From: Campylobacteraceae bacterium
GTDB lineage: Bacteria; Campylobacterota; Campylobacteria; Campylobacterales; Sulfurovaceae
DNA length: 45,379 nt
NCBI GenBank assembly: GCA_027068975.1
Contig: JALXFN010000116.1
Location: forward strand, 1-45,379
Direction of reading: 5' to 3'
Both the position numbers and the translations under genes were made by a program. Of this stretch, positions 1 through 45,379 are shown piece by piece. The notes under the pieces are model-generated. The model was not told where the DNA came from and made no database searches. It worked only from the letters and a program-made list of their open reading frames with translations. The first letter of the stretch is position 1, and every line of letters starts with the position of its first letter.

Positions 1-48
1 ATATTATCTCATATATAAGCTTTTTTTTATATTATTTTTTGATTATTT

Positions 49-64
49 ATGTTAGAATTATACT
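49..64 (+). promoter_or_regulatory. Promoter of the asparagine-synthetase-like gene
   Basis: A -10 box TATACT at 59-64 is preceded by ATGTTAGAAT and a T-rich stretch. The predicted transcript start is near 71, so the in-frame ATG at 65 would not be transcribed and the ATG at 83 is the better start. The same ATGTTArAAT block precedes the -10 boxes at 2804 and 11904. Confidence 0.5.
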
Positions 65-82
65 ATGAGAGAAAGGACATCA

Positions 83-1927
83 ATGAAAAACTTTTTTGGA
101 TTTATTGATTACAGAAAAAACGATTTTTCTATAGAGAGTAATGTTAATCATAAAAAGACTTATTACTATGAATATCAAGAGTATAATATATTTTTATCCT
201 ATACAAAGCATAAAGAGTCTCACTCTATTGACAATAGAGAGACTTTACTGCTTTTCAATGGAAGAGTTTCAAATAGGTCTTTCTTGATTTCAAAGCTTAA
301 TATTTCAAATAACTCCTTACCTACTATTGACCTTATCAACCAAGCCTATTTGGTATGGGGGAAGGATGTAGTTAAATATTTAGAAGGAGACTTCACACTT
401 ATCATTTTTGATAAAATTAACAAATATTTAATTTTATATAAAGATAAAATTGGAATTATTCCCTTAAGCTACTACTTCTCTAAAGAGCTTATTATTTTTG
501 GTAGTCGAATAAATGACTTTAAAAATGCTCCTGGTTTTACCCCTATTATAAGCAGAGATTCACTAGCTAACTATTTACAGTTCGGTTCCATCATACAACC
601 CAATACCATTTTAAAAGATTGCTATAAAGTCAAATCTGGAACATCTACCAACTTTGACTTGAGGAAAAAAGAGTACTTTAACACAACTCATTGGAGTTTG
701 GAGTCAGAATACAATACTAAAAAATTCCCTTTAGATGAATCTAAAATTGAAACTAAAATTATAAATGATGCAGAAGCACTACTTATCTCTGCCATTAAAA
801 AACCTAAAATAGAGAATAAAACCGTTGCACTCTCTTTAAGTGGTGGATATGACAGCTCAACCATTGCTGCTCTACTTAAAAATAGAAGTGACTACAATCT
901 TGAAACATTTACGATTGGTTTTGGTGATGATAACATAAATGAGGCACCTCATGCCAAGGCGATTGCTGAGCATTTAGGAAGCAAACATCATGAACACTAC
1001 TTTACGGCTAAAGATGTTACAAACATCATCCCTAAGCTCTCTGAAATTTATGATGAGCCTTTTTCTGACCATGCAGCTGCACCAACACTCTTAACTACAG
1101 AGATGATAAAAGCAGAGGGAATAGAAAATCTTTTTATCGGTGATGGAGGAGATGAAGTCTTTGCAACTGCAGATGATGTTCATTTTTTTAATCGCATTAT
1201 ATCTCTCCCCTATAATATAAGAAAAGCTCTAATAAATCCATTGAAAAATGTAAATATTGATGCCTTTCCTCTTTTGAGAGACATTAATAACCTTCCAACA
1301 AAATGTGAAAAACTACTCTCCATACTCTCTGCTAAAAATATTCCACAAATGACCAAAACTAGAATTATGACCTTTAGAGAAAAAGAGTTACAAACACTTA
1401 TTAAAGGCTATCATCAACCTATCTATACAACGTTTGATGAGATTGACTTTAACGGATACCATGAAACTGTTGATGAAATTATTGGTGTCTATTTTAAAAC
1501 AACCATGACCGATGGAGAGTTGGTTAAAAGCTACTCAGCAGCCAACCATAACAACATCTCTATTCATACTCCATTTTTAGATGAAAAACTCATCTCTTAT
1601 ATGGCAAAGGTTCCCTCGTCTATCAAAATAAAAAATGGCATTAAAAAATATGTTTTAAAAGAGATTGCCCATACCTATATACCTAAGAATCTTCTCGATA
1701 GACCTAAAAGTGGCTTTACTGTTCACTTTGATTCATGGATGAGAAATGAACTAAAAGAGCTTGTCTATGCACAAGTAAATAAAGAGAGGTTAGATAAAGA
1801 CAATATATTTAACTCTTATGATATAATTAAAATACGTGATGATTTCTACAACGGAAACAACAACTATAAAACCAGATTGTGGAGAATTTTTCTCTTTCAA
1901 CTTTGGTATGAAAATTTTAAAGGATAA
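83..1927 (+). CDS. Asparagine-synthetase-like ATP-dependent amide ligase without the glutaminase cysteine
   Basis: The fold is that of class B asparagine synthetase: an N-terminal Ntn (class II glutaminase) domain, residues about 1-200, then a synthetase domain with the PP-loop SGGYDSS at about 253-259, the acidic block GDGGDE and the C-terminal block RPKSGF. These support ATP-dependent adenylation of a carboxylate followed by amide formation. The protein begins MKNFFGF, so Cys2, the nucleophile that releases ammonia from glutamine, is missing. Beta-lactam synthetase and lasso-peptide cyclases show the same loss and use an amine rather than glutamine-derived ammonia. The start at 83 follows GAAAGGA; an in-frame ATG at 65 is disfavoured by the promoter position. 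In this polysaccharide context it may amidate a uronic acid or attach an amino compound, which is inference. The substrate is unknown. Confidence 0.85.
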   Translation: MKNFFGFIDYRKNDFSIESNVNHKKTYYYEYQEYNIFLSYTKHKESHSIDNRETLLLFNGRVSNRSFLISKLNISNNSLPTIDLINQAYLVWGKDVVKYLEGDFTLIIFDKINKYLILYKDKIGIIPLSYYFSKELIIFGSRINDFKNAPGFTPIISRDSLANYLQFGSIIQPNTILKDCYKVKSGTSTNFDLRKKEYFNTTHWSLESEYNTKKFPLDESKIETKIINDAEALLISAIKKPKIENKTVALSLSGGYDSSTIAALLKNRSDYNLETFTIGFGDDNINEAPHAKAIAEHLGSKHHEHYFTAKDVTNIIPKLSEIYDEPFSDHAAAPTLLTTEMIKAEGIENLFIGDGGDEVFATADDVHFFNRIISLPYNIRKALINPLKNVNIDAFPLLRDINNLPTKCEKLLSILSAKNIPQMTKTRIMTFREKELQTLIKGYHQPIYTTFDEIDFNGYHETVDEIIGVYFKTTMTDGELVKSYSAANHNNISIHTPFLDEKLISYMAKVPSSIKIKNGIKKYVLKEIAHTYIPKNLLDRPKSGFTVHFDSWMRNELKELVYAQVNKERLDKDNIFNSYDIIKIRDDFYNGNNNYKTRLWRIFLFQLWYENFKG

Positions 1928-1930
1928 CCC

Positions 1931-2761
1931 ATCGAAGTATGTATTGCACCGACCAACAATAAAGAGTATTCAGCCCCTACCTTAGCTTATGGAGAGTGGT
2001 CTGAAGAGAAACTGAATAATTTATATGAACTTATAAATAAACAGTTAACAAACCAAGACAAAAAAACCATTATTGTCTTAGAAATTGCACACTTTTCACT
2101 CCCTCTTGAAGAAGAGAACAAAGAGTGGGCCAAGAAAAATATGAAGTTTGCCAATGCACTGTGTGAAAGAATTATTCAAGAACATAAACATAAGTTTAGG
2201 ATTATTCCAACACTTCTACTTAACAACCTAGATGATGAAGATGGTGCTGAAACTTCTCAAGAGTTTATAGATGCCATGGTTGAAGGACAAAAGTATATTC
2301 GTAAAGAATCAGTGCGTCTAATCTCAGAACGTAACTTAAAAAATAGAGCCTTTAAAGCACTAAAAAAGAACCAAGCACTCTCGGAAAGTTTTATAAATAT
2401 TGATGGAAAAGCCTACTTAAAAGATGATGACTATAAACATGATTTAGCAGCAGGTTTTGTTAATGATGATGGAAAAATTATTCCAAGATGTGGTCTTATT
2501 TTAACAAGTTTTTTAGACATGGTTGCAAAACTTGCTAACGAAAGACTGCACCAAAAAGAGGGAGCTAATGTTCTCTTTGTTAGCTTCTCTGAGCAGTTCC
2601 ATGAGTACCAAAGAGTCAGACTGGGTGTAGATATTTACACTAGAACACATAAAAGTGCAACCATTCACCCCATAGTGATTCACTGGTCATACAACATAGA
2701 CCAATGCTTAACCTCATTTAGAGAGTGTAATACTCAAGAATGGCATGAAAAAGAACTATAA
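1931..2761 (+). CDS. Unknown cytosolic protein, apparent ATC start
   Basis: I do not recognise this protein. The first in-frame ATG is at 2141, but the frame is open from the stop of the preceding gene and reads like coding sequence (IEVCIAPTNNKEYSAPTLAY and onward), adding about 70 residues. No ATG, GTG or TTG occurs in that stretch. A strong ribosome binding site AAAGGA at 1919-1924 sits 6 nt before an ATC codon at 1931, so ATC is the most likely initiator. There is no signal peptide or membrane segment. The gene follows the asparagine-synthetase-like gene in the same reading frame with only 3 nt between stop and start, so the two are probably co-translated and may act on the same substrate. 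If ATC is not used, a 206-residue protein from 2141 remains. Confidence 0.6.
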   Translation: MEVCIAPTNNKEYSAPTLAYGEWSEEKLNNLYELINKQLTNQDKKTIIVLEIAHFSLPLEEENKEWAKKNMKFANALCERIIQEHKHKFRIIPTLLLNNLDDEDGAETSQEFIDAMVEGQKYIRKESVRLISERNLKNRAFKALKKNQALSESFINIDGKAYLKDDDYKHDLAAGFVNDDGKIIPRCGLILTSFLDMVAKLANERLHQKEGANVLFVSFSEQFHEYQRVRLGVDIYTRTHKSATIHPIVIHWSYNIDQCLTSFRECNTQEWHEKEL

Positions 2762-2794
2762 TATCACTTATTATATATTAGATTATATTTTTTT

Positions 2795-2809
2795 ATGTTA
2801 AAATATAAT
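2795..2809 (+). promoter_or_regulatory. Promoter of the first MBOAT gene
   Basis: A consensus -10 box TATAAT lies at 2804-2809 after ATGTTAAAA and an upstream run of T. The predicted transcript starts near 2816, 17 nt before the GTG start codon at 2833. There is no recognisable -35 box. Confidence 0.55.
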
Positions 2810-2832
2810 CAACTTTCATATTAGGAAAAACC

Positions 2833-4242
2833 GTGCTATTTAATAGTTATACATTTATATTTGTATTTTTACCCATAACATTTTTTATATATTTTTATTT
2901 AAACCAAAAGAGACTGACAGAAGCGAGTAAAGGTTTTCTCGTCTTTTCGAGTCTCTTTTTTTACTCTTGGTGGAATATCGCTTATCTGCCCATTATATTA
3001 TCATCTATGCTATTTAACTATATTCTTGGAAATAGTCTCAACAGCAATAGTAAAAATAAGCGTAGTAGATTTTCGAAAAAATCACTTCTTATTTTTGGAA
3101 TAGTCTCCAACCTTGCACTACTCGGTTATTTTAAATATTCTGATTTTTTTATTGAAAACTTTAACCTTGTTTTCTCTTCTGATGTTCCACTCTTACACTT
3201 GGCACTCCCTTTGGCAATCTCTTTCTTTACCTTTCAACAAATATCATATTTGGTCGATAGCTATAGAAAAGAGACAAAAGAGTATGACTTTTTAAACTAT
3301 GCTCTCTTTGTAACCTTTTTTCCTCAACTTATAGCAGGACCTATTGTTCACCATAAAGAGATGATGCCTCAGTTTGCTAAAACAAAAAATAAAATTAAAA
3401 ACCATAAAAACATAGCATTAGGTCTTTTTATCTTCTCCATAGGACTCTTTAAAAAAGTTGTCATCGCAGATACCTTTGCTGTATGGGCAACAGAGGGGTT
3501 CGATGTGGCTACCACCCTCAACCTCGTTGAAGCATGGTCAAGCTCACTATCCTATACCTTTCAACTCTATTTTGACTTCTCTGGCTATACCGACATGGCA
3601 ATTGGTGCTGCCCTGCTCTTTAACATTAAGCTACCTATTAACTTCAACAGTCCATACCAAGCCACCAGTATACAAGACTTTTGGCGACGATGGCACATGA
3701 CCTTAAGCAGATTTTTAAAAGACTATATCTACATCCCTTTAGGGGGGAATAGAAAAGGAGAGTTGAGAACCTATACTAATCTCTTGACTACTTTTATTAT
3801 TGGTGGTATTTGGCATGGTGCAGGTTGGACTTTTATTTTTTGGGGTTTCTTACATGGAATGGCATTGGTCATCAACCGAGCATGGAGTAAACTGGGTTTC
3901 AAACTTTGGTCTTGGTTTGCATGGTTTCTAACCTTTAACTTTGTCAATATCGCTTGGATATTTTTTAGAGCAAAAGAGTGGGACGATGCCATAAAAGTTT
4001 TAACAGCCATGTTTAATTTCTCAGATATAAAACTAACTGTTGATACTATTGAAATAGCTTACATTGCTCTATTTTTAGTCGTTATTTTCTTCAAAAATTC
4101 TAATGAGATTATCAAAATAAAGTTCTCTAAAAGTACCATACTTTTTATTACTACTTTCCTATTTGTACTCTCATTGCTACAACTAACCAATATCATGGTA
4201 CAAGCAGATAAAGTATCAGAATTTTTATATTTTAATTTCTAA
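2833..4242 (+). CDS. MBOAT O-acyltransferase, AlgI-like (copy 1)
   Basis: This polytopic membrane protein of 469 residues matches the AlgI/PatA branch of the MBOAT family. It has the block RRWHMTLS at 285-292 and the catalytic histidine in GGIWHGAGW (His328), with FDFSGYTDMAIG before them. AlgI-type proteins move acetyl groups across the inner membrane and hand them to a periplasmic SGNH transferase. The next gene encodes such a partner. The start is GTG at 2833 after TTAGGA. A close paralogue lies at 12976; the two are nearly identical through the first 350 residues and diverge at the C-terminus. Its probable job is O-acylation of the polysaccharide made here. Confidence 0.93.
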   Translation: MLFNSYTFIFVFLPITFFIYFYLNQKRLTEASKGFLVFSSLFFYSWWNIAYLPIILSSMLFNYILGNSLNSNSKNKRSRFSKKSLLIFGIVSNLALLGYFKYSDFFIENFNLVFSSDVPLLHLALPLAISFFTFQQISYLVDSYRKETKEYDFLNYALFVTFFPQLIAGPIVHHKEMMPQFAKTKNKIKNHKNIALGLFIFSIGLFKKVVIADTFAVWATEGFDVATTLNLVEAWSSSLSYTFQLYFDFSGYTDMAIGAALLFNIKLPINFNSPYQATSIQDFWRRWHMTLSRFLKDYIYIPLGGNRKGELRTYTNLLTTFIIGGIWHGAGWTFIFWGFLHGMALVINRAWSKLGFKLWSWFAWFLTFNFVNIAWIFFRAKEWDDAIKVLTAMFNFSDIKLTVDTIEIAYIALFLVVIFFKNSNEIIKIKFSKSTILFITTFLFVLSLLQLTNIMVQADKVSEFLYFNF

Positions 4243-4252
4243 AGGCTATCTA

Positions 4253-5242
4253 TTGAAAAATTTTATAATTATATTAATATCGTCATTTCTTGCTCTAGTA
4301 TGTTTTGAGCTATTTTTAAAATATTCCCCTTTTGAACTGGGGATATCTGCTACAAAATATGATGAGAAAATAGGTTTGTGGCACAAAGAGAATTTTCAAG
4401 AGTATATTATTGAAGAGTGCTACAAAAACAGATATAGCTACGATGAAAAAGGTCTACCAAGCAATATTATCCCCTATGATTCAAATAAAAAAGATGTTAT
4501 TCTTATTGGTGACTCCAACGTTGAAGCTCAAATGGTTAAAAACGAATACATTATGCACAACTCACTAGCAAAAGCATTCAATTACAAATACAACTTCATC
4601 AACTATGGACTAGCAGGTACAAGCCCCACTCAACAACTGGTCATACTTCAAGAAAAAGTAGACCTGAGCAACACAAAATATCTCCTTCAATTTATAGATA
4701 TTGAAGGAGATTTACTGGATGTAGACAGTAAAAACTTAAGTTCACTAGCAAGACCAAAGGTCTATGTAGAGTTTGATAACCTTGATGAGTACACCATTAT
4801 ACCCCCAAGAGAAGAGACACTCTTTGATAAAATTAGTGATAAACTTAACTATTATCAAAGCTATCTATTTGTAAAAAAAACCCTATACTTCCTAAAAAGT
4901 AAGCTAACTAGCAAAAAAGAAGCTACTCCTCAAACCAAAGAAGAAGCTGACCTTAGTAAAAACTGGTTGTACCTAAAGGGAGCCATATATCAAACAGCTA
5001 AACTTGTCAAATCTATAAATAGCAAGATACAATATAAACTTGTTCTTCGTAGTAAAAGTGAAAAGAACAAAGCCATCATGAAAAAATTTCTTCATGAGCA
5101 AAATATAGACTTTTTCTTCTTAAATGAGACAGCCAAAGAGCTAAATCTTAAACTAGACTCATTTACGTGTGATAGTCACTGGACAAGTAAAGCACACCAA
5201 AATATTGCTAAAATCATTAAAGATATAGAGTTTATTAAGTAA
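4253..5242 (+). CDS. Membrane-anchored SGNH-type protein, probable acetyltransferase partner of the MBOAT
   Basis: One N-terminal membrane segment (residues about 3-22) is followed by a periplasmic domain. SGNH landmarks are visible: block I IGDSNVEAQ with Gly86-Asp87-Ser88, a glycine-containing block NYGLAGTSP, and the C-terminal DSHW with Asp307 and His309. This is the arrangement of AlgJ/AlgX-like proteins, which transfer the acetyl group delivered by AlgI-type MBOATs. The start is TTG at 4253 preceded by AAAGG at 4241-4245; the gene lies 10 nt after the MBOAT stop, so the two are co-transcribed. The protein shows no close likeness to the SGNH-like protein encoded after the second MBOAT. 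The substrate is not known. Confidence 0.75.
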   Translation: MKNFIIILISSFLALVCFELFLKYSPFELGISATKYDEKIGLWHKENFQEYIIEECYKNRYSYDEKGLPSNIIPYDSNKKDVILIGDSNVEAQMVKNEYIMHNSLAKAFNYKYNFINYGLAGTSPTQQLVILQEKVDLSNTKYLLQFIDIEGDLLDVDSKNLSSLARPKVYVEFDNLDEYTIIPPREETLFDKISDKLNYYQSYLFVKKTLYFLKSKLTSKKEATPQTKEEADLSKNWLYLKGAIYQTAKLVKSINSKIQYKLVLRSKSEKNKAIMKKFLHEQNIDFFFLNETAKELNLKLDSFTCDSHWTSKAHQNIAKIIKDIEFIK

Positions 5243-5320
5243 TTGAACTAGCCCATCTATATTCACTTTTAGTAATGGTAACATTTAACTTTATTTATTA
5301 ATTTATAACAATTTATGTGA

Positions 5321-5326
5321 TATACT
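5321..5326 (+). promoter_or_regulatory. Promoter (-10 box) of the first DUF285-repeat gene
   Basis: TATACT at 5321-5326, in GTGATATACT, lies in an AT-rich 118-bp gap. The predicted transcript start is near 5333, and the ribosome site AAAGGA precedes the ATG at 5361. Confidence 0.45.
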
Positions 5327-5360
5327 AATTTGTTCTAAATAAATTAATAAAGGAATTAAA

Positions 5361-6722
5361 ATGAAAAAAACCATATCTCTTTTACTGTTTGCAAATATTC
5401 TTTTTGCAAGTGATTCATCTATTGCATTAGGAAAAAAAGTTTCCAGTCATGTCGATAAACGTGCATCGAACTACCACTTAATATCTGCATCAAGTGGTGA
5501 TACTATTACCACTATCTTAAACAGCAAAGATGATAATGCTGACTTATATGTAGCTGTTGGCTACAGACCAACAGCTAATGCAAATGATTGTCATTCAACC
5601 AACTCTGGAACAAAAGCCGATGAGTGTTCAATAACACTAGAACAAGATGCTAGAGTCTATGTACGTGTTTATGGACGCAAAGCAACAGACTATGATATAA
5701 CCGTAACAAACCCTCAAGTACATGGAGAGCCTATCACCCGTGAACAGTTAAAAGTGATGATTGAAAATGGTGAAGATGTCACCAAGGTAAATACTTCTCA
5801 AATTACTGATATGAGTCATTTATTTGAACATGCAAGAACTTTTAATCAAGACATTAGTAACTGGGATGTTTCTAATGTTACAAATATGTCTTATATGTTT
5901 TTTCCAGATGGTGATGGTAGTCAATATAAGTTTAAAAATCATGACTTACGTAAATGGAATGTAAAAAAAGTAACAAATCATGAGTTCTTTTTTGATAGTT
6001 TTTTAGCACAGACCAATATCGAACCAAACTGGATTGATAAACCTGCTAACTGTTTAACAAAAAATGAACTTAGAAGAAAAATAAAAAATCATGAAGATGT
6101 TACACAAGTTGATACTTCTTGTATTACCGACATGAGTTTTTTATTTGCAGGTCAACGTGATTTTAACCAAGACATCAGTAATTGGGATGTTTCTAATGTT
6201 ACAAACATGAAACGTATGTTTTGGAATGCCAATTCATTTAATCAATACATAGGTAACTGGGATGTATCTAAGGTTACAGACATGCACTCTATGTTTGAGA
6301 ACGCAGGTAGTTTCAATCAAAACATTAGGAAATGGAATGCTGAAAATGTTATGAACTTTGTAAATATGTTTCAGGGAGCAGATGCAATGGAAAGAAAAAA
6401 CAAACCAATAGAACTTTTTGACGAGCAGATAATGAATCCATCTGGTTATGTCTATAAAGGCGATTCAAAATACTACGAAATACCTGTATCAAGTGGTGAC
6501 ACTATTACCACTAAACTAAAGAGCCTATATGATGGTAGTAATGCTGACTTATATGTAGGAGTAGGCTACAGACCAAAAAGTAATAAAAATGATTGTAGCT
6601 CAACCAACCCTGGTACACAAGATGAAAAGTGTTCAGTAACAGTAGATAGTGATACTACAGTTTATGTACGTATTTATGGACGTAAATCAACAAACTATTT
6701 TGCATTTATAACCAAACAATAA
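5361..6722 (+). CDS. Secreted DUF285 (BspA-type repeat) surface protein with PPC-like domains, copy 1
   Basis: A signal peptide MKKTISLLLFANILFA is followed by a PPC-like domain (residues about 20-113, with NADLYV and paired cysteines), a central block of about 25-residue repeats built on FNQDISNWDVSNVTNM (DUF285, BspA-like), and a second PPC-like domain at the C-terminus (about 370-453). DUF285 repeats form leucine-rich-repeat-like solenoids on bacterial surfaces; PPC domains are common in secreted proteins. A role in adhesion or matrix binding is inference. The ATG at 5361 follows AAAGGA. The neighbour at 6805 is a longer paralogue, and several hundred bases of repeat-encoding DNA are almost identical between them, which points to recent duplication or gene conversion. 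Confidence 0.85.
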   Translation: MKKTISLLLFANILFASDSSIALGKKVSSHVDKRASNYHLISASSGDTITTILNSKDDNADLYVAVGYRPTANANDCHSTNSGTKADECSITLEQDARVYVRVYGRKATDYDITVTNPQVHGEPITREQLKVMIENGEDVTKVNTSQITDMSHLFEHARTFNQDISNWDVSNVTNMSYMFFPDGDGSQYKFKNHDLRKWNVKKVTNHEFFFDSFLAQTNIEPNWIDKPANCLTKNELRRKIKNHEDVTQVDTSCITDMSFLFAGQRDFNQDISNWDVSNVTNMKRMFWNANSFNQYIGNWDVSKVTDMHSMFENAGSFNQNIRKWNAENVMNFVNMFQGADAMERKNKPIELFDEQIMNPSGYVYKGDSKYYEIPVSSGDTITTKLKSLYDGSNADLYVGVGYRPKSNKNDCSSTNPGTQDEKCSVTVDSDTTVYVRIYGRKSTNYFAFITKQ

Positions 6723-6782
6723 TCACTTATACTCCAAGAGAGGTGACCATCGAGTCCCTTTCTTGTTCTACAAAAAAGTAAA
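6721..6782 (+). repeat. Direct repeat downstream of surface-protein gene, copy 1
   Basis: This 62-bp stretch just after the stop codon recurs at 8411-8472 with a single visible difference, a C for A at 6751/8441. The identity continues into the 3' ends of the two genes. The gene plus its 3' flank was therefore duplicated as a tandem unit of about 1.69 kb. Confidence 0.85.
6735..6765 (+). terminator. Stem-loop after the first surface-protein gene
   Basis: CAAGAGAGG at 6735-6743 can pair with CCTTTCTTG at 6757-6765, a 9-bp stem with one G-U pair and a 13-nt loop. The downstream sequence is only weakly T-rich, so it may be a processing or stabilising hairpin rather than a strong terminator. Confidence 0.45.
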
Positions 6783-6804
6783 TAAAACTTATGAAGGAAT
6801 TCCA

Positions 6805-8412
6805 ATGAAAAAAACCATATCTCTCTTATTATTTGCAAATCTACTGTTTGCAAGTGACTTACCTATTGTATCAGGAGAAAATGTCTCTGCTCATGTCGAT
6901 AAAGGTACATCAAACTACCACTTAATACTTGCAGCAAGTGGTGACACAATTACCACTAAAGTATCCAACCTAGATGATAATGCTGACTTATATGTAGGAG
7001 TCGGTTACAGACCAAAAAGTAGTAAGAATGATTGTAAATCAACCAACTCTGGAACGCAAATCGAAGAGTGTTCAGTAACACTAGATAAAAAGGCTAGAGT
7101 CTATGTACGGGTTCATGGACGAAGAACAACAGACTATAGTATAACCGTAACAAAATCTCAAGTAAATAATGCTCCCCTCACCCGTGAACAGTTGGAGGCA
7201 ATGATTGAGAATGGTGACGATGTTACCAATGTAAATACTTCTCAAATTACTGATATGAGTGGCTTATTTGCATTTAACGTTGATTTCAATCAAGACATTA
7301 GTAACTGGGATGTTTCTAATGTTACAACTATGAGTGCTATGTTTTTAGCTGCTACTTCTTTTAATCAAGATATTAGTAACTGGGATGTTTCTAATGTTAC
7401 AAAGATGAAAGATATGTTTTGGTCTGCTTATCGCTTTAACCAACCTATAGGTAATTGGGATGTTTCTAATGTTACAAATATGGCTGGTATGTTTCAGATG
7501 AAAAATAGCTTTGGAGATTTCAATCAAGATATTAGTAACTGGGATGTATCTAACGTTACAGACATGAGTGCTATGTTTCTTCAAGGTAGGGGCTATCACC
7601 CTGGTAGACATTATAACTTTAAAAATCATGACCTAAGTAAATGGAATGTAAAAAAGGTAACATACCACAAAAACTTCTTTAATATTGACCATACCCATAA
7701 TAACATAGAACCAAACTGGATTGATAAACCTGCTAACTGTTTAACAAAAAATGAACTTAGAAGAAAAATAAAAAATCATGAAGATGTTACACAAGTTGAT
7801 ACCTCTTGTATTACTGATATGAGTTTTTTATTTTCAGGTCAACGTGATTTTAACCAAGACATCAGTAACTGGGATGTTTCTAATGTTACAAACATGAAAC
7901 GTATGTTTTGGAATGCCAATTCATTTAATCAATACATAGGTAACTGGGATGTATCTAACGTTACAGACATGCACTCTATGTTTGAGAATGCAGGTAGTTT
8001 CAATCAAGACATTAGTAAGTGGAATGTTACAAGTATTAACAACTTTAGAAATATGTTTTATGAAGCAAATGCAATGGAAGAGAAAAACAAACCAAAGAAA
8101 CTTTTTCCAGGAAATGTAGAAACACTAGTAAACGAATACACTTCTGTATCTAAACGTCATTCAAAATACTACGAAATACCTGTATCAAGTGGTGACACTA
8201 TTACTACTAAAGTATCTAACTTAGATGATAATGCTGACTTATATGTAGGTGTAGGCTACAGACCAAAAAGTAGTAAAAATGATTGTAAATCAACCAACTC
8301 GGGAACACAAATTGAAGAGTGTTCAGTAACGGTAAATAGTGATACTACCGTTTATGTACGTATTTATGGACGTAAATCAACAAACTATTTTGCATTTATA
8401 ACCAAACAATAA
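6805..8412 (+). CDS. Secreted DUF285 (BspA-type repeat) surface protein with PPC-like domains, copy 2
   Basis: This paralogue of the preceding gene has the same layout: signal peptide, N-terminal PPC-like domain, a repeat block with more FNQDISNWDVSNVTNM units (about seven against four or five), and a C-terminal PPC-like domain. The start is the ATG at 6805, preceded by AAGGA and followed directly by the signal peptide; an in-frame TTG at 6763 lies inside the upstream stem-loop and is unlikely. The segment 7722-7990 is almost identical to 6036-6300. The variable repeat number is what unequal recombination between repeats would produce. Ligand and exact location are unknown; export to the periplasm or cell surface is likely. 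Confidence 0.85.
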   Translation: MKKTISLLLFANLLFASDLPIVSGENVSAHVDKGTSNYHLILAASGDTITTKVSNLDDNADLYVGVGYRPKSSKNDCKSTNSGTQIEECSVTLDKKARVYVRVHGRRTTDYSITVTKSQVNNAPLTREQLEAMIENGDDVTNVNTSQITDMSGLFAFNVDFNQDISNWDVSNVTTMSAMFLAATSFNQDISNWDVSNVTKMKDMFWSAYRFNQPIGNWDVSNVTNMAGMFQMKNSFGDFNQDISNWDVSNVTDMSAMFLQGRGYHPGRHYNFKNHDLSKWNVKKVTYHKNFFNIDHTHNNIEPNWIDKPANCLTKNELRRKIKNHEDVTQVDTSCITDMSFLFSGQRDFNQDISNWDVSNVTNMKRMFWNANSFNQYIGNWDVSNVTDMHSMFENAGSFNQDISKWNVTSINNFRNMFYEANAMEEKNKPKKLFPGNVETLVNEYTSVSKRHSKYYEIPVSSGDTITTKVSNLDDNADLYVGVGYRPKSSKNDCKSTNSGTQIEECSVTVNSDTTVYVRIYGRKSTNYFAFITKQ

Positions 8413-8472
8413 TCACTTATACTCCAAGAGAGGTGACCATAGAGTCCCTTTCTTGTTCTACAAAAAAGTAAA
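8411..8472 (+). repeat. Direct repeat downstream of surface-protein gene, copy 2
   Basis: Second copy of the 62-bp 3' flank described at 6721-6782. Confidence 0.85.
8425..8455 (+). terminator. Stem-loop after the second surface-protein gene
   Basis: The same 9-bp stem as at 6735-6765, with CAAGAGAGG at 8425-8433 and CCTTTCTTG at 8447-8455. It lies between convergent genes, where a transcription end is expected. Confidence 0.45.
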
Positions 8473-8543
8473 CAGAGCTTCTTAAACTTATTTCAAAACT
8501 CCACTTAACATCTTATTCTTTCTTTCTAGTTTTTACAAAACAC

Positions 8544-9794
8544 CTATTGAGCAATTGACTTTTTAAAATAGTAAACCAGTAGTAATATATGTACAAAAGA
8601 GACAACGACAAAGGAAATAACCAAGCCCACCTCTTGATAAAAGTAGATAGAAGGGGGGACAATCAGTAAATTGAGTAACACCGTATAGTTCATGACCTTC
8701 ATAAACTCTTTTTTTCTTTCCATAACAACCAATAGATTAGAGAACAGAGCACCAAAAGGATAGGTTAAAACTCTTAAAAGAAAGATTGCCAAAAGTACGC
8801 TCACTTCTGTTGTTTGGGAGCCTGTAACCAATAAAACTATACTATCTTTAAAGTATTCAGCGAAGATAAAAAAAGCAAATGATATGGCTAAAAAAACCAA
8901 TGCTATTTTTTTAACCAAGTTTATAAACAATTCAAAATTTTCTTTATATTTACGAGCCAAATAGGGATATATGGCTTGATTGGCTGGTTGAAATACTCCT
9001 CCAATAGCCACAACAATCTTTTCGGCGATGGCATAGTACCCTACAACCGTATTGTTGGTAAATAACCCTAACAATATAAGGTTTGTAGTTGTATAGATAT
9101 TGACATAAACCCTAGAGACAAAAATATGCCAACCATCTATCAGATACTTTTTTAGTACCGAAATACTTTGTAGTTTAAACCGTACATTGAACTCTCTATA
9201 AATTAAAACCTGAGACCATATACCAGCAACAATAAAACCTACTGAAGTAAACAGAGGAACCAAATAGTAATCACTCTCTTCTTTTACAAATAGAAATATG
9301 GCTGCAGTAAAAAGAAGTTTGGAAAAGATATTAAGATAGGAGATATATTTCATGCGTTCCATACCTTGGAAAAACCATACAGGAAAAAGTACCTGCCCAA
9401 TAACTGTTCCAAAGGTTAGAAAATATATCTCCCAATCAGAAGAGAATTTTTCAAAAGAAAATACGATGAGCGTGAGTACAATAAAACTAACTGTCATCAA
9501 AACTATTTTAATGGTCATAACAGCAGAAAATATCTCAATAATCTTCTCTTGGTTCTCTCTATGAACAGATATTTCACGTGTTGCTGAGAGGTTAAATCCA
9601 TAATCTGTAATAACATTAAAGTACATTATCATAGCCGTTGCAAAAGCCAACAGTCCAAAATATTCAACACCTAAAACCTGTATGAGGTAAGGAAAGGTTA
9701 TAAGAGGTAAAATATAGTTCGTTCCCTGCAAAGAGAGCAGTGAAAAAAAGTTTAAAAAGAGTTGTCTCTTTTCTGTTTTATCTATACTATTCAT
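8544..9794 (-). CDS. Wzx-type oligosaccharide flippase (copy 1)
   Basis: A 416-residue protein with about twelve hydrophobic segments and the Wzx/RfbX-like N-terminal pattern (LPLITFPYLIQVLGVEYFGL, later TDYGFNLSATREIS). Wzx proteins move undecaprenyl-linked oligosaccharide units across the inner membrane for polymerisation by Wzy. It overlaps the upstream paralogue by 4 nt (9791-9794) and is translated last in a three-gene operon with that flippase and the methyltransferase. Two different flippases side by side suggest two glycan repeat units or a duplication that has specialised. Confidence 0.9.
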   Translation of the reverse strand: MNSIDKTEKRQLFLNFFSLLSLQGTNYILPLITFPYLIQVLGVEYFGLLAFATAMIMYFNVITDYGFNLSATREISVHRENQEKIIEIFSAVMTIKIVLMTVSFIVLTLIVFSFEKFSSDWEIYFLTFGTVIGQVLFPVWFFQGMERMKYISYLNIFSKLLFTAAIFLFVKEESDYYLVPLFTSVGFIVAGIWSQVLIYREFNVRFKLQSISVLKKYLIDGWHIFVSRVYVNIYTTTNLILLGLFTNNTVVGYYAIAEKIVVAIGGVFQPANQAIYPYLARKYKENFELFINLVKKIALVFLAISFAFFIFAEYFKDSIVLLVTGSQTTEVSVLLAIFLLRVLTYPFGALFSNLLVVMERKKEFMKVMNYTVLLNLLIVPPSIYFYQEVGLVISFVVVSFVHILLLVYYFKKSIAQ

Positions 9795-11059
9795 GCGTTA
9801 CTGTTACCCTCTTTATAATTAATAATAAAATAACCTTTAATGGTTACCATAAAAAAGACGATAAATACATTTAACCATACCAAGCCTAAGACACCATAAA
9901 AATGAATTAGAATTGGTGCAAGGGTTGTATTGATAAGGGCTGTACTTAAAAGAACTTTATTTAAAAACTTTGTCTCTTTAATGGTAACAAGTATGTTGGT
10001 AAATTGACTACCATACAGATAGACCATTAAAGCCAAAGAGAGAATCTTTAACGCACTTACACTTAACTCTGCTACCTCGCCTCCTGTAACAAGTAAAAGT
10101 ATTGGTTTTGCAAAAAACATTACGATTAAAGAGACAGGAAACATGATTAGAAAAATAACCAAAGCGAGTTGTTTGTTTCGTCGAACAAAAGAGTCACTTG
10201 AATCTTGGTAAACATTGACCAAATAAGGGTATACCGTTCTGGTTAAAGGGTCAAGTAAGCCTCCTATAGCATGAATAATTTTTTCAGCAATAGCATAATA
10301 CCCAACAACAAGAGGAGAGACAAAAAAGCCTAAAATAATAATATTGACCGTAGTGTAAAACTCAACAGCAATCTTTGATGTAAAAATATACCAACCATCT
10401 TTTAAATAGAAAACTATCTTACTTAAAGGCTGAATGGAAAGCTTAACATCAAACTTTCTAATAGCAACATAAAGTGCCAATAGACCTGTGATAAAAATAG
10501 CTGTACTATTGAGAAGAAATAGCAGATACAAGTCACTCTTCTCTTTTACAAAAAGAAATACGGAAGCCACAAAAATAAACTTTAAGAAGCTATTTAAATA
10601 CATCAGGTACTTCATCTTCTCCATACCTTGAAAAAACCATGTAGGAAAGAGTAAAGAGCCAAAAAGTACCCCATAAGATAAAACTATAAACTCTTTATAG
10701 ATATAGAGTTTATCAATCAAAAAAACCAAGGGAGTTAAAAAAATGATATAGGCTAGAACTATCAAAATTTTAATAGTCAAAACCGAAGAGAAGACCTCAT
10801 CTCTTTTTAACTTGTTCTTTTGATTTAATGATATATGGTAGGTTGCCGATAGTGTAAAGCCATAATCACTTAATTTTACCCCATATAAAATAATAGCCAG
10901 TACAAAACTATAGACTCCAAACCCCTCTATACCCAATACTCGAATAAGATAGGGAATCAACAATAAAGGTAAAACGATATTAATAAATTGTAATACTACC
11001 AAAGAGATAAAGTTCTCACTTAAACGCTTTAGTGTACTTTGTTCTTCACTCTTTTTCAT
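9791..11059 (-). CDS. Wzx-type oligosaccharide flippase (copy 2)
   Basis: A 422-residue paralogue of the neighbouring flippase, with the same multi-span layout and matching blocks (LPLLLIPYLIRVLGIEGFGV, LSDYGFTLSATYHIS, LLFPTWFFQGMEKMKYL). The two are clearly homologous but far from identical, so the duplication is old. It overlaps the methyltransferase gene upstream by 4 nt (11056-11059), so the three genes are likely translationally coupled. Predicted to flip lipid-linked glycan units in the inner membrane. Confidence 0.9.
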   Translation of the reverse strand: MKKSEEQSTLKRLSENFISLVVLQFINIVLPLLLIPYLIRVLGIEGFGVYSFVLAIILYGVKLSDYGFTLSATYHISLNQKNKLKRDEVFSSVLTIKILIVLAYIIFLTPLVFLIDKLYIYKEFIVLSYGVLFGSLLFPTWFFQGMEKMKYLMYLNSFLKFIFVASVFLFVKEKSDLYLLFLLNSTAIFITGLLALYVAIRKFDVKLSIQPLSKIVFYLKDGWYIFTSKIAVEFYTTVNIIILGFFVSPLVVGYYAIAEKIIHAIGGLLDPLTRTVYPYLVNVYQDSSDSFVRRNKQLALVIFLIMFPVSLIVMFFAKPILLLVTGGEVAELSVSALKILSLALMVYLYGSQFTNILVTIKETKFLNKVLLSTALINTTLAPILIHFYGVLGLVWLNVFIVFFMVTIKGYFIINYKEGNSNA

Positions 11060-11763
11060 TTTATAACTAAAAACCCTTCAAAATTCATATATTTCTGTAC
11101 CGTTAAAATATCAACAAAACCTGCCCGTTTTAACATATCTACATTACCCTCTGTAGAGAATGGCTCTAGCACACCTTTTAAGCTTTTGGCTTTGGCTATA
11201 ATCTCTTGAGCTTCATACCCTTGGTCTAGTTTATATTCCATATAGAGGTTCGAGATAATATCTTGAAAACGTGCATCATTTGCCCGTACTTTTTCATACA
11301 TTATAAAAGCTCCACCCCAATGTAAACTATCATATATTTTATCTATCAATTGCTGTCGTAACTTGGGGTGAATAAACTGAATAGTATAATAAGAGACAAT
11401 CAAATCACTTTTTTCAAACTCCATAGTATTCATATCATCACAAATAAAAGATAAATTTGGATTTTTATAAAGCTCATTTGCTTTAGCAACCATATCTTCT
11501 TCTATCTCAACTCCTACAAATTTCGCATCTCTAAACTCATGGTGCTTGGCTAACTTATAACTAAGTCTACCCGTTGAAGAACCTAATTCATAACAGATAG
11601 AATCATTTTTAACAAAATAGTCACTAAGCTTCATAACCAACTCATGCCCCTCTTCATAAAAAGGTACAGACTTTCTCACATGCTTTTCAAAGTTGTCTAC
11701 CATGTTACCACTAAACTTCCAATCGGCATTTTTTGCCACAATCTCATCACCTAAAAGCCCCAT
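11056..11763 (-). CDS. CmoA-like SAM-dependent methyltransferase family protein
   Basis: A class I Rossmann methyltransferase fold of 235 residues. The SAM-binding motif is YELGSSTGRLSYKLAK, followed by an acidic strand end (VGVEIEEDM) and the block VSYYTIQFIHPKLRQQLIDK. The order of blocks, including DNFEKHVRKSVPFYEEGH at the N-terminus and LKRAGF near the C-terminus, resembles CmoA, which makes carboxy-SAM for tRNA wobble modification. Here the gene leads an operon with two polysaccharide flippases, so it may instead methylate a glycan or lipid carrier. I do not assign cmoA because the carboxy-SAM residues cannot be checked here. The start is ATG at 11763 after AAAGGA. A TATAAT box lies at 11780-11785 on this strand. 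Confidence 0.7.
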   Translation of the reverse strand: MGLLGDEIVAKNADWKFSGNMVDNFEKHVRKSVPFYEEGHELVMKLSDYFVKNDSICYELGSSTGRLSYKLAKHHEFRDAKFVGVEIEEDMVAKANELYKNPNLSFICDDMNTMEFEKSDLIVSYYTIQFIHPKLRQQLIDKIYDSLHWGGAFIMYEKVRANDARFQDIISNLYMEYKLDQGYEAQEIIAKAKSLKGVLEPFSTEGNVDMLKRAGFVDILTVQKYMNFEGFLVIK

Positions 11764-11893
11764 AATTATCCTTTAGACGATTATATCTCAACCCATATTA
11801 ATAATACTTTATGTTTTAAAATGTTAATATATTTTTGTTATTTTATTTCTAATTTAAAAATATATTAAAATTTTATCATAATAATTATTTTTC

Positions 11894-11909
11894 ATGTTAA
11901 AATTATAAT
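11894..11909 (+). promoter_or_regulatory. Promoter of the EpsG-like gene
   Basis: TATAAT at 11904-11909 follows ATGTTAAAAT in a very AT-rich divergent gap (11764-11943). The predicted transcript start is near 11916, 28 nt before the ATG. The gap also holds a likely minus-strand -10 box at 11780-11785 for the methyltransferase operon. Confidence 0.55.
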
Positions 11910-11943
11910 AAATATATCATTTCATTGGTCTAAAAGAGAAAAC

Positions 11944-12903
11944 ATGACAAATAAAACATATAACCTATATTTCATTTCACTTTTTTATGCAATTTTGATT
12001 ACCTATATTATTCCATGGGACATCATATACCATGGAGATTTTGCAGACATTACCAACTACATCAATCGTATCGAATACCTTCACGAAGGAGGAGATGAAG
12101 GTGTCCATACTGGTCTCTCATGGATAGTAAGTGAACCTGTTTGGAAATATGTCATTATTGGTATTGGCTTATTTTTTGACGATTATCGTTTAGCACTCTA
12201 TCTTGTATCTATACTTATTGTTTTTCTTTATGCTCGTTTTCTTTTTAAACGTGTTGATTACTATATAGGGATGATTTTTCTATTTAATCCTATGTTCATT
12301 GATTTGGTTATGGCTCAAATACGAAGTGCTTTCGCCTTTGCACTGCTTCTATGGGTCTATGATTTACGTTCAAAAACATGGAAAATAATCATTTCAATTA
12401 TCGCCTTTTTAATTCATACCTCTATGCCTCTTTTTATCATTATCTACTTTTTACTTCAAAAGTTAAATAACATGGTAGCCTCTAAAAAATATTATCTCAT
12501 TACTATTTTTGTGGCATTTTTTGTTGCACTATTTATACGTTATGGAGTAGACGCACTACTTGCCTTTCTAGGGGATAGACGTGCAGGATACGATAATATT
12601 ATTGAAGGTGCATCTATATCTTACTCTATTGTCTGGTTTATAATAGGGTTAATTGTCGCAACCTTTGCTACTTTTGAAGATGAAAAGCAACGTATTATTG
12701 CAGGATATGCCATAACGATGACCAGTTTTTTCTTCTTCTCATCCCTTATGGGTAACTTTGCTCAACGATTTGTTGCACTAACCATGCCTCTTATTATAAT
12801 CTCAGTTGGTTACCTACCTAAACATTATAAACAAGGAACCTATGTTCTATTTTTTCTATATATTTTACTAATGTTTAAATACAGACTGGCAAATGTTCAC
12901 TGA
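11944..12903 (+). CDS. EpsG/Wzy-like polysaccharide polymerase
   Basis: A 319-residue integral membrane protein with about nine hydrophobic segments. The early periplasmic loop with DFADITNYINRIEYL and SEPVWK, then FNPMFIDLVMAQIRSAFAFA and FLIHTSMPLFII, matches the EpsG family of Wzy-like polymerases. Such proteins link flipped repeat units at the outer face of the inner membrane. It lies between the flippase operon and the second MBOAT gene, fitting a Wzx/Wzy-type pathway. Wzy-like proteins vary widely in sequence, so the call rests on family pattern plus context. Confidence 0.75.
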   Translation: MTNKTYNLYFISLFYAILITYIIPWDIIYHGDFADITNYINRIEYLHEGGDEGVHTGLSWIVSEPVWKYVIIGIGLFFDDYRLALYLVSILIVFLYARFLFKRVDYYIGMIFLFNPMFIDLVMAQIRSAFAFALLLWVYDLRSKTWKIIISIIAFLIHTSMPLFIIIYFLLQKLNNMVASKKYYLITIFVAFFVALFIRYGVDALLAFLGDRRAGYDNIIEGASISYSIVWFIIGLIVATFATFEDEKQRIIAGYAITMTSFFFFSSLMGNFAQRFVALTMPLIIISVGYLPKHYKQGTYVLFFLYILLMFKYRLANVH

Positions 12904-12942
12904 TTAACATTTTAAAACAAATTATGTTGTAATGTATTTTCT

Positions 12943-12950
12943 GTTACAAT
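12943..12950 (+). promoter_or_regulatory. Promoter (-10 box) of the second MBOAT gene
   Basis: TGTTACAAT with the hexamer TACAAT at 12945-12950 lies in the 72-bp gap before the MBOAT start. The ribosome site AGGAG precedes the ATG at 12976. Confidence 0.35.
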
Positions 12951-12975
12951 TTTAAAAAAAGACTATAGGAGACCT

Positions 12976-14430
12976 ATGTTATTCAATAGCTACGAATTTA
13001 TATTTGCTTTTTTACCAATTACATTTATATTATATTTTTATCTCAACCATAAGAGATTAACCCAAGCAAGTAAAGGGCTACTGGTTTTCTCTTCTCTCTT
13101 TTTCTACTCTTGGTGGAATATTTCCTATTTACCCATTATTTTGGTCTCCATGCTATTTAACTACCTTTTAGGCAATATCTTAGCAAATGGTACCAGTAAG
13201 TTTTCAAAAAAAAGTACACTAATAATAGGAATAGTTGCTAACCTCTCTTTGCTTGGTTACTTTAAATATGCAGATTTTCTAATAGAAAATTTCAATCTTG
13301 CTTTTAGCAATAATGTCCCATTACTTCACCTTGCTTTGCCTCTTGCCATATCATTTTTTACTTTTCAACAAATATCTTACTTAGTTGATAGCTATAGAAA
13401 AGAGACCAAAGAGTATGATTTTTTAAACTATGCACTCTTTGTAACTTTTTTCCCTCAACTTATAGCTGGACCTATTGTCCACCATAAAGAGATGATGCCT
13501 CAGTTTGCTAAAACAAGAAATAAAATTATTAACTACAACAACATAGCTCTAGGACTCTTTATTTTCGCGATAGGACTCTTTAAAAAAGTAATCATTGCTG
13601 ACACCTTTGCAACGTGGGCAACAGCTGGGTTTGATGTAGCAACAACATTAAACCTCTTTGAAGCATGGGCAACCTCTCTGTCATACACTTTCCAGCTCTA
13701 TTTTGACTTTTCAGGTTATACCGATATGGCAATAGGAGCTGCACTTCTTTTCAATATCAAGCTACCCATTAACTTTAACAGCCCCTATAAAGCAAAAAAC
13801 ATTCAAGATTTTTGGCGAAGATGGCATATAACTTTAAGTCGATTTCTAAGAGACTACATCTATATTCCTCTTGGAGGAAATAGAAAAGGCTCCTTTAGAA
13901 CTTATGCCAACTTAATGACTACATTTATTATTGGTGGGCTTTGGCATGGGGCTGGGTGGACTTTTGTCTTTTGGGGTTTTCTTCATGGTTTAGCCTTAGT
14001 TATTCACAGAGCTTGGAGCAACTTAGGGTTCAAACTTTGGGGCTGGGTAGCTTGGTTTATAACCTTTAACTTTATCAACATCGCTTGGGTTTTTTTTAGA
14101 GCCAAAGAGTGGGACGATGCCATTAAAGTTTTAAGCTCAATGTTCTCACTAGACAATGTTGTTCTTCCAAAAGTTCTTGAGAGTCATCTGGCATTTCTCA
14201 AAGATTTCTCTGTGAACTTTGGCTATTTTGGTATCCATATAGGGGCAGAGATAGAGAGCGTTCTTTGGCTTATTACGGCATTTATAATTACCCTACTCTT
14301 TAAGAGTTCAGCAGAACAGTTAGAAAATTTTAAACTCAATTACTCTACGGCTATTTTTACAGGTATTACCCTTCTTATAGGTCTAATTTCCCTCAATAAA
14401 GTATCCGAATTTTTATATTTTAATTTTTAG
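12976..14430 (+). CDS. MBOAT O-acyltransferase, AlgI-like (copy 2)
   Basis: A 484-residue close paralogue of the product of 2833-4242. It keeps the MBOAT blocks RRWHITLS (281-288) and GGLWHGAGW with the catalytic His324. The N-terminal three quarters are nearly identical to copy 1; the C-terminal region differs and carries an extra segment with DNVVLPKVLESHLAFLKDF. It has its own SGNH-like neighbour, so the locus contains two complete acyl-transfer pairs. Expected role: moving acyl groups across the inner membrane for glycan modification. The ATG follows TAGGAG. Confidence 0.93.
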   Translation: MLFNSYEFIFAFLPITFILYFYLNHKRLTQASKGLLVFSSLFFYSWWNISYLPIILVSMLFNYLLGNILANGTSKFSKKSTLIIGIVANLSLLGYFKYADFLIENFNLAFSNNVPLLHLALPLAISFFTFQQISYLVDSYRKETKEYDFLNYALFVTFFPQLIAGPIVHHKEMMPQFAKTRNKIINYNNIALGLFIFAIGLFKKVIIADTFATWATAGFDVATTLNLFEAWATSLSYTFQLYFDFSGYTDMAIGAALLFNIKLPINFNSPYKAKNIQDFWRRWHITLSRFLRDYIYIPLGGNRKGSFRTYANLMTTFIIGGLWHGAGWTFVFWGFLHGLALVIHRAWSNLGFKLWGWVAWFITFNFINIAWVFFRAKEWDDAIKVLSSMFSLDNVVLPKVLESHLAFLKDFSVNFGYFGIHIGAEIESVLWLITAFIITLLFKSSAEQLENFKLNYSTAIFTGITLLIGLISLNKVSEFLYFNF

Positions 14431-14442
14431 GTGGCAGAACAG

Positions 14443-15564
14443 ATGAACAGAAAAAACATCAATAGTAAAAAAATAAACAGCAAAAAATGGATTAAAATTT
14501 CTACTGCTACAACCCTTTTAGGTTTTTTTCTACTTATGCTAACAAACTATATTGTTGACCCCTTCAATATTTTTCAGAGTAAAATACTTAAACATGATTT
14601 TCAAATCAATCAACGTTACATAAAGATTGAGTACCTAGAGAAGAATAAAGAAAAGTATAATGGCTACATGATTGGGTCAAGTCGTATAGGAACCACCAAT
14701 CCACAAGTAATTGAGCAGTATATTCCAAATGCAAAAATATACAACATGACCCTAAATGGAGCAAACCTCTATAGTAACCTAATGCATATACGCTATATGA
14801 TAAAAGCAAAATATCCTATTAAAACACTCTATATGCAACTCGATGGCATCAATATGAGCTATTATGGAAGTGATGAGTCTAACTATCTAGGGAGAATGCA
14901 CCCCTATGTAAAAGATGAATCTCTAGCCCTCTTCTACTTTGACTACTTGAGTGGTTTTTTCCCCTTAAATATAAAAAAGAAAATAGCTCAAAATTTAAAT
15001 TATACCTTTGATGTAACCTACGATTTACAGACAGGTATTTGGGCAAACCCTGTAGCTGAAGAGAAGATTGAAAAAAACTGTGAAGAGTATGTTAAAAATC
15101 AAAAGTCATTTCATAGACACAACAGACCTATTTTAAAATATACAACCCAAAAAGAGACCATTCATGCCTTAAAAGAGATCGTTGCTCTTTGTAAAGCAAA
15201 CAACATTAAACTCTATACCTTTATGGTGCCTCACAATAAAATTTTAATGGACACTTTTGTTATGAAGGACTATCTTGCTTATCTAAAAGATATTGCAAAT
15301 ATTACAGACTTTTATGATTTTTCAGGCTACAACAGCATCACGACAAATAACTGTAACTACTATGAACGTAGCCACTACAGACCTTTCATTGGAAAGCTCA
15401 TAGCAGCACGAATCTTTAATGATAAAACAGTAAATGTTCCCAATGATTTTGGTCAACTTGTCACAAAAGAGAATATTACAGAGCATTTACAGATGCTAAA
15501 AGAAAATATTATAAATTATAAAAAAGGAACAGAAAATGAAAAAAACACTATACAAACTGAATAA
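14443..15564 (+). CDS. Membrane-anchored SGNH-like protein paired with MBOAT copy 2
   Basis: A basic N-terminus is followed by one membrane segment (residues about 18-38) and a periplasmic domain. Visible landmarks are MIGSSRIG (residues about 76-83), where GSS replaces the usual GDS, and the C-terminal ERSHYRPFIG with a histidine near 311. This matches a family of SGNH-like proteins often placed beside MBOAT acyltransferases; a transferase role is inferred from that pairing. An in-frame GTG at 14431 directly follows the MBOAT stop, but the better start is the ATG at 14443 with AGGTGG at 14429-14434. Its 3' end overlaps the next gene by 29 nt, so translation is probably coupled. Confidence 0.7.
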   Translation: MNRKNINSKKINSKKWIKISTATTLLGFFLLMLTNYIVDPFNIFQSKILKHDFQINQRYIKIEYLEKNKEKYNGYMIGSSRIGTTNPQVIEQYIPNAKIYNMTLNGANLYSNLMHIRYMIKAKYPIKTLYMQLDGINMSYYGSDESNYLGRMHPYVKDESLALFYFDYLSGFFPLNIKKKIAQNLNYTFDVTYDLQTGIWANPVAEEKIEKNCEEYVKNQKSFHRHNRPILKYTTQKETIHALKEIVALCKANNIKLYTFMVPHNKILMDTFVMKDYLAYLKDIANITDFYDFSGYNSITTNNCNYYERSHYRPFIGKLIAARIFNDKTVNVPNDFGQLVTKENITEHLQMLKENIINYKKGTENEKNTIQTE

Positions 15565-16744
15565 ACTAATTATCCTCTCTCTACTTCTCACTTCTCTACA
15601 AGCTAAAGAGAAATATCTTCTACTTACACAAGGAAATGAGTGGCTTCCTATGATGTCTCAAAATTTTATAGAAAATCATGACACCATCAAAAATCTACCC
15701 TTCTCTGGGTTTATTATAGTCGGAAACACCTTTACCCATGAAGTGATGAAACCTAAAACAAAACTGGACTACCAAACTGTTTGGAATGAAGTAAAAGGAT
15801 TAAAAGACCTCTACAGAGATAAGCATAATTTTTTGAGAATTGATATTCACTTTCCTGCAGACTATTGGGACTATGTAGCATGGGAACAGGTTACAAAAAA
15901 CTTTGCCATAGTGGCACAAGTAGCTGCTGACCTAAACTTTAAAGGTATTGTTTTTGATGATGAGATTTATGAAGACATTAATGATTACAAGATGGTTAAC
16001 TTTAAATTTCCAACCAAAAATGAGTTAAATGAACACTCCACCGTATGGGAGAGAAAAGGTAGTCAAGAAAAAGCTATTTTCGATAAACATGCCTATCGTA
16101 ATCCACAATATACCTTTAAAGAGCATAGCGATAAAATCACCTCCCTTTTTAAAGAGATAATGAAAAGCATGATAGAAGTAAATCCAAACCTTACCGTTTT
16201 AGTATACAATGGTCCAGCACTTTCACACCCTAATTCCAATAAAGATAATCGCCTTATAGTTAACCTTGGTACTCCTAGATTACATGAACATTTAGGAGCG
16301 ATATTTACAGGATTTAAAGAGGGATTAGACAAAAATGCAACCCTTTACGATATGGGAGAAAGTTATAGATATAGAGAAGAGGGTCATTTTCAAAACAGTT
16401 ATCAGTGGAGAAAGTATAATATTGCCAAAGATGAATATAACAATGATTTAGACAACAGTTACCAATGGCTTGTCCCCTCTCAAGATAGAGCCTCTTGGTC
16501 ACAAGATGTCAAGGTAGGTTTTATGGTTTTCAACAAAGGTCAAGCAAGTATGTTTCCAGAGTTTGATACACGTCATAGATCTACTATTAATGATATTAAA
16601 GAAACCCTACAAAAAGCACTAAAATATAGCGATAAATATGCCATATACTATACAGAAGAACAAGATTGGGTACGTCCAAATACACCATATCCTCTTACAG
16701 AAGGCTGGATGGAAATGATGCAAGAAGTTTATAAAAACAAGTAA
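15536..16744 (+). CDS. Secreted protein of unknown function (tandem copy 1)
   Basis: A signal peptide (residues 1-23, ending LTSLQA) precedes a soluble domain of about 380 residues. The alternation of strands and helices, the conserved acidic stretch GIVFDDEIYED and the many aromatic residues recall TIM-barrel carbohydrate enzymes, but no family was recognised. In alginate- and Psl-like loci a periplasmic hydrolase or lyase commonly clears polymer that misses export, so such a role is plausible. The start is the ATG at 15536 after AAGGA, inside the end of the SGNH-like gene. A paralogue follows directly. Confidence 0.6.
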   Translation: MKKTLYKLNKLIILSLLLTSLQAKEKYLLLTQGNEWLPMMSQNFIENHDTIKNLPFSGFIIVGNTFTHEVMKPKTKLDYQTVWNEVKGLKDLYRDKHNFLRIDIHFPADYWDYVAWEQVTKNFAIVAQVAADLNFKGIVFDDEIYEDINDYKMVNFKFPTKNELNEHSTVWERKGSQEKAIFDKHAYRNPQYTFKEHSDKITSLFKEIMKSMIEVNPNLTVLVYNGPALSHPNSNKDNRLIVNLGTPRLHEHLGAIFTGFKEGLDKNATLYDMGESYRYREEGHFQNSYQWRKYNIAKDEYNNDLDNSYQWLVPSQDRASWSQDVKVGFMVFNKGQASMFPEFDTRHRSTINDIKETLQKALKYSDKYAIYYTEEQDWVRPNTPYPLTEGWMEMMQEVYKNK

Positions 16745-16769
16745 ATATAAATAAAAAAAGGAACAGAAA

Positions 16770-17966
16770 ATGAAAAAAATATTATATAGCCTAACTATCC
16801 TCTCTCTATTTCTCACTTCACTACAAGCCAAAGAGAAGTACCTTCTACTTTCACAGGGAAATGAGTGGCTTCCCATGATGTCTAAAAACCTCATAGAAAA
16901 TCATGACACCATCAAAAACCTACCCTTCTCTGGGTTTATTATGGTGGGAGACACCTTTACCCATGAAGTGATGAAGCCTAAAACAAAACTGGACTACCAA
17001 ACCGTCTGGAATGAAGTAAAAGGCTTAAAAAACCTCTACAGAGATAAGCATAATTTTTTAAGAGTTGATATTCACTTTCCTGCAGACTACTGGGATAAAA
17101 CTGCTTGGGAACAGGTTAGAAAAAACTTTGCCATAGTCGCACAAGTAGCTGCTGACCTTCACTTTAAAGGTATTGCCTTTGATGATGAAGTCTATAGAGA
17201 CAATGACAGAAAAATGATTAACTTTAAATTTCCAACTAAAAAAGAGTTAAACAAAAAGTCTACAGCATGGGAACGAAAAGGGAGTGAATCAGACCCTATG
17301 TTCGATGAACATGCCTATCGTAATCCTAAACATACCTTTAAAGAGCATAGCGACCAAGTCACCTCCCTTTTTAAAGAGATAATGGAAAGTATGGTAAAAG
17401 TAAATCCAAACCTTACCGTTTTGGTCTATCACGGTCCAGCACTTTCACACCCTAACTCCAATAAAGACAATCGACTTATAGTTGAGTTGGGGCTACCTCG
17501 TGCCCATGAACTTTTAGGTGCTATTTTTACAGGTTTCAAAGAAGGATTAGATAAAAATGCAACCCTTTACGATATGGGTGAAAGCTACAGATACAGAGCA
17601 GATAAACACTTTAAAAACAGTTATCAGTGGAGGAAATATAATATTGCAAAAGACAAATACAACAATGACTTAAACAGCAGTTACCAATGGGTTGTTCCAC
17701 CTAAAGATAGAGCCTCTTGGTCAAAAGATGTCAATGTTGGCTTCATGGTATTTAATAAAGGTCAAAAAAGTAGTTATAAAGAGTTTGATACACGTAATAA
17801 ATCTACTGTAAATGACATTAAAGCAACCCTGCAAAAAGCACTAAAATATAGTGATAAATATGCCATATACTATACTGAGGAGCAAGATTGGTTACGGAAA
17901 AAGACAAAGTACCCCGTTACAAAAGAGTGGATGAAAATGATGCAAGAAGTTTATAAGTACAAATAA
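16770..17966 (+). CDS. Secreted protein of unknown function (tandem copy 2)
   Basis: A paralogue of the preceding gene, about 80 percent identical by eye, with the same signal peptide type (ending LTSLQA) and the same acidic motif (GIAFDDEVYRD). Its upstream region repeats the ribosome site and spacing of copy 1, so the duplication took the translation start with it. Conservation of the DDE cluster and the GPALSHPNSNKDNRLIV block in both copies marks likely functional residues. It ends just before a strong hairpin and so closes the polysaccharide operon. A periplasmic glycan-processing role is inference from context. Confidence 0.6.
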   Translation: MKKILYSLTILSLFLTSLQAKEKYLLLSQGNEWLPMMSKNLIENHDTIKNLPFSGFIMVGDTFTHEVMKPKTKLDYQTVWNEVKGLKNLYRDKHNFLRVDIHFPADYWDKTAWEQVRKNFAIVAQVAADLHFKGIAFDDEVYRDNDRKMINFKFPTKKELNKKSTAWERKGSESDPMFDEHAYRNPKHTFKEHSDQVTSLFKEIMESMVKVNPNLTVLVYHGPALSHPNSNKDNRLIVELGLPRAHELLGAIFTGFKEGLDKNATLYDMGESYRYRADKHFKNSYQWRKYNIAKDKYNNDLNSSYQWVVPPKDRASWSKDVNVGFMVFNKGQKSSYKEFDTRNKSTVNDIKATLQKALKYSDKYAIYYTEEQDWLRKKTKYPVTKEWMKMMQEVYKYK

Positions 17967-17973
17967 ACTCTAT

Positions 17974-18003
17974 AAGTAAAGCCCTATATAAAAGGCTTTA
18001 CTT
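17974..18003. terminator. Terminator between convergent genes
   Basis: A perfect 10-bp stem, AAGTAAAGCC at 17974-17983 and GGCTTTACTT at 17994-18003, with a 10-nt AT-rich loop. It sits between the end of the plus-strand polysaccharide cluster and the end of the minus-strand gene at 18003, so it could serve both directions. Confidence 0.75.
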
Positions 18004-18803
18004 TACTCTACTATTCTTTTAGCCATAACAGCCGATACTGTCATCATAATAGAAAATATATAAACAAAGACTATTAGAACAAGCATATTTACAATAGGTA
18101 TAGCAGCAAAAATAGAAAAAATAAAAGTAAAGAAAAACATAGCCAATAGTGTTATAACTCCATAAACTGATATATATTTAAAGTATGATCCTTGCATTGC
18201 ACGTCTCCAAACATCAGCAGAAAATATTGTGAATACAGCAAAAAAACCCTCTTTGAAATCATTTGCCATTACAATGTTCGACTGAACCAAAGGTTGCACA
18301 TAAGCAAAAATCAATGTTACTAAAAATAGAGGTATACCTATGGTTGAAAATAGAGAGAGAAGTTCTGCATTGGTGGTAGCAGACATTCCCCCTTGAAAAT
18401 TTATACCTGAACTACTTAGAGCTAAAGTTACAATCCCTACAAATAATAGACCCATTATCATCCAGCCCATATATGCACCCAGAGCAGGAGCAAAATAACG
18501 CTCTATTACCTTTTGACCATCTGCATGGTGAACCTCATCTACAAAGTTCTCTATATTATCTGTCTCATAAACTAATCTACCTGCATATATCTGAACAGCC
18601 AAGGCAAATCCACTAGAGAAGACTGAAGCAATAAATCCCACTATAGGTATCAGTCCCAACAAGCTTAAGACTAGCAGTACAACCATGACACTCATAGTAA
18701 ATTTTTTATTAAGAATAATAAACTCCCAACCCAAACGAAAAGTATTTTTAACAGGCTCATAAGAGACAGCCTCATCTATAAGTCGCATATTGTTTTCTTG
18801 CAT
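18003..18803 (-). CDS. Multi-pass membrane protein of unknown function
   Basis: I do not recognise a family. The 266-residue protein has a soluble N-terminus of about 30 residues, then roughly six hydrophobic segments (about 35-58, 62-80, 108-132, 152-172, 208-232 and 238-262). It lacks charged residues within the helices that would suggest a transporter. The start is the ATG at 18803 after AAAGGAG. It is the first minus-strand gene after the polysaccharide cluster and is separated from the next gene by the two tRNA-like sequences, so it is probably transcribed alone. Confidence 0.65.
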   Translation of the reverse strand: MQENNMRLIDEAVSYEPVKNTFRLGWEFIILNKKFTMSVMVVLLVLSLLGLIPIVGFIASVFSSGFALAVQIYAGRLVYETDNIENFVDEVHHADGQKVIERYFAPALGAYMGWMIMGLLFVGIVTLALSSSGINFQGGMSATTNAELLSLFSTIGIPLFLVTLIFAYVQPLVQSNIVMANDFKEGFFAVFTIFSADVWRRAMQGSYFKYISVYGVITLLAMFFFTFIFSIFAAIPIVNMLVLIVFVYIFSIMMTVSAVMAKRIVE

Positions 18804-18912
18804 TTTTTACTCCTTTAAAAGAAATAATTATATCTTAAAAAGCATCAAATAAAAAATAACACGTACTATTTAAAATAACATCTCTAATGTTTCAGAAATA
18901 AAAGTAAAAAAA

Positions 18913-18986
18913 TGGTTAGCCGTATCGGATTCGAACCCACAACTTGTGCTTGATAGGCACACGATATTCCATTTATCTAACGACTA
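18913..18986 (-). tRNA. tRNA-like gene, anticodon position ATC (odd or degenerate)
   Basis: Read on the minus strand this 74-nt sequence folds as a tRNA: acceptor TAGTCGT pairs with ACGGCTA (one G-U), U8-A9 are present, the D arm is GATA-AATGGAA-TATC, the anticodon stem is TGTGC/GCACA with loop CTATCAA, the T loop is TTCGAAT, and CCA is encoded. The T stem has one mismatch. The loop gives anticodon ATC, which would read Asp codons with an A at the wobble position; bacterial tRNA-Asp uses GTC. It is either a degenerate tRNA or an unusual tRNA-like RNA. A T-run follows the CCA end. Confidence 0.5.
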
Positions 18987-18997
18987 CTATTTTGATT

Positions 18998-19072
18998 TGG
19001 CAGACTGTGTAGGACTCGAACCTACAACTTCTCTCTAGCAGGGAGATGATATTCCAATTTATCTAGCAGTCC
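18998..19072 (-). tRNA. tRNA-like gene, anticodon position GCT without a long variable arm
   Basis: The minus strand folds as a 75-nt tRNA: acceptor GGACTGC with ACAGTCT (one C-A mismatch), D arm GATA-AATTGGAA-TATC, anticodon stem TCTCC/AGAGA (mismatch at the closing pair), loop CTGCTAG, a perfect T stem GTAGG/CCTAC and encoded CCA. Anticodon GCT would be serine, but serine tRNAs have a long variable arm and this has five bases. It shares its D arm, variable region and T-arm type with the neighbour 11 bp away, so the two are paralogues. It lies 16 bp beyond the stop of the SDR gene. Confidence 0.5.
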
Positions 19073-19088
19073 AAATTAACCTAAATGA

Positions 19089-20519
19089 TTACCACTCTAC
19101 AACCCTATAATCTTTTAAAAGTTTACCATAAATCAAATTTCCTTTAACCAAAGCCTCATAAATCGGGTGGAAAATCCTAGAAGCACCATCGACAGAGTCC
19201 AGTGGAGGCATGGAACCTTTTTCAAACTGTACTTTTCGTTTAGACTCTACCAAACCCGTAGAAATCCACCCTACATCGACACTACTCATGTAAATGTTAT
19301 CTTCTGCATAAGAATGCCCTGAGGTTCGGGTCATCATATTCAACGCTGCTTTTGTCATATTGGTATGGGGGTGATGTACTGTTTTGTTGGCATAGCTAAA
19401 CTGCCCCTCGGAGGAACTCACATTGACAATAAACTTCTCTTTAAATGAAGAGGCTCTAAAGAGAGGAGTCAACTCTTTTATGAGCATGTAGGGTGCAATG
19501 TTGTTAATGAGGTTCACCTCTAGTAACTCATGAGTTGAGATTTCTTCCAAAGTACTGTTCCAACTGTTCTTCTCTCTAAAGTCCACAGGTTGCCCAAATC
19601 GGTTGAGAGGTGTTTTTGCAATGCTCTTGTCGATGTAGTCTAAAGATTTCACCTCATTGACTACAGCTGTTGTATTGGCAATGAGTCGTGGCTCTTTACT
19701 CTTTGCCAGTAGTTTTTGTTCATGTTGAATAAGTGGTCTATACTGCTCTTCCATGTACTTAATGGTTTGAGCAGCGTTATTTACCAAAATATCTAAATGT
19801 TTATGTTTCGATTTATAATAAGCTATAAAATCTTCAATCGCTCTTAGATTACGCAAATCTAACCCATAAACGCTCAATCGCTCTGCCCACTGCTCATAGT
19901 CATGCTCTTGTTTAAACTGCTCCAGACTCAATGCAGGAAAACGACTTGTAATGGTGAGGTTTGCTCCACTTCGCAGAAACCTCAATGCCGTAGCATAACC
20001 CACTTTTACCCTACCACCTGTTAAGATGACATTACGCCCACTCAAATCCAGCTCTAAGGCTCGTTGATTGTAGTTCAGCGTCGCACAGTTGGGACAGAGT
20101 TTATGGTAAAAAGAGTGAAGTTGAGTATAGGTTTTATCGCAACAGTAACAACTTTTTGAACTTTTTAGAGGGATAAAGTAGCTCTCTATCGTTTTGTCAT
20201 GAGTAAAAAGTGTTTTTAAGGAAAGAGCATTATGAACAATCTGCGTTTTTTTCACCAATGCCAAGTCATGCTCTTTGTGTAACTGCCGTTTATGTTTGCG
20301 TTTGGTAATTCTCTGTTTATGACCAGATGCCCCACTTGTCTCAACAACAATGCTCTTTAACTCTTTTTTTGCTGTTTTATGAATCTTGGTAACCAAGGCT
20401 CCAAAGGTTTTGTTATCGGGGTTGTTTAGAGGATTCTCTTTTAAGCTATGCAGAACTTTTAGACAGCTTTCCCACTCATCTTGGGTAAAATTATATTGGT
20501 TTTCAAATTGCTTATTCAT
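19089..20519 (-). CDS. Zinc-ribbon/short-chain dehydrogenase fusion with an altered active site
   Basis: The first 120 residues are unassigned and rich in Lys and His. A zinc-ribbon-like set follows (CYCC at 124-127, CPNC at 142-145), then a short-chain dehydrogenase/reductase domain with the NAD(P) motif TGGRVKVG (167-174), NNAAQ (247-251) and the serine block VSSSEG. The usual YxxxK becomes TNMTK: Lys390 is kept but the catalytic Tyr is Thr386. The same local block (HTNMxKAALNMM) is, to my recollection, typical of a distinct SDR subgroup, so this is probably a family trait rather than damage. Substrate unknown. A -10-like TATACT lies at 20527-20532 on this strand, so the transcript leader may be almost absent. 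Confidence 0.75.
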   Translation of the reverse strand: MNKQFENQYNFTQDEWESCLKVLHSLKENPLNNPDNKTFGALVTKIHKTAKKELKSIVVETSGASGHKQRITKRKHKRQLHKEHDLALVKKTQIVHNALSLKTLFTHDKTIESYFIPLKSSKSCYCCDKTYTQLHSFYHKLCPNCATLNYNQRALELDLSGRNVILTGGRVKVGYATALRFLRSGANLTITSRFPALSLEQFKQEHDYEQWAERLSVYGLDLRNLRAIEDFIAYYKSKHKHLDILVNNAAQTIKYMEEQYRPLIQHEQKLLAKSKEPRLIANTTAVVNEVKSLDYIDKSIAKTPLNRFGQPVDFREKNSWNSTLEEISTHELLEVNLINNIAPYMLIKELTPLFRASSFKEKFIVNVSSSEGQFSYANKTVHHPHTNMTKAALNMMTRTSGHSYAEDNIYMSSVDVGWISTGLVESKRKVQFEKGSMPPLDSVDGASRIFHPIYEALVKGNLIYGKLLKDYRVVEW

Positions 20520-20648
20520 TTCAAGAAGTATACCATCTCTATCTTTATAAAACTAAAATAAAAGGTTGCTCTTTTTTTTACGTTTGTTACTCTCAAGTTT
20601 ACTCAACAAATAGATACCCACCACACAAACAAAACTCAAGCTAAAAAA

Positions 20649-20670
20649 AGTTAGTAAATAGTTGGTAAAT
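20649..20670 (-). promoter_or_regulatory. Tandem 11-bp repeat element, copy 1
   Basis: On the plus strand AGTTAGTAAAT is followed directly by AGTTGGTAAAT. It lies between the end of the PDDEXK_9 ATPase gene and the SDR start, 130 bp upstream of the latter. No good -10 box is found at the spacing used by other copies. A short minus-strand frame (20553-20706) crosses it but has no start codon at its head. Confidence 0.6.
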
Positions 20671-20719
20671 TTTAGGATTAGAAGAAAGAGAGTATTTACA
20701 TAAGCTTAAGCATTTAAAC

Positions 20720-22405
20720 CTACAACTCTAAAAACTCCACTCCATCTTTAGAACCAATCAGTAAAAAACTTCTAAGCTTAGGAATGCTTTTGACCTTGTC
20801 AAGTTGTTTGTAGCCCTCTACTTGTCTCATGCCCTCTTCTTTTATGCTCTCATAGCTGTCTTTCTCTTTTTTCCATTTGAGTTCAAACAAGTAGTTGTTT
20901 GGAACTTTTTCATCACGTCCTATGAGTAAAATATCAGGATATTTGTTGTTGAGTTCAGGCTGAGAGTCTATAAAGTAGAACTCTGCAAAACTTAAAAGTG
21001 CTAGAGTAATAACATGAAAATGCTTTTCGTTAAAGCCTTGGTGGTCACGATTTGAAAGGGTTTTTACCACCTCATTAAGTTGTTCATTAAAAGGTACATA
21101 GTCACCCATAGCCAAGGCTCTTAACAGAACTTTAATGTCTTGATTCATTTGAAGGTTGTTTCTCTTTTTTAACTCAATAGCAAAGTAGTTAAAGTAAAGC
21201 ATTTTAATAACATAGTTAGGAATACAAAAGTAAAACTCTCCTCCAAAGCTCTCTTTTTCAATGCTAATAAACCCCATAGAGTAAATAAGTGTTATAAAAT
21301 CATCTCTACTAAACTCTTGGTTTAAGTTATATCTATCTTTTATATCACCTAAGATTTGATTGTTTTCTATAAGTTCTTTTAAAAGGGTATAGTTTCTATC
21401 AATATCACCAATGTTAAAAAGTTTCATAATCGCTTTATAGTCAGAGGCTACGTTGCTGTCTAACATTTTTGTAGGCATTTCACAGCGTTCATAATCATAT
21501 TTAGATAAAAAGTAATTAACTAAAGTAGCGTTATAGATGCGTTCATCTGCTTTAACATTGAAAAGATAGCCGTTATACCACTCTTTAATTTTTTGAGCTA
21601 TCTCCTCTTTGTCTACGTTAGGACATTTTTTAAACAGCGTCTCTTCTAAAGAGTAGTTAACTTCATCTTGTCGAAACCCAGCTAAAGCGTTAAACTTCTC
21701 TTCATTTGAGATATTGGAGACAATATTAAACCCAGAACTCAAACTGTCTAGGGTAATAGGCGTTACCCCTGTTATGAACATCTTCTGCACCACACCCGTT
21801 TGTGTTGCTCCTTTTAGAACTTCATAAAAGCTTCGTACAAATCCACCTTTTCCTACTATGTCTAAAAAGTCCTTCATGTTGTAAGCTAAAATGGCGTTTG
21901 CAAATTGGTCGTATTCGTCTATGAGGAGATAAATTTGGTCATGTTTACTCTTTTCAAAAAAGTACTCCATAAGTGAAGTTGGGTTATTTATATGTTCAAT
22001 ATCTTTGTACTCTTCTGTGTAACCATAATTACTAAAATATTTACCAATTGACATCTTTATTTTAAACGTAAACTGCTCAAAAAGTCGTTCTCTATCTCCA
22101 TCTATATCTATTCCTGAAAACTCAAAAAACAAAATACGAAAGCTACTCTTCAAAGGGGTTGGATGTTTTTTTATGTAGGTCTCTTGAAAGATGTCATCAA
22201 ACTCATGGGCAGAGTTTTCATCGTAATAGTATTGAAGCGTAGAGAGAAAAAGGGACTTTCCAAAGCGTCTTGGGCGTAAAAAAATCAAAAAGCTTTCATT
22301 GAGGTTTTCCAACTTTTCTATAAACTCTGTTTTATCTATGTAAAGATAATCATTGTTTATTTTTACTTTTCTAAAATTACTCTCACCATAAATAATCTTT
22401 TTCAT
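20720..22405 (-). CDS. AAA-ATPase-like / PD-(D/E)XK nuclease-family protein (DUF1703 type)
   Basis: 561 residues. The N-terminal AAA-ATPase-like domain has a P-loop variant RPRRFGKS (44-51) and a Walker B IYLLIDEYDQF. The C-terminal PDDEXK_9 domain has PDILLIG followed by FELKWKK, the D...ExK arrangement of restriction-like nucleases. The biochemical role of this abundant family is not established; a mobile or defence-linked role is often suspected. The start is the ATG at 22405 after AAAGGG; a longer in-frame extension to 22456 is less likely. A second copy is cut by the right window edge (44885). A plausible TATAAT box lies near 22433 on this strand. Confidence 0.85.
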   Translation of the reverse strand: MKKIIYGESNFRKVKINNDYLYIDKTEFIEKLENLNESFLIFLRPRRFGKSLFLSTLQYYYDENSAHEFDDIFQETYIKKHPTPLKSSFRILFFEFSGIDIDGDRERLFEQFTFKIKMSIGKYFSNYGYTEEYKDIEHINNPTSLMEYFFEKSKHDQIYLLIDEYDQFANAILAYNMKDFLDIVGKGGFVRSFYEVLKGATQTGVVQKMFITGVTPITLDSLSSGFNIVSNISNEEKFNALAGFRQDEVNYSLEETLFKKCPNVDKEEIAQKIKEWYNGYLFNVKADERIYNATLVNYFLSKYDYERCEMPTKMLDSNVASDYKAIMKLFNIGDIDRNYTLLKELIENNQILGDIKDRYNLNQEFSRDDFITLIYSMGFISIEKESFGGEFYFCIPNYVIKMLYFNYFAIELKKRNNLQMNQDIKVLLRALAMGDYVPFNEQLNEVVKTLSNRDHQGFNEKHFHVITLALLSFAEFYFIDSQPELNNKYPDILLIGRDEKVPNNYLFELKWKKEKDSYESIKEEGMRQVEGYKQLDKVKSIPKLRSFLLIGSKDGVEFLEL

Positions 22406-22571
22406 TTTTGCCCTTTGTATCTTCTTGCATATTATAGCATTATGAGTTAAAATCAAGGGTTTGCTCTTTATACTCTAGTTTTTTGTAAAAATATCAATAC
22501 TACTAATTCTTCGCTTATTATTTTCATTTACTACTCCAACCATCAAGTTCTTTATAGACTTTTTCTACTTT

Positions 22572-22775
22572 TTACCACTCCTCTTTTGAAAGGCTGTACG
22601 GTAGGTTTAGTGTAATATTTTTATGACTTATCATGAGTATTTTCTTACTTGATTTACTTTCACTATTTAATCGTAAATAAGTCTCTATCATCTCCGATTC
22701 ACTCTGAATATTATGTACACTTTGAGCTTTAGCTAAAAAAGTATATTCTTTGTTATTGGTTATTTTTAACTGCAT
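22572..22775 (-). CDS. Small protein coupled to the LRR gene, unknown function
   Basis: A 67-residue frame whose ATG lies 1 nt after the stop of the LRR-protein gene (TAATATG), so the two are likely translationally coupled. The sequence is polar with a basic centre and no membrane segment or recognised motif. The tight coupling suggests a small partner, but that is inference. Frames this short can arise by chance. Confidence 0.4.
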   Translation of the reverse strand: MQLKITNNKEYTFLAKAQSVHNIQSESEMIETYLRLNSESKSSKKILMISHKNITLNLPYSLSKEEW

Positions 22776-22776
22776 A

Positions 22777-24465
22777 TTATTTTACTTTCATTTCTATATT
22801 TTTCTGATTTTGATGAAATTTATATAAAGAGTCTATCTTGAAGCCATTTTGAAGTTTTTCTTCTATCATCTTTATCACATCGGCATAAGTCTCTTCTCTT
22901 GGCTTATTATAATCACTTTGTCTTTTTATCTCTGTCTCTTCTTCACCTCTTATATATTCATAGGTTGAATATACATGATTTACAATATCAACTCTCCAAA
23001 TAAAATTAGGGTCATCTATCTTATAAAGTATCGCTTGAGCATTTAAGAAATTTAATGTACTTTCGTTATGCCAACTTGTATGTACATTTTCAGTTCTTAA
23101 AACATTACCTGCTGATACATTTAAAAAATGAACATCTTTTAAATACTTTTTATCCTGAGGGATATATTTTAGTTTGTTGTTATTTACTTCAAGATTTCTC
23201 ATTTTTAGATAATTTTCTCCAAAATCAACTCTCTCTATCTTATTTTCTCTTAAACAAAAAAATTGCAAATTTGGCATTTTGTGTAAAAATTTTGGTGTTC
23301 TGCTGATTTTATTTAGAGCCAAATCCAATTTTGTTAATTGTTGAAGTTTTGTGATATTTTCTGGCAATATTTTGATATTGTTATATCCTAAATGTAACTC
23401 TTTTAGCGAAGTCATTTCAAAGATAAAATTAGGTATTGTTTGAATATCATTATTTGTCAAATCCAAAATCTCCAACCCTTTAAAAGATGAGATAATTTCA
23501 GGTATTTTAGCCAATCCTGCACCTTGTAGATTTAGTGTTTTTCCATCATCTATTAGCTTTTTTTGAATATACTCTTTACTAAATTCTTGATTTGTATTAC
23601 TATTTATGGCTATTCCAAATAGCTTATCTTCTATATCAGTACTTATCATCTGCCAAAAAGATGGATAAAAATAACTATCCCTATAAAAAGAGAAATTTAA
23701 ATATTGAGGTAAGCCCTCAAAAGATTTTACTAAAAATAGCAAATTTCCATTGTCGATATGGTCTAATAAAATAGCATATTTGATATGGTGTTTTAAAAAC
23801 TCTGCCAACCCTTTTTCATCCCAATAATTATAATCATAAGTATAATTTTTTAAATCACTATCACTAAGCTCTATCCAAACATCTTCTAACTCTTCACTAT
23901 CTAAATCATGAGATTTATCCAAATTGATTTTTCTGTTTTCCAATGTCAAAAAATGAGATAAATCTCCACTGTTTTCTGCACTTGTTAGCGACTTGTTTAT
24001 ATAATCTAATCCAAATCCATTATCTCCTTGAAAACTATTCTGAAATAGACCATGTACTGCCCAAAATTTTTTAATATCATTTGGAAAATCTGTCCAATTT
24101 TTTTTGTATATTTCAGGTATTTCTACATCTTTTTCAGGCTCACCTCCAATGAAAAATTGCATTTCAAGTTCATTAAAAAGACCAATTTTTTCACCAAAAT
24201 GATAGATACAAAACCAATAATCACGCTTTAAAATTTCATTATAATATTTCACAAATGCAACATCTAAGATAAAGTTAGGAAGTAATTCATAAAAAAGAGG
24301 AAGTTCCTCTTTTAATACTCTAAAGTTTTCTGATACAAACTTTTTTGGACTGTAATTTTCATACTTTTTCCAAGGATTATTATCACTCATTTTATGAAGT
24401 TGATTTATCTCTAATGGATTAGAAAATTCATCATTTTTAATATAGTTAACTATAGTATTTCTCAT
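22777..24465 (-). CDS. Leucine-rich-repeat protein with an uncharacterised N-terminal domain
   Basis: 562 residues. Positions about 308-450 hold five or six leucine-rich repeats of about 23 residues (LEILDLTNNDIQTIPNFIF, LKELHLGYNNIKILPENI and similar). The N-terminal 300 residues are rich in aromatic and acidic residues and match nothing I recognise; the last 100 are polar. No signal peptide is seen, so it is probably cytosolic and acts by binding a protein. The chosen start, ATG at 24465, follows AAAGGA; a longer open frame to 24591 runs through the promoter and repeat element and is rejected. The promoter has the tandem 11-bp element 18 bp upstream of a TATACT box. Confidence 0.75.
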   Translation of the reverse strand: MRNTIVNYIKNDEFSNPLEINQLHKMSDNNPWKKYENYSPKKFVSENFRVLKEELPLFYELLPNFILDVAFVKYYNEILKRDYWFCIYHFGEKIGLFNELEMQFFIGGEPEKDVEIPEIYKKNWTDFPNDIKKFWAVHGLFQNSFQGDNGFGLDYINKSLTSAENSGDLSHFLTLENRKINLDKSHDLDSEELEDVWIELSDSDLKNYTYDYNYWDEKGLAEFLKHHIKYAILLDHIDNGNLLFLVKSFEGLPQYLNFSFYRDSYFYPSFWQMISTDIEDKLFGIAINSNTNQEFSKEYIQKKLIDDGKTLNLQGAGLAKIPEIISSFKGLEILDLTNNDIQTIPNFIFEMTSLKELHLGYNNIKILPENITKLQQLTKLDLALNKISRTPKFLHKMPNLQFFCLRENKIERVDFGENYLKMRNLEVNNNKLKYIPQDKKYLKDVHFLNVSAGNVLRTENVHTSWHNESTLNFLNAQAILYKIDDPNFIWRVDIVNHVYSTYEYIRGEEETEIKRQSDYNKPREETYADVIKMIEEKLQNGFKIDSLYKFHQNQKNIEMKVK

Positions 24466-24486
24466 AATTTTTTCCTTTACTAAGTA

Positions 24487-24532
24487 AGTATAACTTATTT
24501 GACTATCAAAAGTTAGTAAATAGTTAGTAAAT
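24487..24532 (-). promoter_or_regulatory. LRR-gene promoter with tandem 11-bp repeat element, copy 2
   Basis: Two identical 11-mers (plus strand AGTTAGTAAAT) fill 24511-24532. On the minus strand the -10 box TATACT lies at 24487-24492, 18 bp from the element, with a predicted start near 24480 and a 15-nt leader holding AAAGGA. The element occupies the -35 position, where no TTGACA-like hexamer exists. Confidence 0.7.
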
Positions 24533-24541
24533 TTTCTCTTC

Positions 24542-25747
24542 TCAATACAAAAACCCAAACAACCAAAGAGGCACTTTACCCCCAAAACCAATCTCTATAT
24601 CATCTGCGACTACATATGAATTTTCTATATCTTTAATTTGTTTAAAACCTTTGTTTTTTCCACCAACTTCAAAGGTATATTTTTCATCAACTAAAAAGTC
24701 TCCCTTAGTAGCGTAGTTAACTAAGTGCTGTTTATAGAGCATACTTACAAAAAAAGTCTCTCGTATGGTTCCAATATTACTGTTGATACAAAGAGCATTA
24801 AAAAGATTTGCATTGTTCAAGTAGAGCTTGTCTGGTTTTTGTAGATTTTGAAACCGTTTTGCATCAAAAACAATGTGGTGAAGCAGTTCAGCTCTGCTAA
24901 GATAGGTGATGTATTTGTAGAGTGTTGGCTTTGTAATTCCTACTCTCTTAGCTAACTTTTCCATTGTTATCTCAAGAGGGTTAGAGACACAAATACTCAA
25001 CAGTAATCGCTTAAGAGACTCTATCTTTTGAGCATCTATATTAACCACATTGACCAAATCAGTATAGAGTATGGTATTGATATTCTCATGTACTCTATCT
25101 ATATATCGCTCTTCATCTTCAAAGTAGAATGGATAGACACCCACCTCTATAAACTGAGAAAAGTATTTGAGGATTTTTTTATTGGGCAGACTATCTATAA
25201 TCTCATTGCTAATAGTCTCATGTCTCTCTAATATCTCCTCTAAAGGGTAGCTTTTTAAAGAGATATTTTCACCCATCTCTAAAAACTCCCTAAAAGACAA
25301 AAGAGGAAGATGATACATAGAATATCGCCGTGTAAAATCGGCATTGGTAAGCTCAACAGCACTGCTACCACTAAAATATACTTTTACACTCAAAAAGTCA
25401 TAAATCATTTTGATTTGTGTCTGAAAGTCTCTAATCTTATGAATCTCATCAATGACAATCACCTCACCACCAAATTTAGAGTACTCATCTACAAAATCAA
25501 ACAGAGAGACTTCTTGAAACATAGGGTGGTCACAAGAGACATAGAGTTTCTCTTCTGCTTCGTAGGGCAACTCTTTTAGCACTTGTAAAAGTAGTGTTGT
25601 CTTTCCAACTCCTCTACTTCCATAAAGACCTGTAATTTTAGCTTTTGAGTTTTTAATGTTGCTAAAAAGAAATCGTCTATAGGTAGGTAGTTGTTGGTTC
25701 AACTTTAAACGATAGAATCGGTTTGCATTCTCTAAAATAGATTTCAT
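24542..25747 (-). CDS. AAA_14/DUF4143 ATP-binding protein (copy A)
   Basis: A 401-residue protein with Walker A GSRGVGKTT (43-51) and Walker B VIVIDEIHKI, a central winged-helix-like segment (LAKRVGITKPTLYKYI), and a C-terminal DUF4143 domain ending VPLWLFGFLY. The C-terminal run DEKYTFEVGGKNK resembles a PD-(D/E)XK core, but nuclease activity is not established. Proteins of this kind are common and multi-copy in bacteria, with no settled function. Close paralogues lie at 31582 and 40134. An 11-bp perfect inverted repeat lies just upstream (25764-25791). The ATG follows AAGGA. Confidence 0.85.
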   Translation of the reverse strand: MKSILENANRFYRLKLNQQLPTYRRFLFSNIKNSKAKITGLYGSRGVGKTTLLLQVLKELPYEAEEKLYVSCDHPMFQEVSLFDFVDEYSKFGGEVIVIDEIHKIRDFQTQIKMIYDFLSVKVYFSGSSAVELTNADFTRRYSMYHLPLLSFREFLEMGENISLKSYPLEEILERHETISNEIIDSLPNKKILKYFSQFIEVGVYPFYFEDEERYIDRVHENINTILYTDLVNVVNIDAQKIESLKRLLLSICVSNPLEITMEKLAKRVGITKPTLYKYITYLSRAELLHHIVFDAKRFQNLQKPDKLYLNNANLFNALCINSNIGTIRETFFVSMLYKQHLVNYATKGDFLVDEKYTFEVGGKNKGFKQIKDIENSYVVADDIEIGFGGKVPLWLFGFLY

Positions 25748-25763
25748 TTTACTATTCCTTATA

Positions 25764-25791
25764 ATTATCGTAAATTACATTTTACGATAAT
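25764..25791. promoter_or_regulatory. Inverted-repeat operator upstream of ATPase copy A
   Basis: ATTATCGTAAA at 25764-25774 and TTTACGATAAT at 25781-25791 are perfect inverted 11-mers around 6 bp. A minus-strand TATAAT box at 25812-25817 puts the transcript start near 25805, so the operator would lie in the leader, a repression position. Confidence 0.65.
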
Positions 25792-25811
25792 CCTACTTAG
25801 AGCTGGATTTT

Positions 25812-25847
25812 ATTATAAAGGCTAGATGGGGAAAATAGTTGGTAAAT
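25812..25847 (-). promoter_or_regulatory. ATPase copy A promoter with a half tandem element, copy 3
   Basis: Only one 11-mer (plus strand AGTTGGTAAAT, 25837-25847) is intact; the neighbouring half is degenerate. The -10 box TATAAT at 25812-25817 on the minus strand is 19 bp away. Confidence 0.45.
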
Positions 25848-25971
25848 GTTTCTTAAGTACATCTTTGAATTAGCTAAGGCTAGTCCTTCAGATATTTTCG
25901 CACAAATCTAAGGCAAACTCATTTCATTAAAATAGGACATTTATTATGGTCAGGTACTTACTAAAAGCTCT

Positions 25972-26739
25972 CTACACCCTATCCCTCTCTAAAAACCCCC
26001 GAATAAACAGTCCATACGCATCGCCATACGGTAGTTCAACATCTTCTTTTAAACGATTACGAACAGCTACTACTTTTTCATTTGTTTTTGGGTTAAGTGC
26101 CTCTTTTTCATAGCTCTCCCAGTAGAGTCCTGTTCCTCTTTTTTGCCATGAGGGGACATCGTTGAAGTTTGTGCCTTTAGAAAAGAGTAGCTCATTTTTC
26201 TCTGAGACTGAAAGCTTATCAAGTATAGCCGAAGCCTCTTTCCCACTTAAGCCTTCATCTCTTAGAGACCAGTAGCAGTGACCATTTAGGGCGTTTCGTT
26301 TCGCATCTTCTTGTCTCCATCTAAAGTAGTTCTCTACAAGGTCGATGTTTGGTAACTGAACAATACGACAGTCAAACGCACCTATGTCACCTAAGAGCAG
26401 AGAGAACTTAGCACTCGCTTCTCCTGCTAAAACAGAGTTGTATTTTCGCTCTTTTCTATGAAATACATTCTCTTTAAATGAAAAAAGCAGAGAAATCTCA
26501 TCACTCTGTGTGTAGCCATACATCACTTTAAACCCACAATTCATGAGGTGCTCTACGGTTTGGCTCATCATGCGTCTCATTTTCTCATCAAAAGGCGTTT
26601 TAAATGGATGCTTTACCTTGGTTAGGCGTGTAAAGCTTCGCCCATCTATTCGTGCTACCATATACATTTCAGGCATCACCATGTGGTCGTGTGTTGTCTC
26701 GTAAACACGCATCTTTTTATCTAAATCATCAAATTTCAT
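25972..26739 (-). CDS. Thg1-like protein (3'-5' RNA polymerase, tRNA-His guanylyltransferase family)
   Basis: A 255-residue member of the Thg1/TLP family. The metal-binding residues are visible in ARIDGRSF (Asp32) and TQSDEISLLF (Asp80, Glu81), followed by WRQEDAKRNALN, the bacterial form of the conserved block near the fingers. Thg1 adds G-1 to tRNA-His; bacteria encode that G, and bacterial Thg1-like proteins are known to extend 5'-truncated tRNAs by templated 3'-5' synthesis. The gene overlaps the upstream polynucleotide-kinase-like gene by 11 nt, consistent with an RNA 5'-end repair pathway. The ATG follows GGAG. It is last in a four-gene operon. Confidence 0.9.
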   Translation of the reverse strand: MKFDDLDKKMRVYETTHDHMVMPEMYMVARIDGRSFTRLTKVKHPFKTPFDEKMRRMMSQTVEHLMNCGFKVMYGYTQSDEISLLFSFKENVFHRKERKYNSVLAGEASAKFSLLLGDIGAFDCRIVQLPNIDLVENYFRWRQEDAKRNALNGHCYWSLRDEGLSGKEASAILDKLSVSEKNELLFSKGTNFNDVPSWQKRGTGLYWESYEKEALNPKTNEKVVAVRNRLKEDVELPYGDAYGLFIRGFLERDRV

Positions 26740-27175
26740 CTTTTATCTCCGTTACTAACATTTTATTGTCTTCTATTTTCACACTGTAAAGCTCATCATA
26801 CCCCTCTGAAAAAGTGGGTTTGGTCATTTTATAGTAGGTTGCTTTTACCCCTCTTGGAGGAATGTTCTCTTTTCCTTCACGCAAAGCATTACGCTCCAAA
26901 CACGCTTCAAGGTCAGACTCAAAATAGTAACCAATAATCTTAAAGTGATTTTTTTTAAACAGCTCAATATACTTATGACGTACCTCATCAGTTGGGTTGG
27001 TATTATCTATGACTACTTTTTGTTTTCCCTCAACACAGGCTTCTAAAAAGATATTTTCTCTATGTCTTGTTTTGAGCATATCTAGATTTATTCTCATGTG
27101 TGTTTTGTAAAACTTCTCTAAAAAAAACGTAGACTTCCCACTGGCTTGAAGCCCTGTGAAGATTATGCATTCCAT
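26729..27175 (-). CDS. Polynucleotide-kinase-like P-loop protein
   Basis: A 148-residue single-domain P-loop kinase of the AAA_33 / T4 Pnk kinase-domain type: Walker A GLQASGKST (8-16), INLDMLK with an acidic residue suited to activating a hydroxyl, then VVIDNTNPT and an arginine-bearing lid. Family members phosphorylate 5'-OH nucleic-acid ends or small molecules. Beside a Thg1-like polymerase, a 5'-OH RNA kinase is attractive because the polymerase acts on 5' ends. That assignment is inference. It has a strong ribosome site (GAGGAG), lies 3 nt after the ParB-like gene and overlaps the Thg1-like gene by 11 nt. Confidence 0.8.
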   Translation of the reverse strand: MECIIFTGLQASGKSTFFLEKFYKTHMRINLDMLKTRHRENIFLEACVEGKQKVVIDNTNPTDEVRHKYIELFKKNHFKIIGYYFESDLEACLERNALREGKENIPPRGVKATYYKMTKPTFSEGYDELYSVKIEDNKMLVTEIKDEI

Positions 27176-27178
27176 TGA

Positions 27179-28150
27179 TTACTCCTCATTCCACTCTCCA
27201 TTAAAAAAACTCTGCATCCTATCCATGCTATCTAAGGTATGCAAATAGGTAATGACCTCTCTCATACCCTCTGAAGTTGAGCCAAACACCCTAGACCTTG
27301 CATCGTAATATACATCTTCGTTATGATAGGCTTGGAGTAAAAGATTATTGGTCTTTTCTATGCCAAAATTGTTATGTTCTATATGTTTTAAAATACTTTT
27401 TCTTTTTCGCTCATTGTCCCAACTGTAAACAGTTTTTTCTGTAGGTTGAAGTAGTAAAATATCGACGTTTACTCCCTCATCATAAGCAGCTTTTAGTCGA
27501 TAATGCCCATCTAAAACAATATAATGTTGCAAACCTGAAATAGGTAAAAGCACAACAGGAGGCAAAACATCTTCTCTGGCTTTTTTTCTCCACCACTTTA
27601 AGCGACCATCATACTCATCTACTTTTTTTAAATTTACAAAACTATCTTCATCACCCATAAACCAGTCTATCTGTTGAAAAGCTGTTTCATTTAAAGCATC
27701 TTCAACTCCATATATACACGCATGGGCTATATTGTTTTTATGCAGTTGGGCATAATTATTATATTTAGTGTCATGTACATACGCCGACATCATCCACGTT
27801 CCATTGTACAAAAGTTCATCTGCATTTCTCTTCAAATCATCCATAAAGTAACTACTCCAAGACTCCAATGCTTCTGCTTTAGTTAAACCTTTTCTTTTCT
27901 CTACTTCACTCGAACGTATGGGGCTTAAAATGGACTCATAATCAAACGTTTTTAAAAGAGCAACACCATAATAACGACAATGTTGTTTTGCCCAAAAAAC
28001 TGTTTTTTCATCATAACAAAGTTTGAAAAAACCTCTACCACAAGTTTGCAGATGCAACTTTGGTTTTGAGTTTTTCATACCTTTTACTATTAGTTCATGG
28101 GCTAACCACTCATTGGCTTCGTTGTTTATGCTTTTGTAGTAGATTTTCAT
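27179..28150 (-). CDS. ParB/sulfiredoxin-fold-like protein of unknown function
   Basis: 323 residues. The clearest motif is VVLLPISG...IVLDGHYRLKAAYDEG (centred near residue 218), the core of the ParB/Srx superfamily, whose members include nucleotide-dependent DNA clamps, nucleases and kinases. The flanking N- and C-terminal thirds are not recognised, and no helix-turn-helix of chromosomal ParB is apparent, so a partition role is unlikely. Its ATG overlaps the stop of the upstream membrane/pseudopilin gene by 4 nt and it ends 3 nt before the kinase gene, placing it firmly in the RNA-repair-like operon. Confidence 0.65.
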   Translation of the reverse strand: MKIYYKSINNEANEWLAHELIVKGMKNSKPKLHLQTCGRGFFKLCYDEKTVFWAKQHCRYYGVALLKTFDYESILSPIRSSEVEKRKGLTKAEALESWSSYFMDDLKRNADELLYNGTWMMSAYVHDTKYNNYAQLHKNNIAHACIYGVEDALNETAFQQIDWFMGDEDSFVNLKKVDEYDGRLKWWRKKAREDVLPPVVLLPISGLQHYIVLDGHYRLKAAYDEGVNVDILLLQPTEKTVYSWDNERKRKSILKHIEHNNFGIEKTNNLLLQAYHNEDVYYDARSRVFGSTSEGMREVITYLHTLDSMDRMQSFFNGEWNEE

Positions 28151-28926
28151 CTCTTCTCACACTCAGAATAAAAAATATCAGCACCTTCATCTTCTCCACC
28201 CTCTTTTCTATCTGCTCCATAAGAGATTAACTCAAAACCATCTTTAGTTTTGATATAAACTATTTTTGTACCCCATGAATCTTTTGGTAATTTATATAAA
28301 TATGCATCTACAGCATAATTTGGATACTTTAAAACATCAGGATTTGAGAGAAGTGCTTCATTTCCTTCTTTAGTACTTGGGTAAACACCATTGTCTAGTT
28401 TAAACATTTTTAGAGCTTGTGCATTACCTCTCATATTTACACAAACAAGGTCTATTTTTGCTTTTTCCCCTGCACATGGAACTGTAGGAACAACAAAAGC
28501 AGCAAATAAAGGAAACACTAATATTATAAAAATCATAGTAAAAACATATTCAATTTTACCAATAATTTTTAACTCTTTTGAGGAGCTAGGCATTAGAAGT
28601 AAATAAGCAATAAATGAAAAAGCTACATAGAGGATATCTATCTTTACTTGTCTAGCTAAAAGTATAAGCAACATAGGTACAGCTACAAATAAGAACAAAG
28701 TCACTAATCCATGCAAACCAATATCTCGACCCCGTTTAACAGCACTTATAAGTGACAGTATCAAAATTGGTACAAATAAGCTTAATACAATTATAAAGTT
28801 AATTTCATCTATAAAAGGCATAAGTGTTAATAACACAAACCCAAACATCGGTAATACACTTAAAAACAAATAACCTTTTCTATCTAATCTACCATTTAAG
28901 CTAAATATCTTTTTTAAAAATTTCAT
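28147..28926 (-). CDS. DUF805 membrane domain fused to a degenerate GspG-like pseudopilin
   Basis: Residues 1-115 match DUF805: LNGRLDRKGYL, four hydrophobic segments and KRGRDIG (64-70). Residues about 127-255 match a type II secretion major pseudopilin: a hydrophobic helix FTMIFIILVFPLFAAFVVP, then KLDNGVYPSTKEG, LPKDSWGTKIVYI, and SYGADRKEGGEDEGADI, the calcium-loop end of GspG. The prepilin-peptidase cleavage Gly is replaced by Val and Glu5 by Phe, so it cannot mature as a pilin and is probably fixed in the membrane. It leads the operon with the ParB-like, kinase and Thg1-like genes, an unexpected partnership. Its promoter carries the tandem 11-bp element. Confidence 0.75.
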   Translation of the reverse strand: MKFLKKIFSLNGRLDRKGYLFLSVLPMFGFVLLTLMPFIDEINFIIVLSLFVPILILSLISAVKRGRDIGLHGLVTLFLFVAVPMLLILLARQVKIDILYVAFSFIAYLLLMPSSSKELKIIGKIEYVFTMIFIILVFPLFAAFVVPTVPCAGEKAKIDLVCVNMRGNAQALKMFKLDNGVYPSTKEGNEALLSNPDVLKYPNYAVDAYLYKLPKDSWGTKIVYIKTKDGFELISYGADRKEGGEDEGADIFYSECEKR

Positions 28927-28971
28927 GATGAACCTGCTTCCCCTCTACTATGACAATAATTACTATAAGTT

Positions 28972-29017
28972 ATTATACTCTAAAGGTCAATGTAAAGTTA
29001 GTAAATAGTTGTTAAAT
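28972..29017 (-). promoter_or_regulatory. RNA-repair-like operon promoter with tandem element, copy 4
   Basis: The element at 28996-29017 (plus strand AGTTAGTAAAT, AGTTGTTAAAT) lies 18 bp from a consensus TATAAT box (minus strand, 28972-28977). The predicted start is near 28965, 39 nt before the ATG. Confidence 0.7.
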
Positions 29018-29035
29018 TTTCTACCTATTTACGTA

Positions 29036-30520
29036 TTACTCAAACAGCTCATCTAAAGAGACTCTACTAATGTTTAGAGAGTGGACGGCTTCATTCATCT
29101 TAAGACCATAGGAAGTTACAAAAACCAATCTTAGTTCTGCTTTTTGTTTAGCCTTTAACCCATACTTTCGAAACATTGCTAATTTATTTTTTAGTTTCTT
29201 CTCATACTCTTTAGAGATGGTGTACTCATCGTTGTAATATTTACATTCTACGATGTCATAAATAGCATTTCCATAATTCACCACCAAATCAATTTGAGTT
29301 CCCTCTTCCTCTTCATTTTTAGCAATATGACTCCAATGATAAACCCCTGAAAAAAGCCCCCCAAGACCTCTAACCCTTAAATAGAGTTCAATATTGGTTA
29401 CAACTACCATTTCAAAGGCATAACCTGACCAGATAGAGAATGTTTGTTTACTCATTTCATTTCTCCAATATCCTTTAGATAAAGAAGCGACATCATTTTT
29501 ACTAAGCTCTTTGACCCATTTATGATGAAATAAAATATACGGGTCTGCAATAATATATTTAACCTCTCGACTCTTTTGATTAAATTTTGAAACACCTTGT
29601 ATAAACCCACATAAAAGCAGTTCATCTATGGTATCTATGAGTCGTTTTCCAAGAGAAATATCTAATTTCTTAGCAATCTCTTGCACCGTAAAACCTGTTC
29701 GCTTACTGCTTAAGAGTTCAATAATAGATTTATGAAAATTGGCTCTGTTCATAAAAAGAGAGTTAAAGACTTTGTCGTACTCACTGTGCATTAAACCATG
29801 AAGATTAAAAAACAAATCATCTATATTTTCATAAATACTTTTTTGTGGGTTAAGATAAGAGAGATACTTAGCCACCCCACCAAAAATCATATAGACATCG
29901 GTTATCATCTTATTATCTATATGAAAACCTTTCTCCTCAAGAAGGTACTGCTTTGTCTCTTTCAAGTTAAAAGGATACATAGGTATCTTGTGTGTTAACC
30001 TATTATGAAGTGAACCAACAGCATCTTCAAAAATTTTATTTTTAATCCATGAAGCATTAGAGCCACAAAGTATCATTACAATATTGGCTCTGACTTCACA
30101 ATAGGTATTCCAAAAGTAACCCAAAGCAGAGAGGAAATTTGCTCTTGTGGTTGGGTCTATCCAAGGTATCTCATCAATAAAAATTATTACTTTTGCTTTA
30201 TGATTCTTTTTCTCAACCTCTGCATCGATGGTTCGTTTTAAAAATCGAAACGCATCACTCCAATTTTCAATACTTTTACTAGGCTCAACCTTGAACCACT
30301 CATAAACCTGTTCTATAAAGTTATCTATTTGTGTTCCTGTAGAGACATTAACTGTTCCTGTAAACTCAAAAAAGAGAGACTCTTTTCTATACTCTTTAAA
30401 CATGTAATTGACCAAATAGGTTTTACCTATTCGTCTTCGTCCATAGATAGCTACCAATGAACTCTCATCGGCATCACACAAATCATTAAGAATCTGTATC
30501 TCTTTTTTACGTCCAATCAT
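29036..30520 (-). CDS. ATPase_2/DUF234 ATP-binding protein with nuclease-like C-terminus
   Basis: 494 residues. Walker A is YGRRRIGKT (about 26-34) and Walker B VIIFIDEIPWID; a winged-helix-like segment (VQEIAKKLDISLGKRLID) follows near residue 275; the C-terminal DUF234 region contains TQIDLVV...IVECKYY, a D...ExK set of PD-(D/E)XK nucleases. This is the archaeal-type ATPase family, widespread and poorly understood. It differs from the DUF4143 proteins nearby but has the same three-part plan. The ATG follows TAGGAG. Four operator-like half-sites fill its upstream region, suggesting tight and perhaps self regulation. Confidence 0.85.
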   Translation of the reverse strand: MIGRKKEIQILNDLCDADESSLVAIYGRRRIGKTYLVNYMFKEYRKESLFFEFTGTVNVSTGTQIDNFIEQVYEWFKVEPSKSIENWSDAFRFLKRTIDAEVEKKNHKAKVIIFIDEIPWIDPTTRANFLSALGYFWNTYCEVRANIVMILCGSNASWIKNKIFEDAVGSLHNRLTHKIPMYPFNLKETKQYLLEEKGFHIDNKMITDVYMIFGGVAKYLSYLNPQKSIYENIDDLFFNLHGLMHSEYDKVFNSLFMNRANFHKSIIELLSSKRTGFTVQEIAKKLDISLGKRLIDTIDELLLCGFIQGVSKFNQKSREVKYIIADPYILFHHKWVKELSKNDVASLSKGYWRNEMSKQTFSIWSGYAFEMVVVTNIELYLRVRGLGGLFSGVYHWSHIAKNEEEEGTQIDLVVNYGNAIYDIVECKYYNDEYTISKEYEKKLKNKLAMFRKYGLKAKQKAELRLVFVTSYGLKMNEAVHSLNISRVSLDELFE

Positions 30521-30537
30521 AAACTACTCCTATTTAA

Positions 30538-30627
30538 AAGTGATATAACACTTATCTATAAGTATTTATATCATTTAAAGACTTAAAAAGTGATATAAGT
30601 AGTAATTTTACATAATTTATATCACTT
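30538..30627. promoter_or_regulatory. Fourfold operator array upstream of the ATPase_2 gene
   Basis: The 11-mer AAGTGATATAA occurs at 30538-30548 and 30588-30598; its inverse TTATATCACTT occurs at 30617-30627 and, with one change, at 30566-30576. The sites alternate in direction, giving two inverted pairs across 90 bp of promoter DNA. This looks like a binding array for a dimeric regulator, possibly the ATPase itself. Confidence 0.7.
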
Positions 30628-30650
30628 AATATCTATAAAATAGTACTTAA

Positions 30651-30687
30651 ATGAGAAGCAGACCCAGTTGTTGTTACTCTAGGTCAT
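30651..30687 (-). pseudogene. 5' remnant of a zinc-ribbon gene
   Basis: On the minus strand the sequence matches the first codons of the gene at 32847-33191, but its third codon is TAG and the match ends at 30651. It is part of a 173-bp direct repeat (30651-30823 and 33155-33327) that also holds the end of the macrodomain gene. Confidence 0.65.
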
Positions 30688-31522
30688 TTTTAAGCAACCT
30701 TTCAAAAGCCAAACTGTTCACATTGTTCTTAGGATTTTCGGGAATAGAGAAACTAATGTGCTTAAAGGCACTTGCGAACTTCCCCTCACCTAAAAGCTTC
30801 TCTGCAAATAACTCTGCTACTTTTTTGGGTTCATTTCTAAAGACACCACAACCCCATGCCCCTAAAACCAAAGCATCACAACCTTTTTGTAAAAACAGAT
30901 TTAATACATACTCTATACGTTCTGCAAAAAGAGTATCTATCTTCTCTACTGATTCAGGTTCATTATGTTCAATAGCCCCACGATTTGGAGCAGGAGAGGT
31001 TAAAAAATCGACCAAGTAGGGTTTCTCTAACAGTGTTCCATCATCAAGACGAAACACAGGACAATCAGCAGAGTAAATCATGTGATGTGAATAGAGCAAT
31101 GTTTTGTTTACTTTACGATGATATAAATAATATTCAGGATGTTTCTCTAGTGTTGCATACAAAGCAGAGTTACGTGCAAGGCTCTCCTCTTGAGCTTGAC
31201 TTCCAGCTAAAAACCCACCACCTGCATTTTTAGCCGAAGCGAAATTTAAAACACCTATGCGTTTAAACTCCAAACTATCACTAAGACGTTTAGCCCCCTC
31301 TAGTGTGGTCTCATTGACAAGCTCGATAACTGTTTCATGTGACACAGAGGGGTTAATAATCTTATGTTCATCAGGTCGTATCAGTTCAGAGTTAGCAAGA
31401 GCAGTAGCAATTAGTGCTTCCAACTCTACCTCTACAGCATCTACGGTGTACGAACCTTTTTCTATAATATCTAAAGTCTCTTGTGAGATTTGGGCTCTGT
31501 TGTTTCTGTTTTTATTTTTCAT
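30674..31522 (-). CDS. PARG-type macrodomain protein (TIGR02452-like)
   Basis: 282 residues. The signature of poly(ADP-ribose) glycohydrolases, GGG-X7-QEE, is intact: Gly101-103 in NAGGGFLAG and Gln111-Glu112-Glu113 in QAQEESLARN. Later blocks VLGAWGCGVFRN and the C-terminal sheet fit bacterial TIGR02452 macrodomains, which remove ADP-ribose from modified macromolecules. In this island it may reverse ADP-ribosylation by a toxin or by the cell's own enzymes. No ribosome site precedes the ATG, and a TATACT box at 31529-31534 predicts transcription starting at the A of the ATG, so the mRNA may be leaderless. The tandem 11-bp element controls this promoter. Confidence 0.85.
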   Translation of the reverse strand: MKNKNRNNRAQISQETLDIIEKGSYTVDAVEVELEALIATALANSELIRPDEHKIINPSVSHETVIELVNETTLEGAKRLSDSLEFKRIGVLNFASAKNAGGGFLAGSQAQEESLARNSALYATLEKHPEYYLYHRKVNKTLLYSHHMIYSADCPVFRLDDGTLLEKPYLVDFLTSPAPNRGAIEHNEPESVEKIDTLFAERIEYVLNLFLQKGCDALVLGAWGCGVFRNEPKKVAELFAEKLLGEGKFASAFKHISFSIPENPKNNVNSLAFERLLKNDLE

Positions 31523-31528
31523 GGTTTA

Positions 31529-31573
31529 AGTATAACAGATGAAGAGAGAAAAGTTAGTAAATAGTTGGTAAAT
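31529..31573 (-). promoter_or_regulatory. Macrodomain-gene promoter with tandem element, copy 5
   Basis: The element at 31552-31573 (plus strand AGTTAGTAAAT, AGTTGGTAAAT) is the best match to consensus. The minus-strand -10 box TATACT at 31529-31534 is 17 bp away. The predicted transcript start coincides with the start codon. Confidence 0.7.
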
Positions 31574-31581
31574 TTTCTCTT

Positions 31582-32787
31582 CTAATACACAAACCCAAAC
31601 AACCAAAGAGGAACTTTCCCTCCAAATCCTATCTCCATATCGTCTAAAGCCAAAAAAGAGTTTGGTATGTCTTTTATCTGTTTGAAGCTTTTGTTTGCTC
31701 CTCCCACTTCGACGGTAAATTTTTCATCTATCAAGAAGTCCCCTTTTTCAACATAATGTACTCGATGTTGACTAGAGAGCATACTCACAAAATAGCTCTC
31801 TCGTATGGTTCCTATCTCTTGATTACTGCATAAAGCAGAAAACAAGTTGGTATTGCCAAGGTAGAGTTTGTCAGGTTTTCGTATGGCTTTAAATCGTTTG
31901 GCTTCGTGTGATATGTGGTGAATGAGTTCAGCTTTTCCCAAATACTCTATGTATTTGTAAAGCGTCATTTTAGTGATGCCAACAGTGGAAGCCAACTTAT
32001 CAATAGAGATTTCTAAGGGCTTCGAGACACAGATGGTCAAGAGTAGTTTTTTGAGTATGTCTATCTTGTCAGCTTGAATCTTAAAGAGTCGTCCTAAATC
32101 TTTGTACAACACGGTATTAATGGTCTCATGAATTCTATCAATATATTTGGATTTGTCCTCAAAGTAGAAAGGGTAAACCCCCACATTTACAAACTCATCG
32201 TAAAGTTTCAAAATCTTTTTGTCTATCAATTCATTTAAAATGTCATGCACTATCGCTTCATGATTGTTTACAATATTTTCTAAGCTATAAGCCTCTAAAT
32301 CTACTTTTTGAGTCACTTCAAGATACTCTCTAAATGAAAATATAGGCATCTGATACATCGAATAACGCCGTGCAAAATCTGCATTGGTAATCTCAATTGC
32401 CGATGAGCCTGAAAAGAGTATCTTTACCTCTAAAAAATCATAAATAGATTTCAACTGAGCCTGAAAATCATCAGCCTCATGAATCTCATCTATGACAATA
32501 AACTCCCCACCTCGCCTTACAAACTCATCAACAAAATCAAAAAGAGAGACCCCTTTCATCATAGGGTGGTCACAAGAGATATAGAGCTTTTTAGAGGCAT
32601 TAAGTTTGGTGTTTTTAAGTATCTGTAACATCATCGTAGTCTTACCCACTCCACGACTTCCATAGATACCTATAATCTTACTTGTTGAGTCAAAAATCTC
32701 TTCATAGAGAAATCTTCTATATTTTGGTAGAGGTTGGTTCTGTTTAAAAAGAGAGAGTCTTTGTGCATTTTTTAGTTTTTCTTGCAT
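31582..32787 (-). CDS. AAA_14/DUF4143 ATP-binding protein (copy B)
   Basis: A 401-residue close paralogue of the protein at 24542. Walker A is GSRGVGKTT, Walker B FIVIDEIHEA, the winged-helix-like segment is LASTVGITKMTLYKYI, and the C-terminal DUF4143 domain holds DEKFTVEVGGANKSFKQI and ends VPLWLFGFVY. Compared with copy A the Lys after GGxN is kept. No function is established for the family. The ribosome site is weak. Upstream lies a different inverted repeat (32804-32830), so the three DUF4143 copies do not share an operator sequence. It lies inside the segment bounded by the 173-bp direct repeats. Confidence 0.85.
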   Translation of the reverse strand: MQEKLKNAQRLSLFKQNQPLPKYRRFLYEEIFDSTSKIIGIYGSRGVGKTTMMLQILKNTKLNASKKLYISCDHPMMKGVSLFDFVDEFVRRGGEFIVIDEIHEADDFQAQLKSIYDFLEVKILFSGSSAIEITNADFARRYSMYQMPIFSFREYLEVTQKVDLEAYSLENIVNNHEAIVHDILNELIDKKILKLYDEFVNVGVYPFYFEDKSKYIDRIHETINTVLYKDLGRLFKIQADKIDILKKLLLTICVSKPLEISIDKLASTVGITKMTLYKYIEYLGKAELIHHISHEAKRFKAIRKPDKLYLGNTNLFSALCSNQEIGTIRESYFVSMLSSQHRVHYVEKGDFLIDEKFTVEVGGANKSFKQIKDIPNSFLALDDMEIGFGGKVPLWLFGFVY

Positions 32788-32803
32788 TTTAAGTCCAATA
32801 CAT

Positions 32804-32830
32804 TATACTAATTTTATTAGATTTAGTATA
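32804..32830. promoter_or_regulatory. Inverted repeat upstream of ATPase copy B
   Basis: TATACTAA at 32804-32811 and TTAGTATA at 32823-32830 are inverted 8-mers around 11 bp; a third related site TTATACTTAA follows at 32836-32845. Minus-strand TATAAT boxes at 32802-32807 and 32835-32840 place the repeat on the promoter. Confidence 0.5.
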
Positions 32831-32846
32831 TCATATTATACTTAAT

Positions 32847-33191
32847 TTATAAATTTTCCAACTCATTTTTTAATTTTTTCAATCGTTTCCTATTCTCTTT
32901 GGTATCTTTTTTTTCATAAATAAGCTCTTTAATCTCACGCTCAATCCTATGTTTAGACTCAACTCGGCTCTTTTGTTCTTCTTCAAGATTTTCTATATCT
33001 GTCCAATACATGCAACACGCCAACGCTTCCCACTCTTTGACTTTATGCTTTTTAGGAACAGGAATCTTGTAGCCAAGACAATAGAGTTCTCTTTTGCAGT
33101 AAATACAATGTGGAGTGCTTTTTCGTATCTTTGGCTCACGTTTATGGTACTTGCATGAGAAACAGACCCAGTTGTTGTTGCTAGAGGTCAT
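32847..33191 (-). CDS. Small zinc-ribbon protein with a coiled-coil tail
   Basis: 114 residues from the ATG at 33191, which overlaps the end of the macrodomain-fragment gene. Two cysteine pairs (CFSC and CIYC, about 20 residues apart) form a zinc ribbon near the N-terminus; the C-terminal half is a charged, heptad-like helix (ENRKRLKKLKNELENL). Function unknown; such proteins bind nucleic acid or protein. The 5' end of the same gene survives as a remnant next to the full macrodomain gene at 30.67 kb, so in the ancestor the two genes overlapped as a pair. A longer frame to 33209 is open but less likely. Confidence 0.6.
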   Translation of the reverse strand: MTSSNNNWVCFSCKYHKREPKIRKSTPHCIYCKRELYCLGYKIPVPKKHKVKEWEALACCMYWTDIENLEEEQKSRVESKHRIEREIKELIYEKKDTKENRKRLKKLKNELENL

Positions 33192-33327
33192 TTTTAAACA
33201 ACCTCTCAAAAGCCAAACTGTTCACATTGTTCTTAGGATTTTCAGGAATAGAGAAACTAATGTGCTTAAAGGCATTTGCAAACTTCCCTTCACCTAAAAG
33301 CTTCTCTGCAAATAACTCTGTTACTTT
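33155..33327. repeat. 173-bp direct repeat (second copy of 30651-30823)
   Basis: The two copies align without gaps at an offset of 2,504 bp and differ at scattered positions. Each holds the 3' end of the macrodomain gene and the 5' end of the zinc-ribbon gene. The full macrodomain gene is at the first copy and the full zinc-ribbon gene at the second, so homologous recombination across them would restore an intact pair and delete ATPase copy B. Confidence 0.8.
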
Positions 33328-33474
33328 ACCCAAGTCGGCTTCGTTTATCTCTTCAAATATCATAACGGAGACTGTACTGATTTTGTTGTTTAAAGATAAT
33401 GTTCGCCCATCAAAATCTAAACCCTCATCTCTGTTATAATTGCCTTCGCCAAACAGTTTTGTTTTTATTGTCAT
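33181..33474 (-). pseudogene. Chimeric ORF ending in a macrodomain C-terminal fragment
   Basis: 97 codons. The last 48 residues (ELFAEKLLGEGKFANAFKHI and onward) are nearly identical to the end of the macrodomain protein, but the first 49 are unrelated and lack the GGG...QEE active site. It cannot be a working macrodomain. It sits in an operon with ATGA overlap to the upstream membrane gene, so it is probably still translated. It marks the join made when the 173-bp repeat was created. Confidence 0.7.
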
Positions 33475-34091
33475 TTTTCCTCCTCTGCACCATCTACACT
33501 TAACCCAGCATAATTTGTTTTTATATGCCCTATGTACTCATATTTGTTTTGCTCTTCTCTAAAGTAAAACACCCAATAATTATTTAGAAGTTTATTGTCT
33601 TCTTGTAATTGAAATTTTAATACATTTTTATCTACTTTAATTTCTATATTAATCTTTTCACCCCAATAATAAGAACCTTGATGTGACGTATCTCTAATGT
33701 TTCTAAAACAGTTAATAAGCTTTACAGCATTGTTTTGAAACTCTCCATTTATGGTAATTGCTTTTTTTGTTAAAGGATTTTCCAGTTCTACAGCTATCTT
33801 TTTTCTGTCATATGCTCCCAAGGCTAACTCTTTCATCCAAAGACTCCATCCTGCTATTCCAAAATATAGAGCAAACACCATTATAAATACTTGTAACAGT
33901 TGGGTTAAATAACTCTCCTCTTTATCTAATTCATAAGATGTAATGAAATAATAACTCAAAGATAAAATAACCAAAGGTATTGTAATAAATTTTATCCATC
34001 CATCAGGAAAAAACAGACTATTGATTCCATCTAATATATGATATAACGTACTATAGGTAAAGAGTGAAACATCATTAAAAAAGTCTGTCAT
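33471..34091 (-). CDS. Membrane protein of unknown function
   Basis: 206 residues with an N-terminal amphipathic stretch, two clear membrane segments (about 32-52 and 64-84) and a soluble C-terminal domain of about 110 residues containing GSYYWGEKINIEIKVD. No family recognised. It lies 2 nt downstream of a gene for an exported helical protein and overlaps the next frame by 4 nt, so these are one transcript. The soluble domain recalls that of the protein encoded at 36949 (a similar start, VEVEKPL against VELENPL), so the two may be distant relatives. An immunity or envelope role is possible. Confidence 0.6.
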   Translation of the reverse strand: MTDFFNDVSLFTYSTLYHILDGINSLFFPDGWIKFITIPLVILSLSYYFITSYELDKEESYLTQLLQVFIMVFALYFGIAGWSLWMKELALGAYDRKKIAVELENPLTKKAITINGEFQNNAVKLINCFRNIRDTSHQGSYYWGEKINIEIKVDKNVLKFQLQEDNKLLNNYWVFYFREEQNKYEYIGHIKTNYAGLSVDGAEEEK

Positions 34092-34093
34092 AT

Positions 34094-34981
34094 CTATTTT
34101 CTTTCTCTCAATTTTTCAAAAAGCTCTTTTTGGCTTCTGATATTTTTTATTAAACTTAAATAAGAATCTCCTTTTTTTAGATATCGTATATATACTTGTA
34201 CCCTACTCCAATATTGTGTAGATAAATAAGTCTCATTAGGGTCTTTTTTTAAAGCATTTATAAATTTATTTTTTTCTTCATCAGACAATTCTAATTTACT
34301 TTCTACAAATGCATCAAATGATGTAAAATTATTAGATTCAACTCCAGCTAAAGCTAACTCCTCTCCTTTATTTAAGTAGGAAAGAAACTCTTGATATAGC
34401 TCATCAGAAAAAACAATGTTTTTTACAGGCTTTTTTTTCATTATAGAAAAATACTTTTTTACATTTTTAGCATAAAATTGATTTTGTGTCTTTATTAGGT
34501 TCGATACATATCGTTTATCTAAAATAACTAAATCTTCTATACTATCTAGTAACTTAGCTCTTTCTTCATGTGAAAAATCATATTTCTTTAAATCTTCCTC
34601 TAAACTATGAAGTATCTTTTTTTGAGATGAGAACATGAATAAGTAAAAGAACATACTAGCATTTTTAACCTCTTTATCTCCATGTAGCGATGCTTCATAA
34701 ACTTCGGCTAGTTCTTCTATGGTTGGATGTCTGCTTAAACTCTTTTTTTTATGAGAAAACACTTCCATCTTTTTACTTTGTTTTTGTAATAAAGATTCTG
34801 ATTGATTCATATCCCATGGAAGTAATAATATACGATTATCCAATTTCTCACTAGTAAATACTTGTGAGTATGATTCTATCATCTCCTTTGTAACCTCTTC
34901 TGTTTCCTTATTCTCTTCTCTGTCAGCAAAAAGAGCCACCGTACATAAAAAAATCATAATTAATTTGTTTTGAATTTTCAT
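34094..34981 (-). CDS. Exported helical protein of unknown function
   Basis: 295 residues with a signal peptide (MKIQNKLIMIFLCTVALFA) and an otherwise soluble, strongly alpha-helical, Lys/Glu-rich sequence. No motif recognised; probably periplasmic. It is first in an operon with the membrane protein at 33471, the chimeric fragment and the zinc-ribbon gene. Its promoter holds the tandem 11-bp element 17 bp from a TATACT box, with a 15-nt leader carrying AAAGG. Confidence 0.6.
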   Translation of the reverse strand: MKIQNKLIMIFLCTVALFADREENKETEEVTKEMIESYSQVFTSEKLDNRILLLPWDMNQSESLLQKQSKKMEVFSHKKKSLSRHPTIEELAEVYEASLHGDKEVKNASMFFYLFMFSSQKKILHSLEEDLKKYDFSHEERAKLLDSIEDLVILDKRYVSNLIKTQNQFYAKNVKKYFSIMKKKPVKNIVFSDELYQEFLSYLNKGEELALAGVESNNFTSFDAFVESKLELSDEEKNKFINALKKDPNETYLSTQYWSRVQVYIRYLKKGDSYLSLIKNIRSQKELFEKLRERK

Positions 34982-35002
34982 TGATTCTGCCTTTATTTAA
35001 TA

Positions 35003-35047
35003 AGTATACTGTAAGAAAAAACAAAAGTTTGTAAATAGTTGGTAAAT
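35003..35047 (-). promoter_or_regulatory. Exported-protein operon promoter with tandem element, copy 6
   Basis: The element at 35026-35047 (plus strand AGTTTGTAAAT, AGTTGGTAAAT) is 17 bp from the minus-strand -10 box TATACT at 35003-35008; the predicted start is near 34996. Confidence 0.7.
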
Positions 35048-35074
35048 TTTCACTTCCAAACAAACAAAACACAT

Positions 35075-35530
35075 CTAAAAAGCAATGAATTCTAAAAAAG
35101 TTTCTACATACTTTGACTCTAGGTGCTTCTCTAATGCTTCTTTTAACTCACTTATAAAATCTGTTCTAAGTTCACACTCATCATCTAAAATTGAGTTGTA
35201 TGGTTTGGCTACTTTTTGCCATGTTGAGAGTATAAAGTCAAACTTTTCAAAGCTGGGGCTAATTGCATGAGCATCCCATTTACCCATACCATGCATGGCT
35301 ACTAGTATTTCTTCGGTTACACTGTCATATATGAAAGCATCGCTCCCACCCCATTTAGCAAAAACAATCCAAGAGCTTTTCCAGTCATCACCTGCATACC
35401 CATTTTGGTAAGCATCTATTGAGTTAGCCCCAGCCATATAAACCTGAGTAAAACCAAGGTCAACAATGCTACCTTCATCTGCTATTGATAAGAGCCATTC
35501 TTTTAGTTTGGTATTGTATTTAGCTTTCAT
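35075..35530 (-). CDS. SUKH (SMI1/KNR4)-like immunity protein
   Basis: 151 residues. The order SSWIVFAKWGGSDAFIYDS, then EILVAMHGMGKWDAHAISPS and FEKFDFILSTW, matches the SUKH superfamily, whose bacterial members neutralise polymorphic (contact-dependent or secreted) toxins by direct binding. No toxin gene lies nearby, so it would be an orphan immunity gene. Its ATG overlaps the end of the upstream gene by 11 nt, and it closes a run of seven overlapping genes that begins at 37910. Confidence 0.75.
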   Translation of the reverse strand: MKAKYNTKLKEWLLSIADEGSIVDLGFTQVYMAGANSIDAYQNGYAGDDWKSSWIVFAKWGGSDAFIYDSVTEEILVAMHGMGKWDAHAISPSFEKFDFILSTWQKVAKPYNSILDDECELRTDFISELKEALEKHLESKYVETFLEFIAF

Positions 35531-35861
35531 TCATCATCTCTTTTGCCCATTTAATATCGGTTTCTAAATCAAGTTGAGGATATTTTTTACTCAGCTCCTC
35601 TAGCAACAAAATAAACTCTTTTGACTGAAAAATGTATGATATATCATCAAAAACTTCACTTATCTGGTATAAGTTTTCTTCACCTACACGTTCTAGTACA
35701 TACTTCGTATCTTCTAAGTCTACAGAAAGAAGCTCTGTTAATTTATCCCAATATTTACTAATAGCTGGGTCATTAAGATGCAATTTTCTTTTCTCTTTAG
35801 TTGTTTTTATGACTTCTTTTAGTAACGCTTCTCTTTTACGTTCTATAGCTTCTAATGACAT
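35520..35861 (-). CDS. Small helical protein, possible immunity protein
   Basis: 113 residues, helical and charged, with no recognised family. It overlaps its neighbours on both sides (10 and 11 nt), so it belongs to the coupled operon of small genes. The last 30 residues (LLEELSKKYPQLDLETDIKW onward) recur as a gene fragment at 38324-38430, evidence of recombination among these cassettes. A role as immunity protein is inferred only from context. Confidence 0.55.
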   Translation of the reverse strand: MSLEAIERKREALLKEVIKTTKEKRKLHLNDPAISKYWDKLTELLSVDLEDTKYVLERVGEENLYQISEVFDDISYIFQSKEFILLLEELSKKYPQLDLETDIKWAKEMMNES

Positions 35862-36271
35862 TTTTTCAATACCCCTCCAATATACGTAGAAAGTATAAAA
35901 GATTTCTCTTCCAAAGTTTTTAATTTAGACCATTTTTCTTTTGTAAAAACAATCTCAATACCATCATTCTCATTTAATAGAGTATACAAGATTGTAGCAA
36001 TTTCCTCTAAAATTTTTACAGATTGAACCAAGGTTAATAGTTCAACTAAAATATCTATACTCTCTTGAGAACATACATCTGACAAGGACTCTGCTACTCT
36101 TAAATTTGTAGCATCGTTAAAACTATTGATTTTTCTATTTAGTTCTTGCCAATCATTTTCAGTAAAATCATCAACAAGAGTTTCACTATATGAAAGCCCA
36201 TCATCATGCCAAGCATCATCGAACTCTATGTATTTTTTAGTATAAATATTTTCCATGTACTCTTTTATCAT
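35852..36271 (-). CDS. Small acidic protein, probable immunity protein (helical-repeat type)
   Basis: 139 residues. A helical-repeat-like pattern (LRVAESLSDVCSQESIDILV, ILEEIATILYTLL) and a Trp-containing start (FTENDWQEL) recall helical immunity proteins such as Imm30-type, but the match is weak. The start chosen is the ATG at 36271, which shares one base with the upstream stop (TAATG) and has AGGTGG in front; a GTG at 36280 is also in frame. Confidence 0.5.
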   Translation of the reverse strand: MIKEYMENIYTKKYIEFDDAWHDDGLSYSETLVDDFTENDWQELNRKINSFNDATNLRVAESLSDVCSQESIDILVELLTLVQSVKILEEIATILYTLLNENDGIEIVFTKEKWSKLKTLEEKSFILSTYIGGVLKKCH

Positions 36272-36603
36272 TAAAGCCACCTATTCGCTGGGCTAGAAGC
36301 AATAACTTCTTGGTATATTGAACTGTTTATAATTTTTAATTCAATTAGTTGCTCAAATAACTTTTCTAAAATTTCCAAATCTTCTACACAGCCTGTATTA
36401 CAAGAAAATGTTTCTAAAGAGACTTTCAAAATTTCATTATACTCAAGCTCACTCAACTCTTTTTTCTCTTTTTTTTGAAAACTCTCAATTAAAAAGTTTA
36501 TTAACGCACTTTTCTTTTTATAGTTCTCTTCGTATTCTTCTTGTTCAGATACGTAGTCTCTTTTATGTAGTCTTTCTATCTCTTTAATAATTTTACGTAG
36601 CAT
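36271..36603 (-). CDS. Small helical protein of unknown function
   Basis: 110 residues from the ATG at 36603, which lies inside the last codons of the preceding gene (11-nt overlap). It is rich in Lys, Glu and Leu, almost wholly helical, with CNTGC in the C-terminal third. Not recognised. It sits in the coupled operon of likely immunity genes. Confidence 0.5.
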   Translation of the reverse strand: MLRKIIKEIERLHKRDYVSEQEEYEENYKKKSALINFLIESFQKKEKKELSELEYNEILKVSLETFSCNTGCVEDLEILEKLFEQLIELKIINSSIYQEVIASSPANRWL

Positions 36604-36952
36604 TTTTAACTCCAAATTCACCAATACCATAAGCAAAAGGTTCAATCTTCATATCCAAAAAAACAGCTACACCATGCAGACCTACAGAAGAATCTATTTC
36701 AAGTACCTTCAAAGTCTTATCAGAGCAATAGTTCAATAACCAAGGATACTCTTCCATAAGATAACTAGGAACATCATCTATACTAAAATGATTTAATTTA
36801 AAAATAATATTTTGCTCTGAAAATGGTGAGAACTCCCAATATTCTATGTTTTCTAGAACCATCATACTATTTTCAAAAAGAAGATTTAGATTTTTTGCAT
36901 TTCGGTAAATACCTAAAATTTCTGTGTCATGGTAGGTATTTGTAAGGTTCAT
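36593..36952 (-). CDS. Small protein of unknown function in the immunity-like operon
   Basis: 119 residues with mixed alpha/beta character and several aromatic residues (YWEFSPFSEQNIIFKL, EEYPWLLNY). No recognised family. The ATG follows AAAGGA and overlaps the upstream stop by 4 nt. A toxin-neutralising role is inferred from context. Confidence 0.5.
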   Translation of the reverse strand: MNLTNTYHDTEILGIYRNAKNLNLLFENSMMVLENIEYWEFSPFSEQNIIFKLNHFSIDDVPSYLMEEYPWLLNYCSDKTLKVLEIDSSVGLHGVAVFLDMKIEPFAYGIGEFGVKNAT

Positions 36953-37386
36953 TTTAATCCTTTAGGCTTCATCATCAAACTGCTCTCTTTCCAATCCATA
37001 TCATCTATGTCTAAACTTACAGAGATAGATTTTCCTACTTGTTGAAACTTAAAAGTGTAGCTGTATTGGTCATGCCAGTTTTCTCTAAAATGTCTAAATT
37101 TTGCATAATATTTATTGTCGTAACTTACAAGAAAATGATATGGACCATATTCATTACAAATAGCTTTTTTCTCTTCTCCCTTATAGAGAACTATGTTATT
37201 ATAATCTTCACAAGATAACTCTATTTTTACTTTACTTTTTAGTAATGGCTTTTCTACTTCAACTATAAGTTCATTACTACTGATATCAAAAAAATACAAA
37301 AGAACCTTTTGAAACCCAATTTTCACACTCATAAAGGTTATGAGTAGAAGAAAGGTTATTAGTATTATTTTAAGAAATGATTTCAT
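36949..37386 (-). CDS. Single-pass membrane-anchored protein, unknown function
   Basis: 145 residues from the ATG at 37386 (a TTG at 37398 is also in frame). One N-terminal membrane segment (about 3-25) anchors a beta-rich periplasmic domain (VEVEKPLLKSKVKIELSCED, YSYTFKFQQVGKSISVSLDI). Being membrane-anchored, it could protect against a toxin acting in the periplasm or membrane. Its 3' end overlaps the next gene by 4 nt. Distantly similar in layout to the protein at 33471. Confidence 0.5.
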   Translation of the reverse strand: MKSFLKIILITFLLLITFMSVKIGFQKVLLYFFDISSNELIVEVEKPLLKSKVKIELSCEDYNNIVLYKGEEKKAICNEYGPYHFLVSYDNKYYAKFRHFRENWHDQYSYTFKFQQVGKSISVSLDIDDMDWKESSLMMKPKGLK

Positions 37387-37391
37387 GTTAT

Positions 37392-37910
37392 CTACCAATA
37401 CTTCTTCATTAAATTTGGATATTTTTTCATAAATATCTCTTCTATATCTTCACTTTCAATATCTATCTTTTCTCCGATAGGCTTATGAGGTTCCATTTGA
37501 AAACGGTACTCTGCATAGATATCTTTAGAAGTTTTCTCTTCGTAAACAAAAGGAGCCAAACCTTGAAATTCTGCATTGTATAGTTTTTCGGACAAAGCAG
37601 TTTCATCTAAATTTATTAGCCAGTCAGGATTTAACATCGTATTTTCATACGTTTCTCTACCTAATGAAATTATACTGCCTCTAAAGTCCATAAAACAGTC
37701 ATCACCACAGCCACCTAGAATGATGTATGCACCATGCCATATATCCCAAGTATACAATGCACTATAGAACTCATGAAATAGTTTATGATACGAAACCAAC
37801 TCTTCTAAAGAGAGTTTTTCTAACTCTTTTTGAACTATGTCATTAAGCTCTTCACAGTTTTGTGTTTTTCTACCTTTTTCTATAATATTCCAAAATTGCT
37901 CATATTTCAT
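37392..37910 (-). CDS. DUF4240-family protein
   Basis: 172 residues from the ATG at 37910. The pattern MKYEQFWNIIEKG, LSLEELVSYHKLFHEFY, WHGAYIILGGCGDDCFMDFR, GSIISLGRETYEN and NPDWL is that of DUF4240, found near polymorphic-toxin and WGR-type genes and thought to act as an immunity or regulatory protein. It begins the run of seven small coupled genes down to 35075. The open frame continues upstream to 38006 but has no family similarity there. Confidence 0.75.
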   Translation of the reverse strand: MKYEQFWNIIEKGRKTQNCEELNDIVQKELEKLSLEELVSYHKLFHEFYSALYTWDIWHGAYIILGGCGDDCFMDFRGSIISLGRETYENTMLNPDWLINLDETALSEKLYNAEFQGLAPFVYEEKTSKDIYAEYRFQMEPHKPIGEKIDIESEDIEEIFMKKYPNLMKKYW

Positions 37911-38013
37911 GTTTTTACTTCGTTCCTTTGGCATAATTAAACAAACAATTCCTCTTTCGTATACAAGCTTTCTGAAGCATAGCATACTATCCAAAAATAA
38001 AGACAATTAAGTA

Positions 38014-38334
38014 TCATTTCTTTTCTTCAAAATAATAATAAAACTTTCCCTCAGGAGAATCTTCATCAGGAAGGAGGCAAAACTTTGTAAGGTAGTCCAA
38101 TACAGTACCTAAAATATCAACTAAAACACCATAATTAAGCATTTGATTCTCTTGATTTTCATATTTATCATCTATCTCACTTAATATCTTAGTCAATATA
38201 TCTGTTAAATTTTTCTTATCTGTACCCCTTTTATGAAAATCTATAACAACATTCATGTACTCATAAACATCATTGTATTTATCATAAGATAATAAAATTT
38301 CTAATAATTTTTCTTCTATTTTATTATATTTCAT
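38014..38334 (-). CDS. Small helical protein of unknown function
   Basis: 106 residues, acidic, helical, no recognised family. Its ATG overlaps the end of a gene fragment (38324-38430) left from another cassette, and no good ribosome site is seen. Possibly an immunity protein, given the neighbours. Confidence 0.45.
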   Translation of the reverse strand: MKYNKIEEKLLEILLSYDKYNDVYEYMNVVIDFHKRGTDKKNLTDILTKILSEIDDKYENQENQMLNYGVLVDILGTVLDYLTKFCLLPDEDSPEGKFYYYFEEKK

Positions 38335-38430
38335 AATTTATCATCTCTTTTGCCCATTTAATATCTCTTTCCAAATCAAGTTTAGGATACTTTTTACTCA
38401 GTTCCTCTATCAACAAAATAAGCTCTTTTA
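38324..38430 (-). pseudogene. 3' fragment of the gene at 35520
   Basis: On the minus strand this stretch encodes about 30 residues ending DIKWAKEMINYEI, close to the C-terminus of the protein at 35520 (DIKWAKEMMNES). It has no start of its own and begins at the stop codon of the YwqG-like gene. It is a leftover of cassette exchange. Confidence 0.7.
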
Positions 38431-38991
38431 AGTAGATTGCAGTAAAAAGGCTCCACAGTTCTCATTGATTTTCCAATCATCTTTTATAAAAAGGTAACCA
38501 TAACTATCATCAAAAAATCCTTCCATATTGGAATGTTCATCTATTTGTAACAAATCTATTTCAAGAAAACAACTATAACCTTCCCATTTTATTTCATCTT
38601 GTAGCCACTCATTTTTACTCTCTTCAACAATTATTTGTTTTGGAGGCTCAAAAAAGGCATCTTCTCTATTATAATCTTCATCTTTATGAATAATAACAAC
38701 AGAGCCAATATATTCATTTTTATAATAGTCTTGCATAATAGAGATGTGTTCATAATCTTTTATATCTAATGCAAAAAAGACTGAACAAACATAATCTTTA
38801 TATCTGTTTTGTATAAAACCTAAATCAGTTAAAGATATAGAAAATAAAAATTTTAATGACACATCGGCTTTTTGCTCTTGTTCTAATGTTGTTAAGGGAA
38901 ACTGTATATTTTTAGGAAGCCTTGAAGCACCTCCTATTCTTGAGGTATTTAACTTTACATTTTTATTTGAAATAATTATCTTTTTTCTCAT
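38428..38991 (-). CDS. YwqG/DUF1963-like protein
   Basis: 187 residues. The N-terminal pattern SRIGGASRLPKNIQFP, then LKFLFSISLTDLG and a later FFALDIKDYE, resembles DUF1963 (YwqG), which occurs in polymorphic-toxin neighbourhoods. The match is moderate, and the C-terminal half (GEN-poor, ending GAFLLQST) is less typical. AAGGA precedes the ATG. Likely a cytosolic immunity-type protein; binding partner unknown. Confidence 0.55.
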   Translation of the reverse strand: MRKKIIISNKNVKLNTSRIGGASRLPKNIQFPLTTLEQEQKADVSLKFLFSISLTDLGFIQNRYKDYVCSVFFALDIKDYEHISIMQDYYKNEYIGSVVIIHKDEDYNREDAFFEPPKQIIVEESKNEWLQDEIKWEGYSCFLEIDLLQIDEHSNMEGFFDDSYGYLFIKDDWKINENCGAFLLQST

Positions 38992-39077
38992 CAGTAATTT
39001 TCCTTCAATCTAAATCCTCTAAAAAATTTATTTCTCTACAGTGACAACATTGAAATTTAAATAAATAGTGCAACTCA

Positions 39078-39503
39078 TCACTGCTCTTCTCTTAGCAATG
39101 AACTGTTTTCCACCAATCTTTGAGTCTCCTCGTCTGATATGTTTCGCACATATTCAACTTTAGCTAAACCATGAAATTCACAACCATCATTACAATGGGT
39201 TAACCATATCTCCTCTTGATAAGAAGAAAATCCTACCGTTCTAGTAGAGATTTCCTCTACTACTTCTTTCGTTAAACCTTCCCAGTTTTCTATATCTGCT
39301 ACAAATTCTCCTTTATACTTTTTAGAAGCAGTTCCATCTGCAACACACCAAGGACATATATTTTCAACATTTTCTTTGCAATAAATAGATGAAGTAATTC
39401 GATACCCTCTTTTTTGATTGCATACTTCACAAGTAGCATCACTTGCTTCTATAGAGCCTGTTTCAATAGGATTAGGATGGTATTTAAATTTTGGTAATGA
39501 CAT
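39078..39503 (-). CDS. CbrC-family (UPF0167) zinc-ribbon protein
   Basis: 141 residues. The family pattern is clear: LPKFKYHPNPIETGSI, CEVCNQKRGY, ICPWCVADGTASKKY and RTVGFSSYQEEIWLTHC. Paired cysteines suggest bound metal. E. coli CbrC is linked to colicin E2 tolerance, which suits a cluster of toxin-resistance genes. AAGGA precedes the ATG, and the gene is 19 bp downstream of the next gene's end, so the pair is probably co-transcribed. Confidence 0.8.
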   Translation of the reverse strand: MSLPKFKYHPNPIETGSIEASDATCEVCNQKRGYRITSSIYCKENVENICPWCVADGTASKKYKGEFVADIENWEGLTKEVVEEISTRTVGFSSYQEEIWLTHCNDGCEFHGLAKVEYVRNISDEETQRLVENSSLLREEQ

Positions 39504-39522
39504 AAAATTCCTTTTTTAGTTT

Positions 39523-40002
39523 TTAATCCTTTTTCGGTCTTGCCACTTTACCTTTTAGTTGTTCAATTAAAGAAGATTTTTCTTTAGGTAAAGTATTATT
39601 ATCTTCAGCTACATCTTCTTGTGGTGATTCTACTAGCATAATATCACCTGTAAACACCTCATCAACCATATTATTTTCTAATGAAGATTCATGTACTTCA
39701 GTGGGTATAGCTATCTTACCTATCTTTATATTTGAACTGTTAGTATCTGTCGCAGATGCTGCCATGCTTAATGCCAAACTGACCGTGGCAACCTTTTTAA
39801 AAGTCACACAAATGTTCTCTGTTTTACTCACTAAGTCATGATATGCATCTTTAGTCATACCACTTACATCATGTACTTTTTTGTTACACTCTCCACAAAA
39901 GTATCCACCTTCAACGGCTCTCATATCTTTTATTTGCATGGGACACAAAAAAGAGAAATCTTTTTTATTAAGTTCTATCGTTTCATTGTTGTTATTTTTC
40001 AT
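39523..40002 (-). CDS. Protein with a cysteine-paired N-terminal domain and low-complexity tail
   Basis: 159 residues. The first 65 contain FLCPMQIKDM, YFCGECNKKVHDVSGMTKDA and a further Cys, a small metal-binding-like domain seen at the N-terminus of various bacterial proteins. A hydrophobic stretch (VATVSLALSMAASAT) may be a membrane segment, and the rest is acidic and low in complexity. Function unknown. AAGGA precedes the ATG. A degenerate tandem element lies about 90 bp upstream. Confidence 0.5.
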   Translation of the reverse strand: MKNNNNETIELNKKDFSFLCPMQIKDMRAVEGGYFCGECNKKVHDVSGMTKDAYHDLVSKTENICVTFKKVATVSLALSMAASATDTNSSNIKIGKIAIPTEVHESSLENNMVDEVFTGDIMLVESPQEDVAEDNNTLPKEKSSLIEQLKGKVARPKKD

Positions 40003-40092
40003 GGTTTTCCTTCTAGTTTTACTTCAATTCCAGTACTTCTAATATTATAGTTTTATGGAAACTCATCGTCTCTCTCCATATCATAACAAGAT

Positions 40093-40114
40093 ATTTTATA
40101 AATAGTTGATAAAT
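40093..40114 (-). promoter_or_regulatory. Tandem 11-bp repeat element, copy 7 (degenerate)
   Basis: Plus strand ATTTTATAAAT, AGTTGATAAAT. It lies 20 bp after the end of ATPase copy C. No -10 box lies at 17-18 bp, and the downstream gene starts 91 bp away, so activity is doubtful. Confidence 0.45.
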
Positions 40115-40133
40115 TTCACCTCTTCCAAAAATA

Positions 40134-41372
40134 CTAATACAACAACCCAAACAACCAAAGAGGAATCTTTGCTCCAAAGCCAACCTCTATATCATCAGCT
40201 ACAACATACGAGTTAGGTACATCTTTTATCTGTTTAAACTTCTTGTTTTTACCACCCACTTCAAGAGTATATTTCTCTTCAAGATAAAAATCTCCATAGT
40301 CCGAAGCATAAATGCCCTTGTTGTCTAAACGGTTTTTGTCAGTATAGTAGTTGGAGAGTTGATTCATAACAAAAGTCTCACGAACATTACCTATGTTTGG
40401 GGTTGAGGTGTACATTAGGTTTGCATTGGCAAGGTAGATTTTTTCAGGTTTATCTATGGACTTCATGGAGAGTGAAGATTTCATAAGCAGTTTAATTAAC
40501 CCTGCATCATCTAAACGAGATAGATACTCTTTAATGGTTCTATCATCTTTTACTTCGGTTGCTTTTTTAAGAGCAGAAATTTTAGGTGTAAAAGGAACAT
40601 TTTCCATAATTACAGAGAGCAGTAGCTTTATCTTTTTAATGCTCTTTCCATTGAGTGTGGGGTAGATGTTTAGTAAATCTCCCTCTATCGTGGTATTGAT
40701 GTTCTGTTTTAGTGTCTGAAAAAACATACTTTCGTTTGGCATACTTAAAAAATAAGGATAATAACCACACTCCAAATAGCGATGAAAAAGGGGTAGAACT
40801 CTCTCACCTTTACTTACTAAAAGCTCTACAATGTTTTCAGCCAACACATCATGATTTGAAAACACATCTTCCAATGCCAATGCCTCTAAACGGTAGCCAT
40901 AGTGAAGCTCTAAAAACTCTCTAAAGCTCATGCCCACCATTGTGTAGACTATGGCTCTTCTACTTAAATCGTGGGTTCCCTTATGTATCTCTAACGCAGA
41001 GCTACCACTTGCAATAACTTTTAGTGTTGGAAAACTGTCGTAGATAGATTTTAACTCTTGCGACCAAGAGCTGTATTTGTGTATTTCATCTAAACAGAGA
41101 AGTTTTCCACCTTGCAGTTCAAAGGCTTCTGCCAACTCATAAATGGAGTGTCGACTCATATTAATATCATCCAAACTCACATAAAGAGCTTCACCTCTTT
41201 TATAGTTCAGAGCCATATATTGTGCTATGGTAACTGTTTTTCCAATTCCTCTTGCACCAAGAAGAATGGAGAGCCGATGTTCAAATGGATTTTTTTTAAT
41301 AAAATATCTTTGGTATTCTAGGTTATTGTCTTTAACAAATTTATGACTTTTTCTAAAGAGTTCGGTTAGCAT
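40134..41372 (-). CDS. AAA_14/DUF4143 ATP-binding protein (copy C)
   Basis: 412 residues from the ATG at 41372, which follows GGAG; another ATG at 41384 is in frame but overlaps that ribosome site. Walker A is LGARGIGKTV, Walker B LLCLDEIHKY, and a helix-turn-helix-like run (KKATEVKDDRTIKEYLSRL) and a DUF4143 end (EKYTLEVGGKNKKFKQI, IPLWLFGLLY) follow. It is more diverged than copies A and B, mostly in the middle. Promoter sequences between two 17-bp inverted arms suggest repression by a dimer. Confidence 0.85.
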   Translation of the reverse strand: MLTELFRKSHKFVKDNNLEYQRYFIKKNPFEHRLSILLGARGIGKTVTIAQYMALNYKRGEALYVSLDDINMSRHSIYELAEAFELQGGKLLCLDEIHKYSSWSQELKSIYDSFPTLKVIASGSSALEIHKGTHDLSRRAIVYTMVGMSFREFLELHYGYRLEALALEDVFSNHDVLAENIVELLVSKGERVLPLFHRYLECGYYPYFLSMPNESMFFQTLKQNINTTIEGDLLNIYPTLNGKSIKKIKLLLSVIMENVPFTPKISALKKATEVKDDRTIKEYLSRLDDAGLIKLLMKSSLSMKSIDKPEKIYLANANLMYTSTPNIGNVRETFVMNQLSNYYTDKNRLDNKGIYASDYGDFYLEEKYTLEVGGKNKKFKQIKDVPNSYVVADDIEVGFGAKIPLWLFGLLY

Positions 41373-41385
41373 GATAGACTCCATA

Positions 41386-41438
41386 ATATGTATTATATTA
41401 CAATTATATCATATTAAAAGATGTAATACAATACATAT
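41386..41438. promoter_or_regulatory. 17-bp inverted repeat around the promoter of ATPase copy C
   Basis: ATATGTATTATATTACA (41386-41402) and TGTAATACAATACATAT (41422-41438) are inverted with one mismatch. The minus-strand -10 box TATAAT (41403-41408) lies between the arms, so binding would block transcription. Confidence 0.7.
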
Positions 41439-41468
41439 ATTTTCTAAAACGAATGGATGATTTTAAAC

Positions 41469-41975
41469 TCATCTCCCTAAATCCCTCAAAAACCTCTCCA
41501 TAGGAAAGTTCTTTCCTGGGCATTTTGTCTGTTCGCCTTTGGTGTAGCCATGTCCTGATATGTTGCTTATAGGTATGTTGTACTTTTTCATAAGCTCTTT
41601 GGTGAGTTTAACCAAAGCTTGATACTGTTTTTCGGGAACTTGTTGCTTCTCGTAGTTTCCTATAAGGCAGATGCCTAGCCCTCTAAAGTTTCGGTCAAAG
41701 TTATGCCGTGAGATATGCATTCCCCAAATGTTAAAGCTCTGTCGCCAGTCACTCTTGACCACACCCACGCCAAGCCCATGACCATTCCCAATGATGTAAT
41801 GGTAAGGAATAGCATCAAGAGGGTCTCTGCTCTGTCGCTCACGGTGTACTTTTTGAAGGTGTTCAATATTTCCATAACCCCCAGCACTATGATGAATGAC
41901 AATGTAGTTCCAACGAACTGTCCACCAGTAGGCAAAGAGGATTAGTAAAATGGGGATTATGTATCTTTTTTTCAT
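41469..41975 (-). CDS. Membrane-anchored N-acetylmuramoyl-L-alanine amidase (Amidase_2/PGRP fold)
   Basis: 168 residues. An N-terminal membrane segment (about 5-20) is followed by a zinc-amidase domain: IHHSAGG holds the first ligand, and GHGYTKGEQTKCPGKNFP the other His and Cys ligands; YHYIIGNG fits the active-site tyrosine region. It would cleave the amide bond between muramic acid and the peptide stem in the periplasm. The ATG overlaps the end of the next gene upstream by 4 nt, so it is coupled with two membrane proteins. It could remodel the wall or act as an effector; nothing here distinguishes these. Confidence 0.88.
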   Translation of the reverse strand: MKKRYIIPILLILFAYWWTVRWNYIVIHHSAGGYGNIEHLQKVHRERQSRDPLDAIPYHYIIGNGHGLGVGVVKSDWRQSFNIWGMHISRHNFDRNFRGLGICLIGNYEKQQVPEKQYQALVKLTKELMKKYNIPISNISGHGYTKGEQTKCPGKNFPMERFLRDLGR

Positions 41976-42499
41976 GGTGTTATGCTCTCTTTAGATAATA
42001 GCTCTAATGATACATTCATATCATCCATAATAATATCCAAGATATCACTATAAATAGTTTCAGGATGTGCCATTACATGTGTAACTATAGGTTGAAATAT
42101 AACAAAACTACTAAAAGCAAAAAAGAGAAAAATAGTACCACCTATCAAAAGGGACTTTTTAATATTGTTAATATGTTTCATTTTTAATGAATAGATAAAA
42201 AGCATAAAAAAAGCCAACCCCCAATAAGAACTTATAAGGAAAACTCCTGCCATAAATTGATAGTAGTGACCATATTTATCTAAAAAAGAGAGTATAAAAA
42301 GAAACAAAGGCATAATCAATAAAAATGAATAGAGTAGATTTTTATACGCCAATCTCTCTTTGTCCTGATGAAAAAGTTTTACAAAATCAAAAAGTTGAGG
42401 TACTCCCAAAAGAGCAAAAATAAATAGAACTCCTGCTATAATAAGGAACCATATAATAGCCCCTAGCATAACCATAAGTAGCAGTATTAATTCACCCAT
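41972..42499 (-). CDS. Multi-pass membrane protein of unknown function
   Basis: 175 residues with four hydrophobic segments and short polar loops; not recognised. It is coupled to the downstream amidase by ATGA and lies 30 bp after another small membrane protein. GAGG precedes the ATG. Part of its 3' coding region recurs, diverged, at 44047-44136. Confidence 0.55.
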   Translation of the reverse strand: MGELILLLMVMLGAIIWFLIIAGVLFIFALLGVPQLFDFVKLFHQDKERLAYKNLLYSFLLIMPLFLFILSFLDKYGHYYQFMAGVFLISSYWGLAFFMLFIYSLKMKHINNIKKSLLIGGTIFLFFAFSSFVIFQPIVTHVMAHPETIYSDILDIIMDDMNVSLELLSKESITP

Positions 42500-42529
42500 C
42501 TTCGCCTCTTCAATTTAAATTCTTCCTCT

Positions 42530-43096
42530 TTAGCTATATACATTGTCATCATAAACTCGAACTCCAAAAAACATTAAGCTCAAGAGTTCAAAAAATGCTC
42601 TTATAATGAAAAATCCTGAGACAAAAAGAAAACCTAAATGTCCAATAAAGGCAATAATTGCAAAAAATCTATTTTTAACTTTATTAAAAAGTGAGGCAAA
42701 TCCAAAAACAAGACCAAAATAAAGACTACTACCCATTATAAGAAAAGCTAAAATTTTAAGCCATGGATGAAGAGTAGAGATAAATAGAAACAAGAATAGA
42801 ACCATAAAACCGTTAAAGACTAATAAAATAAAAGAGATTATACTTAGAAAAGAGTAAGTCTCAAATATCTTGTAAAAAATAATATTTTTAGTGCAATTTT
42901 GAATTTTTAAGATGATAACATCATAATTTTTTTCAATCATTGTCATACCCAAATAAAGTAGACTAACCATACCCATAAGTATTAAAAAAAGTGGTTGAAA
43001 AATACTCAATAAGAGCAAACCTATAATAGCGAATAATAGGCTATATCTAATAACTATTATTGCAATTTGTAGTTCTGATTTATTTTTGAATATCAT
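42530..43096 (-). CDS. Multi-pass membrane protein of unknown function
   Basis: 188 residues with four or five hydrophobic segments and no recognised motif. GGAG lies before the ATG. Probably in one transcript with the membrane protein and amidase downstream. A 25-bp stretch of its 3' part (42616-42640) recurs exactly at 44139-44163. Confidence 0.55.
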   Translation of the reverse strand: MIFKNKSELQIAIIVIRYSLLFAIIGLLLLSIFQPLFLILMGMVSLLYLGMTMIEKNYDVIILKIQNCTKNIIFYKIFETYSFLSIISFILLVFNGFMVLFLFLFISTLHPWLKILAFLIMGSSLYFGLVFGFASLFNKVKNRFFAIIAFIGHLGFLFVSGFFIIRAFFELLSLMFFGVRVYDDNVYS

Positions 43097-43131
43097 AATA
43101 GTTTCTCCATTTGTTAAAATTGTCGTTTTTA

Positions 43132-43242
43132 TTATAGCTTACCTACTGAACGGGTATTGCATCGTTGGTCTTTAGCGTATATCTTTTCTGCTGTGGGGCT
43201 ACGCCATTGGTTTTGGCTACAGATGAAGAGTAGGTTTTGCAT
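43132..43242 (-). pseudogene. 36-codon fragment of a low-molecular-weight phosphatase-like protein
   Basis: A minus-strand frame with a good ribosome site (AGAGGAA) encodes MQNLLFICSQNQWRSPTAEK and 16 more residues. CSQNQWRS is the CX5RS phosphate-binding loop of low-molecular-weight protein tyrosine phosphatases, and the following SPTAE is also typical, but the frame stops after 36 residues where the family has over 100. The general-acid Asp is absent. It is a truncated gene, or a small protein derived from one. Confidence 0.65.
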
Positions 43243-43267
43243 AGTTCTTTCCTCTAAAATTTAACTA

Positions 43268-43930
43268 CTATCTCCCCAAGCTCAAACTCTGTGTTGGGGT
43301 TACAAGCTTAGAGGCTAAAATACCTTTTGGTAAAACCACATCTACTTCACTTACTAACGTTGTGTTTGGGTGAACCTCTATCGGTTCTGAATTGGCTATT
43401 TTAAGTGGGTAACAGAGACCTTTTTCATCTTTTAGTAAAATCAGTTCATGCTTTATCATCTCTTGTAAATGAATGCTTTTTGAGCCACTATTTTTTACAG
43501 AAAAAACAATATGAACACCTGCATCTGCCTCTTTTTCTATCTTCTTCATGGAGATAATGGTAAAGCTTAATTTCTCTGCTTTTGCAATGCTCTCTTTTTC
43601 CCACTTGTTTTGAAAGTGGTCATAGGTTTTTCCAAACCCTTCTAAAATGGTAACCGTTCCAAAACTAATAGCCGAAGAGATTAAGTCTTGACCTTTATCT
43701 ATAACCATGTGTGTACCCTTTTTAGCCAAATGGTAAGAGGAGGTTAAGAGATGGTACCCTGAAACTGCTCCTAAAACAGCTATGATAGATAAATAGGTTG
43801 TAACAATGGGGGTCATTAAATCTATAGGCTCTTTTTTGTACCATTTATAAATAGCAAAGCCTACTAAAAGAGCAAAGCTTCCCCCTGCAATGCCCACGCC
43901 CAGAAGTGATAGTAAAAATTGTGTTGTCAT
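43268..43930 (-). CDS. Membrane protein with a C-terminal soluble domain, unknown function
   Basis: 220 residues. Two N-terminal membrane segments (about 6-28 and 40-60) precede a helical linker and a beta-rich C-terminal domain (VHIVFSVKNSGSKSIHLQEM) that recalls DUF4352-like sandwich domains. Function unknown. GAGGGA lies before the ATG. Its promoter holds the tandem 11-bp element, so it belongs to the same putative regulon as the LRR, macrodomain and RNA-repair-like genes. Confidence 0.6.
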   Translation of the reverse strand: MTTQFLLSLLGVGIAGGSFALLVGFAIYKWYKKEPIDLMTPIVTTYLSIIAVLGAVSGYHLLTSSYHLAKKGTHMVIDKGQDLISSAISFGTVTILEGFGKTYDHFQNKWEKESIAKAEKLSFTIISMKKIEKEADAGVHIVFSVKNSGSKSIHLQEMIKHELILLKDEKGLCYPLKIANSEPIEVHPNTTLVSEVDVVLPKGILASKLVTPTQSLSLGR

Positions 43931-43964
43931 ATTTTTCCCTCGTATAATTAAATTTAATACGTCT

Positions 43965-44009
43965 ATTATACTCTATAGCTTAAAAAAAGTTAATAAATAG
44001 TTGCTAATT
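43965..44009 (-). promoter_or_regulatory. Membrane-protein gene promoter with tandem element, copy 8
   Basis: The element at 43988-44009 (plus strand AGTTAATAAAT, AGTTGCTAATT) is 17 bp from a consensus minus-strand TATAAT at 43965-43970. Confidence 0.6.
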
Positions 44010-44046
44010 CTTTATGCTTATTTATGAAAGAAATTATATATCTCCC

Positions 44047-44163
44047 ATATCATTATAAATACTTTCAAGATATTCTAGTACATAGGTAACAATAGGTTTG
44101 AATGTAACAAAACCACTAAATGTGAAAAAGAGAAAATACTGAGACAAAAAGAAAACCTAAATG
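44047..44163 (-). pseudogene. Mosaic remnant of two membrane-protein genes
   Basis: 44047-44136 resembles 42041-42131 (3' part of the gene at 41972), and 44139-44163 is identical to 42616-42640 (part of the gene at 42530). The pieces are joined in an order not found in the intact genes, and no frame spans them. Confidence 0.65.
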
Positions 44164-44183
44164 ACTGAAAAATCAATCTCTCT

Positions 44184-44855
44184 TTATATATCCACCTTAT
44201 AGGTCTTAAACAACTTGTCCCACAAAACAGTATAGAAGCCTAAGTTATACGCTCCATTTTTATGGTGAATCGCATGAAAGAGATTGTTAGAAAAAAACTT
44301 TGGAATAGAGACTTTTGCTACATTAAGATGGGCTATCACACCCCAAAACCAATTGAGAAGTAAAAAGAGTACTACAGCGTAAATATTAAAATCATAGAGA
44401 CAAAATAGAAAGGTAAAAAGAAGCCCCAAGCCTATGGCTTCAAAAGGGTGCAACACATAAAGACTCAACTCATTAAACTCATGATGGGTATGATGTCTTT
44501 CATGTACCTTTTTTAAAAAGTCTATTCTATGTGCCGATAGATGAGCGACATACATAATAAAATCAACCACAACCAAAAGTAGAAATAAATCTGCGAATAA
44601 AGAACCAAACGAAAATGTATAGTCAAATTTTATAATATCCCAGTAAAAAAGTGCATAGCCAGGAATAGCCACTGCTATGTTTACAAAAAGAATAAACAAA
44701 CTTAGAGCAAAATCAAAGAGACTCTTTTTTTTAAGTTGTTGTTTGTTACTGCATCCCCAATAAGAAGAGAATAACAAGGTCAATAGGTAAAACAGAATAT
44801 TGACAACACTCAACAATATAAAAAAATAGTAGGGGTCTTTTAGTAACGGTATCAA
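44184..44855 (-). CDS. Fatty-acid-hydroxylase/sterol-desaturase superfamily membrane enzyme
   Basis: 223 residues with four hydrophobic segments and the three histidine clusters of the family: HLSAH, HERHHTHH and HAIHH (followed by NGAYNLGFYTVLWDKLF). These bind a di-iron centre that hydroxylates or desaturates lipids at the membrane. The substrate is not predictable. The start is TTG at 44855 (AGGA 7-8 nt upstream). It lies between the mosaic remnant and the truncated PDDEXK_9 gene, apparently as a single gene. Confidence 0.88.
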   Translation of the reverse strand: MIPLLKDPYYFFILLSVVNILFYLLTLLFSSYWGCSNKQQLKKKSLFDFALSLFILFVNIAVAIPGYALFYWDIIKFDYTFSFGSLFADLFLLLVVVDFIMYVAHLSAHRIDFLKKVHERHHTHHEFNELSLYVLHPFEAIGLGLLFTFLFCLYDFNIYAVVLFLLLNWFWGVIAHLNVAKVSIPKFFSNNLFHAIHHKNGAYNLGFYTVLWDKLFKTYKVDI

Positions 44856-44884
44856 ATTTATATCCTATTTTTTAACGCTTATAC

Positions 44885-45379
44885 CTACAACTCCAAAAAC
44901 TCAACCCCATCTTTAGAACCAATAAGTAAAAAACTTCTAAGCTTCGGAATGCTTTTAACCTTGTCAAGCTCTTTATAGCCCTCCACCTGTTTCATTCCCT
45001 CTTCTTTTATCTTCTCATAGCTATCTTTATCTTTTTTCCACTTTAACTCAAACAAGTAGTTATGTGGAACTTTCTCATCACGTCCTATGAGTAAAATATC
45101 AGGATACTTGTTGTTGAGTTCAGGTTGAGAGTCTATAAAGTAGAAACTTGCAAAACTTAAAAATGCTAGAGTAATAACCTGAAAATGTTTTTCTGAAAAA
45201 CCTTGATAGTCTCTGTTAGATAAAACCGTTATAACCTCATTTAACTGCTCTTTAAATGGCTCTATGTCTCCTAATAGCAGTTTGGTTACTATTTGAGAAA
45301 AGGAGTCATTTAATTTAAAGTCATTCCGTCGTTGTAGCTCAATTGCAAAGTAGTTAAAGTAGAGAATTTTAATTACATA
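44885..45379 (-). CDS. C-terminal part of a second PDDEXK_9 (DUF1703) protein, cut by the window edge
   Basis: 165 codons including the stop, open to the edge. The translation closely follows the C-terminus of the protein at 20720: NNKYPDILLIGRDEKVPHNY, FELKWKKDKDSYE and the last residues SKDGVEFLEL, so the nuclease-like D...ExK set is kept. The ATPase domain would lie beyond the window. Same orientation as the first copy, so the two are direct repeats bounding about 24 kb. Confidence 0.9.
   Translation of the reverse strand, partial: YVIKILYFNYFAIELQRRNDFKLNDSFSQIVTKLLLGDIEPFKEQLNEVITVLSNRDYQGFSEKHFQVITLAFLSFASFYFIDSQPELNNKYPDILLIGRDEKVPHNYLFELKWKKDKDSYEKIKEEGMKQVEGYKELDKVKSIPKLRSFLLIGSKDGVEFLEL

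What the first reader, a model, noticed from the sequence alone, without database searches (positions are those of the whole stretch)
25972..28926. Four-gene operon joining a pseudopilin-like membrane protein, a ParB-like protein, a polynucleotide kinase and a Thg1-like 3'-5' polymerase
Overlaps of 4 and 11 nt and a 3-nt gap show a single operon under the tandem-element promoter. A 5'-OH kinase followed by a 3'-5' polymerase is a logical RNA 5'-end repair pair, for example for tRNAs cut by toxins. Joining it to a membrane pseudopilin fusion and a ParB/Srx-fold protein is not an arrangement I know, and the island around it carries toxin-immunity-type genes.
Basis: partly seen in the sequence, partly recalled or inferred. 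Interest (0 to 1): 0.75.

Follow-up and report, generated by a model that had tools for sequence, protein, structure and literature searches.

The report
Known RNA 5'-repair pair, local passengers
Two of the four genes (an RNA 5'-end kinase and a reverse-direction RNA polymerase) form a travelling RNA-repair pair that was described in 2010, while the two genes in front of them (a pseudopilin-derived membrane protein and a ParB-like protein) are local additions found nowhere else with the pair, so the four-gene system as proposed is probably an accident of this genome.

Summary
The four ORFs, their order, the 4-nt and 11-nt overlaps and the 3-nt gap are exactly as described. The kinase-Thg1 half is real, and its repair reading is well supported. 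The kinase models as a polynucleotide kinase and the polymerase is a Thg1-like protein (TLP) with intact catalytic acids. The pair is adjacent in 30 of 38 assessable Thg1 loci, 20 of them with an 11-nt overlap as here, across five phyla. Elsewhere it sits beside RNA ligase, HD-Pnk, Hen1 and RlaP. This association was published in 2010 (PMC2904730). The other half is not part of a conserved system. A sister genome carries the same locus with a short GspG-like gene, kinase and Thg1, but no ParB-like gene and no DUF805 half. No other kinase-Thg1 locus carries either upstream gene. ParB-like relatives sit in unrelated contexts. The "pseudopilin" is a GspG globular domain on a DUF805 membrane domain, without a prepilin cleavage motif. 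What remains is a laterally acquired RNA 5'-end repair pair, rare in this phylum, in a duplicating island whose operons share a tandem-repeat promoter. Biochemistry and in vivo role are inferred, not shown.

The parts
25972..26739 (-). Thg1-like protein (TLP), predicted 3'-5' RNA polymerase, 255 aa
   Evidence: Pfam Thg1 8e-32 and Thg1C; best solved match is 5axk, annotated Thg1-like protein; D32, D80, E81 conserved in at least 95% of 40 sequences; no HINNLYN motif
26729..27175 (-). Stand-alone polynucleotide 5'-kinase, PNKP-kinase-like, no phosphatase domain, 148 aa
   Evidence: phmmer to mammalian PNKP 2.6e-7; model pLDDT 90, Foldseek top hits PNKP and bacterial Pnkp, Z 16-17; P-loop G8/G13/K14, D32, DNTNP conserved
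27179..28150 (-). ParB/Srx-like orphan protein with Box I (RLKWWRKKAREDVLPPV) and Box II (VLDGHYRLKAA), 323 aa; local addition, role unknown
   Evidence: alignment of 7 relatives with invariant DGHxR and RxKxxRK...LPP; absent from the same locus of the sister genome
28147..28926 (-). DUF805 membrane domain fused to a GspG C-terminal globular domain, 259 aa; not a classical pseudopilin; local addition
   Evidence: T2SSG 5e-20, DUF805 8e-5; TIGR01710 89.8 bits, cut-off 88.85; no prepilin motif, whereas the own-genome GspG paralogue has AFSLLE
26729..26739 (-). 11-nt PNK/Thg1 overlap (ATGAAATTTGA), same length in 20 other loci
28997..29020 (-). tandem 11-bp direct-repeat promoter element of the operon, with TATAAT at 28977-28972 (read on the minus strand)
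   Evidence: pattern scan, 5 close copies, chance 0.00; sequence

Best explanation
The functional core is a horizontally acquired RNA 5'-end repair pair. The kinase phosphorylates 5'-OH ends left by RNases. The Thg1-like protein then activates the 5' phosphate with ATP or GTP and adds nucleotides in the 3'-5' direction, using the opposite strand (for example the 3' strand of the tRNA acceptor stem) as template, so that 5'-truncated tRNAs regain a full acceptor stem. The two are probably translated as a coupled unit through an 11-nt overlap. The DUF805-GspG membrane protein and the ParB-like protein are passengers, added locally in front of the pair inside an expanding island, and sharing only its promoter. 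Shown here: gene structure, conservation of the pair and of its overlap, catalytic residues, kinase fold, neighbourhoods, absence of the two passengers elsewhere. Inferred: substrate, order of reactions, biological trigger, and that the two front genes are functionally independent.
For: Pair adjacent in 30 of 38 assessable Thg1 loci, with an 11-nt overlap in 20 other loci of Campylobacterota, Myxococcota, Bacteroidota, Planctomycetota and Pseudomonadota. L005 continues PNK-Thg1-RNA ligase-HD-Pnk, with a Macro gene nearby. A Deinococcus plasmid has PNK-Thg1 beside Hen1 and RlaP. Kinase fold is PNK. TLP features present; MaTLP is the best solved match. Literature: all bacterial and archaeal TLPs investigated prefer 5'-truncated tRNAs (PMC6471195; PMC3701042); PNK-Thg1 neighbourhoods published (PMC2904730). 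Lateral origin: Thg1 in 2 of 34 genus genomes and 1 clear case in 397 phylum genomes, branching next to Myxococcaceae with weak support (84/56), Thg1 GC 0.41 against about 0.33 for most genes around it. Passengers: absent from the other pair loci, and the ParB-like gene and DUF805 half absent from the same locus of the sister genome.
Against: No biochemistry was done. Eight of 38 Thg1 loci lack a detectable kinase, so the TLP also occurs without it. Only one operon with the four-gene order is known, and the sister keeps a GspG-like gene in front of the pair (69% identical over 132 aa, 39-nt gap), so a weak link of that gene to the pair cannot be excluded. No RNA ligase of family PF09414 was found in this genome, although RtcB is present.
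Confidence: 0.75

Rival explanations
1. The four proteins form one system: the membrane GspG-like protein senses or anchors, the ParB-like NTP-binding protein switches, and the kinase and polymerase repair RNA during toxin or phage attack.
For: One transcription unit with tight spacing and a shared promoter; the sister genome keeps a GspG-like gene in front of the pair; island neighbours include CbrC/UPF0167 and candidate defence ATPases.
Against: The four families co-occur nowhere else searched; ParB-like gene absent from the sister locus and from 33 of 34 genus genomes; ParB-like relatives sit in unrelated contexts; DUF805-GspG fusions elsewhere are not beside Thg1.
Confidence: 0.08
2. The Thg1 homologue adds G-1 to tRNA-His in this organism.
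For: Thg1 family membership; some TLPs add G-1 in vitro (PMC6471195).
Against: 32 of 34 genus genomes and about 395 of 397 phylum genomes have no such gene; best solved match is a TLP and the HINNLYN motif of Thg1 is missing. The own tRNA-His gene was not found by pattern, so the direct test is open.
Confidence: 0.05
3. The kinase acts on a small molecule or on seryl-tRNA, or is a zeta-type toxin; its link to Thg1 is not RNA 5'-end healing.
For: AAA_33 is a broad family; TIGR03574 (L-seryl-tRNA(Sec) kinase) scores 3e-10 but far below its cut-off; zeta toxin and PFKFB kinases share the fold (Z 12-14).
Against: Top sequence and fold matches are polynucleotide kinases (Z 16-17); persistent coupling to a polymerase that needs a 5' phosphate; RNA-repair neighbours.
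Confidence: 0.1

Closest known systems
PNK-Thg1 conserved gene neighbourhood of bacteria (Anantharaman et al. 2010, PMC2904730)
   Same: [quoted passage not shown] sometimes with Macro-domain and RNA ligase genes; proposed RNA repair.
   Different: Here the pair is preceded by a DUF805-GspG fusion and a ParB-like gene and lies in an island with its own tandem-repeat promoter, in Campylobacterota where Thg1 is rare.
Thg1-like proteins MaTLP (5axk), BtTLP (4kgk), MxTLP
   Same: Sequence, three catalytic carboxylates, absence of the Thg1 tRNA-His motif; window protein is 59-68% identical to Myxococcaceae-type orthologues.
   Different: Activity of the window protein untested.
Kinase domain of mammalian PNKP and Clostridium thermocellum Pnkp
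   Same: Fold (Z 16-17), P-loop, catalytic Asp position, DNTNP motif (the motif shared with PNKP).
   Different: Stand-alone kinase of 148 aa without phosphatase or ligase domains.
Pnkp1-Rnl-Hen1 RNA repair complex (PMC4411300)
   Same: Bacterial healing of RNA ends, linked to ribotoxins; Hen1 lies beside PNK-Thg1 on a Deinococcus plasmid.
   Different: No ligase or Hen1 in the window; polymerisation rather than sealing.
ParB-CTPase fold orphans, SerK/SbnI (PMC12704722)
   Same: Box I and GxxR Box II; the profile's only relevant PDB match is 1vk1 (E 0.49, not significant).
   Different: No HTH or ParA partner seen; family-specific N and C parts; no Pfam model.
GspG, type II secretion major pseudopilin
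   Same: C-terminal globular domain, 65% identical to the own-genome GspG.
   Different: No prepilin cleavage site or pilin helix; DUF805 membrane domain instead.

Membership tests
Thg1-like protein (TLP) | Thg1 fold domains and three catalytic carboxylates | tested here: met
   Pfam Thg1 and Thg1C; D32, D80, E81 aligned to MaTLP and human enzyme and at least 95% conserved in 40 sequences
Thg1-like protein (TLP) | lacks the tRNA-His specific HINNLYN motif of true Thg1 | tested here: met
   query RNALNGHCYW where human has HINNLYNTVFW
Thg1-like protein (TLP) | template-dependent repair of 5'-truncated tRNA | not testable with these tools
   needs an enzyme assay
polynucleotide 5'-kinase (PNK) | P-loop, catalytic Asp, DNTNP-type motif and PNK fold | tested here: met
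polynucleotide 5'-kinase (PNK) | transfers phosphate to 5'-OH RNA | not testable with these tools
   needs an enzyme assay
PNK-Thg1 RNA repair pair | direct adjacency on the same strand, conserved across phyla | tested here: met
   30 of 38 loci, 20 with the same 11-nt overlap
type II secretion pseudopilin GspG | prepilin peptidase site (GFTLIE-like) followed by a pilin helix | tested here: not met
   motif absent in the window protein, present in own-genome paralogue
type II secretion pseudopilin GspG | C-terminal T2SSG globular domain | tested here: met
   PF08334 5e-20, TIGR01710 just over cut-off
ParB chromosome or plasmid partition protein | ParA neighbour and HTH domain | tested here: not met
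   no ParA gene in the operon and no HTH Pfam hit in the protein
ParB/Srx NTP-binding fold | Box I and Box II (GxxR) motifs in a ParB fold | tested here: inconclusive
   motifs invariant in 7 relatives but no significant profile hit and the single-sequence model failed (pLDDT 33)

The most novel reading that the evidence does not exclude
A membrane-anchored, NTP-switched RNA 5'-end repair system in which the DUF805-GspG protein and the ParB-like protein localise or gate the kinase and the reverse polymerase during attack by RNA-cutting toxins, under an island-specific regulator.
Probability: 0.06. Interest if true: 0.65.

Novelty: new member of a known kind. Interest (0 to 1): 0.27.

Why it matters
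The biological role of bacterial Thg1-like proteins is still open. A compact kinase-polymerase pair with an 11-nt overlap kept in five phyla, repeatedly beside RNA ligase, HD-Pnk, Hen1 and RlaP, is strong context for RNA 5'-end repair. Its recent arrival in a genus where 32 of 34 genomes lack it offers a natural comparison. The four-gene arrangement itself does not appear to matter.

Tried and rejected
Four-gene system: rejected on the sister locus and the other Thg1 loci. ParB-like relatives in phages and viral contigs: none. Own tRNA-His by pattern: not found, only matches that do not look like tRNA, so the G-1 test is open. PADLOC hits for the four proteins: none. Weak Pfam hits of the ParB-like protein to Glucosaminidase and AvrE (E about 0.05) rejected as chance. 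The 54% match in Corallococcus is a ParB-like relative on another contig (C44, the Thg1 is on C11), not next to its Thg1.

Full report
What is there. The four minus-strand ORFs are real and spaced as stated. The last two are an AAA_33 kinase and a Thg1 homologue. The first is a fusion of a DUF805-like membrane domain with the T2SSG globular domain. The second has no credible Pfam match.

The kinase. Its best sequence matches are mammalian PNKP kinase domains (2.6e-7). An AlphaFold model from eight orthologues (mean pLDDT 90) matches PNKP first in Foldseek, with Clostridium thermocellum Pnkp close behind. VIA-align gives Z 16-17 for PNKP, C. thermocellum Pnkp and two fungal kinases, against about 14 for zeta toxin and O-phosphoseryl-tRNA kinase and 12-13 for PFKFB. 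P-loop residues, the catalytic Asp position and the DNTNP motif are at least 95% conserved over 31 sequences. It has no phosphatase or ligase domain.

The polymerase. The best solved match is the Methanosarcina TLP 5axk (4e-29). The three carboxylates are conserved and the HINNLYN motif of true Thg1 is missing. The bacterial and archaeal TLPs investigated so far prefer 5'-truncated tRNAs (PMC6471195; PMC3701042).

The pair. In 38 Thg1 loci where upstream sequence is available, 30 have the kinase directly upstream on the same strand, and 20 of these have an 11-nt overlap as here, in Campylobacterota, Myxococcota, Bacteroidota, Planctomycetota and Pseudomonadota. The loci are not independent (most are Myxococcota). 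In a Planctomycetaceae genome the unit continues with an RNA ligase and an HD-Pnk, with a Macro gene nearby. On a Deinococcus plasmid it stands beside Hen1 and RlaP. Anantharaman et al. 2010 described the PNK-Thg1 association, with Macro and RNA ligase, and proposed RNA repair (PMC2904730). This half of the finding is therefore correct but known.

Lateral origin. In this phylum only the window genome has a clear Thg1 in a sample of 397 (the other match, E 8.8e-4 with 28% identity over 95 aa, is not convincing). In the genus 2 of 34 have it. The Thg1 tree puts the two Campylobacterota sequences next to Myxococcaceae, with weak support (84/56). Thg1 has GC 0.41, higher than its neighbours.

The two front genes. 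The sister genome (L002, G452) has the same locus: FA_hydroxylase at one border, a 266-aa gene and an MBOAT region at the other. There the pair is 97-98% identical at protein level, preceded after 39 nt by a 139-aa GspG-like protein. The ParB-like gene and the DUF805 half are missing. The ParB-like gene occurs in 1 of 34 genus genomes. Its relatives are in two genomes of another family of the order, next to a DUF2062-like gene (my reading of the sequence); in 32 Cronobacter plasmid records, near rhomboid, histidine phosphatase and GNAT genes; and in Streptomyces plasmids. None is beside Thg1. DUF805-GspG fusions occur in two other genus genomes, which lack Thg1 or carry it on another contig. 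GspG itself is near-universal in the family (127 of 150), and the own-genome copy has a proper prepilin motif, which the window protein lacks. The globular domain was therefore probably borrowed from a local GspG gene.

Context. The island carries several operons behind a tandem 11-bp repeat element: five copies with at most one mismatch against 0.00 expected by chance, two more with four mismatches, and none outside the window at two mismatches or fewer. Duplicated modules (three AAA_14 ATPases, a piece of the PARG gene) show that it grows by duplication. The shared promoter links the four genes in expression only. Island genes of toxin-tolerance type are limited to a UPF0167/CbrC protein that is below the NCBIfam cut-off and candidate defence ATPases, so the toxin context is suggestive at most.

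Verdict. Observation confirmed. RNA-repair interpretation of the last two genes supported and already published. That the front genes are unlinked in function is an inference from absence, not a test.

Noticed in passing
window 20650, 24512, 28997, 31553, 35027 (and weaker 40094, 43989), read on the minus strand: Tandem 11-bp direct repeat (TTTACTAACTATTTACTAAC) in front of several island operons, in most cases followed about 21-22 nt on by TATAAT/TATACT; no copy outside the window at 2 mismatches or fewer. Looks like an OmpR-type operator; regulator unknown.
   Followed up: partly
window 24542-25747, 31582-32787, 40134-41384: Three paralogous AAA_14/DUF4143 ATPases with DNA repeats of 72-79% identity: the island grows by module duplication.
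   Followed up: partly
window 29036-30520: ATPase matching PADLOC candidate family PDC-S27 at 7e-147, with a weak Mrr_cat_2 nuclease-like match at its C-terminal end.
   Followed up: no
window 30674-31522 and 33144-33327: PARG-like (TIGR02452) gene and a 92% identical 184-bp piece of its 3' end region; Macro-type genes also occur near PNK-Thg1 elsewhere.
   Followed up: partly
L002 1-2971 against window 18906-44549: Sister genome has the same borders but only about 2.6 kb between them instead of 25 kb; one breakpoint lies 7 nt from the 3' end of tRNA-Asp (18913-18986). No integrase family among the hits of the window genes scanned.
   Followed up: partly
L013 4989-6047, L085 3989-5047: Uncharacterised ParB-like family without a Pfam model, conserved on 32 Cronobacter plasmid records, with invariant RxKxxRK...LPP and LDGHxR motifs.
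   Followed up: partly
L037 3004-3714, L038 3311-4114: Other DUF805-GspG fusions in the genus (one broken by a stop codon), beside a WYL-like regulator or beside an RHS-like repeat gene.
   Followed up: partly
window 39078-39503: UPF0167/CbrC-family protein (colicin E2 tolerance in E. coli), Pfam 1e-45, below the NCBIfam equivalog cut-off.
   Followed up: no
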